This document shows positions 1-37,873 of a DNA stretch of 37,873 nucleotides, piece after piece. A program made the translations under genes and the position numbers. The DNA lies in NCBI GenBank assembly GCA_903944085.1, contig CAJAQO010000169.1, positions 1 to 37,873 of the forward strand, read 5' to 3'. The notes under the pieces were generated by a model. The model did not search any database. It was not told the DNA's origin and saw only the letters and a list, made by a program, of their open reading frames with translations. Each line of letters opens with the position of its first letter. The stretch's first letter is position 1. The DNA comes from an uncultured Verrucomicrobia subdivision 3 bacterium. GTDB taxonomy: Bacteria > Verrucomicrobiota > Verrucomicrobiia > Limisphaerales > UBA11358.

Positions 1-1
1 A

Positions 2-2515
2 GTCGGCGGCTTTCCAGTCATCCGCAAGCCGATGCGTCAATGGATGCTCCGCATAACCGCCTACGCCGAGAAACTGCTGGCCGACCTCGACACGATTGAC
101 TGGAGCGACTCGCTTAAGGAAATGCAGCGGAACTGGATTGGGCGTTCAGAAGGAGCGGAGGTCAGGTTTAAGGTGGCAAGGGTTCAGGGTTCAGGAACTG
201 AAACCTCCAACCTTGAACCTGAAACCTTCATCACCGTTTTCACCACCCGTCCCGACACTTTGTTCGGCGCGACTTACATGGTGCTCTCGCCGGAACACAA
301 ATTGGTGGATCAAATTGTGCCAAACCAATGGCCGGAGGGTATTCCCGACGTTTGGAAAGGCAAAACCGGGTCGGGGAACTCAATTCCGGCGTCGGGGAAC
401 TCAATTCCTGCGTCGGGGAATTCAACTCCGGCGTCTGGGAACTCAATTCCCGTGTCGGAGAACGCTGTTCCGGTGTCCGGGAATTCAATTCCTGCATCCG
501 GGAATTCAACTCCGGGATCGGGGAGTTCAATTCCTGAGTCCGGGAAGTCATTTCCCGCATCCGGGAATTCAATTCCTGAACGCCGGAACTCATTTCCTGA
601 ACCCGGAAAATCAATTCCCAAAGCAGGAACGACTCATTTTGAGACACCGAAGGCGGCGGTGGAGGCCTATCGGGTCTTTGCCGCCGGCAAGAGTGATCTG
701 GAGCGGACGGAATTGGCCAAGGATAAGAGCGGGGTCTTCACCGGTGCTTACGCGATCAATCCCGTCAACGGCGAGAAGATTCCCATCTGGATCGCCGACT
801 ACGTGCTCGCCAGTTATGGCACGGGCGCCATCATGGCCGTGCCCGCGCATGACGAGCGTGATTGGGAATTTGCCAAGAAATTTAGTTTACCAATTGAGCA
901 GGTTGTAATTCCAATCGGTTTGAAGCCGCTTGAAATCTCGCCAAAAAATTTCATTGGTGGTGCGATTGGCCCACTTGAAAAACCGTTTTGCGAAGAAGGA
1001 ATTGCAATTTCATCGCCAGAATCTGGCTGGCGTTTGAAAGATTTGTCGGGTGAGCGGTGCGACATTAAGGGCCTGCCCACTGCCGAAGCCAAAGCAAAAA
1101 TCTCCGCCTGGCTCGAAGAAAAAGGGCTCGGCAAGAAGACCATCAATTACAAGCTGCGCGACTGGCTGTTCAGCCGCCAGCGTTACTGGGGCGAGCCGTT
1201 TCCGATTATTTGGAAAAAGGATGCCGCCGGGAATTTGTATCACGAGGCGTTGCCGGAAAGTTCGTTACCACTGTTGCCGCCGACATTGGAAGATTACAAG
1301 CCAACTGCTGGCGGCGAGCCGCCGTTGGCGCGGGCAAAAGATTGGTTGCACGAAATTCCCGGCGCGACGCGTGAGACCAACACCATGCCGCAATGGGCCG
1401 GCTCGTGCTGGTATTATCTGCGCTATACCGATGCGAAAAATAATTCCGCGTTTGTCGGCAAAGACGCGCAAAATTATTGGATGGGCGCGAACGGTTGCAA
1501 GTTGAAAGTTGAAGGTTGCAAGTTGGATTCCAGCATGACGCAACCTGTAACTAGCAACCTGCAACCTGCAACTCCGGGCGTTGATTTATACGTCGGCGGC
1601 ACGGAACACGCCGTGTTACATCTGCTTTACGCGCGGTTCTGGCACAAGGTTTTGTTCGATCTCGGCTACGTCTCGACGCCAGAGCCGTTTTACAAGCTCG
1701 TTAATCAAGGACTGATTCTCGGCGAGGACGGGCAGAAAATGTCCAAGTCGCGCGGCAATGTGGTGAACCCCGACGACGTGCTCGTGGAATACGGCGCGGA
1801 TGCGTTCCGGCTTTACGAAATGTTCATGGGGCCGTTGCAGGACACGAAGCCGTGGAACACCAAGGGCGTCGAGGGCGTGTATCGTTTTCTCGGCCGTGTG
1901 TGGCGGTTGTTCGTGGATGAAAATTCGGAAACGGAATTTGAGCAGGCGGAAACATTAACCACCAAGGCACAAAGTCACCAAGATTTGCTGAACCTGATCA
2001 AACTCAATGCGGCCATCAAAGACGTGGCGGCGACGCCGGCGCAGTTGAAGACGCTGCACGCGTGCATCAAGAAAGTCACCGAAGACCTCGATGGGATGCG
2101 CTTTAACACGGCGATTTCCGCGATGATGGTTTTTGTGAACGACGCGATCACTTGGGAAACGAAGCCGTTGGCCGTGCTGCGCGAGTTTTTGATTTTACTC
2201 CAGCCGTTTGCGCCACACATCGCGGAAGAGTTGTGGCACAAGCTGCTTTCCGCTTTCCGCTTTCCGCTTTCCGCTTTGGCTTATCAGCCGTGGCCGAAGT
2301 TTGATGCGGCGTTGCTCGTCGAGAGCGAGATTGAAATTCCCGTGCAGGTGAACGGCAAATTCCGCGACACGATCAAAGTCGCCGTGGATGCCGACCATGC
2401 GACGCTGGAAGCCGCTGCGAAAGCCTCCGAGAAAGTGCAAACCTTCATCGCCGGTAAGACCATCAAGAAAGTCATTATCGTGCCGAAGCGGATGGTGAAC
2501 TTGATTGTGGGCTGA
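2..2515 (+). CDS. leuS: Leucyl-tRNA synthetase, 5'-truncated by window edge
   Basis: Charges tRNA-Leu with leucine in the cytoplasm (class I aminoacyl-tRNA synthetase). The reading frame is open from base 2 ([20 protein letters not shown], a typical LeuRS stretch), so the HIGH-containing N-terminus lies outside the window. Visible landmarks are the editing (CP1) domain with [12 protein letters not shown] and [20 protein letters not shown], the catalytic return [34 protein letters not shown], the KMSKS loop at bases 1736-1750, the anticodon-binding helices and the C-terminal domain. The protein carries four repeat-derived in-frame insertions at about 171-228, 371-622, 1493-1573 and 2244-2277. 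All key motifs around them are intact, so the enzyme is probably functional. It converges on the ArsR-methyltransferase gene with only 21 bases between the stops. Confidence 0.97.
171..228. repeat. Heptamer-based inverted repeat inside leuS
   Basis: The left half repeats the 7-mer GGTTCAG and the right half carries words such as CTGAAACC and CCTTGAACC that are its complement, so the segment can fold as an imperfect hairpin. It is translated in frame just before the conserved [13 protein letters not shown] motif and adds about 20 residues not expected in LeuRS. Confidence 0.75.
371..622. repeat. 12 x 21-nt tandem array inside leuS
   Basis: Twelve consecutive 21-nt units start at 371, 392, 413 and so on to 602, with no insertion or deletion. 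They encode twelve heptapeptides of the form S-G-N-S-I-P-A. The DNA core is close to GGGAATTCAATTCC with a variable spacer. The array lies within the editing domain, between the region before DVWKG and the conserved segment leading to [11 protein letters not shown]. Period and copy number match the arrays at 15870 and 31933. Confidence 0.93.
1493..1573. repeat. Heptamer inverted repeat inside leuS
   Basis: Runs of the 7-mers GTTGCAA, GTTGAAA and GTTGAAG are followed, after about 20 bases, by CAACCTG and GCAACCT words of the opposite sense, forming a long imperfect palindrome. It is translated in frame between YWM and [12 protein letters not shown], which are normally nearly adjacent in LeuRS. 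Confidence 0.8.
2244..2277. repeat. GCTTTCC heptamer array inside leuS
   Basis: Four head-to-tail copies of GCTTTCC plus a partial fifth are read in frame between the EELWHKL helix and LAYQPWP near the C-terminal domain. There is no inverted arm here, only a direct heptamer run. Confidence 0.8.
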
Positions 2516-2536
2516 TTTTGTAGGAGCCGACGGAAA

Positions 2537-3466
2537 TTATTTTTCCCCGCTCGCCAGAATCGTCTGAAAATGCGGCGACTGTTCTTCGGCGGCCACGATG
2601 CTGATTTCGATTTTTTTGAAACCGGCGGCTTCGAGCCAGCGGTGCAAATCGCTTTCGGCAAAACCCAGCCAGCGGTCGCCGTAAAGCTCGCGGGCCTTGT
2701 CGAAGTTGTGTTTCAGCAGGTCGAGCAGCAGGATTTGTCCGCCGGGCTTGAGCAGCTTTGCCGCGCTCGCCAAGGCCGCCGCCGGATCTTCGGCGTGATG
2801 CAGGGCCTGGCTCAAAATCACCAAGTCCACGCTGTTCGCTTCAATCGGCGGGTTCTGCAAATTGCCCAGCCGGAACTCCAAATTTTTCAATCCGTTTTTT
2901 TTCGCCTTGGCCGCGCCGAAGGCGACGATTTTTTCCGAGTTGTCCACGGCGATGACTTTTTTGCAGCGGCGCGCGAGGAGTTCGCTCAGCAAACCTTCGC
3001 CCGCGCCCAAGTCCGCGACGACGAGCGGCGGCAAAATTCTCAAAAGCAAATGCCCGAACGCCTGCCACGAACGGCCAGGGCCGTAAACGCGGTCGAAACG
3101 GCCGGCGACTTGGTTGAAGAAAACCTGCGCCTGCTCTTTGCGGCGGGCGAGGACGCGCTTGAGATTAATTTGATCGCCGTTATGTTCGGCGAGTTCCTTC
3201 GCGCCGCGAATGGCGAGTTGGATGAATTCGCTGGCGACGGAGTCGGCCTGCGGATTGAGTTTGTAAAAGGTGCGCTTGCCGTCGCGCCGCGATTTCACGA
3301 GCGCGCAGTCGGCGAGCAGGCCGAGGTGCGTCGAGATGCGCGACTGGCCGAGACGCGTGACTTCCTGCAGTTCGTTGACCGACAGTTCGTCCTTTTCCAG
3401 CAGCGCGACGATGCGCAACCGCGTCGGGTCGGACAAAGCCCGCAAAGATTTCAAGGTTGAGGTCAT
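2537..3466 (-). CDS. ArsR-family regulator fused to a SAM methyltransferase (SahR-like)
   Basis: A 309-residue two-domain protein. Residues 1-85 form an ArsR/SmtB winged helix (ALSDPTRLRIVALL, then the recognition helix LGQSRISTHLGLL and a DGKRTFYKL wing). After a helical linker, residues about 145-260 are a class I SAM-dependent methyltransferase with the nucleotide-binding motif VVADLGAGEGLLSELL, the acidic VDNSEK loop and LKPGGQILLLDLL. It is divergent from metK and close to ahcY. ArsR regulators of this architecture next to SAM-cycle genes are known as SahR-type sensors of S-adenosylhomocysteine. That the methyltransferase fold acts here as a ligand sensor is inference; a true methyltransferase activity is also possible. 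Confidence 0.85.
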   Translation of the reverse strand: MTSTLKSLRALSDPTRLRIVALLEKDELSVNELQEVTRLGQSRISTHLGLLADCALVKSRRDGKRTFYKLNPQADSVASEFIQLAIRGAKELAEHNGDQINLKRVLARRKEQAQVFFNQVAGRFDRVYGPGRSWQAFGHLLLRILPPLVVADLGAGEGLLSELLARRCKKVIAVDNSEKIVAFGAAKAKKNGLKNLEFRLGNLQNPPIEANSVDLVILSQALHHAEDPAAALASAAKLLKPGGQILLLDLLKHNFDKARELYGDRWLGFAESDLHRWLEAAGFKKIEISIVAAEEQSPHFQTILASGEK

Positions 3467-3504
3467 GTTTATTTTGGCGCGTCCAACTTTTTCTGAAATT
3501 CCAT

Positions 3505-3532
3505 TTGACGCGTTCCAGAATCTTTATATCAT
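3505..3532 (+). promoter_or_regulatory. Candidate sigma-70 promoter of metK
   Basis: TTGACG at 3505-3510 and TATCAT at 3527-3532 are separated by 16 bases, about 50 bases before the metK start. The match is partial and no transcript evidence is available. Confidence 0.35.
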
Positions 3533-3553
3533 CCTATCAAGATACGTCAATAT
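3526..3553. promoter_or_regulatory. Candidate ArsR/SahR operator
   Basis: An AT-rich, weakly palindromic stretch with TATCAAGATA near its centre and ATAT at both ends overlaps the predicted metK start site. It is in the only intergenic space shared by the divergent regulator and metK, which is where an autoregulated ArsR-type protein would bind. The symmetry is poor, so this is a position-based guess. Confidence 0.25.
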
Positions 3554-3582
3554 GTTGTTGTCGTTAAACCAAAATATAATCC

Positions 3583-4752
3583 ATGAGCAATAGTTACATC
3601 TTCTCCTCCGAGTCCGTCGGCGAAGGCCATCCGGACAAAGTCGCCGATACCATTTCTGACGCTGTCCTCGACGCCTGTTTGTCGCAGGACAAGTTCAGCC
3701 GCGTCGCCTGCGAATGTTATGTGAAGTCGAACATCGCCATCGTCGGCGGTGAAATCACCACGAAGGCGAAGCTCGATTTCGTGAAGCTCGCGCGCGAAGC
3801 CATCCGCGAAATTGGTTATGTGAACGACGACGACGTGTTTCACGCCGACAAAGTGTTCGTCAATGTCATCGTGACGCAGCAGTCGCCCGACATCGCGCAA
3901 GGTGTGGACGCCAAGAAGGCCAAAGGCAAAAAGACCGCCAAGCAAGGTGCCGGCGATCAGGGTTTGATGTTCGGTTACGCCAGCAACGAAACGCCCGAGC
4001 TGATGCCCGCGCCGATCATGTTCGCGCATCGCCTCGGCCGCGAGTTGACGAAGATCCGCAAGAGCGGCAAAGTGCCGTGGCTGCGTCCCGACGCGAAGTC
4101 GCAGGTCTCCGTCGTTTATGAAAACGGCAAGCCGGTTTCCATTTCCAACGTCGTCATTTCCACGCAGCACGCGGCGGATGTCGAGCACGCCGAGATCGAA
4201 AGATTCTGCATCGAGAATATCATCAAAAAAGTTTTGCCGGCAAAAATGCTCACGCCGCAAACGGAATTTCTCATCAACCCCACCGGCCGTTTCGTCGTCG
4301 GCGGACCGCAGGGCGACACCGGTTTGACCGGCCGCAAAATCATTGTGGACAGCTACGGCGGCATGGGCCGTCACGGCGGTGGCGCGTTCTCCGGCAAAGA
4401 TCCGACGAAGGTGGATCGCAGCGCCGCTTACATGGGCCGCTGGGTCGCCAAGAACATTGTCGCTGCGAAGCTCGCCGCGAAATGCGAAATCCAGTTCGCC
4501 TACGCCATTGGCTATCCTGATCCGGTCAGTATTCACGTGGATACGTTTGGCACCTCAACTGTCGATGACGCGAAGATCATCGCTGCGGTCAACAAGGTGT
4601 TCAGTTTCCAACCGTCTGACATTATTGACCAACTGGACTTGCGCCGTCCGATTTACTCGAAGACGACCAACTATGGTCACTTCGGCAAGAGCGACAAAGA
4701 TCTCACTTGGGAAGCGACGGATAAAGTCGAAGCGTTGCTGAAAGCAATTTGA
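3583..4752 (+). CDS. metK: S-adenosylmethionine synthetase
   Basis: Makes S-adenosylmethionine from methionine and ATP in the cytoplasm. The 389-residue product is normal length. It shows the ATP-binding [15 protein letters not shown] near the N-terminus, the signature hexapeptide-containing [12 protein letters not shown] at about 122-133, [19 protein letters not shown] with the P-loop-like GGGAFSGKD and the [12 protein letters not shown] strand. The start follows an AT-rich leader without a clear Shine-Dalgarno. It is the first gene of a metK / four-helix-bundle / ahcY run and is divergent from the SahR-like regulator, which suggests control by S-adenosylhomocysteine level. Confidence 0.97.
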
Positions 4753-4757
4753 CAAAT

Positions 4758-4832
4758 AGTTTCAAGTGTTCAGTGTCAAGTGTTCAGCAACAAACCGTCG
4801 CGCTGAACACTTGAAACTTGAAACTGAACACT
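4758..4832. repeat. Heptamer inverted repeat 5' of four-helix-bundle gene
   Basis: Left arm 4758-4787 is built of GTGTTCA/GTGTCAA words and right arm 4803-4832 of TGAACAC/TTGAAAC words, with a 15-base loop, giving a potential long hairpin. The right-arm words recur at 5199-5230 on the other side of the next gene in the same orientation. Confidence 0.88.
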
Positions 4833-4838
4833 TTGGTT

Positions 4839-5210
4839 ATGGCCTATCAATCGTTTGAGGATTTGGAAGTTTGGAAAAGGGGCTGTCGTCTGGCGGTGGA
4901 AGTTTGCCGGACGGTGGGCGAGTCAAAGCAATATGCTTTGCGCGACCAGATGCAGCGGGCGGCCATTTCGATTTCCTCGAACATTGCGGAAGGCTGCGAG
5001 CGGGACAGCAAGCTGGATTTTATCCGCTTTCTCCGCATCGCCAAAGGTTCGGCGGCCGAACTCCGAACCCAAACTTACATTGCATTGAAATTAGAAATGA
5101 TCTCGAAAACGGATGCGGACAAGCATATCGCGGAACTAAAAGAAATTTCCGCGATGCTTCAAGGTCTCATCCGCTCAATAAACGACCGAATTGCAAAAAC
5201 TGAACACTGA
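4839..5210 (+). CDS. Four-helix-bundle protein (23S rRNA intervening-sequence / S23 family)
   Basis: A 123-residue all-helical protein starting MAYQSFEDLEVWKRGCRLAV, with the family hallmarks YALRDQMQRAAISISSNIAEGCER and FIRFLRIAKGSAAELRTQ. The family includes proteins encoded within 23S rRNA intervening sequences and is structurally related to Avd of diversity-generating retroelements. Its biochemical role is unknown. No reverse transcriptase or variable repeat is nearby. The ATG at 4839 is preferred over an upstream TTG because MAYQSFEDLEVWK is the usual family start. The gene lies between metK and ahcY, its flanks are near-identical heptamer repeats, and its last codons (KTEH) are themselves read from the 3' repeat, which suggests insertion as a cassette. 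Confidence 0.9.
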   Translation: MAYQSFEDLEVWKRGCRLAVEVCRTVGESKQYALRDQMQRAAISISSNIAEGCERDSKLDFIRFLRIAKGSAAELRTQTYIALKLEMISKTDADKHIAELKEISAMLQGLIRSINDRIAKTEH

Positions 5211-5230
5211 ACACTTGAAACTGAACACTT
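5199..5230. repeat. Heptamer repeat 3' of four-helix-bundle gene and 5' of ahcY
   Basis: Words CTGAACAC, TGAACACT and TTGAAAC repeat the right arm of the element at 4803-4832 in the same orientation. The ahcY start codon follows after 6 bases, as the four-helix gene's start follows the upstream copy. Confidence 0.88.
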
Positions 5231-5236
5231 AATTAT

Positions 5237-6739
5237 ATGTCCAAAGCTAAATCCTCCGCCGCCGCTGCCGTCATTGCTGAAGTCAGCGCGGCGCTGCCCA
5301 ACCTCGCCACGTTCGCCGCGCAAACGCCGGCGGGCAAAGATTATATTGTCCGCGATTTCGCGCTCGCCGAATGGGGCCGCAAGGAACTCAACGTGGCCGA
5401 GCACGAAATGCCCGGTTTGATGTCCGTGCGCAAAAAATACGCGAAGACCAAACCGCTCAAAGGCGTGCGCATCACCGGTTCGTTGCACATGACCATCCAG
5501 ACGGCAGTGCTCATCGAGACGCTCGTCGCCCTCGGAGCGAATGTGCGCTGGGCTAGCTGCAATATTTTCTCCACACAAGATCACGCCGCCTCCGCCATCG
5601 CGGCCACCGGCACGCCGGTGTTTGCGTGGAAGGGCGAGACGCTCGAGGAATATTGGGAACTCACGCTCAAGGCGATTTTGTTCCCGGGCGATCAAGGTCC
5701 GCAGCTCGTCGTGGATGACGGCGGCGACGTGACCTTGCTCATTCACAAAGGTTACGAACTCGAAAACGGTTCCAAGTGGGCTTACGAATCCAAAGGCGAC
5801 AGCCATGAAGTTTTTGTCGTGAAAGCGCTCCTCCGCCGCCTCGCAAAAGACAAGCCCGGTCTCTGGACGAAGATCGTCAAAAATTGGCGCGGCGTGTCCG
5901 AAGAAACGACCACCGGCGTCCATCGCCTCTACCAGATGAAGGAAGCGGGTAAGTTGCTCGTGCCCGCCATCAACGTGAACGACTCCGTCACCAAATCGAA
6001 GTTCGACAATCTTTACGGCTGCCGCGAATCGCTCGCGGACGGCATCAAACGCGCCACCGACGTCATGCTCGCCGGCAAAGTTGCCGTCGTCTGCGGTTAC
6101 GGCGATGTGGGCAAAGGCTGCGCGCATTCGCTCCGCGCCTATGGTTCCCGCGTCGTGGTCACCGAAATTGATCCGATCAATGCGCTGCAAGCCGCGATGG
6201 AAGGTTTCGAGGTCAACACTGTCGAAAGCACGCTCGGCGTCGGCGACATTTACGTCACCACCACGGGCAACTGCGACATCATCACCGCCGAGCATATTCT
6301 CGCGATGAAGGATCAAGCGATTGTTTGCAACATCGGCCACTTCGATAACGAAATCCAAGTGGACAAGTTGAAGAAGGTCAAAGGTGTGACCATCGAAAAC
6401 ATCAAGCCGCAATACGACCGCTATCACTTGCCCGGCAACAAGAGCATTTATCTGCTCGCCGAAGGCCGCCTCGTGAACCTCGGCTGCGCCACCGGCCATC
6501 CGAGTTTCGTGATGAGCAACTCGTTCACGAACCAGACGCTCGCGCAGATTGATCTGTGGGCGAACAAGGACAAATACGAGAAGACGGTTTACCGCCTGCC
6601 CAAAAAGCTCGACGAAGAAGTCGCGCGGTTGCACCTGGAAAAAATCGGCGTCGTGCTGACCAAGCTGACCAAGTCGCAGGCCGAATATCTCGGCGTGCCG
6701 GCGGACGGTCCCTACAAGCCGGAACATTACCGCTATTGA
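5237..6739 (+). CDS. ahcY: Adenosylhomocysteinase (SAH hydrolase)
   Basis: Hydrolyses S-adenosylhomocysteine to adenosine and homocysteine, relieving product inhibition of methyltransferases and completing the SAM cycle with metK. The 500-residue protein shows [47 protein letters not shown], the NAD-binding [19 protein letters not shown] and the conserved C-terminus KPEHYRY. The N-terminus has a short Ala/Ser-rich extension. The leader is made of heptamer repeat with no evident Shine-Dalgarno. A strong terminator follows the stop. Co-transcription with metK through the intervening cassette is likely but inferred. Confidence 0.97.
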
Positions 6740-6755
6740 GCCGTTAGAATTCCGA

Positions 6756-6789
6756 GGCGGACGGGCTTGATGCTCGTCCGCCTTTTTTT
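6756..6789 (+). terminator. Rho-independent terminator after ahcY
   Basis: Stem GGCGGACG/CGTCCGCC with an 11-base loop, followed directly by seven T. It closes the SAM-cycle transcription unit. Confidence 0.92.
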
Positions 6790-6816
6790 GCGGAAAAATT
6801 TTTAATCAATTACGCC

Positions 6817-8055
6817 ATGCCCAATCTTCCCAGCGGACATCCTGATTCTCTCGGTCCGGTCGCCGCTGGTGTGCCGAAACGAATTCGCGCGCCGCGAATC
6901 GCCAAATCGAAATTCGAGGCGGCGACCAAATCCGGCGTGGCGGAAACGGCGGCCGCGCCGAAACCGGAATTTAGTTTTGCGCTCAAGCCGGCGGACATTG
7001 CGCGGTATCTGAACCGCTTTGTCATTGGGCAGCGGGAGGCGAAAAAAGTTTTGAGCGTGGCGTTGTGCGACCATTTTCAGCACGTGCGCTTCACGCTCGA
7101 AGGCAACGCCGCGCCGTTTTACCAAAAACAAAATGTGCTGCTGCTCGGTCCGACCGGCGTGGGCAAAACTCATTTGATCCGCTCTGCGGCGGAACTTATC
7201 GGCGTGCCGTTTGTTAAAGCGGACGCCACCAAGTTCAGCGAGACTGGCTACGTCGGCGGCGATGTGGATGATCTCGTGCGCGATCTCGTCCGACGTGCCG
7301 GCGGCGACGTGAAAAAGGCCGAGCACGGGATCATTTATCTCGACGAAGTGGACAAGCTCGCGACGCGCGGCGAACCGGCCGGTCGCGATGTGTCCGGTCG
7401 CGGTGTGCAGACGAATTTGCTCAAGCTGATGGAAGACGGCGACGTGCCGCTGGTTTCGCCAAACGATGTCACCGGACAGCTTCAAAGCGCGATGTCGGCG
7501 ATGCGTGGCGGCGGCGCGACGCAGCCGGAGACGATCAACACGCGGCATATTTTGTTCATCGTGAGCGGCGCGTTTTCGGGCATCACGGAAATCATCCGGC
7601 AACGAACCGGCTTGCCGGCCGCCAAGAGCAAACCGGCCGTTGACCTGCTGAATGCCCAAGTGACGACGGCAGATTTAATTGCTTACGGCTTGGAACCGGA
7701 GTTCATCGGCCGCCTGCCGGTGCGCGTGGCCTGCCACGGTTTGGATGCGGACGATTTGTTCGCCGTGCTGCGCCGGAGCGAGAGCAGCCTCATTCACCAA
7801 TACGAGCGCGCCTTCGCCGCTTACGGCATCGCCTGCGAATTCAAAGACGACGGCCTGCGGCAGCTCGCTGATCTGGCGGCCACGGAAAACACCGGCGCGC
7901 GCGGCTTGATGACGATTTGCGAGCGCGTGTTCCGCGACTTCAAATTCAAGCTGCCATCCAGCCGCGTGAAAAAATTTTCCGTGACCGCAAGACTGGTGAA
8001 CGCGCCGGCAGTAGAATTGCGCCGGCTGCTGGCCGGCACCCTCACGGCCGGCTGA
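6817..8055 (+). CDS. ClpX-like AAA+ unfoldase without zinc domain
   Basis: A 412-residue AAA+ ATPase of the ClpX/HslU group. The first 60 residues are a low-complexity Ala/Pro-rich tail with no CxxC pairs, so the zinc-binding domain of ClpX is absent. The ATPase core is complete: LGPTGVGKTHL (Walker A), the pore-loop TGYVGGDVDDLV, GIIYLDEVDKL (Walker B), the arginine-finger region EPEFIGRLPV and sensor-2 TGARGL. The segment that in ClpX carries the ClpP-docking IGF tripeptide is about 10 residues shorter (RQRTGLPAAKSKP) and has no IGF. The RKH substrate loop is also not recognisable. It probably unfolds or remodels proteins, perhaps without ClpP. The clpP-clpX pair expected elsewhere in the genome is not seen here. 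Confidence 0.85.
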   Translation: MPNLPSGHPDSLGPVAAGVPKRIRAPRIAKSKFEAATKSGVAETAAAPKPEFSFALKPADIARYLNRFVIGQREAKKVLSVALCDHFQHVRFTLEGNAAPFYQKQNVLLLGPTGVGKTHLIRSAAELIGVPFVKADATKFSETGYVGGDVDDLVRDLVRRAGGDVKKAEHGIIYLDEVDKLATRGEPAGRDVSGRGVQTNLLKLMEDGDVPLVSPNDVTGQLQSAMSAMRGGGATQPETINTRHILFIVSGAFSGITEIIRQRTGLPAAKSKPAVDLLNAQVTTADLIAYGLEPEFIGRLPVRVACHGLDADDLFAVLRRSESSLIHQYERAFAAYGIACEFKDDGLRQLADLAATENTGARGLMTICERVFRDFKFKLPSSRVKKFSVTARLVNAPAVELRRLLAGTLTAG

Positions 8056-8112
8056 TAATGCTGATAAAAATTTCTGATTTCCTTCGCGGCGGATTTTTTC
8101 CATCGTGTCGGC

Positions 8113-10029
8113 ATGGGAACCATTTTTGAAAAGAGCGGACGGCTGGCGCTGCTGCTGATTTTTCTCGCCCGGCCGGGGTTGGCAGAAACCGCGCCGGTGC
8201 GAATTGAGGTGGACGCCACCGCAGCGGTGCGCGGGCTGTTGCACGCGCGACTGCACATTCCCGCGCCGCCCGGCCCGCTCACGCTGTTTTATCCCAAATG
8301 GATTCCGGGCGAACATTCGCCGGACGGGCCGATCAATAATTTGACCGGCCTGCAAATGTCGGCGAACGGCCAGCCGCTCAACTGGCAGCGGGACGCGGAC
8401 GACATGTTCGCGTTTCACCTCGCCGTGCCGGCGGGCGCGAACGCGGTGGACGTGGAGTTTGATTTTCTTTTGACGGCGGGCGGCGCGTATTCTTCCGGCA
8501 GTTCGGCCACCGCCCGGCTGCTGGATTTGAGCTGGAACCAGGTTTTGCTTTATCCGCAGACGGCGTCGCCGCTGAAACAGGCTTATGCCGCGAGCCTGAA
8601 ACTGCCTGCGGGCTGGAACTTCGGCACAGCGCTGCCCCTCGGCATTTCGACGCGAAGCCAAGCCGGCGAAATCACATTCTTACCCGCATCCTTGGAAACG
8701 TTGATTGATTCGCCGGTGCTCGCGGGGGAATTTTTCCGCACGGTGGATTTGACGCCGGGGGAAAATCCGCCGCACTACTTGCACCTTGCGGCCGACAGCG
8801 CGGTGGCGCTGGAAATCAAGCCGGAGGACGCCCGGAAGTTCACGCGTTTGGTGCGGGAAGAAAATGCGCTGTTCGGCGCGCATCATTATCGTGACTACCA
8901 TTTTCTGCTCACGTTGAGCGACCACGTGGCGCATTTTGGCCTGGAACATCACGAGTCGAGCGACGACCGCGTGGACGAAAATTATTTGACGGACCCGGAC
9001 GCCTGGACGGTCCACTCCGAATTATTGCCGCATGAAATGGTGCATTCGTGGAACGGAAAATTTCGCCGGCCCGCCGGCATCGCCACACCGGATTACCAGC
9101 AGCCGATGGAGGATGAACTGCTCTGGGTTTATGAAGGGCTGACGGATTATCTCGGCAAGGTGCTCGCCGTGCGCAGCGGCCTTCAGACAAACGCCAATTT
9201 CCGCGACGAATTTGCGCTGACGGCGGCGATGCTCGACCACCGTTCCGGCCGCGCCTGGCGCTCGCTCGCCGACACCGCCGTCTCGGCGCAACTGCTTTAT
9301 GCGGCTCCCGGCCCGGGCTCAAACCGCCGGCGCAGCGTGGATTTTTATCCCGAAGGCGACTTGATCTGGCTCGAAGCGGACACGCTGATTCGCCAGCAAA
9401 CCGCGGGCAAAAAAACGCTCGACGATTTCTGCAAACAATTTCACGGCGGCGTAAGCGGTCCGCCCAAAGTCGTGCCTTACCAATTCGCCGACGTGGTGGA
9501 TGGGTTGAATGCCATCGCACCTTACGACTGGAAAAATTTCTTTCAAAAAAGAATTTATGAAATCAATCCGCACGCGCCGGCGGGCGGCATCGAGAACAGC
9601 GGCTGGCGGCTCGCCTACACCAATGAAATTTCCCCGGTCCAGAAAATCCGTGAAAGCCAGCGCAAGTTCACCGACCTGAGCTATTCGCTGGGCGTCGTCA
9701 TTGGCGCGGACGGCGACATCAGCGACGTTTTGCCGGACACACCCGCCGACCGGGCCGGCCTCAGCGCGAACATGAAGCTGGTCGCGGTGAACGGCCGAAG
9801 CTGGTCCGCGAAAAATTTTCGCGCCGCCGTGAAAACGGCGGCGACAAATTCCGCGCCGATCGAGTTACTCGTCGTGCGTGACGATTATTACCAGACCTGC
9901 AAAGTGGATTATCACGGCGGCGAAAAATATCCCGTGCTCGAACGCGACGCGACGAAACCGGATTTGCTGGCGGAAATTTTAAAGCCGCTCACGCCCGATC
10001 CGGGCACAACCGCACCGGCGGAAAAATGA
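8113..10029 (+). CDS. M61 family glycyl-aminopeptidase with PDZ domain
   Basis: A 638-residue exported metalloprotease. A signal peptide (hydrophobic LALLLIFLARPGLAE with a likely AxA-type cleavage near residue 25) is followed by the N-terminal beta domain of M61 peptidases, then the zinc site HEMVHSWNGK (HExxHxWNxK, the M61 signature) and downstream ELLWVYEGLTDYLGKVL supplying the third zinc-ligand glutamate. A PDZ domain follows near residues 530-610 (SLGVVIGADGDISDVLPDTPADRAGL). Likely periplasmic peptide turnover. It lies 57 bases after the ClpX-like gene, so co-transcription is possible. Confidence 0.93.
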   Translation: MGTIFEKSGRLALLLIFLARPGLAETAPVRIEVDATAAVRGLLHARLHIPAPPGPLTLFYPKWIPGEHSPDGPINNLTGLQMSANGQPLNWQRDADDMFAFHLAVPAGANAVDVEFDFLLTAGGAYSSGSSATARLLDLSWNQVLLYPQTASPLKQAYAASLKLPAGWNFGTALPLGISTRSQAGEITFLPASLETLIDSPVLAGEFFRTVDLTPGENPPHYLHLAADSAVALEIKPEDARKFTRLVREENALFGAHHYRDYHFLLTLSDHVAHFGLEHHESSDDRVDENYLTDPDAWTVHSELLPHEMVHSWNGKFRRPAGIATPDYQQPMEDELLWVYEGLTDYLGKVLAVRSGLQTNANFRDEFALTAAMLDHRSGRAWRSLADTAVSAQLLYAAPGPGSNRRRSVDFYPEGDLIWLEADTLIRQQTAGKKTLDDFCKQFHGGVSGPPKVVPYQFADVVDGLNAIAPYDWKNFFQKRIYEINPHAPAGGIENSGWRLAYTNEISPVQKIRESQRKFTDLSYSLGVVIGADGDISDVLPDTPADRAGLSANMKLVAVNGRSWSAKNFRAAVKTAATNSAPIELLVVRDDYYQTCKVDYHGGEKYPVLERDATKPDLLAEILKPLTPDPGTTAPAEK

Positions 10030-10063
10030 CGGTCCGCAAGACGCGTCGCCGCCGCGAAGTCGG

Positions 10064-12088
10064 TTATTTCGCCGCTGTCAGCTTGTAAAGCACTACGCCA
10101 TGCGCGGGAATCGTGAGCGGCAAAACGCCGTCCGCCGCGTTCACATCAGCCACGTCTTTCTGCCGCCACAAATCGCGGACGTGCTGGTTGCCGGCCAGAC
10201 CGAATTGCACCAGCGATTTGAAATCCTGGTTGATCGGCGCGGAACCGAGGTTGAAAAAGCCGAACGCGCGGCTGCCGTCTTCCAGTTCCTTTTCGTAAAC
10301 TTTCAGGTTGCCTTCGGTCAGCACGCAGGTCGCCTCTTTGCCGAGCGCGTCTTGATCGAGCGCGAGCACCTCGTCGTTGCTCAACAAATTCAGCGTGAAA
10401 TCATCGAACTTGGTCATGTCGCAACCGATGAGCAGCGGCGAGGCGAGCAGGCACCACAGGCTGATGTGCGTGTATTGTTCGTCCGGCGTCAGGTGCGTCG
10501 GATGCAAGTTGCCCCAGCCGACCTGGCCGACGATCAGCATGTCGGGATCATTCCAATTGCCCGGCTTGGCGAACGGCGCGGCCTTGTCCTGCCGGAAGCC
10601 GATGCTGCTCATGCTGCGCCAGGTGTCGGTGATGTCGCCGGTGGTGCGCCAGCAATTGCCTTGCACCGAACCGCCCCATTTCCACACGTCGGCCATGCCG
10701 TATTGGCAAAGGCTGAAAACGATGTCGCGGTTTTGCTTCGGCAAATACTCGCCCATGTGTTGGTAGGGACGGATGGCCTTGATCGTGTTTGCATCCGCCT
10801 CCGGACGGTTGACGGCATAAGTGTCGTGGGAGAAAATGTTGTTGTCGCCGTAGCTACACCAGTCGTATTTCAAATAATCAAAACCCCATTTCGCGTAAGT
10901 CTGCGCGTCCTGTTCCTCGTGCTGCCAGCTCGCCGCGCAACCGCCGCACGTCCACGGGCCGGGCGAGGAATAAAGCCCCGCCTTCAAGCCGAGACCGTGG
11001 ATGTAATCCGCCAGACCTTTCATGTCCGGAAAACGCGAGTTGGGCACGATGAAACCTTTGGCGTCGCGAAATTCGCCGTGCAGCGTCGGGTCTTTCGAGT
11101 TGCGATGGTTCTGCCAAAAATCATCCACGTTGATGTAAGTCCAGCCGTGGTTGATGAGACCGCTCCTGACCATCGCGTCCGCCGCGCTCTTCACATGTTC
11201 GGCGGAAACCGCGCCGGCAAAACAATTCCAACTGTTCCAGCCCATCGGCGGCGTGAGTGCCATCTGGTCGCCGCAGACGATGCGGAATTTTTTCTCCGCC
11301 GTGCCCAGCGAATTTTTGGCCAGCAGCGTGACGGTGAATTCACCCTTGGTTTTCAAGGCGCCGGTGATGTGGCCCGTTTGCGCATCGAGCTTCAAGCCCT
11401 CCGGCAAATTTTTTGCGGAAAATTCCATCGGCCGTTCGCCGGTCGCCGGAATGGTGAACATAAACGGCGAGCCGGGGCGCACGCCAAAAACATTCGCGCC
11501 GTTGATGCGCGGCGTGGCGGGTGCGGACGGCGTGAGAATGTAAGGCGCGACCGGCGCCATCGGAGCTTCGCCGCTGGTGGCAAAAGTTTTGGCCGACGCC
11601 GTTTCAAATTTCGCGTCCGCCCAGTCCGCGTGGTCAAAATTAATGCCGTCATCGGCATCACCGACTTCGAGCACCAAGGCTTTTATGCCGGTGAGATCAG
11701 CTTCGCAAGCCTTGGCCGCCTCGCCCGCGCGCATCACGCCGCTTGTCCACAGCACCTTGCCGTCGCCGCGCACAATGAATTCAACACTCGAATCGGGATT
11801 TTTGTTCACTTCGTCATCCACGCCGACGCTGGCGGAAAATTTTTGCGCTCCGCCGTCCAGCTTGATGTGCAACGCGCCTTCCGCATGCGTGCCAAAGCCG
11901 CGTTCATATTTTGTCCCGCCGATGGTCAGCGCGTGGCCGTCCACGGACTGATTTTTGTGCGGCGTGCCCCAGCCTTGCGAGGCCACGGACAAATTCAAGT
12001 CATCCAGCCAGACGGTTTCGGCGGACACAATTCCCGTGGTGAACACGGCCAGTGAAAAGCCCAGCGCGAGGGCGAAGCGTGATTTCAT
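10064..12088 (-). CDS. Secreted alpha-galactosidase, GH27, with NPCBM domain
   Basis: A 674-residue glycosidase releasing terminal alpha-galactose from polysaccharides or oligosaccharides. Order of parts: signal peptide ending near VSAE, an NPCBM-type carbohydrate-binding domain at about 27-145 (KYERGFGTHAEGALHIKLDG), a putative Ig-like linker domain at about 180-270 (FSAKNLPEGLKLDAQTGHITG), then the GH27 barrel beginning MALTPPMGWNSWNCF. The nucleophile Asp is in YLKYDWCSYG and the acid/base Asp in GNWNDPDML. A C-terminal beta domain follows. It stands alone, convergent with the M61 gene and divergent from rdgB, and has no transporter or regulator beside it. Confidence 0.94.
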   Translation of the reverse strand: MKSRFALALGFSLAVFTTGIVSAETVWLDDLNLSVASQGWGTPHKNQSVDGHALTIGGTKYERGFGTHAEGALHIKLDGGAQKFSASVGVDDEVNKNPDSSVEFIVRGDGKVLWTSGVMRAGEAAKACEADLTGIKALVLEVGDADDGINFDHADWADAKFETASAKTFATSGEAPMAPVAPYILTPSAPATPRINGANVFGVRPGSPFMFTIPATGERPMEFSAKNLPEGLKLDAQTGHITGALKTKGEFTVTLLAKNSLGTAEKKFRIVCGDQMALTPPMGWNSWNCFAGAVSAEHVKSAADAMVRSGLINHGWTYINVDDFWQNHRNSKDPTLHGEFRDAKGFIVPNSRFPDMKGLADYIHGLGLKAGLYSSPGPWTCGGCAASWQHEEQDAQTYAKWGFDYLKYDWCSYGDNNIFSHDTYAVNRPEADANTIKAIRPYQHMGEYLPKQNRDIVFSLCQYGMADVWKWGGSVQGNCWRTTGDITDTWRSMSSIGFRQDKAAPFAKPGNWNDPDMLIVGQVGWGNLHPTHLTPDEQYTHISLWCLLASPLLIGCDMTKFDDFTLNLLSNDEVLALDQDALGKEATCVLTEGNLKVYEKELEDGSRAFGFFNLGSAPINQDFKSLVQFGLAGNQHVRDLWRQKDVADVNAADGVLPLTIPAHGVVLYKLTAAK

Positions 12089-12158
12089 GGCTTGATTTTG
12101 CCGGTGAAATTTTCTGCGTCAAGCTCGCCAGCAGAAAAATATTCGCTAATCTGAATGC

Positions 12159-12866
12159 ATGACGACGCTGCTCATCGCCACGCGCAACGCCCACAAGGTC
12201 GGGGAAATCCGTGCCATCCTCGGTGCCGGATTTCAATTCCTTACGCTCAAAGATTTCCCCAATGCCCCGGCCGTGGTCGAAGATGCGGCCACGTTCGCCG
12301 GCAATGCCACCAAAAAAGCCGTGGAACTGGCGCGCTGGCTGACCTTGCCAAATTCGGAATGTGGAATGCGGAATGCGGAATTGAATTTCGTCCTCGCCGA
12401 CGATTCCGGCCTGGAAGTGGATGCCTTGAACGGCGCGCCCGGCGTGCATTCCGCCCGTTTTGCGGCGCTGGATAAAATGGCAAACTCCACCGACGCGGAT
12501 AACAACGCCAAGCTGCTACACCTGCTGAAAGATGTGCCGCTGGAAAAACGGACCGCGCGTTTCCGCTGCGCCATCGCCCTGACCCCCACGGAAATCCGGC
12601 CGGAAAAAAGCCCGTCGCCGGAATCTGCGTCGCCGGTTTGCTACGCCAATCAGTTCGACGCGCAGACGCAAATTATTTTTGAGGGCGCTTGCGAAGGCCG
12701 GATTCAGCTCGCCGCGAGCGGTGCGGGCGGCTTCGGCTACGATCCGCTGTTTGTGCCGGACGGGTTCACGCAATCCTTCGCCGAACTCGGCGAGGATGTG
12801 AAAAATAAATTGAGCCACCGCGCCAAAGCGCTGGCGAAGCTGAAAGAATTTTTTACAACGAAGTAA
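12159..12866 (+). CDS. rdgB: XTP/dITP diphosphatase (HAM1 family)
   Basis: Removes non-canonical purine triphosphates (dITP, XTP) from the nucleotide pool. The 235-residue product has the family signatures LLIATRNAHKVGEI, FAGNATKKA, LADDSGLEVDAL, GGFGYDPLFV and LSHRAKAL. It is longer than the usual ~200 residues for two reasons: a heptamer-repeat insertion (NSECGMRNAELN, bases 12351-12387) just before the catalytic LADDSGLEVDAL, and a Pro/Ser-rich stretch after RCAIALTP. Both lie in loops, so activity is probably retained. Confidence 0.94.
   Translation: MTTLLIATRNAHKVGEIRAILGAGFQFLTLKDFPNAPAVVEDAATFAGNATKKAVELARWLTLPNSECGMRNAELNFVLADDSGLEVDALNGAPGVHSARFAALDKMANSTDADNNAKLLHLLKDVPLEKRTARFRCAIALTPTEIRPEKSPSPESASPVCYANQFDAQTQIIFEGACEGRIQLAASGAGGFGYDPLFVPDGFTQSFAELGEDVKNKLSHRAKALAKLKEFFTTK
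12351..12387. repeat. GGAATGC heptamer repeat inside rdgB
   Basis: Words GGAATGT, GGAATGC, GGAATGC and GGAATTG run head to tail, bounded by AATTC and GAATT, which can pair. It is read in frame, adding about 12 residues. Confidence 0.82.
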
Positions 12867-12913
12867 CCAAGGAACAAAGTTTTCCAGAACTTCGTTGCTT
12901 GGTTCCTTGGTTG
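12858..12913. repeat. Inverted repeat between convergent rdgB and suhB, possible bidirectional terminator
   Basis: Perfect 11-bp arms AACCAAGGAAC (12865-12875) and GTTCCTTGGTT (12902-12912) enclose further pairing words AACGAAG and CTTCGTT. The left arm overlaps the rdgB stop codon. The element is the only sequence between the two convergent genes. T-runs are short, so termination is plausible but not certain. Confidence 0.7.
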
Positions 12914-12919
12914 TTCAAA

Positions 12920-13696
12920 TCATTTCAGCAGACTGCCAAGCTGAAGTTTTCTCCGCAGCTTGCCGTTGTCGGCGCACATGCGCAGCTTGCCGTTGGGCGC
13001 GGGCCGCACATAAAATTCGCCGCCAGCATTTTCCACCAGTAGCGAACCGGCGGCCACGTCCCACAAATTGATGGTGCGCTCGATGTAGGCGTCGAGCCGG
13101 CCGCTGGCGACATAGACCAACTCCAGCGCGGCGGAGCCCATGATGCGGATTTTTTTGACCTGTTTGGAAATGCGGATGAGGTGCGGCAAACTTTTTTGCA
13201 GGTTGTCCTTGCTCTTGGAAAAGCCCATCGCGACGACGCAATCGTTCAATTCCGAGCGGTTGCTCACGCGCACAATTTTCCCGTTCCGCCGCGTCGGCTG
13301 GCCTTGCGTCGTCGTCCAGATTTCATCGGTGAACGGATCGTAAATCACACCCACCACGGATTTCTGCTGGTGTTCGAGCGCGATGGAAACGGCCGCGTGC
13401 GGCATTCCGAAAAAATAATTCACCGTGCCGTCAATCGGATCAATCACCCAGCGATACTCGGCGTTCACATCGCCGGTGCTGCCTTCCTCGCCGAGCACGG
13501 GAATCTGCGGGAACGCGGCGGCGAGGATTTTTTCGATGAGCGCCTGGCAGCGCACGTCCAGCTCCAGTTTGATGTCGTGGGCCTCGGCGCAATTCACGCG
13601 CTTGGGTTTGTGCCAGTTGGCGTGCATGACTTTGCCGGCGGCGCGGGCCGCTTGCACGGCGACGGCCAGTGCGGATTTGAGTTGGATTTTTTTCAT
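12920..13696 (-). CDS. Inositol monophosphatase family protein (SuhB-like)
   Basis: A 258-residue Mg-dependent phosphatase of the FIG superfamily. Metal-site motifs are present: VLGEEG, WVIDPIDGTVNYFFG (DPxDGTxN) and the C-terminal LWDVAAGSLLVENAGG. Likely substrates are inositol-1-phosphate or a related sugar phosphate; the exact one cannot be told from sequence. Its start is 7 bases after the Kef-type antiporter stop, so it is the last gene of the ArsR / antiporter / phosphatase run. Confidence 0.92.
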   Translation of the reverse strand: MKKIQLKSALAVAVQAARAAGKVMHANWHKPKRVNCAEAHDIKLELDVRCQALIEKILAAAFPQIPVLGEEGSTGDVNAEYRWVIDPIDGTVNYFFGMPHAAVSIALEHQQKSVVGVIYDPFTDEIWTTTQGQPTRRNGKIVRVSNRSELNDCVVAMGFSKSKDNLQKSLPHLIRISKQVKKIRIMGSAALELVYVASGRLDAYIERTINLWDVAAGSLLVENAGGEFYVRPAPNGKLRMCADNGKLRRKLQLGSLLK

Positions 13697-13703
13697 TAAA
13701 ATA

Positions 13704-15416
13704 TCAGGGGATGACTTCGCTGCGTTCCTGCAACTGCATTTCCTGCTCGTGGCGCTTGGCGTCGAGCAGGTTTTTTTCCGCGGCTTCCAAAACGTGGAGC
13801 AGGTCGGCGGCTTCGAGCAGGCGCGGCGCGGTGACGAAGCTCGCCCCGGCGGCGTAAAGCGCCGGCACGTCCGCCAGCAATTCGGCGTGGACGATGATCT
13901 TGCCGTGCGAATTCAGCTCGCGGAGCTGGCGGATGATTTTCAGATTGTTCGCGCCTTTCAAGACCATGTTCGGCAGCGAACAGATGACCACCTCCGCATG
14001 GGCAACGCCGGCATGATGCAGCACGTCGCGCGCGGTGATGTCGCCATAAACGGCGTGAACCTTGCGCGCTTTCAACTTTTCATGCACGACGGGATTGAAA
14101 TCAATCACGACGATTTCAGGAATCAGATCGGCGCGGTTGCGCTCGATTTCCGCGAGCAGCGAGCTGGCGGTCCAGGAAAAACCCAGCAGGCAGATGCGGG
14201 GCGGCGCGGCATCCTCGCGCGCGAGAAACGCCGTGTTGTCCAAGTCGTGAAAACCCAGCTTGCGCAGCCAGGGCGTGATTTTGCGGAGCAGCGAATCGTT
14301 GCCGAGAATCGCGTAAGTCGAACCGATGGCGAGGAACGCAAACGCGAACGCCGCGATGCCAATGGTGTTTTCCGAAACATCGCCGTCCTTTTGGCCGAGC
14401 GCCAGCAGCACCAGCGACAGCTCGCTCATCTGGCAGAGGTTGATCGCCGGCAACAGGCTCACGCGATGGCCCTGCCGCATCGAATACAGCACGGGGAAAA
14501 CGGTCGCCAACCGGCTGACGATGAGCACGAGACACAGAAACAGCGTCCACAAAATGTAGGCCACCGTCGGCACCGGAATGATCATGCCGAGGCCCACGAA
14601 GAACAGCGTCACGAAAAAATCGCGGAGGCTCGTGACTTTGGCGACCACGTCCAGCGTGTAGGGAAACGTCGAGATCATCACGCCCGCGATCAACGCGCCC
14701 ATCGCCGACGAGAGCTTGAGATAATCCGCGAAGCCCGCCAGCGCAAAGCACCACGCCAGCGCGCCGACCAGCACCAGTTCCGGCAGCCGCGCGATGAATT
14801 TAAAGACGTGCGGCAGCACAAACCGGCTGGCCAGGAACGCCACCGCCAGCAGCAGGATGACATGCCAAACTGCCACGAGCATGACGCCGGCGGACGGATT
14901 TTTCAGGTTCGGCTGGACGGCAAGAAACAGAATCGTGGCGATGTCCTGCAACACCAAAACGCCGAGCGTCACGCGGCCCGCGAGCGTTTCCAATTCCCGC
15001 TTGTCGTAAAGAATTTTGACGATGATGACCGTGCTGCTCATCGCCGCCGCGACCGCGAGATAGAGCGCTTCCAGATGATTTTGCGCCGGCCCGATGAGTC
15101 CGAAGACCAGCCAGCCAAGGATCACGCAGCCGAGAATTTGCGTGCCCGCCGTCAGCGTAATGACGCGCCCCGCGCTTAACATTTTTTTTAGGTCAATCTC
15201 CAGACCGATCATGAACAGCAGCAGCGACAGGCCGATGGTGGAAATGGTCTGGATGTCGGTCGCATCGGTGATGAACTTGAAGCCGTTCGGCCCGACCGCG
15301 AAGCCGGCGACGAGATAGGCGAGCAGCAACGGCTGCCGCGCCACCTGCGACGCCACCGCCACGACCCACGCGGCGATGATGCAGATGGCGATGTCGGTGA
15401 CCAGGCCGTGCTCCAT
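13704..15416 (-). CDS. Kef-type K+/H+ antiporter with TrkA-N domain
   Basis: A 570-residue CPA2 cation:proton antiporter. Roughly residues 1-380 are the membrane domain with about 12 hydrophobic segments (QPLLLAYLVAGFAVGPNGF, LLLFMIGLEIDLKKML and LAYSRGD-like helices typical of the family). Residues from about 400 form a cytosolic TrkA-N/RCK nucleotide-binding domain (CLLGFSWTASSLLAEIER, IVVIDFNP, AVYGDITARDVLHHAGV). A charged helix ends the protein. Probably exports K+ or Na+ in exchange for protons and is gated by a nucleotide or thiol ligand. It sits between the ArsR regulator and the SuhB-like phosphatase. Confidence 0.92.
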   Translation of the reverse strand: MEHGLVTDIAICIIAAWVVAVASQVARQPLLLAYLVAGFAVGPNGFKFITDATDIQTISTIGLSLLLFMIGLEIDLKKMLSAGRVITLTAGTQILGCVILGWLVFGLIGPAQNHLEALYLAVAAAMSSTVIIVKILYDKRELETLAGRVTLGVLVLQDIATILFLAVQPNLKNPSAGVMLVAVWHVILLLAVAFLASRFVLPHVFKFIARLPELVLVGALAWCFALAGFADYLKLSSAMGALIAGVMISTFPYTLDVVAKVTSLRDFFVTLFFVGLGMIIPVPTVAYILWTLFLCLVLIVSRLATVFPVLYSMRQGHRVSLLPAINLCQMSELSLVLLALGQKDGDVSENTIGIAAFAFAFLAIGSTYAILGNDSLLRKITPWLRKLGFHDLDNTAFLAREDAAPPRICLLGFSWTASSLLAEIERNRADLIPEIVVIDFNPVVHEKLKARKVHAVYGDITARDVLHHAGVAHAEVVICSLPNMVLKGANNLKIIRQLRELNSHGKIIVHAELLADVPALYAAGASFVTAPRLLEAADLLHVLEAAEKNLLDAKRHEQEMQLQERSEVIP

Positions 15417-15460
15417 GCGGACAAAAACTAACGCAGCAAATCAATTAGGAAAGCCGTAAA

Positions 15461-15850
15461 TCACGGAAAGCGCAGCACACACACGCCATAGTCAATCACT
15501 GGCCTTCCCGCTTCCGTGCGCCGGCAATTCTCCGGCACGGCATGATGCGCCTTGCGCCCGTCCCCGTCCGGTGCCGACACCACCGTCAGCGCCCCCGCCG
15601 CGCGCAGCAGCGCCAAGTGCTTGGACATCTGGCTTGGTTTGCCGCCCACCCGCACTGCCAACTCCTGCACCGAGAGCGGCGCACTGGAAATCAATTCCCG
15701 CAGAATATTCCACCGCACCGGATCGCTTACCGCCTTGAGCAGCAGACAAGGATTGGCAAAAACATTCGGCACATCCGCCGGCATCCCCAGAGCTGACGTT
15801 GCCGCTGCCAGTGAAGCTGACGCAGATGTATTGGAAAGCTCGTCCTTCAT
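15461..15850 (-). CDS. ArsR/SmtB-family transcriptional regulator
   Basis: A 129-residue protein with an N-terminal ~30-residue Ala/Ser-rich extension and an ArsR winged helix (LLKAVSDPVRWNILREL, LSVQELAVRVGGKPSQMSKHLALLRAAG). No obvious metal-binding Cys pair is seen in the recognition helix, so its signal is unknown. It is 44 bases upstream of the antiporter on the same strand and probably controls, or is co-transcribed with, the antiporter-phosphatase unit. Its promoter must lie in the region occupied by the 21-nt array. Confidence 0.85.
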   Translation of the reverse strand: MKDELSNTSASASLAAATSALGMPADVPNVFANPCLLLKAVSDPVRWNILRELISSAPLSVQELAVRVGGKPSQMSKHLALLRAAGALTVVSAPDGDGRKAHHAVPENCRRTEAGRPVIDYGVCVLRFP

Positions 15851-16199
15851 GCCGGAATATTAAGCCGACAACGTCGGCGAGACAAGTATAGTCGTCGGTT
15901 GGAATATAAATGAAGTCTGCGCGTCAAATACAGTCGTCGGAAGGAACATATTCTACGTTTTAACGCTAAATACAGTCGTATGAAGGAATATAAAGTGCTT
16001 CGGCGACACATAAATAGTCGTCGGAAAGAATGTATTTTACCGGGGAGATGCAAGTGTGGTCGTCGGCGGGCATGTATAGCTGGTCGGTAGGCAACGTCAA
16101 TACGTCGGCAGCGAAAACGGGCAAAGAAAACCCTCCGGCATGGTCGTGCCAGAGAGATTCCGGTTGCGCGGGCAATCGGGAAAGCCCGCCCGCGAAACT
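15851..16199. other. Gene-free 349-base region holding a 21-nt array
   Basis: No credible gene. It contains the upstream region of the leftward ArsR gene, the tandem array at 15870-16121 and, at about 16167-16190, a GC-rich imperfect hairpin (GCGGGC/GCCCGC) close to the valS stop that lacks a T-run and is at best a weak terminator. Confidence 0.7.
15870..16121. repeat. 21/42-nt tandem array, about 12 units
   Basis: A GTCGTCGG-A/T-rich unit begins at 15891, 15933, 15975, 16017 and 16059, exactly 42 bases apart each time, with a degenerate copy at 16101. A second, more variable 21-nt unit ending in A/T-rich AAATA alternates with it. Counting both types gives about 12 units of 21. The main unit reads roughly GTCGTCGGAAGGAATATAA. 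No spacer-like unique sequences are present. Confidence 0.88.
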
Positions 16200-19061
16200 T
16201 CAGCCCAGTGTTTCCAGCGAGACCTGCGTATGGGCGAGCTTCGCTTTCCAATCGGCCAGCCGTTGTTCGTGCTCGGCGAGCACCGCCGGCGGGACTTTCT
16301 GCGTGAAGTTCGGGTTGGCGAGCTTCTGTTCCACCTTGCTGATCTCGGATTGGATCTTATCCAATTCTTTCGTGAGCCGGGTTTTTTCGGCCGCGACATC
16401 AATCAAGCCTTCGAGCGGCAAAAACAATTCGCCCAGTTTGGATTGCACCGTCGGCGTGCCTTTGGGCGGCGGATAATCGGCGTTCACTTCCAGCGCCTCG
16501 GCGTTGAGCAGCAGCTTGATCACTTCGGCGTCGTGCGGCGTGAGGTGTTGCGCGGGCTTGAAGACGTATTTTACTTTCTTCGCGGCCTGGATGTTGCCGG
16601 CGCGGCGCAGATCGCGGCCGTTGCGGACGAGTTCGTATTTCGTGTCCGTCATTTCGAGATAACAATCGTCGAGACCGTAGTGGCCTTTGAAATCGTCGTC
16701 GAACGGCAGCGGCCATGGGGCATTCATGATGGTCTTGCCGCCCTGATTGTCCGGCATGTCGGTGGCATAACCCATGCCGTGCCAGAGTTCCTCCGTGATG
16801 AACGGCAGGAACGGATGGAACAAACGGATTGTGTGTGAGAGCACAAAATCAATCACCGCGAGCGTGTTGGCCTTCTGCTTCGTGTCGGTGCCGAAGAACA
16901 CGGCTTTGCACGCCTCCACATACCAGTCGCAATATTCGCTCCAGAAAAATTTGTAGAGCGCGGCGGTGGCTTCGCTGAATTTGTATTCGTTCAGCGCAAT
17001 GCTGACTTCGCGGATCGCGGCGTCGAGCTTGAGCAAAATCCATTTGTCGTCCGGCGTGAGCAACGTGCGTTCAATCTCGCCCTGAATTTCAAACTGCTCG
17101 GACGGGGCGTCCTCGCTCGCAGGCGAGGCGCCTGCGCTCCCCTGCATCTGGCGGAAGCGGCAGGCGTTCCAAAGCTTGTTGCAGAAGTTGCGGCCGAGCT
17201 CCACATCCTTCTCGTCGAAGAGCACGTCCTGACCAAGCGGCGCGCTGCGCATGGTGCCGAAGCGGAGGGCGTCCGCGCCGTATTGGGCGATGAGCACGAG
17301 CGGGTCGGGCGAATTGCCGAGCGTCTTGGACATCTTGCGGCCCTGCTTGTCGCGGATGATGCCGGTGAAATAAACATTCTGGAACGGCAAATCTCCCATG
17401 AACTCGTAGCCGGCCATAATCATGCGCGCGACCCAGAAGAAAATGATGTCAGGCCCGGTGACGAGGTCGGTGGTCGGATAAAATTTCTTCAACGTGTCGG
17501 TCGGCTCCGGCCAACCCATCGTGGCGAACGGCCAGAGCCACGAGCTGAACCAAGTGTCGAGGACGTCTGAATCTTGCGTCCAGCCTTCGCCAGACGGAGC
17601 TTCGAGGCCGCAGTGGACTTCGCCGTTCCGATACCACACCGGAATCCGATGACCCCACCAAAGCTGGCGACTGATGCACCAGTCCTGAATGTTCGTCAGC
17701 CAGTGGTCGTAAACCTTCGCCCACCGCTGCGGATGGAACCGCATCTTCCCGGGGAGCGCGCCCGCCCCGGGCGCAGCGGCGGACGCCCCGTCCGCCGCAG
17801 TGAGGCGAGCGGATTGTCCGTGAGCGTCAAAACTTGTTGCGCGTCCTGAGTCGCCAGCGGGGGCGCTGGCTCCTACGCCCGGGGCGGGCGTGCTCCCAAA
17901 TCCATCCTGCTCCACGCAGGCCTTGGATTCCGGGACGGCGGGATACTTCAAAAACCATTGCTCGCTCAAACGCGGTTCAATCGGCACATCCGCGCGCTGG
18001 CTGAAACCGACGTTGTTCTCGTAAGGCTTTTCTTCGACCATCACGCCCTGTTCCGTGAGCAGTTCCACAGCGACCTTGCGGGCTTTGAACCGATCCAGCC
18101 CCGCCAGCGGGCCGCCAGCCAGGACGTTCATCGAGCCGTCGGCATTGATAACCTCAATGAGCGGCAGCTTGTGACGCGTGCCGATGTCGAAGTCCGCCTT
18201 GTCGTGCGCGGGCGTGACCTTGAGCACGCCGGTGCCGAATTCAAAATCCACATGCTCGTCGCCGATGATCGGGATGAGCTTCTGCTCGCGCGGCAATTCG
18301 GCGGGCAGCGGACGCACGATGTGCTGGCCGATGAGATGCGCGTAGCGCGGGTCTTTCGGATTCACGGCCACGGCGGTGTCGCCGGGAATCGTCTCCGGCC
18401 GCGTGGTGGCGATGGTGAGCCAGGTGTCCGGCGCTTCCGCGACCTGCACCTTGAAGTGATACATGAAACCTTTCTGCGGTTTCATTTCCACTTCCTCGTC
18501 CGACAATGCGGTCTGCGACACGGGGCACCAATTCACCATCCGTTTGCCGCGATAGATGAGACCTTTCTTGTAAAGCTCGACGAATACCTTCTGCACGCAG
18601 CGGGAATACTCCGGGTCCATCGTGAACCGTTCGCGCGTCCAATCGCACGAGCAACCGAGCTTCTTAAGCTGGTTGATGATGATGTCGCCGTGCTTTTCCT
18701 TCCACGCCCAGACGCGCTTGAGAAATTCTTCGCGGCCGAGATCGTGGCGGGATTTCTTTTCCTCCTTCTTGAGCTGCTTTTCCACCATCACCTGCGTGGC
18801 GATGCCGGCGTGGTCGGTGCCGGGCAGCCAGAGAACTTCCTTGCCATCCATGCGCGCCTTGCGGCTGAGGATGTCCTGGATGGTGTTGTTGAGGACGTGC
18901 CCCATGTGGAGCATCCCGGTGACGTTCGGCGGCGGGATGACGATGGAATACGCGGGCTTGGCGGACTGCGGATCGGCGGTGAAGCAACCCTGCTTCAGCC
19001 AGAAGTCATACCATTTGTCCTCGACGGACTGCGGCTCGTAGGCTTTGGGAATTTCAGACAT
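16200..19061 (-). CDS. valS: Valyl-tRNA synthetase
   Basis: Charges tRNA-Val with valine. The 953-residue protein shows the HIGH-type motif MLHMGHVLNNTIQDIL, LPGTDHAGIATQ, the editing domain with TTRPETIPGDTAVAVNP, WCISRQLWWGHRIPVWY, the KMSKS motif GRKMSKTLGNSPDPL, the anticodon-binding domain and the C-terminal coiled coil (TRLTKELDKIQSEISKVEQKL). Two insertions are repeat-derived: a 146-base element with terminal inverted repeats (17752-17897) before the WISRQ region, and a short GC hairpin (about 17111-17142) after the KMSKS region. Catalytic motifs flank them intact. Confidence 0.97.
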   Translation of the reverse strand: MSEIPKAYEPQSVEDKWYDFWLKQGCFTADPQSAKPAYSIVIPPPNVTGMLHMGHVLNNTIQDILSRKARMDGKEVLWLPGTDHAGIATQVMVEKQLKKEEKKSRHDLGREEFLKRVWAWKEKHGDIIINQLKKLGCSCDWTRERFTMDPEYSRCVQKVFVELYKKGLIYRGKRMVNWCPVSQTALSDEEVEMKPQKGFMYHFKVQVAEAPDTWLTIATTRPETIPGDTAVAVNPKDPRYAHLIGQHIVRPLPAELPREQKLIPIIGDEHVDFEFGTGVLKVTPAHDKADFDIGTRHKLPLIEVINADGSMNVLAGGPLAGLDRFKARKVAVELLTEQGVMVEEKPYENNVGFSQRADVPIEPRLSEQWFLKYPAVPESKACVEQDGFGSTPAPGVGASAPAGDSGRATSFDAHGQSARLTAADGASAAAPGAGALPGKMRFHPQRWAKVYDHWLTNIQDWCISRQLWWGHRIPVWYRNGEVHCGLEAPSGEGWTQDSDVLDTWFSSWLWPFATMGWPEPTDTLKKFYPTTDLVTGPDIIFFWVARMIMAGYEFMGDLPFQNVYFTGIIRDKQGRKMSKTLGNSPDPLVLIAQYGADALRFGTMRSAPLGQDVLFDEKDVELGRNFCNKLWNACRFRQMQGSAGASPASEDAPSEQFEIQGEIERTLLTPDDKWILLKLDAAIREVSIALNEYKFSEATAALYKFFWSEYCDWYVEACKAVFFGTDTKQKANTLAVIDFVLSHTIRLFHPFLPFITEELWHGMGYATDMPDNQGGKTIMNAPWPLPFDDDFKGHYGLDDCYLEMTDTKYELVRNGRDLRRAGNIQAAKKVKYVFKPAQHLTPHDAEVIKLLLNAEALEVNADYPPPKGTPTVQSKLGELFLPLEGLIDVAAEKTRLTKELDKIQSEISKVEQKLANPNFTQKVPPAVLAEHEQRLADWKAKLAHTQVSLETLG
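17111..17142. repeat. Short GC hairpin element inside valS
   Basis: Arms CGCAGGCG and CGCCTGCG (17118-17125 and 17129-17136) with loop AGG, flanked by GCTC/GAGC-like words. It is translated as GSAGASPASED, inserted between QMQ and the Glu-rich linker where ValRS has no conserved sequence. Confidence 0.75.
17752..17897. mobile_element. 146-bp MITE-like element with 22-bp terminal inverted repeats, inside valS
   Basis: Terminal arms 17752-17773 and 17876-17897 match in 21 of 22 positions as inverted repeats. Inside are two further perfect hairpins: 10-bp arms GCGGCGGACG (17776-17785 and 17789-17798, loop CCC) and 7-bp arms GCCAGCG/CGCTGGC (17853-17859 and 17864-17870, loop GGGG). The whole element is read in frame as an Ala/Gly/Pro-rich insertion. 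No transposase is encoded and no clear target duplication was recognised. Confidence 0.8.
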
Positions 19062-19077
19062 TTTAGGAAAAGGTTTT

Positions 19078-19160
19078 CAGCCACAGATTTTCACAGATGA
19101 AACACAGATGAAAAACTGCCTTTTCAAAATCTGTGTTTCATCTGTGTCCATCTGTGGCTA
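19078..19160. repeat. CACAGATGAAA-family inverted repeat between cimA and valS
   Basis: Both arms are built from the 11-nt period CACAGATGAAA/CATCTGTG words (left 19078-19113, right about 19126-19160). It fills the gap between cimA's stop and valS's start. The same family occurs at 33187-33333 and 33751-33908. Confidence 0.88.
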
Positions 19161-19166
19161 CATAAA

Positions 19167-20729
19167 TTATTTCTTCAACAGCGCGTATTCCATCGAGTCC
19201 ACCAGCGCCTGTAGGCTGGCTTCGATGATGTTCTCGCTCACGCCGACGGTGCCCCATTCGCGCTTGCCGTCGGTGGACGTGATGAGCACGCGCGTTTTGG
19301 CGGCAGTGCCAGTGGTGCCGTTGATGATGCGGACTTTGTAATCGGTGAGTTCCACCGTCTTGAGCGACGGGAAAAATTTCACCAGCGCGCGGCGCAGGCC
19401 GGCGTCGAGCGCGTTCACCGGACCGTCGCCTTCGGCAACCGTGTGTGACACCTCGTCGCCGACGCGAACTTTCACCGTGGCTTCGCAGATGGATTCCTTC
19501 TGGTCGCGGCGCATGGAAACGTGATACGTCTCGACGCGGAAATGCGGCGCGAATTTTTTGTCCAAAGCGGCGCGGATGAGCAGCGACATCGAGCCGTCGG
19601 CGGCTTCGTATTCGTAACCGCCGTTTTCCAGTTCCTTGACCCGCGCGGTGATGGTTTTCAATTCTGTCGAATCGGCCTTGAATTTGAACCCGAGTTCCGC
19701 CGCCTTCATCAAAATGTTCGTGCGGCCGGACATGTCGCTGACCAACACGCGGCGCGAATTGCCGACGGCTTCCGGCGAAATGTGCTCGTAGCTGCGCGAC
19801 ACGCGGTCAATCGCGTGGACATGCATCCCGCCCTTGTGCGCAAACGCCGTCGCGCCGACCCACGGCTGGCGCGGGTTGTGGCGCAGATTGGCGATCTCGT
19901 CCACGAACTCGGAAAGCTCCTTCAGCTTCGGCAATGATTTTTCCGGCACGCAAATTTTTTTCAATTTGAAATGCAGCAGCGGGATGACGCTGATCAAATT
20001 GCAGTTGCCCGTGCGTTCGCCGTAGCCGTTGACCGTGCCTTGCACCTGCGTCGCGCCGGCGGCTATGCCGGCGAGCGCGTTCGCCACGCCCAAACCGGCG
20101 TCGTCGTGCGTGTGGATTCCGATGGCGCAATTCAGTTTTCCCTTCGCGTGCGCCGTGATGCGCGCGATTTCTTCCGGCAAACAACCGCCATTGGTGTCGC
20201 ACAAAATCACGCCGTCCGCGCCGGCTTTTTCCGCCGCCTGCCAGGTGGCCAGCGCGTAATCCGGCTCGTCTTTGAAACCGTCGAAGGAATGTTCAGCGTC
20301 GTAAAAAACAATTTTGCCGTGGTCCTTCAGAAATTTCACCGTGTCGCCGATCATCGCCAGATTTTCGTCCGGCGTGACGCGTAAAACTTCCTTCACATGC
20401 AACAGCCAGGTTTTGCCGACGATGGTGACGACGGGCGTTTCCGCTTCCAGAATCTGCCGCATCAAATCGTCGCTTTCCACGGCGACGCCCTTGCGGCGGG
20501 TCATGCTGAACGAGGCGATTTTGGCGCTGCGCCATTTGCGCCGGGCGGCCTGCTTGAAAAATTCCAGGTCCTTGGGATTGCTGCCCGGCCAGCCGCCTTC
20601 AATGTAGTGAACCCCAAACGAATCGAGCTTCTCGGCGATGCGGATTTTATCCGCGACCGAGAAATTGATGCCTTCGCCCTGCGCGCCGTCGCGCAGGGTC
20701 GTGTCATAGATTTCAACCTGGGGTTTCAT
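19167..20729 (-). CDS. cimA: (R)-citramalate synthase
   Basis: Condenses pyruvate and acetyl-CoA to citramalate, the threonine-independent entry to isoleucine synthesis. The 520-residue protein begins with the DRE-TIM barrel (VEIYDTTLRDGAQGEGINFS), carries GGWPGSNPKD, the metal-binding HTHDDAGLGVANALAG with the GYGERTGNCNL loop, then the flexible KGGMHVHAI region and a C-terminal regulatory (LeuA allosteric) domain from about 390. Length and the GWPGSNPKD motif fit CimA rather than 2-isopropylmalate synthase; the distinction rests on recall of family motifs. It lies behind valS across the repeat element. Confidence 0.9.
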   Translation of the reverse strand: MKPQVEIYDTTLRDGAQGEGINFSVADKIRIAEKLDSFGVHYIEGGWPGSNPKDLEFFKQAARRKWRSAKIASFSMTRRKGVAVESDDLMRQILEAETPVVTIVGKTWLLHVKEVLRVTPDENLAMIGDTVKFLKDHGKIVFYDAEHSFDGFKDEPDYALATWQAAEKAGADGVILCDTNGGCLPEEIARITAHAKGKLNCAIGIHTHDDAGLGVANALAGIAAGATQVQGTVNGYGERTGNCNLISVIPLLHFKLKKICVPEKSLPKLKELSEFVDEIANLRHNPRQPWVGATAFAHKGGMHVHAIDRVSRSYEHISPEAVGNSRRVLVSDMSGRTNILMKAAELGFKFKADSTELKTITARVKELENGGYEYEAADGSMSLLIRAALDKKFAPHFRVETYHVSMRRDQKESICEATVKVRVGDEVSHTVAEGDGPVNALDAGLRRALVKFFPSLKTVELTDYKVRIINGTTGTAAKTRVLITSTDGKREWGTVGVSENIIEASLQALVDSMEYALLKK

Positions 20730-20839
20730 AAAGGCCCGTAAATACGGATGGACATTATTCCCGATTTCAACAGGAGTGGCAAATCGGAAAAAGCCGACGC
20801 CGATGTTGCGCTTTGGCCGAGCCGGGTTAAATTCCCCGC

Positions 20840-21019
20840 GTGGAAGAATTCACCGACATCCAATGTCCATTCTGCGGCCAGACTTTTGAAGTGGTCATTG
20901 ATACGAGCCTCGCCCGGCAGCGGTTCACGACGGATTGCGAAATCTGCTGCCGGCCGTTCGAGATCGCCGCCGAATGCGCCGCCGGTGAAATCCTGAGCCT
21001 CGAAACCACCGCCGGTTGA
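20840..21019 (+). CDS. CPXCG-motif cysteine-rich zinc protein
   Basis: A 59-residue protein with a GTG start: VEEFTDIQCPFCGQTFEVVI and later DCEICCRPFEIAAE. The pattern CPxCG...CxxCCRP matches the small Cys-rich CPXCG family, which is presumed to bind zinc and is of unknown role. An in-frame TAA at 20828-20830 leaves GTG 20840 as the only usual start. It is easily missed because it is short and lacks ATG. Confidence 0.82.
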   Translation: MEEFTDIQCPFCGQTFEVVIDTSLARQRFTTDCEICCRPFEIAAECAAGEILSLETTAG

Positions 21020-21136
21020 GCAACCGGGCCGACCGCCGACCGGCAATGGCAGTGTTTGCTTCTCGCCAGTAAATTCGCCAGTTAAACAAAGTTATATTGA
21101 ATACTCCGCCCTAGCCGGGTATTGTTTGAAGGACAG

Positions 21137-21151
21137 GCTTGATGATCAAGC
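21137..21151. promoter_or_regulatory. Palindrome GCTTGAT-G-ATCAAGC in the leader of the SUMF1-domain gene
   Basis: A perfect 7-bp inverted repeat around a single central base, 18 bases before the predicted GTG start and adjacent to its Shine-Dalgarno. It could be an operator or a leader hairpin. Confidence 0.4.
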
Positions 21152-21168
21152 TTGAAGGAAAGGCTTGA

Positions 21169-22266
21169 GTGAAAAACAAAGTGAGTATGAAAATCGTCCC
21201 CAAAGTAATTGTTTTGTTGACGGCCTGGAACTGCCTGACCCAAACCCGGCCCGCTTGGGCGCAGACGCCCGCCACCCTGAAACTCCAACTGACCAATGGG
21301 CTGGCTCTCTTGATCATCAGCGACCAGGCCAGCAATGCCTGCACCGTCCAGTTCGCCACCAACCTCACCCAGTTAAATCCGTGGCGTTTTTTGAAGAGTT
21401 TTCAGCCAACCAATTCTCCGGCGGTTTTTGGCGACACCAATCCGCCCCTTGCCGGCGACCGCTTTTACCGGGTGTTCACCCAGCAGTTGCCGACCAATGT
21501 CGTGCCCGTTACCAACATGGTCTGGATTTCGCCCGGCACCTTCACCATGGGCAGTCCCGTCAGCGAAGCGTTACGCGGTGCCGACGAAACGCAGCATGTC
21601 GTCACTTTGAGCCGGGGCTTCTATCTGGGCAAATTTCCGGTCACCCAAGGCGGTTACCTATCAATTATTTCGACTAATCCAAGTTTTTATTCCACCAATC
21701 ACGGCTATGGCCAGAACTTGAGTCTGCCGGTCGAGCAAGTCAGTTGGCTCGACGCAACGAATTACTGCGCGTTGCTGACGCAACAGGAACAAGTGGCCGG
21801 AAGACTGCCCGCCGGCTGGAGCTACCGCCTGCCGACGGAATCGGAATGGGAATATGCCTGCCGCGCCGGAACGGTTACGGCATTCTATTTCGGCACCGCT
21901 TTGCGCTCTAGCATGGCAAATTTTGACGGTCAAAAGGAATACGATGCCAGCCTGGGTTCGATAAATAATCCTTCCGGAATTTTTCTGGATAAAACCACAG
22001 TGGTTGGCAGCTACGAGCCCAATGCTTGGGGTTTGTTCGATATGTGCGGGAATGTTTTTGAATGGTGCCAAGACTGGTATGACACTTATCCGGTCGGCCC
22101 GGTCACTGATCCGCAGGGAGCCGCCACCGGCTCGTCGCGCACGATTCGCAATGGCAACTATTTTCTGTATGCGCAATACTGTCGTTCCGCCCAACGGGAC
22201 GAATCTGCCGCAACCAATTTCTACGGCAATTTGGGTTTTCGAATTGCCTTGGCACCCAGTCCGTAA
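21169..22266 (+). CDS. Secreted SUMF1/FGE-like domain protein
   Basis: A 365-residue exported protein. The GTG start at 21169 is chosen because AAGGA lies nine bases upstream; an ATG at 21187 has no such site. A signal peptide ends near AWAQ. Residues about 35-115 form a short beta-rich module (LTNGLALLIISDQASNACTVQFATNL) of a kind I associate with Pedosphaera-type secreted proteins. Residues about 117-363 form a formylglycine-generating-enzyme-like fold (WISPGTFTMGSP, YRLPTESEWEYACRAGT, NAWGLFDMCGNVFEWCQDWY, NLGFRIAL). The first catalytic Cys of true FGEs is replaced in NGNYFLYAQYCRSA, so sulfatase activation is doubtful. More likely a binding or other SUMF1-fold function. Confidence 0.85.
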   Translation: MKNKVSMKIVPKVIVLLTAWNCLTQTRPAWAQTPATLKLQLTNGLALLIISDQASNACTVQFATNLTQLNPWRFLKSFQPTNSPAVFGDTNPPLAGDRFYRVFTQQLPTNVVPVTNMVWISPGTFTMGSPVSEALRGADETQHVVTLSRGFYLGKFPVTQGGYLSIISTNPSFYSTNHGYGQNLSLPVEQVSWLDATNYCALLTQQEQVAGRLPAGWSYRLPTESEWEYACRAGTVTAFYFGTALRSSMANFDGQKEYDASLGSINNPSGIFLDKTTVVGSYEPNAWGLFDMCGNVFEWCQDWYDTYPVGPVTDPQGAATGSSRTIRNGNYFLYAQYCRSAQRDESAATNFYGNLGFRIALAPSP

Positions 22267-22422
22267 GCTTCAAGTTCCAAACCTAGGTTGACGTGCATAG
22301 CACGGCGCTTTTTCGGAGTTAAAAACGGGATGCGCTGTTGCCCTCATCCGCGCGAAAACTTCAGCTTTCAGGTTGCTTCAGACATTGGAATTCGTCGAAT
22401 AAAACAAGTTTGGGCCAAAAAC

Positions 22423-22437
22423 GTCGGCGGAATTTAC
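22423..22437 (+). promoter_or_regulatory. GTCGG-N5-TTTAC site 1a
   Basis: GTCGG-CGGAA-TTTAC, 228 bases upstream of the first sigma-54 promoter. It pairs with site 1b 106 bases further on. Candidate enhancer-binding-protein site. Confidence 0.6.
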
Positions 22438-22528
22438 ACTTTTTAAGATTAATAGTCATACTTTGTTAATTATAAGACACTTGCGATTGTTTTTAGGATT
22501 CAATTTCCGTTGATTCGCCATTTAAGCG

Positions 22529-22543
22529 GTCGGATTGCTTTAC
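22529..22543 (+). promoter_or_regulatory. GTCGG-N5-TTTAC site 1b
   Basis: GTCGG-ATTGC-TTTAC, 122 bases upstream of the first sigma-54 promoter. It is nearly identical to site 2b before the second gene (GTCGG-ATCGC-TTTAC), with neighbouring bases also conserved. Confidence 0.65.
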
Positions 22544-22610
22544 GGTTTGTGGTTTTTGTGATTCCATAGATGAAATTATTTGTTTTTTATTTGTTGTTTA
22601 ACATGCTTAA

Positions 22611-22626
22611 TTGTAATATATTACAA
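22611..22626. promoter_or_regulatory. 16-bp perfect palindrome TTGTAATATATTACAA
   Basis: A fully symmetric 16-mer 25 bases before the sigma-54 -24 element of the first VPDSG-CTERM gene. It is absent from the second gene's control region. Candidate operator for a dimeric regulator. Confidence 0.45.
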
Positions 22627-22650
22627 CAATAACAAACGATTGTATTTTTG

Positions 22651-22668
22651 TTGGCATTGTCCCTGCTT
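22651..22668 (+). promoter_or_regulatory. Sigma-54 promoter of the first VPDSG-CTERM gene
   Basis: TTGGCATTGTCCCTGCTT has the -24 GG and -12 GC dinucleotides separated by exactly ten bases, as RpoN promoters require. It lies 63 bases before the start codon. Confidence 0.78.
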
Positions 22669-22731
22669 TCAACCATGAAAGTTGGCACAAACAGGCCGAA
22701 ACACTAAACAAACATTCAAAGAAAACAAAAA

Positions 22732-23295
22732 ATGAAAACAAAATGGATTAAAATGGCGGGTGCGGTCGCAGCGGTTGTCGCTGTTACGATGAGCGTGCAG
22801 GCGGTTCCGATCAATGGCAGCATTGGCTTCACCGGCACCTACACCCAGAATGGCGGCACATACGGCAATTTGACCACGGCAACGTCGTTCAGCGTGAACA
22901 CGGTTAGCGTGGCGACCACCACGGGTGTTTTTGTTGGCGCGGGTTCGCCCACCTTCGCCTCGCCGATTGCAGTCAATCCGGCTAACAACTTGCTCCCCAA
23001 TGTTCAATTGTGGTCGGTGTTGGTCGGTTCCACCACATATCGCCTGTTCGTGAGCACGGAATCTGAATCGCTTGATTCAGCGACCCAAGTCAACCTCATT
23101 GGCACGGGAACGATTACCGATGGCAATTCTGCTGACGACACCTTTGGTGTGTGGCAGTTGGGTTTCGGTGTGGCTGGCAGCGCCTTTACTTGGCAGAGCA
23201 CCAGCGCCTCGGTTCCGGATGGTGGCGCGACGGTCATGTTGCTCGGCATTGCCCTCTCCGGCGTGGCTCTGTTGAAAAAGAAACTGACGGCCTAA
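22732..23295 (+). CDS. VPDSG-CTERM sorted surface protein, copy 1
   Basis: A 187-residue exported protein with no catalytic motif. It starts MKTKWIKMAGAVAAVVAVTM with cleavage likely after VQA, has a Thr/Ser/Asn-rich beta-type middle (SIGFTGTYTQNGGTYGNLTT), and ends with a sorting tail: the motif VPDGGAT, a hydrophobic segment (MLLGIALSGVALL) and a KKK basic end. This is the VPDSG-CTERM class of the PEP-CTERM/exosortase system, which anchors or exports proteins linked to exopolysaccharide. It has a sigma-54 promoter, a strong terminator and a close paralogue immediately downstream. Confidence 0.9.
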   Translation: MKTKWIKMAGAVAAVVAVTMSVQAVPINGSIGFTGTYTQNGGTYGNLTTATSFSVNTVSVATTTGVFVGAGSPTFASPIAVNPANNLLPNVQLWSVLVGSTTYRLFVSTESESLDSATQVNLIGTGTITDGNSADDTFGVWQLGFGVAGSAFTWQSTSASVPDGGATVMLLGIALSGVALLKKKLTA

Positions 23296-23317
23296 TCGCT
23301 AGCTAAAATAATTCAAA

Positions 23318-23351
23318 CAAGGGCAGGGAGCAATCCCTGCCCTTGTTTTTT
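23318..23351 (+). terminator. Rho-independent terminator of VPDSG-CTERM copy 1
   Basis: Perfect 12-bp stem CAAGGGCAGGGA/TCCCTGCCCTTG with loop GCAA and six T. It shows each of the two genes is its own transcription unit. Confidence 0.95.
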
Positions 23352-23382
23352 GCTGTTCAAGCGCCGTTTACCGCGCAAAAGC

Positions 23383-23397
23383 GTCGGTAAACTTTAC
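23383..23397 (+). promoter_or_regulatory. GTCGG-N5-TTTAC site 2a
   Basis: GTCGG-TAAAC-TTTAC, 218 bases upstream of the second sigma-54 promoter. Its left part also belongs to an 8-bp inverted repeat GTTTACCG (23366-23373) and CGGTAAAC (23385-23392). Confidence 0.6.
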
Positions 23398-23486
23398 ATT
23401 TTAAGCAAATTCAAGCTCAACCGATTGGTCATGATGCGCTTGCAAAAGAAGGCAGAGGTCAAATTGAGCAAATACCGGGCTAAAAA

Positions 23487-23501
23487 GTCGGATCGCTTTA
23501 C
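23487..23501 (+). promoter_or_regulatory. GTCGG-N5-TTTAC site 2b
   Basis: GTCGG-ATCGC-TTTAC, 114 bases upstream of the second sigma-54 promoter. It differs from site 1b by one base in the spacer. Confidence 0.65.
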
Positions 23502-23600
23502 GCTTCTTCATTATTCCGGTAACCGGGTTATTTTTTGCAACATTTTGATTTTGAAATCCTTGGCTCCATTATTTGCCGACTGAAATTTGTTGCCATTTCA

Positions 23601-23617
23601 TTGGCATTTCCCATGCT
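23601..23617 (+). promoter_or_regulatory. Sigma-54 promoter of the second VPDSG-CTERM gene
   Basis: TTGGCATTTCCCATGCT has GG and GC exactly ten bases apart and shares TTGGCATT with the first promoter. It lies 53 bases before the start codon. Confidence 0.78.
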
Positions 23618-23670
23618 GAAAATAGGGGAACGTAGCGCAAAGTTGGTCCAAACCAAGTGAAAGGATTCAA

Positions 23671-24243
23671 ATGAGAAATAAAAAAACAAAATGGATAAAA
23701 CTGGCGGGGCCGGTTGCAGCCGTTCTGGCTTTGACAATGTGCGCGCAGGCGGTTCCCATCAACGGCAGCATTGGGTTCACCGGCACCTACACCCAAAATG
23801 GCGGCACATTCGGCAATTTGACGACGGCAACGTCGTTCACCATTAACACGGTTAGTGTGGCCACCACATTAGGAGCGTTTGTGGGTGCAGGGTCGCCTAC
23901 GTTTGCCTCACCAATTGCGGTCAATCCGGCCAACAATCTGTTGCCTAATGTTCAGTTGTGGTCGGTGCTGGTGGGTTCCACTACTTACCGCCTGCTGGTG
24001 ACGACGGAAACGGAATCTTTGGATACGCCGGCACAACTCAACCTCATTGGAGCCGGGATGATTACCGATGGTAATTCAGCCGATAACACCTATGGCGCTT
24101 GGCAATTGGGTTTTGGTGTGTCTGGAAGTTCGTTCACCTGGCAAAGCACCAGTGCAGCGGTTCCGGATGGTGGCGCGACGCTCATGCTGCTTGGCCTCGC
24201 CCTCTCGGGCGTGGCCCTGTTGAAGAAAAAAATCACGGCCTGA
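23671..24243 (+). CDS. VPDSG-CTERM sorted surface protein, copy 2
   Basis: A 190-residue paralogue of the preceding gene, similar along its whole length, including the signal peptide (ending near CAQA), the core SIGFTGTYTQNGGTFGNLTT and the tail VPDGGATLMLLGLALSG with KKK. Differences are mostly conservative, as expected of a tandem duplication kept under selection. An AAGGA ten bases before ATG supports the start. It precedes prsK with its own terminator between. Confidence 0.9.
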   Translation: MRNKKTKWIKLAGPVAAVLALTMCAQAVPINGSIGFTGTYTQNGGTFGNLTTATSFTINTVSVATTLGAFVGAGSPTFASPIAVNPANNLLPNVQLWSVLVGSTTYRLLVTTETESLDTPAQLNLIGAGMITDGNSADNTYGAWQLGFGVSGSSFTWQSTSAAVPDGGATLMLLGLALSGVALLKKKITA

Positions 24244-24272
24244 ATCGCAGTCAAATCAATAAAAAATCCAAA

Positions 24273-24306
24273 CAAGAGCAGGGCGCAATCCCTGCTCTTG
24301 TTTTTT
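24273..24306 (+). terminator. Rho-independent terminator of VPDSG-CTERM copy 2
   Basis: Perfect 11-bp stem CAAGAGCAGGG/CCCTGCTCTTG, 6-base loop and six T. It is clearly a duplicate of the terminator of copy 1. Confidence 0.95.
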
Positions 24307-24432
24307 GCAGGCGCGACACAGTTGCCTGGGGCGTGCCGCTTCAACCGGGATTTGTAGCGCCCGATTTCTTTGCTGCGTTCTGGCTTGAATTGTGAGAGCG
24401 TAACGCCAGTTGCAATCGTCCTGGGTCAAGCG

Positions 24433-26526
24433 ATGAACAATACGACCATGCTCGCCTATGCCAGCGCCATCTTCTGTGGTGCCGTGGCGTTTATGGTGGT
24501 TTGGAACGAACGTCGTTCACTCGTGCATCTGACGTTTGTGGCGGGCATGGCACTGCTGGCTTTGGAAAGCATTTTCAACGGCCGGTCTTTGGCGGCAGCA
24601 ACCGTCCCGGAAATGGTTCGCTGGCAGCATTGGAAGCTCTGGACCACTGCGCTGCTGCCAGGCGTCTGGCTGCTGTTTGCGCTGAGTTATGGACGAGGCA
24701 ATTACCGCGAATTTTTGCAGCGCTGGAAATTTTTATTGCTGGCAGCCTTCGTCGTTCCGTTGGCGCTGGTTATCACCGGCGATCAAGAATTAACCTCAAA
24801 TGATCTGCGGCGGCCGTTGGATCTGGGCATCAGTGGATATTATTTGTTCTTGGCCTTGCTGGCGGGCCTGGTGCTGATCGGCATCAATCTGGAAAAAACC
24901 TATCGCGCGACGGTTGGCGTCATGCGCTGGCGGATCAAGTTCATGATCCTCGGCTTGGGCGTTTTGTTCGCCGTTCGATTTTGCACCAGCAGCCAGATCC
25001 TGTTGAGCCACGTCATTGATGCCCGGCTCCAACTGATTGATGCCGGCGCGCTGTTTGTGGGCTGCCTGCTGATTCTCCGGTCGCTGTTCCGCGCGGGACA
25101 TTTCGATTTGGACGTATATCCGTCCCACGCCGTCCTGCAAAGTTCGCTGACCGTTTTGCTGGCGGGAATTTACCTGCTCGCCATCGGCGTCTTTGCCAAA
25201 GTCATTTCGCTTTTCAGCGACGTGGATGCCGTCGTCGTCAAGTGGTTTGTCGTCATGGTGGCGGCGGTGCTGTTGACGATCCTGCTCTTGTCGGACCGTG
25301 TGCGCCTGCGCCTCAGCCGGTTTGTGAGCCGGCATTTTCAACGGCCGCTCTATGATTATCGCACGGTCTGGCGGCGCTTCACGGAAGCCACGGCCTCGTG
25401 CGTCAACCAAGCGGATCTGTGCCAGGTGGCGGTGAAATCCGTGACGGATATTTTTCAGGCACTGTCCGTGACGATCTGGCTGGTGGAAGAACAGCAGTCG
25501 CAACTCGTTTTTGCCGCGTCCACTTTTCTCACGGAAACCAAGGCGGACACGTTGCGGCCTAGCAAGGAAGAACTCGCGGAAGTCCTGCAAATGTTGCACG
25601 CCCAGCACGAGCCGGTGGACATTGACGCCGCGAAGGAAAACTGGGCCGCCGTTTTGCGCCGCTGTCATCCGGACGAATTTCGCAAAGGCGGCAGCCGCGT
25701 CTGCGTGCCGATGATTGTCGGCGAAGAGATCGTCGGCTTGATGATTTTGGGCGACCGCGTCAGCGCCGCGAAATTCACCTGGCAGGATTTTGATCTGCTG
25801 AAGTGCATCGGCGACCACATTGCCGCCGGCCTGCTGAACACTCGCCTGTCGCAAAAACTTTTGCAGACAAAAGAACTCGAAGCCTTTCAAACCATGTCCG
25901 CGTTTTTTGTTCACGACCTGAAAAACACCGCGAACACGCTCAATTTGATGCTCCAGAATCTGCCGGTGCATTTCGACGATCCGGCGTTCCGCGCCGACGC
26001 GCTGCGCGGCGTTGGCAAAACTGTCGCGCACATCAACCGGCTCATCGGCCGGCTGGGCTCCATCCGCCATGAACTGCAGATTAAGCCCGTCGAATCCGAC
26101 CTCAACGAACTCGTCGCCAAATCACTCGCCGGCTGGGAAGAAGTCGCCGGCATCAATCTGAAAAAAGATTTACCACCGCTGCCGAAAGTGTTTTTTGATC
26201 CGGATCAGATGTTGAAAGTCGCGACGAATTTAATTTTCAATGCGCGCGAAGCCGTGGCCTCGTCCTCAGGCCAGGTGCAAATTCAGACGAGCCAGCGCAA
26301 CGGCTGGGCGATCCTGGCGATTGCCGACAACGGCTGCGGCATGAGTCCGGAATTTATGAACCGCTCGCTGTTCCGCCCGTTTCAAACGACGAAAAAAAAC
26401 GGGCTGGGCATCGGGATGTTTCAGAGCAAAATGATCGTCGAGGCCCACCGAGGCAAGATCGAGGTCGAAAGCGAAACCGGCAAAGGCACGACCTTCCGGG
26501 TTTTTTTGCCGCTGAAAAAATCCTAA
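24433..26526 (+). CDS. prsK: PEP-CTERM system sensor histidine kinase PrsK
   Basis: A 697-residue membrane kinase. ATG 24433 (MNNTTMLAYASAIFCGAVAF) is preferred because the first membrane helix begins there; upstream in-frame codons lack hydrophobic sequence. About eight transmembrane segments fill residues 1-300, followed by a GAF-like domain (VKSVTDIFQALSVTIWLVEE), a phosphoacceptor region with FFVHDLKNTANTLNL, and an HATPase domain (NLIFNAREAV, IADNGCGMSP, KKNGLGIGMFQSKMIVE). PrsK works with the sigma-54-dependent regulator PrsR to control PEP-CTERM protein genes. No prsR or exosortase gene is in the window. The sigma-54 promoters just upstream fit this pathway. Confidence 0.88.
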   Translation: MNNTTMLAYASAIFCGAVAFMVVWNERRSLVHLTFVAGMALLALESIFNGRSLAAATVPEMVRWQHWKLWTTALLPGVWLLFALSYGRGNYREFLQRWKFLLLAAFVVPLALVITGDQELTSNDLRRPLDLGISGYYLFLALLAGLVLIGINLEKTYRATVGVMRWRIKFMILGLGVLFAVRFCTSSQILLSHVIDARLQLIDAGALFVGCLLILRSLFRAGHFDLDVYPSHAVLQSSLTVLLAGIYLLAIGVFAKVISLFSDVDAVVVKWFVVMVAAVLLTILLLSDRVRLRLSRFVSRHFQRPLYDYRTVWRRFTEATASCVNQADLCQVAVKSVTDIFQALSVTIWLVEEQQSQLVFAASTFLTETKADTLRPSKEELAEVLQMLHAQHEPVDIDAAKENWAAVLRRCHPDEFRKGGSRVCVPMIVGEEIVGLMILGDRVSAAKFTWQDFDLLKCIGDHIAAGLLNTRLSQKLLQTKELEAFQTMSAFFVHDLKNTANTLNLMLQNLPVHFDDPAFRADALRGVGKTVAHINRLIGRLGSIRHELQIKPVESDLNELVAKSLAGWEEVAGINLKKDLPPLPKVFFDPDQMLKVATNLIFNAREAVASSSGQVQIQTSQRNGWAILAIADNGCGMSPEFMNRSLFRPFQTTKKNGLGIGMFQSKMIVEAHRGKIEVESETGKGTTFRVFLPLKKS

Positions 26527-26561
26527 GAAATGTCCGCGCCGGGAACCGGGCGGGCAGCCAA

Positions 26562-27296
26562 TTACTCGGCCCAAGGATTGGCGGTTACCTCGACGAAGAT
26601 CTGAATTTGATCGGCGCGAAACGCCAGCCGTTCCAAGCCGCTGCCGGGTTCGATGGGCGTGAAATAATCATCTGTCAGGCCCACTTTCGGCGGCTGGAGT
26701 TTGCAGTCCAGTCCGGCATCGCAGAGGTTGGATTTAAAATTGCCGGTCATGATGTTCAGCAGTTCGCCGGCGGCATCGCGGATTTCATCGGGCCCCAGTT
26801 CGCCGGGTTCCAAGCCGAGAATGCCGGCGGCAATGGCCTTGGCCGACGCCGAACTCATGCGTAAATACACGTGGCCGGTGACCTTGCCGGCAAAACCGAT
26901 CGAACCGAGCATGTGCTGGCCGGACAGGCTGTCCAACTGGTGCAAATCCACCGACTCCAGCTTGAGCGAGAGCATCGTCTGAAAAGTTTTAATGAGCGCG
27001 AGCGAGAGCGGCGTGCCCATGGCGAGCAGCAGCGCGCTGCCAATGCCGTTGCGCATGATCGCCTCGTCCACGGTGCCGACAGTGTATTCGGATTCGTCCG
27101 CCGCGTGCGGGTTGGCCACGCGCAGCAGCCGGGAACTCAGGCCGGGATCTTTTTCAATGACGCGGACGATTTCATCCACGCAGCAATCTTGCCGGGCCAC
27201 GATCTGGGTGAGCCGGGAAACGCTCTCCGGTGTGGCGGCGATGCCATAGCGGCGGGCGAGTTCCTTGTATTGATTGATGTCGGGTTGGGCTGACAT
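26562..27296 (-). CDS. HDOD-like / CheX fusion protein
   Basis: A 244-residue protein of two parts. Residues about 8-105 resemble the first half of an HDOD domain (QIVARQDCCVDEIVRVIEKDPGLSSRLLRVAN); the second half is missing. Residues about 110-240 are a CheX-type domain with GFAGKVTGHVYLRMS and the phosphatase motif E-x2-N in AAGELLNIMTG. CheX removes phosphate from CheY. The ATG overlaps the cheY stop (TGATG), so translation is coupled to cheY and the two products probably act together. Last gene of the chemotaxis operon, convergent with prsK. Confidence 0.85.
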   Translation of the reverse strand: MSAQPDINQYKELARRYGIAATPESVSRLTQIVARQDCCVDEIVRVIEKDPGLSSRLLRVANPHAADESEYTVGTVDEAIMRNGIGSALLLAMGTPLSLALIKTFQTMLSLKLESVDLHQLDSLSGQHMLGSIGFAGKVTGHVYLRMSSASAKAIAAGILGLEPGELGPDEIRDAAGELLNIMTGNFKSNLCDAGLDCKLQPPKVGLTDDYFTPIEPGSGLERLAFRADQIQIFVEVTANPWAE

Positions 27297-27691
27297 CAGG
27301 CGGGAGTCGCAACCGGACGTTTTGCCAAAGTGACGCAGCGTCCGGCTTTTTCCACAAGCTGGTCTTCCTTGAACGGTTTCACCAAGTAATCGCGCACCCC
27401 GAGGCGGGCGATCTGCAACACGTTTTCACGGCCGGATTCGGCGGTGAGCATGATGACGGGAATTGCTTTCAGCGCCGGATCTTCCTTCAGCTTGGTGAGC
27501 ATTGTGACGCCGTCCATGACCGGCATGGTGACGTCGAGGACGATGAGGTCCGGCTTTTCGCGCGCGGCGACGACCAGCCCCTCCTCACCGTTGCTGGCTT
27601 CGAGAACAATGCAGTCGTAAGGCTTGAAAGCTTTGCCCACGATGAGCCGGATGGTGCGGCTGTCGTCAACGCTCAATATTTTTGTAGCCAT
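27296..27691 (-). CDS. CheY-like single-domain response regulator
   Basis: A 131-residue receiver domain with the acidic pair VDDS, phosphoacceptor Asp53 in VLDVTMPVMDG, Thr in MLTAES and Lys in LVKPF. No output domain. The start at MATKILSVDD is chosen over a longer frame because the receiver begins there. Between cheX and the HDOD-CheX gene, it is the likely substrate of both CheX phosphatases. The kinase that phosphorylates it is not in the window. Confidence 0.93.
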   Translation of the reverse strand: MATKILSVDDSRTIRLIVGKAFKPYDCIVLEASNGEEGLVVAAREKPDLIVLDVTMPVMDGVTMLTKLKEDPALKAIPVIMLTAESGRENVLQIARLGVRDYLVKPFKEDQLVEKAGRCVTLAKRPVATPA

Positions 27692-27710
27692 AAATTTTTC
27701 CAGTTTGAGG

Positions 27711-28190
27711 TTAGCCAAATTTGACGTGGATTTCAACCACAATGCGGTTGGCGTTGCAATTAAAAATCAGCCATTCACGTTCGACCTGCGGCACGGGTTC
27801 AATCGCAAACGCGGAACCGCGGATGATCGCGGGCGTGCTCACGGCGCACTCGGCCCCGGAATCGCACAGCCAGGATTTGAGGCCGCCGGTAAGCATGTTG
27901 GTGGCTTCGCCCACCACGTCGTTCACCTCGGCTTCGCCCAAATCGGCGGGTGCCAGCCCGATCATGGCGGCCGCCACTTCGGTGGCGAATGGCGCGGCCA
28001 GATGCAGATAAACCGCGCCGTTAATGTGCTCGCCGGCGAACGCGACGCAGCCGGTGACGCGCTCCTCAAACTGCGGCACGCCGGCGCAAGGCGCGCCGAC
28101 GACCTTCATGGAGAGCATCGTTTCAAACACGTCCACCAGGTGGCGGTTCATGAATTCACAGATGTTGGGGAGTTGAACGGTCTGGCTCAT
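27711..28190 (-). CDS. CheX-like CheY phosphatase
   Basis: A 159-residue protein with the CheX fold: FAGEHINGAVYLHLA and the active-site E-x2-N in VVGEATNMLTGGLKS. It is expected to dephosphorylate CheY. It starts 3 bases after cheB and sits upstream of cheY. A second CheX domain is encoded by the last gene of the same operon. Confidence 0.9.
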   Translation of the reverse strand: MSQTVQLPNICEFMNRHLVDVFETMLSMKVVGAPCAGVPQFEERVTGCVAFAGEHINGAVYLHLAAPFATEVAAAMIGLAPADLGEAEVNDVVGEATNMLTGGLKSWLCDSGAECAVSTPAIIRGSAFAIEPVPQVEREWLIFNCNANRIVVEIHVKFG

Positions 28191-28193
28191 AAT

Positions 28194-29276
28194 TTATTTG
28201 GGTTGCAGCACACCGGCGGTGGATTTCGGGGCGCGCTCGCGCAGGGCGTGAAGAATGGCGTGGGGCATGTGATCCAACGGCAGCACGCGGTCCACCACGC
28301 CCAGTTCCACGGCGGCGCGCGGCATCCCATAGACCACGCACGTCGCCTCATTCTGTGCCAGATTGATGGCTCCGGCGGATTTTAATTGCTGCATGCCTTG
28401 CGCGCCGTCGCGGCCCATGCCGGTGAGCAGCACGCCCACCGCGTTGCGCCCGGCGCTGTGCGCGGCGGAATTAAACAGCATGTCCACGGCCGGCCGGGTG
28501 AAATGGATCGGCGGATCCTGCCGCAGCCGGACGCGGTAAACATTTGTGTCCCATTCCACCACCATGTGAAAATCGCCGGGCGCAATCAGCACGGTGCCGG
28601 GCCACACCTCGTCGCCATGCGCGGCTTCGCGGACTTCGAGCGCGCAACATTCATTGAGCCGCTCGGCAAACGTCTTGGAAAAAATCGGCGGAATGTGCTG
28701 CACGATGCAGATGCCCGGCAGCTCGGCCGGCAGGCGGGTCAAAACATCTTTGACCGCCTCGGTGCCGCCGGTCGAGGCCCCGATCACAATCAATTGCCGC
28801 GGCGAAAATTGTATGCCCGCGCTGCTTTCCGTCGGGCTGCTGGCCTGGCTGGCCGGCTTGAGCAGCGAGAGCCGCGCCCGCGCCGCGCCCTTGATCCGGT
28901 GCGCCAATTGTTCGTGCAGGCTGCCAATGTTCCAGGCCGAGCTTTGCTTCGCGACGACATCCACCGCGCCCAGTTCCATCGCCTTCATGGCGATCTTGGA
29001 ACCAGCCTGCGTCAGCGAACTGACGATCACGACGGGCATCGGGCGGTGCTCCTGCAAAATTTTCAGAAACGTCAATCCGTCCATGCGCGGCATTTCGATG
29101 TCCAGCGTCAGCACGTCCGGCTCCAGTTCCAAAATCATGTCGCGCGCGACGTAAGGATCGCAGGCGGTGCCGACCACTTCGATTTCTGGATCGCGCGACA
29201 ACGCGTCGGAAATCATGCGGCGGACGACGGCAGAATCGTCCACGACCAGCACGCGGATTTTTTTCAGAATACTCAT
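28194..29276 (-). CDS. cheB: Chemotaxis protein-glutamate methylesterase/glutamine deamidase
   Basis: A 360-residue CheB. Receiver domain residues 1-120 with phospho-Asp59 in LTLDIEMPRMDG, a linker, then the esterase domain with the catalytic Ser in VIGASTGGTEAV, His in CIVQHIPP and Asp in GMGRDGAQGM. It demethylates chemoreceptor glutamates when phosphorylated. Its start overlaps the stop of the preceding HDOD gene (ATGA), showing coupled translation. The partner methyltransferase cheR is not seen. Confidence 0.95.
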   Translation of the reverse strand: MSILKKIRVLVVDDSAVVRRMISDALSRDPEIEVVGTACDPYVARDMILELEPDVLTLDIEMPRMDGLTFLKILQEHRPMPVVIVSSLTQAGSKIAMKAMELGAVDVVAKQSSAWNIGSLHEQLAHRIKGAARARLSLLKPASQASSPTESSAGIQFSPRQLIVIGASTGGTEAVKDVLTRLPAELPGICIVQHIPPIFSKTFAERLNECCALEVREAAHGDEVWPGTVLIAPGDFHMVVEWDTNVYRVRLRQDPPIHFTRPAVDMLFNSAAHSAGRNAVGVLLTGMGRDGAQGMQQLKSAGAINLAQNEATCVVYGMPRAAVELGVVDRVLPLDHMPHAILHALRERAPKSTAGVLQPK

Positions 29277-30124
29277 GCCATGGTCATAAATTGATCCACC
29301 CGTTCAAAAGACTCGCGGACGTTGGCCACCATGCCTTCGAGCCGGGCCTCGTCAATGTTCAACACCGCGATGGCCTGCGGATCCACCCGCACGGCGAAAC
29401 CATCCCAGCCTGGAGCCGAGCCGGCGAGATGCGCGAGACAGTTGGCGACGTGCGTGATGACGGAAAGTTTCGGTCGCGGCTCGCAAATGGGTTTGTGATG
29501 ATTGGCCACGGCTTCGAGAATTTCCTCCGGCAAATTCCAGCTTTGGAGCAGGCACGCGCCGATTTCGCCGTGGTCGGTGCCGAGAATAATTTTTTCCGCC
29601 TCGGAACGGGAACAGCTTTGCTTTTCGATGAGCGCCCGGATTTCACTTTGAATTTCCGGCGTGATCGCCTGGCCCATGACCAGCTTGCCGATGTCGTGCA
29701 GCAAGCCGACGGTGAAGGCGACCGGTGTCTCCACATTCATGTCAAACGCTTCCGCAGCGACAATCTCCGCCGCCGTGGCGGTGATCAACGAATGTCGCCA
29801 CAGCTCGTTCGCCTCGACGGCGTAGCCGGGCAGCGGCACCACCATCGCGCTGCCAAACGCCAGCGTGAGAACGATGTGCAAAATCTGCTGATGGCCGAGC
29901 ATCAGCACCGCCTGATCCACGGAAGAAACCGGTTCGTCGAGGCCGAAGTAAGGCGAGTTGCACGCGCGCAGCAATTTCGCCGTGAGCACATTGTCGCATT
30001 TGATGACCTGCACGATTTCGTCGTTGGAAATGGACGCCTGTTCCAACAGATTGACCAGTTTCAGCGCCGCCTGCGAAATGGGCGGCAGGTTTTTCACCTT
30101 GTTGATGATTTCTTGGGCGGTCAT
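29273..30124 (-). CDS. HDOD domain protein
   Basis: A 283-residue HDOD protein: LPPISQAALKLVNLLEQ, CDNVLTAKLLRACNSPYFG, SSVDQAVLMLGHQQI and an HD-like GLLHDIGKLVMG, then a C-terminal helical part. HDOD proteins are regulatory domains related to HD hydrolases, usually signalling or scaffolding proteins, with no proven chemistry. It overlaps cheD (ATGA at 30121-30124) and cheB on either side, so it is a firm member of the chemotaxis operon. Confidence 0.92.
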   Translation of the reverse strand: MTAQEIINKVKNLPPISQAALKLVNLLEQASISNDEIVQVIKCDNVLTAKLLRACNSPYFGLDEPVSSVDQAVLMLGHQQILHIVLTLAFGSAMVVPLPGYAVEANELWRHSLITATAAEIVAAEAFDMNVETPVAFTVGLLHDIGKLVMGQAITPEIQSEIRALIEKQSCSRSEAEKIILGTDHGEIGACLLQSWNLPEEILEAVANHHKPICEPRPKLSVITHVANCLAHLAGSAPGWDGFAVRVDPQAIAVLNIDEARLEGMVANVRESFERVDQFMTMA

Positions 30125-30639
30125 AGCGGGTAGGGGTTGGCACCGGGGGTTTTGACAGTGACGAGGCCGTTCGTCAAATCCATTCGCACCGTGCGGGAAG
30201 ACAAGCCGCCCACGTCGGTGGCGTGGGCTTTGAGTCCGTTTTGCGCGAGCAGTTTTCCCAGCGCATCGAAGTTGCGGGAGCCGATGTTGAAAATGCCCTG
30301 CTGGTCGAGCAATTGCGCGCCGCCGGCCACTTTGACGATGAGCCGGCTGCGATCCGCGCCCAGATGGTAAGCCGCGTGAAATAATCGCGGCACGCCGGTG
30401 TCCACAAACATGTAGGGCGCGCTGACGGCCTTGGCGGCATCAATTTTTGAGTCAGGCAGCATGAGATGGAGCAGTCCGCCGATTTTTTTGACCGGATCGT
30501 AAATGGTGATGCCTAGGCAGGAGCCCAGCGAGTAGGTCACAATTTCCGCGCTGCTGTCGTTGCTGACCACCATGTCCGCCACGCCCACAACGAGCGTTTT
30601 GCGCGGCGGTGCGATCACCCATTTGCTGTTCGGTAGCAT
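30121..30639 (-). CDS. cheD: Chemoreceptor glutamine deamidase CheD
   Basis: A 172-residue CheD with the catalytic Cys in YSLGSCLGITIYD, His in GGLLHLMLPDS and the conserved VKVAGGAQLL and NIGSRNFDAL. It deamidates receptor glutamines and, with CheX/CheC-type phosphatases, modulates adaptation. First gene of the operon. Its leader contains two back-to-back palindromes, one touching the start codon. Confidence 0.94.
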   Translation of the reverse strand: MLPNSKWVIAPPRKTLVVGVADMVVSNDSSAEIVTYSLGSCLGITIYDPVKKIGGLLHLMLPDSKIDAAKAVSAPYMFVDTGVPRLFHAAYHLGADRSRLIVKVAGGAQLLDQQGIFNIGSRNFDALGKLLAQNGLKAHATDVGGLSSRTVRMDLTNGLVTVKTPGANPYPL

Positions 30640-30675
30640 AGGTCAACCTACGCCGGCAACCCGGCGAATCGCCGG
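30639..30675. promoter_or_regulatory. Double palindrome in the cheD leader
   Basis: TAGGT-CA-ACCTA (30639-30650) covers the Shine-Dalgarno and the first base of the start codon, and CCGGCGA-A-TCGCCGG (30661-30675) is a perfect 7-bp hairpin directly upstream. Both could fold in the mRNA and affect translation of the operon, or serve as an operator. Confidence 0.45.
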
Positions 30676-31004
30676 CCCGCCAACCCGTGCTGTGAATGTC
30701 GCCCGCCATCATGGGATCTCGGTAAAAAATTCATTCGGTAAAATCTCTGGCGCCGACGTGTCGGCAGGTTCAGCCCGTCCGCATCTGACCCGTCATGCTA
30801 TCGGCGGGGCCGTGGGCGACTTGAGGAAATTTTTGCCGGGAATGCTTTTTTGTGCGGCGCCATGGCGGCGGTTTTCGGAATGCAAAAATGTTCCTGGCGG
30901 CGCAACCCCGGGCGCAACCATTCCATTCAACGTTAAAAAAGCAAACGGCGGCTGCCCTCGTGACAGCCGCCGTCGGTTTGATTCGTCGTTTTTTTAGCCA
31001 AAAT
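30640..31004. other. Gene-free 365-base region before the chemotaxis operon
   Basis: No credible gene. Besides the cheD leader palindromes it holds two direct TCGGTAAAA copies 16 bases apart (30719-30727 and 30735-30743) in the likely promoter region of the operon, and the terminator of the unknown gene at 31005. Confidence 0.6.
30934..30973 (-). terminator. Rho-independent terminator of the unknown gene 31005-31724
   Basis: Perfect 10-bp stem ACGGCGGCTG/CAGCCGCCGT with a 9-base loop. On the minus strand it is followed by TTTGCTTTTTT. Confidence 0.9.
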
Positions 31005-31724
31005 TCACGGCGTCTTGCCCGTGGACGTCGCCGGCGCTGGTGCCGGCTTCGATTTGTTCGACGACGCGGTGTAGGTGGTGGGGATGCTGCTGCGGATCAT
31101 GTCGCCCTCCGCCGTGCCGGGCAGGAACATTTTCGTAGCGTCCGCATACCAGGCCATGATCACATCGTTGAGATCATTGCACATCTGCTCCAGCTTGCCC
31201 GTCTCCTCACTGGCGGCCGAGCTGGCGTCCTTGAAGGCAATCTGCAAATCCTCCGCGCACTGTTTGCGCAGCGCCTTGTAGGCGGCGTAGCTGTTGGCCG
31301 TGCTGGGGTTCCAGGTCGGAGCCGCCTTGCCCCAAGCTGATTCCCAGGCCAGCGCCTGCGCGAGAATTTCTTCCGGCGTGGAGCCGTCGGCGTGCAGGCC
31401 GGAGACCACCGCGAGATTCGCCGGATCGTTGCGGAACTTGGTTTTGGCCATGTTCAATCCCTGCACGGTCCATTGATGCAGCGCGTTGAGCTGCGTCTTC
31501 CAAGTGCCCTCGGCCAAAGCCAGCGCGCGCCCGGCCTGGCTGGCGAGTTCCTCCTGGCCGACGACCGGCGGGGTGGCCAGGTTGTTGCCGGTGATCGCTT
31601 CCAGTTGGGTTTCCATCTGGTCAACGGATTCCTCCTGCCAGATCCATTTTTCGGCGAGCGCCTTGGCGGCGCTGATGGTCGCGCGGGCGCGACCTTTGAC
31701 GAACTCAATGAATTTATTTTTCAT
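31005..31724 (-). CDS. Unknown soluble helical protein
   Basis: A 239-residue protein I do not recognise. It starts MKNKFIEFVKGRARATISAA, has no signal peptide or membrane segment, is mostly helical and fairly rich in Ala, Glu and Trp (EKWIWQEESVDQMETQLEAI, HQWTVQGLNMAKTKF), and ends in a disordered Ser/Thr/Ala/Pro tail (KSKPAPAPATSTGKTP). Codon use matches its neighbours. It is a single-gene unit with its own strong terminator and an AT-rich leader; a 12-unit 21-nt array lies upstream. No function is assigned. Confidence 0.75.
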   Translation of the reverse strand: MKNKFIEFVKGRARATISAAKALAEKWIWQEESVDQMETQLEAITGNNLATPPVVGQEELASQAGRALALAEGTWKTQLNALHQWTVQGLNMAKTKFRNDPANLAVVSGLHADGSTPEEILAQALAWESAWGKAAPTWNPSTANSYAAYKALRKQCAEDLQIAFKDASSAASEETGKLEQMCNDLNDVIMAWYADATKMFLPGTAEGDMIRSSIPTTYTASSNKSKPAPAPATSTGKTP

Positions 31725-31930
31725 AGTTTTACTTGGTTAAACGGCCGGCTTTTCCGACCTGAAACGATTTAAGCGCCGGCTGGGGAAAATATTCAAGCAA
31801 AAATTTTAATTATTTGAATGACTTAAAAGCATTGTTTCTAATTCTAATCTAAATAATTTCTACTGCACCCGCGCGACGTTTGCCGTGGTCACCATTCAAT
31901 CGGTCAAAAAGCCCGAACTTTTGCCATTTC
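31725..31930. other. AT-rich leader and promoter region of the unknown gene
   Basis: A strongly AT-rich stretch (31790-31860) suits a promoter for the leftward gene. The transcribed leader can pair GCCGGC at about 31745 with GCCGGC at about 31775. No consensus promoter could be fixed. Together with the array it forms a 496-base region with no credible gene. Confidence 0.5.
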
Positions 31931-31932
31931 AA

Positions 31933-32184
31933 TACGAAGAGACCTGGCACGGATACGAACAATGTTGGCATGAATACGACCAGCAGCGACGCGAATACGA
32001 ACAAAGTTGGCATCAACACGTCCAACCCGTGCTGGAACACAAACAGGCCCGGCACAAACACGATCACGGAGCACGCGGATACGACCACGGAGCATTTTAA
32101 TACGAACCAAGCGCCCGCAAATACGAACACGGGCCAGGCGAATACGAACAGACGGCTGAAGCATACGAACAGGCAGACCATGGA
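31933..32184. repeat. 12 x 21-nt tandem array
   Basis: The word TACGAAC or a variant begins at 31933, 31954, 31975, 31996, 32017, 32038, 32059, 32080, 32101, 32122, 32143 and 32164, exactly 21 bases apart with no slippage. The unit is close to TACGAACAAAGTTGGCATGAA. Open frames on both strands with heptapeptide periodicity (such as NTNxxxx) are a by-product of a stop-free 21-mer. Same period and copy number as the arrays at 371 and 15870, different sequence. Confidence 0.93.
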
Positions 32185-32220
32185 CTGAATTTTAACCTGT
32201 GGCACTCTACCGGGACGTCG

Positions 32221-32754
32221 TTACGGGGTCTTGGAGTCGCCTTGCAGCTTCTTCACCTGCGTGGCCAAGTCGTTGTATTTGGCGACGACGTCGTTCCGGT
32301 CTTTCACCTCGTCGTTGTATTTTTGCACGAGGTCGTTGCGCTGGGAGATCAGGTTGGTGATGGTTTCGTTCTGCTGGTCAATGCCGGCGTAGGCGTCCTT
32401 CAATTTCGCCTCCAACGTGTCCACGGCAATTTTGTATTGGGTGATTGTGTTGGTGAGGTTGAGGTTGGCAAATTGCAATTGCGCGAGGTCGGCCTTTTGC
32501 GAAATGACAAGCTGCTCATTGGTCGCGACAACAGCCTTGATTTCGGTAAGGCGCGCGTCCATCTGGTTCACCTGATGATTCAACGTGGCGACGGAATTGG
32601 TCGCGTTCTGAATGGCGGCGTTTTTTTCATAGATCATGCCGTTCATGGTGATGATTTCATCGCGCTGGATAGTTTGTTCATACCATTGCCAGACGCACAG
32701 ACCGCAGAGGCCGAGCGCGAGGACGATGAGCAGGTTTTGTTGGAAGTTTTTCAT
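32221..32754 (-). CDS. Membrane-anchored coiled-coil protein
   Basis: A 177-residue protein with one N-terminal membrane anchor (NLLIVLALGLCGLCVWQWY) and a long coiled coil from about 35 to 170 rich in Asn, Gln, Leu and Lys (KNAAIQNATNSVATLNHQV). No catalytic motif. Its start is one base after the second exbD stop, so it is translationally coupled to the TonB energising complex and may be an accessory or periplasmic spacer. Not recognised as a named family. Last gene of the TonB operon. Confidence 0.78.
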   Translation of the reverse strand: MKNFQQNLLIVLALGLCGLCVWQWYEQTIQRDEIITMNGMIYEKNAAIQNATNSVATLNHQVNQMDARLTEIKAVVATNEQLVISQKADLAQLQFANLNLTNTITQYKIAVDTLEAKLKDAYAGIDQQNETITNLISQRNDLVQKYNDEVKDRNDVVAKYNDLATQVKKLQGDSKTP

Positions 32755-32755
32755 G

Positions 32756-33175
32756 TCAGGGTTGGTCGGGGGCGGCTTTGACAGCGATGGCGACGCGCTG
32801 GATGCCGGCGCGTTTCACAAAATCCAAAACGAACATCACCGAACCGTGCGTGGCGCTGTGCGCGCCGGTGATATAAACCGGCAAGTTCGTGTTCAAGCTG
32901 TAACGGTTCGTCAGCAGCGTGAGCAGTTCGGGAAAGGCCATGGCCTTGTCGTCCACGGAAACCTGGCCGTCGCGGTTGACGGTGAGATTTACGATGTCGG
33001 GTTTCTTCGTGGGCGTGGCGAGTGTGGCCGTGGGCAGGTTTGCTTTGACCGTGCGGACGATTTGCATCTGCAGGCTGATCATCATGAAGGACGCCAGCAG
33101 GAAAAACATGATGTCAATCAGCGGAATGATTTCCAGCCGCGATTTTTTTTCCGGAATGGGCGTGCGGATTTTCAT
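32756..33175 (-). CDS. ExbD/TolR biopolymer transport protein, copy 2
   Basis: A 139-residue ExbD-type protein: short cytoplasmic N-terminus, a membrane helix with the proton-carrying Asp in PLIDIMFFLLASFMM, and a periplasmic domain (KPDIVNLTVNRDGQVSVDD). The ATG at 33175 (MKIRTPIP) is chosen; a longer frame would run into the repeat element upstream. With ExbB and TonB it converts proton-motive force into uptake by outer-membrane receptors. Confidence 0.93.
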   Translation of the reverse strand: MKIRTPIPEKKSRLEIIPLIDIMFFLLASFMMISLQMQIVRTVKANLPTATLATPTKKPDIVNLTVNRDGQVSVDDKAMAFPELLTLLTNRYSLNTNLPVYITGAHSATHGSVMFVLDFVKRAGIQRVAIAVKAAPDQP

Positions 33176-33186
33176 GAAATCATTTT

Positions 33187-33333
33187 GGCCACAGATGAAA
33201 CACAGATGAAACACAGATTAAGTATCCGTGGATTTCGCAGATGACGCGGATGAAAATGTAAGTTCAACAAATCTGCGCAAATCCGCGCAATCTGCGGACA
33301 ACCAATCTGTGTTTTATTTGTGTTCATTGGTAG
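33187..33333. repeat. CACAGATGAAA-family palindromic element between the two exbD genes
   Basis: Outer arms of CACAGATGAAA words (33187-33220 and 33302-33333) enclose an inner pair of CGCAGATGACGCGGATG-like and AATCTGCGCAAATCCGCG words, so the element is a palindrome inside a palindrome. It fills nearly the whole 159-base gap. Confidence 0.85.
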
Positions 33334-33334
33334 C

Positions 33335-33745
33335 TCACTTTACGGCTTCCGTCATAAACGCGACCTTTTGAATGCCCACCGCGCAGGCAGTTTCATAAAC
33401 TTTCACCATGTCACCGTGCAGCGTGTCGCGGTCGCCGCTGACATAGACCGGCAGTTCGGGGTTGGCGGCGAAACGGTTGCTCAACGCGAGGCCAAGTGCT
33501 GCGAGCGAGACCTCCTTTTTCTCCAGCCACACCGCGCCGGACTTGTCCACGGCGATGTTGACCATGTCCGGCCGGAAATCCTGCCGCGACTGCGAGGCGG
33601 ACGGCAGATGCACCTTGACGTTTTCCGTCTTGCTCATCTGGATGCTCACCATCATGAACGCCGCCAGCAAAAAAAACATGATGTCAATCAGCGGAATGAT
33701 GACAATCCGCGTGCGGCGTTTCGGAACGGGCGAGATAATCCTCAT
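33335..33745 (-). CDS. ExbD/TolR biopolymer transport protein, copy 1
   Basis: A 136-residue ExbD-type protein with the membrane Asp in PLIDIMFFLLAAFMM and a periplasmic domain (MVNIAVDKSGAVWLEKKEV). It is clearly a paralogue of the next exbD but diverged in the periplasmic part, so the pair may form a heteromeric ring. It is separated from exbB and from the second exbD by repeat elements, each in a 159-base gap. Confidence 0.93.
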   Translation of the reverse strand: MRIISPVPKRRTRIVIIPLIDIMFFLLAAFMMVSIQMSKTENVKVHLPSASQSRQDFRPDMVNIAVDKSGAVWLEKKEVSLAALGLALSNRFAANPELPVYVSGDRDTLHGDMVKVYETACAVGIQKVAFMTEAVK

Positions 33746-33750
33746 ATTAT

Positions 33751-33908
33751 TTTAGCCACGGATGAAACAGAGATGGACACAGATTCTTGGTCGCGCGAAG
33801 AACGCGAAGGCTGCGAAGAGAAATTTCACAACGCCTTCCATCGCGCGCGCCCAATTCTTTTCACTTGGATTCAATCTGTGTTTCATCTGTGTTAATCTGT
33901 GGCTTTAA
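33751..33908. repeat. CACAGATGAAA-family palindromic element between exbB and exbD
   Basis: Outer arms of about 40 bases (left from TTTAGCCACGGATG, right ending AATCTGTGGCTTTAA) enclose a different core with CGCGAAG/GAACGCG words. The right end covers the exbB stop codon. Confidence 0.85.
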
Positions 33909-34591
33909 TGACTTGTGGCCTGACTTGGCGTGGCCGGCTTTTGCAAATGGACGGTTTCGCCCGCTTTGCCGCCGCCGACCATCACTTCGACGTTCGTCGC
34001 CACTGTTTCCAAGTCGAACTGCAACTGCGTCACCTTGGCGGAAAAGTAATTGAACGGAATCAGCGCAAAAATGGCGATGCCCAGCCCGCAGGCGGTGGCA
34101 ATCAATGCCTCGCCGATGCCGCCGGTGACGGCGGTGACGGACAACTCGGCGCTGCCGATGTTGAGAAATGCGCGCATCAATCCCGTCACCGTGCCGAGCA
34201 GGCCGAGCAGCGGCGCGAGCGTGACCAATGTGTCCATCACGGTGAGAAATCGTCCGGCGCGTTTTAGTTCGACGCCCGCCGCCAGTTGCAGCGCGCCAAT
34301 CAACGAGCCGTGCGCACGGCCCAGATGGTTCAAGCCGTGGCGAAGGACGCGAATCACCGGATCGTCCGAGCCGGCGGCGATTTGCTTGGCGGCGGGCAGG
34401 TCGGAATTTTCCAGCGCGGCCAGCAGTTGCTCCAGCTTTTGCGGGTCGCGCTTGCCGCTTTCGCGCCACCACCAGAACGCGCGTTCGCCGACGACGGCGA
34501 CGGCGACGAGGGCGCTGACGAGAATCGGCCACATGACCGGGCCGCCTTTGAGGAAAAATTCGAGAACGATGTTTGCGAACATTGGATTCAT
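33905..34591 (-). CDS. ExbB/TolQ/MotA-family proton channel
   Basis: A 228-residue ExbB-like protein with three membrane helices (MWPILVSALVAVAVVGERAFWWW, then TLAPLLGLLGTVTGLMRAF and GLGIAIFALIPFNYF). The GLLGTVTGL and GGIGEALIATACGLGIAI motifs are typical. It partners the two ExbD proteins and TonB. Neither candidate ATG (34591 or 34582) has a good Shine-Dalgarno. Its stop codon lies within a repeat element. Confidence 0.93.
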   Translation of the reverse strand: MNPMFANIVLEFFLKGGPVMWPILVSALVAVAVVGERAFWWWRESGKRDPQKLEQLLAALENSDLPAAKQIAAGSDDPVIRVLRHGLNHLGRAHGSLIGALQLAAGVELKRAGRFLTVMDTLVTLAPLLGLLGTVTGLMRAFLNIGSAELSVTAVTGGIGEALIATACGLGIAIFALIPFNYFSAKVTQLQFDLETVATNVEVMVGGGKAGETVHLQKPATPSQATSH

Positions 34592-34621
34592 AGATTTATT
34601 TTGGATGTCTGCGTCGCGGGG

Positions 34622-35299
34622 TTAGTTCAGTAGCAATTTGTAGGTGACGCTGGTTTCAAAAAGGCGCGTGCTGCTGTCCGTCGGCAGCCGCCAATGACGC
34701 TTGATAAAGTCCACCGTGGCGCGGTCGAGAACGGCTGAACCGGAAGAAGTTTTCACTTCTGCCGAAACGACATTGCCCGCATTGTCGCCGGTGAGCGACA
34801 AAACAACCGTGCCTTGCTGGCCCAACTCCAGGGCGATTTTGGGATAAGGCGGTTCGGGCCGTTCGCCGCCCGCGCCGGTGTTGTTGAGCGAACCGATGTG
34901 CAGCGGGATCGCCTGCGGCTGCGGCGCGGTCACAAGCGCGACATCCGCAACAAGCGTGCCGACCGTCGGCACGCCGAAGTTGATGTTCGGCGCGGTCGGC
35001 AGCACGACGAGAACCTGCGGCTGGTTTTTCGGTTCCGCCGGCTCCGGTTTTGGCGCGACGGCCTGCGGCGGCAAAACCGTCGGCAGCACGACAACGGGAA
35101 CTTCGACGCGCATGGGCGGGACCGGTTTGATGGCAATCACGCCGCGTCGCGCGCCGGCAATGCCAATCAGAAGAACCAGGATACAAACCGAATTCACCCA
35201 CGCGAGCTTCAGGTTAGCATCGCTGCTGGCCGACGGCAGGCACAGCCGCGCGAGTTCGTCTTTCAACTCGTAACTGGATGTTGTTTGCCTGGGGTCCAA
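34622..35299 (-). CDS. TonB energy-transducing protein
   Basis: A 225-residue TonB: cytoplasmic tail, membrane helix (LAWVNSVCILVLLIGIAGA), a periplasmic Pro-rich stretch (PPQAVAPKPEPAEPKNQP) and a C-terminal TonB domain (PPYPKIALELGQQGTVVLSL, then DRATVDFIKRHWRLP). It links ExbB-ExbD in the inner membrane to receptors in the outer membrane. The start is uncertain: the frame begins with TTG (35299), with no ATG before the membrane helix. It follows the receptor gene by 12 bases and precedes exbB by 30. Confidence 0.92.
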   Translation of the reverse strand: MDPRQTTSSYELKDELARLCLPSASSDANLKLAWVNSVCILVLLIGIAGARRGVIAIKPVPPMRVEVPVVVLPTVLPPQAVAPKPEPAEPKNQPQVLVVLPTAPNINFGVPTVGTLVADVALVTAPQPQAIPLHIGSLNNTGAGGERPEPPYPKIALELGQQGTVVLSLTGDNAGNVVSAEVKTSSGSAVLDRATVDFIKRHWRLPTDSSTRLFETSVTYKLLLN

Positions 35300-35311
35300 T
35301 GGCTTTGATTT

Positions 35312-37504
35312 CTAAAATCGCGCGGTCAGCCCGACGCGAAATTGGATAGGTTCGACGGGATGATAGACATTTTGAAACGTCGCCGGGGCGGATGGCGTCA
35401 CGCGCGATTCGTAGGCGTAGGTGATGTCCTGATCGCGGCGGTCGAGCAGGTTCAGAACTTCGGCGGACACGCGCCAGGTTTTGTTGATCTGGTAGCCAAC
35501 TTCCGCGTTGAGCAAAATGGTTTCGCTGGATTTATACAAACCGTCCGAAGTCAAATCGCGCGGGCCGAAATAACGCAGCCGGAGGCTCGCGGAAAAGCCA
35601 TGAAAATCATGCAGCGTGATCCCCGATGAAACCACCACGCCGACGGCTTCCGGCACGCGCTCGCCGCCGGGACTGCCGGGCGCGGCGTCACCGGCATCCA
35701 CCGAGGTGAAGCGGGCGACGGAATCCGCCGCGTCGAGGTCGAGCGAAACGTGCTTGGTCAGCGAATAGAAATTCGCCCATTCGACGCCGTAGCGGTCGCT
35801 TGGCTGCTGCGACGCGGTGGTGCCGCCGGTGTCGCCGTCCTGCATCAATTCGGAATCGCTGTGCAGATACCAGAGCGAAACGGTGCTTTGAAGTTTGGGA
35901 ATGATCAGCGTGCGCACGCCGATTTCCGCGCCGCGCGTTTTGATCAAGGCGGGAATTTGCGCGGTGGCACCGCCGGTCGGATTGTCCGCCGAGACCGGCT
36001 CCTGCGTCTGCGTCGCGCCGCGCCCGTCGTTGCTGTGAAAGCTGAATCCGCCTTGCACATAAAATTCCGTCTTGTCCCACGGGCCGAAAATCAAACTCAA
36101 CTTCGGACTGGGGAGAATCGTGTCGGCGGTGCCGGAGTTGGCCGGGTTGCTCAAGCTATGCACGTCAAAATAATCCAAGTCGCCGCGAATGGCCGCCACG
36201 GAACGGAATTTTTCCGCCCATTGGATTTTGTTTTCAAAATAAAGACCGGCTTCCGTGTCCGTAAAATGATCGCCTTGGGTCATGGCGGGCAAAATGTCGC
36301 CGGTGTCCGAATCCAGTTTGTCCACGCGCACACGATTTTCCGTTTGATAAAGCCCGTTGTTGATCCAGTCGTTGCGGACTTGCGCGCCGATGGTGTTTTC
36401 CACATCGCGCTTGAACCACTGGCTGAAAATCGTGTGATGCGCGTCGAGGCCGGCCACCCAGCGTTTGTCCTGCTGCTCGAACTGGTCGCCATGAACCGGG
36501 TCGGTGAGGAAGTAAGTGAAGTCGGAAAACAAATCGAGGTCGTAATAAAACGCGTAGGCCGTGATTTTGGTTTCGGAATTCAAGCCGTGGCGGTGCCATT
36601 CGCCTTGCAGACTGTAACGCTGCGAATCGCCGCCGTCGGTCGGATTGAGCGTGCCGAAAAAATTCGTCTGGCCGAAGCTCTGGGGAATCTGGTCGCTGGA
36701 ATCCCATTTGCCGTGATAGCCGCGCGCGGTAAGGCTGAAGCCGTTCAGCTCATCGCCCTGGCTGTAAGTCAATAAGCCGTTGAACTTCCAATAATCATCC
36801 GGATGCGTCCACGGACCGTCGTCGTGCGCCGCCTCGCCGCCGTAAAGGATGGTGCCGGCGCCGGTTTTTTGCGAGACGCCAAACACGCCGCGCTCGTAGC
36901 CATACATGCCGCCTTCGAGCGTGACAAAATCCGATGGCAGGATTTTGTAAAATTCCAGATGCGCGGAGCCGGCGGAACCGAAATTGCCGACAGCGGCGTC
37001 ATACGGGCCTTTCTCGTAATTCACGCGCTGCACAAATTCGGGGATGACCGTGTTCATGTCCGAATAGCCTTCGCCGTGCGCGTGCGATGGCAGGTTGAGC
37101 GGCAGGTCGTCGAGGAACACCGCGAAGTCCGTGCCGTGATCCAGGTTGAAGCCGCGCAGAAAATACTGGTTCGCCTTCCCACCGCCCGCGTGCTGCGTGA
37201 TGATGACGCCGGGAATGGTTTCGAGAATTTCGCCACTGCGCAGAATGGGCCGCTCGGCCAGTTGCGCCGCGCCGGTGGTGCCCTGGCTGGCCGAGTCCGC
37301 GATGCCGAGCAGGCTGTCCTGCCGGCCGACCACCGTCATGCCGGGCAAATGGACGACGTTATTTCCATTAGTGCTGCCAACGGAAGAAACGGCGGCGGGT
37401 GAATTCGTGTTTTCCGTCGCCATGGCCAGGTTAGCAATCATGGCGGCAATCCAAACCGGTTGTTTCCAGCGTCGGGCAACCCGCGAAAGCAGTGTCATGT
37501 CCAT
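35312..37504 (-). CDS. TonB-dependent outer-membrane receptor
   Basis: A 730-residue receptor. The ATG at 37504 (MDMTLLSRVARRWKQPVWIA) gives a signal peptide ending near AMATE; an earlier in-frame start would add a non-hydrophobic leader. The plug domain shows the TonB-box-like LPGMTVVG, LRSGEILETIPGVIITQHAGG and RGFNLDHGTDFAVFLDDLPL, and the barrel ends in an aromatic residue (FRVGLTARF). Substrate unknown: the plug carries a conserved LPSHAHGEGYSDMN segment, but no ligand-specific motif was recognised. It heads the tonB-exbB-exbD part of the operon, with another receptor upstream. Confidence 0.94.
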   Translation of the reverse strand: MDMTLLSRVARRWKQPVWIAAMIANLAMATENTNSPAAVSSVGSTNGNNVVHLPGMTVVGRQDSLLGIADSASQGTTGAAQLAERPILRSGEILETIPGVIITQHAGGGKANQYFLRGFNLDHGTDFAVFLDDLPLNLPSHAHGEGYSDMNTVIPEFVQRVNYEKGPYDAAVGNFGSAGSAHLEFYKILPSDFVTLEGGMYGYERGVFGVSQKTGAGTILYGGEAAHDDGPWTHPDDYWKFNGLLTYSQGDELNGFSLTARGYHGKWDSSDQIPQSFGQTNFFGTLNPTDGGDSQRYSLQGEWHRHGLNSETKITAYAFYYDLDLFSDFTYFLTDPVHGDQFEQQDKRWVAGLDAHHTIFSQWFKRDVENTIGAQVRNDWINNGLYQTENRVRVDKLDSDTGDILPAMTQGDHFTDTEAGLYFENKIQWAEKFRSVAAIRGDLDYFDVHSLSNPANSGTADTILPSPKLSLIFGPWDKTEFYVQGGFSFHSNDGRGATQTQEPVSADNPTGGATAQIPALIKTRGAEIGVRTLIIPKLQSTVSLWYLHSDSELMQDGDTGGTTASQQPSDRYGVEWANFYSLTKHVSLDLDAADSVARFTSVDAGDAAPGSPGGERVPEAVGVVVSSGITLHDFHGFSASLRLRYFGPRDLTSDGLYKSSETILLNAEVGYQINKTWRVSAEVLNLLDRRDQDITYAYESRVTPSAPATFQNVYHPVEPIQFRVGLTARF

Positions 37505-37614
37505 GCGGGAAGATGTTAAATCCAGCATTGGCGTAACGAAAGAGGCAATTCGTCCGCCTGAATGAAACCCAACGCCGGACCCCTGCGAAACCGGCCGTGG
37601 CAAGTTGAATCTTA

Positions 37615-37873
37615 TTAGAACACATAGCTGATCGAGCCGAAGAACCCGAGTCGCGCGCCGTATTGCGCGGCGTTGACGCCAACGCCGGTGCCAGAGCGGA
37701 GTTCATAGCTGTTGTCGGTGACGTTCACAATGTCAATGCGGGCTTTCAAAAGCTCACGGTTGTTCAGCTTGAAGCTTTGTTCCGCGCCGACGTTGACCGA
37801 ATAATAAGACGGGACCGTCCCGCCGTTGGGAATGTTCGAGCCATCCGGCGCGGTGGCGTCCGTGCGCAGGCCG
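37615..37873 (-). CDS. TonB-dependent receptor, C-terminal end (cut by window edge)
   Basis: The last 85 residues of a beta-barrel protein, open to the window end. The tail reads RELLKARIDIVNVTDNSYEL then GVNAAQYGARLGFFGSISYVF, with the terminal Phe of outer-membrane barrels and the typical last strands of TonB-dependent receptors. Its stop is about 110 bases before the start of the next receptor on the same strand, so the two are probably tandem genes of one operon. Confidence 0.85.
   Translation of the reverse strand, partial: GLRTDATAPDGSNIPNGGTVPSYYSVNVGAEQSFKLNNRELLKARIDIVNVTDNSYELRSGTGVGVNAAQYGARLGFFGSISYVF

Follow-up and report, generated by a model that had tools for sequence, protein, structure and literature searches.

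The window analysed here is the whole of contig C169, 37,873 nucleotides from a 5.79-Mb draft genome (G000) of an uncultured Verrucomicrobia subdivision 3 bacterium. Scanned at lags of 4–129 in a 105-bp frame with a match cut-off of 0.52, it contains three strong tandem arrays and no others of that strength, along with two marginal rows also above the cut-off (lag 12 at 0.524 and lag 96 at 0.533); the same scan returned no array rows in ten third-order Markov surrogates of the window. All three arrays lie where the initial annotation had placed them, and its description of a 21-base register kept without indels over about 250 bp was confirmed for each. The lag-21 match, measured on segments slightly longer than the arrays themselves, is 0.70 for array 1, 0.34 for array 2 and 0.48 for array 3. 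Array 2 is stronger at lag 42 (0.48) than at lag 21 because it is an alternation of two half-units. Tandem Repeats Finder called array 1, recovered array 3 in part only (31929–32020, period 42) and missed array 2, and scans of the window against Rfam (at the gathering threshold) and for tRNAs gave no match. Shorter tandem runs also occur in the window: 7-base runs of differing sequence, one third of 21 bases, at 1494–1525, 1540–1572, 2245–2277, 4758–4787, 5199–5230 and 12351–12381, and 10–11-base runs (CACAGATGAAA, AATCTGTGTTT), about one helical turn, at 19092–19156, 33190–33296 and 33873–33901.

Array 1 (366–620) consists of 12 units of 21 bp with a dyad-symmetric core, GGGAANTCAATTCC, and lies in frame within leuS (2–2515, forward strand, its 5′ end cut by the window), in a loop of the editing domain. 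In an alignment of 30 LeuS proteins the array is present in this genome's enzyme and absent from the other 29; the same loop holds other inserts in five relatives (L026, L032, L040, L042 and L049) and no insert in the remainder. At the place of array 1, the insert of L032 (G038) matches the IF3 N-terminal domain (Pfam, 67.7 bits), and that of L049 (G010) looks like it. A parallel is found in AlaRS: the enzyme of G021 (Pfam tRNA-synt_2c) carries an in-frame 21-bp array, and the AlaRS of this genome carries one at the same place with an unrelated unit. AlaRS hits were obtained in 41 genomes. The AlaRS reading frames of G021 (L054:7109–10714) and of this genome (L379, contig C239) also contain, in frame, an insert that looks like a Y1 transposase of the IS200 type, with a Pfam Y1_Tnp match of 30.1 bits in the former and a match in the latter too. 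The LeuS and AlaRS arrays show how much repeated in-frame insertion the essential enzymes of these bacteria will accept.

Array 2 (15871–16121) comprises about 12 units of 21 bp in paired, 42-bp alternation. It is flanked on one side by an ArsR-like gene (15461–15850, reverse strand; Pfam HTH_20, 43.1 bits) that starts 20 bp from the array, and on the other by valS (16200–19061, reverse strand; tRNA-synt_1 and Val_tRNA-synt_C), which ends 79 bp before it. We compared 29 valS 3′ loci from other species. One (L235, in G014) has a 21-bp array at the same place with a different unit, another (L240) has a weak 21-lag stretch that we read as part of the next gene, and the remaining 27 have no 21-bp array at a threshold of 0.52. 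An array at a further locus, L282 (G041), stands about 40 bp before a gene that matches both the window's HTH gene (E = 1.8e-8) and Pfam HTH_20. HTH_20 genes follow array 2 and the L282 array alike.

Array 3 (31931–32184) has 12 units of 21 bp, each with a conserved part, AATACGAACA, and a variable part. The uncharacterised gene P0002 (31005–31724, reverse strand; 239 residues), founder of the family that we call A2, starts 207 bp from the array; the protein has no Pfam match, and its single-sequence structure model, with a mean pLDDT of 42, is too poor to use. Upstream of the array, a gene at 32221–32754 (reverse strand) ends 37 bp away and shows weak DUF4407/ATG16 coiled-coil matches below cut-off. 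The loci of this gene in 18 other-species relatives contain no 21-bp array, and their nucleotide sequence gives no alignment to the array 3 flank beyond position 32,230, where the upstream gene ends, which leaves an empty site undefinable.

Period and unit sequence across the lineage

The initial annotation had proposed a common period of 21 bases and a common size of about 12 units, and had held that a broad spread of periods and lengths elsewhere would make the three matches coincidental. We surveyed 575,727 readable bases (576 kb) from other contigs of the same genome at a row threshold of 0.55 and obtained 22 array rows, 14 of which have period 21 or 42; the other eight have periods of 6, 7, 7, 24, 24, 33, 39 and 60. 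The 14 include two neighbours within a single locus (L206), one array cut by a contig end (L200), and, as read from their translations, one (L086) that is a coding coiled coil and one (L084) that probably is. The 21-base class accounts for 10 of 23 array rows in other species of the genus (873 kb), 2 of 6 in four genomes of other families (120 kb), 2 of 14 around leuS in named genomes that are mostly Verrucomicrobia (648 kb) and 2 of 21 around leuS in named genomes that mostly belong to other phyla (641 kb). The low count around leuS in the mostly Verrucomicrobia set indicates that the 21-base trait is unequal in strength across the phylum. A 21-base period thus characterises the lineage, namely this genome and its genus; the proposed common period therefore holds, with no broad spread of periods. 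Lengths do spread broadly: arrays of the 21-base class have 4.5 to 20.3 units in this genome's sample and 6.2 to 17 in other species of the genus, which rules out 12 units as a rule, and that the three arrays of the window match in length is a coincidence.

Unit sequences were compared among 35 arrays. The claim that the three window arrays are unrelated in sequence stood, as no pair of them ranks among the top 40 of the 595 array pairs by similarity. Twenty-six pairs exceed z 3, mostly within one TTTCCC...GGGAAA group that spans several loci and species and has a T-rich flank in common, several of its loci having originally been found by similarity to array 1. Beyond this T-rich stretch, flanks in common are limited to orthologous genes, one flank common to L075 and L205, and short dispersed repeats. 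The possibility that all arrays are copies of one mobile sequence was ruled out: array 1 DNA matches only itself in its own genome, and array 3 matches itself plus one 34-bp stretch across 49 genomes.

The units run head to tail and range from near-identical to decayed, with decayed edges and 42-bp higher-order repeats. Dyad symmetry exceeds that of all 60 column-permuted versions in 15 of the 35 arrays, among them array 1, while arrays 2 and 3 are not dyad-symmetric. The initial annotation had also suggested that two helical turns per unit would place bound proteins on one face of the DNA. The first harmonic of the conserved columns agrees for arrays 2 (p = 0.005) and 3 (p = 0.001), where conserved positions are clustered in one half of the unit; in array 1 they are unclustered (p = 0.48); over all 35 arrays the clustering is weak (0.173 and 0.149 versus 0.1).

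Two gene families with upstream arrays

Following one unit group led to a family of proteins of about 206–250 residues, A1, whose C-terminal part is FN3-like and whose N-terminal part appears helical from its sequence. Family A1 has 15 matches in this genome, some not full length, and is present in 25 of 49 genomes of the genus. We cut out 30 A1 loci by protein similarity, of which 27 with at least 500 bp of upstream sequence were testable at an array threshold of 0.52. A 21-bp array lies within 600 bp upstream in 21 of these 27 (all except L319, L320, L326, L327, L329 and L334), and in 16 of 22 once the seed and the four loci that had come to light by their arrays are set aside (L308, L311, L312, L325 and L333). 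The corresponding figure for control genes, predicted with our own crude gene finder, is 22 of 833 (8/272 in this genome's sample, 10/512 in other species and 4/49 in other families).

Family A2 is rarer, occurring in 6 of 49 genomes of the genus and in 7 of 146 genomes of an order-wide sample (6 of 145 other genomes), with none found in viral contigs. Within the genus, 7 of 8 testable A2 loci are preceded by a 21-bp array within 600 bp, or 6 of 7 without the window's own locus (L338); the exception is L339, and two loci (L345 and L347) had too little upstream sequence to test, although an array is visible at the contig end in L347. In other families of the order the array is present at 11 of 14 testable A2 loci. 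Across both families the arrays have about 5 to 18 units, and the gap that separates them from the gene measures about 90 to 480 bp. Promoter-like sites in this gap score hardly higher than in shuffled gaps (8.87 versus 8.41), and p is 0.05 or lower in 3 of 27 modules. Domain scans of six A1 and A2 proteins found no partition or initiator domain; what matches there were, to FN3, Ig-like or phage tail domains, are weak. An early suspicion that A1 and A2 are homologous gained no support from profile comparison (probability 0.3%, E = 0.24).

Unit type is inherited with the gene. Among 30 A1 and A2 modules with an array, units are more alike where the proteins are more nearly identical (Mantel r = 0.452, reached in 0 of 5000 permutations). 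The mean unit z rises from 0.15 where the proteins have no match (207 pairs, 4 above z 3) to 0.92 below 45% identity (154 pairs, 19 above), 2.04 at 45–60% (57 pairs, 15 above) and 3.88 above 60% (17 pairs, 10 above). Of the pairs with 45–85% identity, 25 exceed z 3, and the stretch separating array from gene is alignable in 3 of them and not alignable in 22; hence the unit tends to persist longer than the DNA beside it, which is what selected sites would show. Most of these pairs come from one A1 clade and are not independent. Three A2 pairs (L340–L341, L342–L344 and L343–L347) show the same pattern, the gap being alignable in L343–L347.

In the reverse direction the link is less close: among 23 arrays chosen regardless of genes, only three (array 3, L011 and L200) have an A1 or A2 gene as neighbour. 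Most sampled arrays lie between predicted genes. Their position before gene starts was discarded as evidence because most intergenic places lie so. Four arrays (L075, L205, L090 and L225) are near small genes without a Pfam match, those of L075 and L205 being homologous to each other, and further arrays stand beside ordinary genes such as those for LpxK, adenylate kinase and a glycosyl hydrolase. At L204:16100–17000 (contig C38 of this genome), an array of about 19 units precedes a carbonic-anhydrase-like gene (Pfam Pro_CA), and 50 bp belonging to the beginning of this gene reappear, at 84%, on the far side of the array. At one Y1 transposase locus of this genome (L380, contig C52), an in-frame Y1_Tnp match is flanked by the repeated peptide VARASRPCEQSKELTGETPVPL, in a reading frame that reads like DNA polymerase III alpha.

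Possible origins and roles of the arrays

The association between arrays and genes points to an undescribed gene-control or DNA-organising module. The reading that we prefer, with a rough probability of 0.45, is that the arrays are upstream cis elements, specific to each gene lineage, that act as binding arrays for one protein per two helical turns. Under this reading the small genes of at least two uncharacterised multi-copy families, A1 and A2, would almost always need such an upstream element. Each unit would form a single protein-binding site, and the exact period would reflect two turns of B-DNA, which would let bound proteins stack on one face. The recognised sequence would belong to each gene lineage and drift along with the gene, and the whole array might serve as a long cooperative operator, or as a nucleoprotein segment, by which its gene is controlled or marked. 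Array 3 would constitute such a module together with the gene at 31005–31724, array 2 lies directly before the HTH gene, and array 1 may be an ectopic in-frame array tolerated in the LeuS loop. The period, the association with two gene families and the passing on of unit type with the gene are what the data show; that a protein binds, that it does so cooperatively, that the gene responds and that arrays next to other genes work likewise are the parts that we infer.

This preferred reading is supported because arrays are far commoner before A1 and A2 genes than before control genes, because period 21 or 42 accounts for 14 of 22 rows here versus 2 of 21 in mostly other phyla, because unit similarity follows protein identity, mostly in pairs whose intervening DNA is no longer alignable, and because 15 of 35 arrays are dyad-symmetric and the conserved columns are one-sided in arrays 2 and 3. 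Against it count the lack of dyad symmetry in arrays 2 and 3, the location of the LeuS and AlaRS arrays within genes, the 3 of 23 gene-blind arrays that adjoin A1 or A2, the presence of arrays at Y1 transposase loci as well, the restriction of similar units to 15 of 57 pairs at 45–60% identity with many similar pairs from a single A1 clade, the weak average column clustering, the near-equality of promoter-like sites in real and shuffled gaps, the lack of a Pfam match for P0002, and the occurrence of A2 in just 6, and of A1 in 25, of 49 genus genomes. A broader version, which we hold to be unlikely, would extend the scheme across the chromosome as self-addressed modules, in which small proteins each recognise a private 21-bp array upstream of their own gene and co-diverge with it under one geometry.

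Alternatively, the arrays could be functionless minisatellites, generated by mutational copying of 21-bp lengths (for example by slippage or pitch-guided strand switching), with the link to A1 and A2 a by-product of tolerance. The gradation from near-identical to decayed units, the decayed edges and the 42-bp higher-order repeats are all consistent with such an origin, as are the unrelated arrays at orthologous sites, namely in AlaRS of two species (z −0.33) and at the valS 3′ end in G000 and G014. The strong enrichment before two gene families and the retention of unit type where neighbouring DNA has diverged argue against it, and we consider it an unlikely account. The possibility that the arrays are coding, with 21 bases as seven codons of heptad or linker peptides, draws on the in-frame LeuS and AlaRS arrays, on at least one sampled array that is a coding coiled coil (L086) and on the reading frames of the 35 arrays: at least one frame is stop-free in 33, versus 24.5 expected from column-permuted arrays, and open frames total 90 versus 51. 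Yet the majority of sampled arrays lie between predicted genes, the L235 and L282 arrays have no open frame, and codon-harmonic power over the 35 arrays is close to uniform (0.116 versus 0.1); we hold a coding role to be very unlikely.

A mobile, REP-like origin would have Y1 (IS200/RAYT-like) transposases spread palindromic units as arrays, with the adjoining genes as cargo or there by chance. Y1 transposase loci (L365–L380, in G000, G017, G019 and G021) indeed hold a 21-bp array within about 1.5 kb in 7 of 16 cases, or 5 of 14 without the two AlaRS loci, compared with only L235 and the weak L240 among the 29 valS 3′ loci and 18 loci of the gene upstream of array 3. The recurrence of the TTTCCC...GGGAAA group across loci and species with its common T-rich flank, and the absence of array 1 from the other 29 aligned LeuS proteins, would likewise suit mobility. 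We nevertheless judge this origin decidedly unlikely, given that the arrays have no constant sequence (26 of 595 pairs above z 3), that arrays 1 and 3 have no second copy in their own genome, and that units follow the neighbouring gene.

Comparison with known repeat systems

Like bacterial minisatellites and VNTR loci, the arrays are tandem, with decayed edges and higher-order repeats; unlike them, they keep one period in otherwise unrelated arrays and are strongly linked to two gene families. Unit length, which varies among unrelated minisatellite loci, is here 21 or 42 in 14 of 22 rows, and an ordinary minisatellite with a locus-specific period does not fit. The heptanucleotide repeats of cyanobacteria are tandem 7-base units of fixed sequence spread over the genome. 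The TAACTGA repeats of Beggiatoaceae, in the parts of the report consulted, are likewise a 7-base tandem unit of fixed sequence across the genome (PMC4679880). Both resemble the present arrays in having one defined tandem unit length genome-wide and differ in that their units are 7 bases long and fixed, whereas those described here are 21 bases long and locus-specific. REP and BIME repeats, which are associated with Y1 transposases, are described in the sections consulted as palindromic units located mostly between genes (PMC8266576, PMC2817692). To that extent the likeness is in palindromic units mostly between genes, with Y1 genes present here and some of them near arrays; the arrays differ in their long head-to-tail runs, their locus-specific unit and their want of any constant sequence, and no one palindromic sequence recurs genome-wide. 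Constant-sequence repeat families such as these do not fit. The parts of the full-text literature consulted contain no description of 21-bp arrays in Verrucomicrobia or of their link to these genes.

If the arrays form a class whose common feature is geometry, exactly two helical turns, and not sequence, and which goes with uncharacterised multi-copy gene families, then regulation or chromosome structure would be organised in a novel manner in this little-studied lineage, and the proteins of A1 and A2 would become easier to approach. Plasmid partition centromeres and replication iterons are helix-phased tandem sites that precede a small gene and whose sequence varies by replicon. Tandem, helically phased sites are likewise found just upstream of the small A1 and A2 genes, their sequence differing by locus. 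The arrays depart from iterons and centromeres in being many per chromosome with a period that is always 21, and in the lack of a partition or initiator domain in the six A1 and A2 proteins scanned. Among functional kinds, the iteron or centromere array comes nearest.
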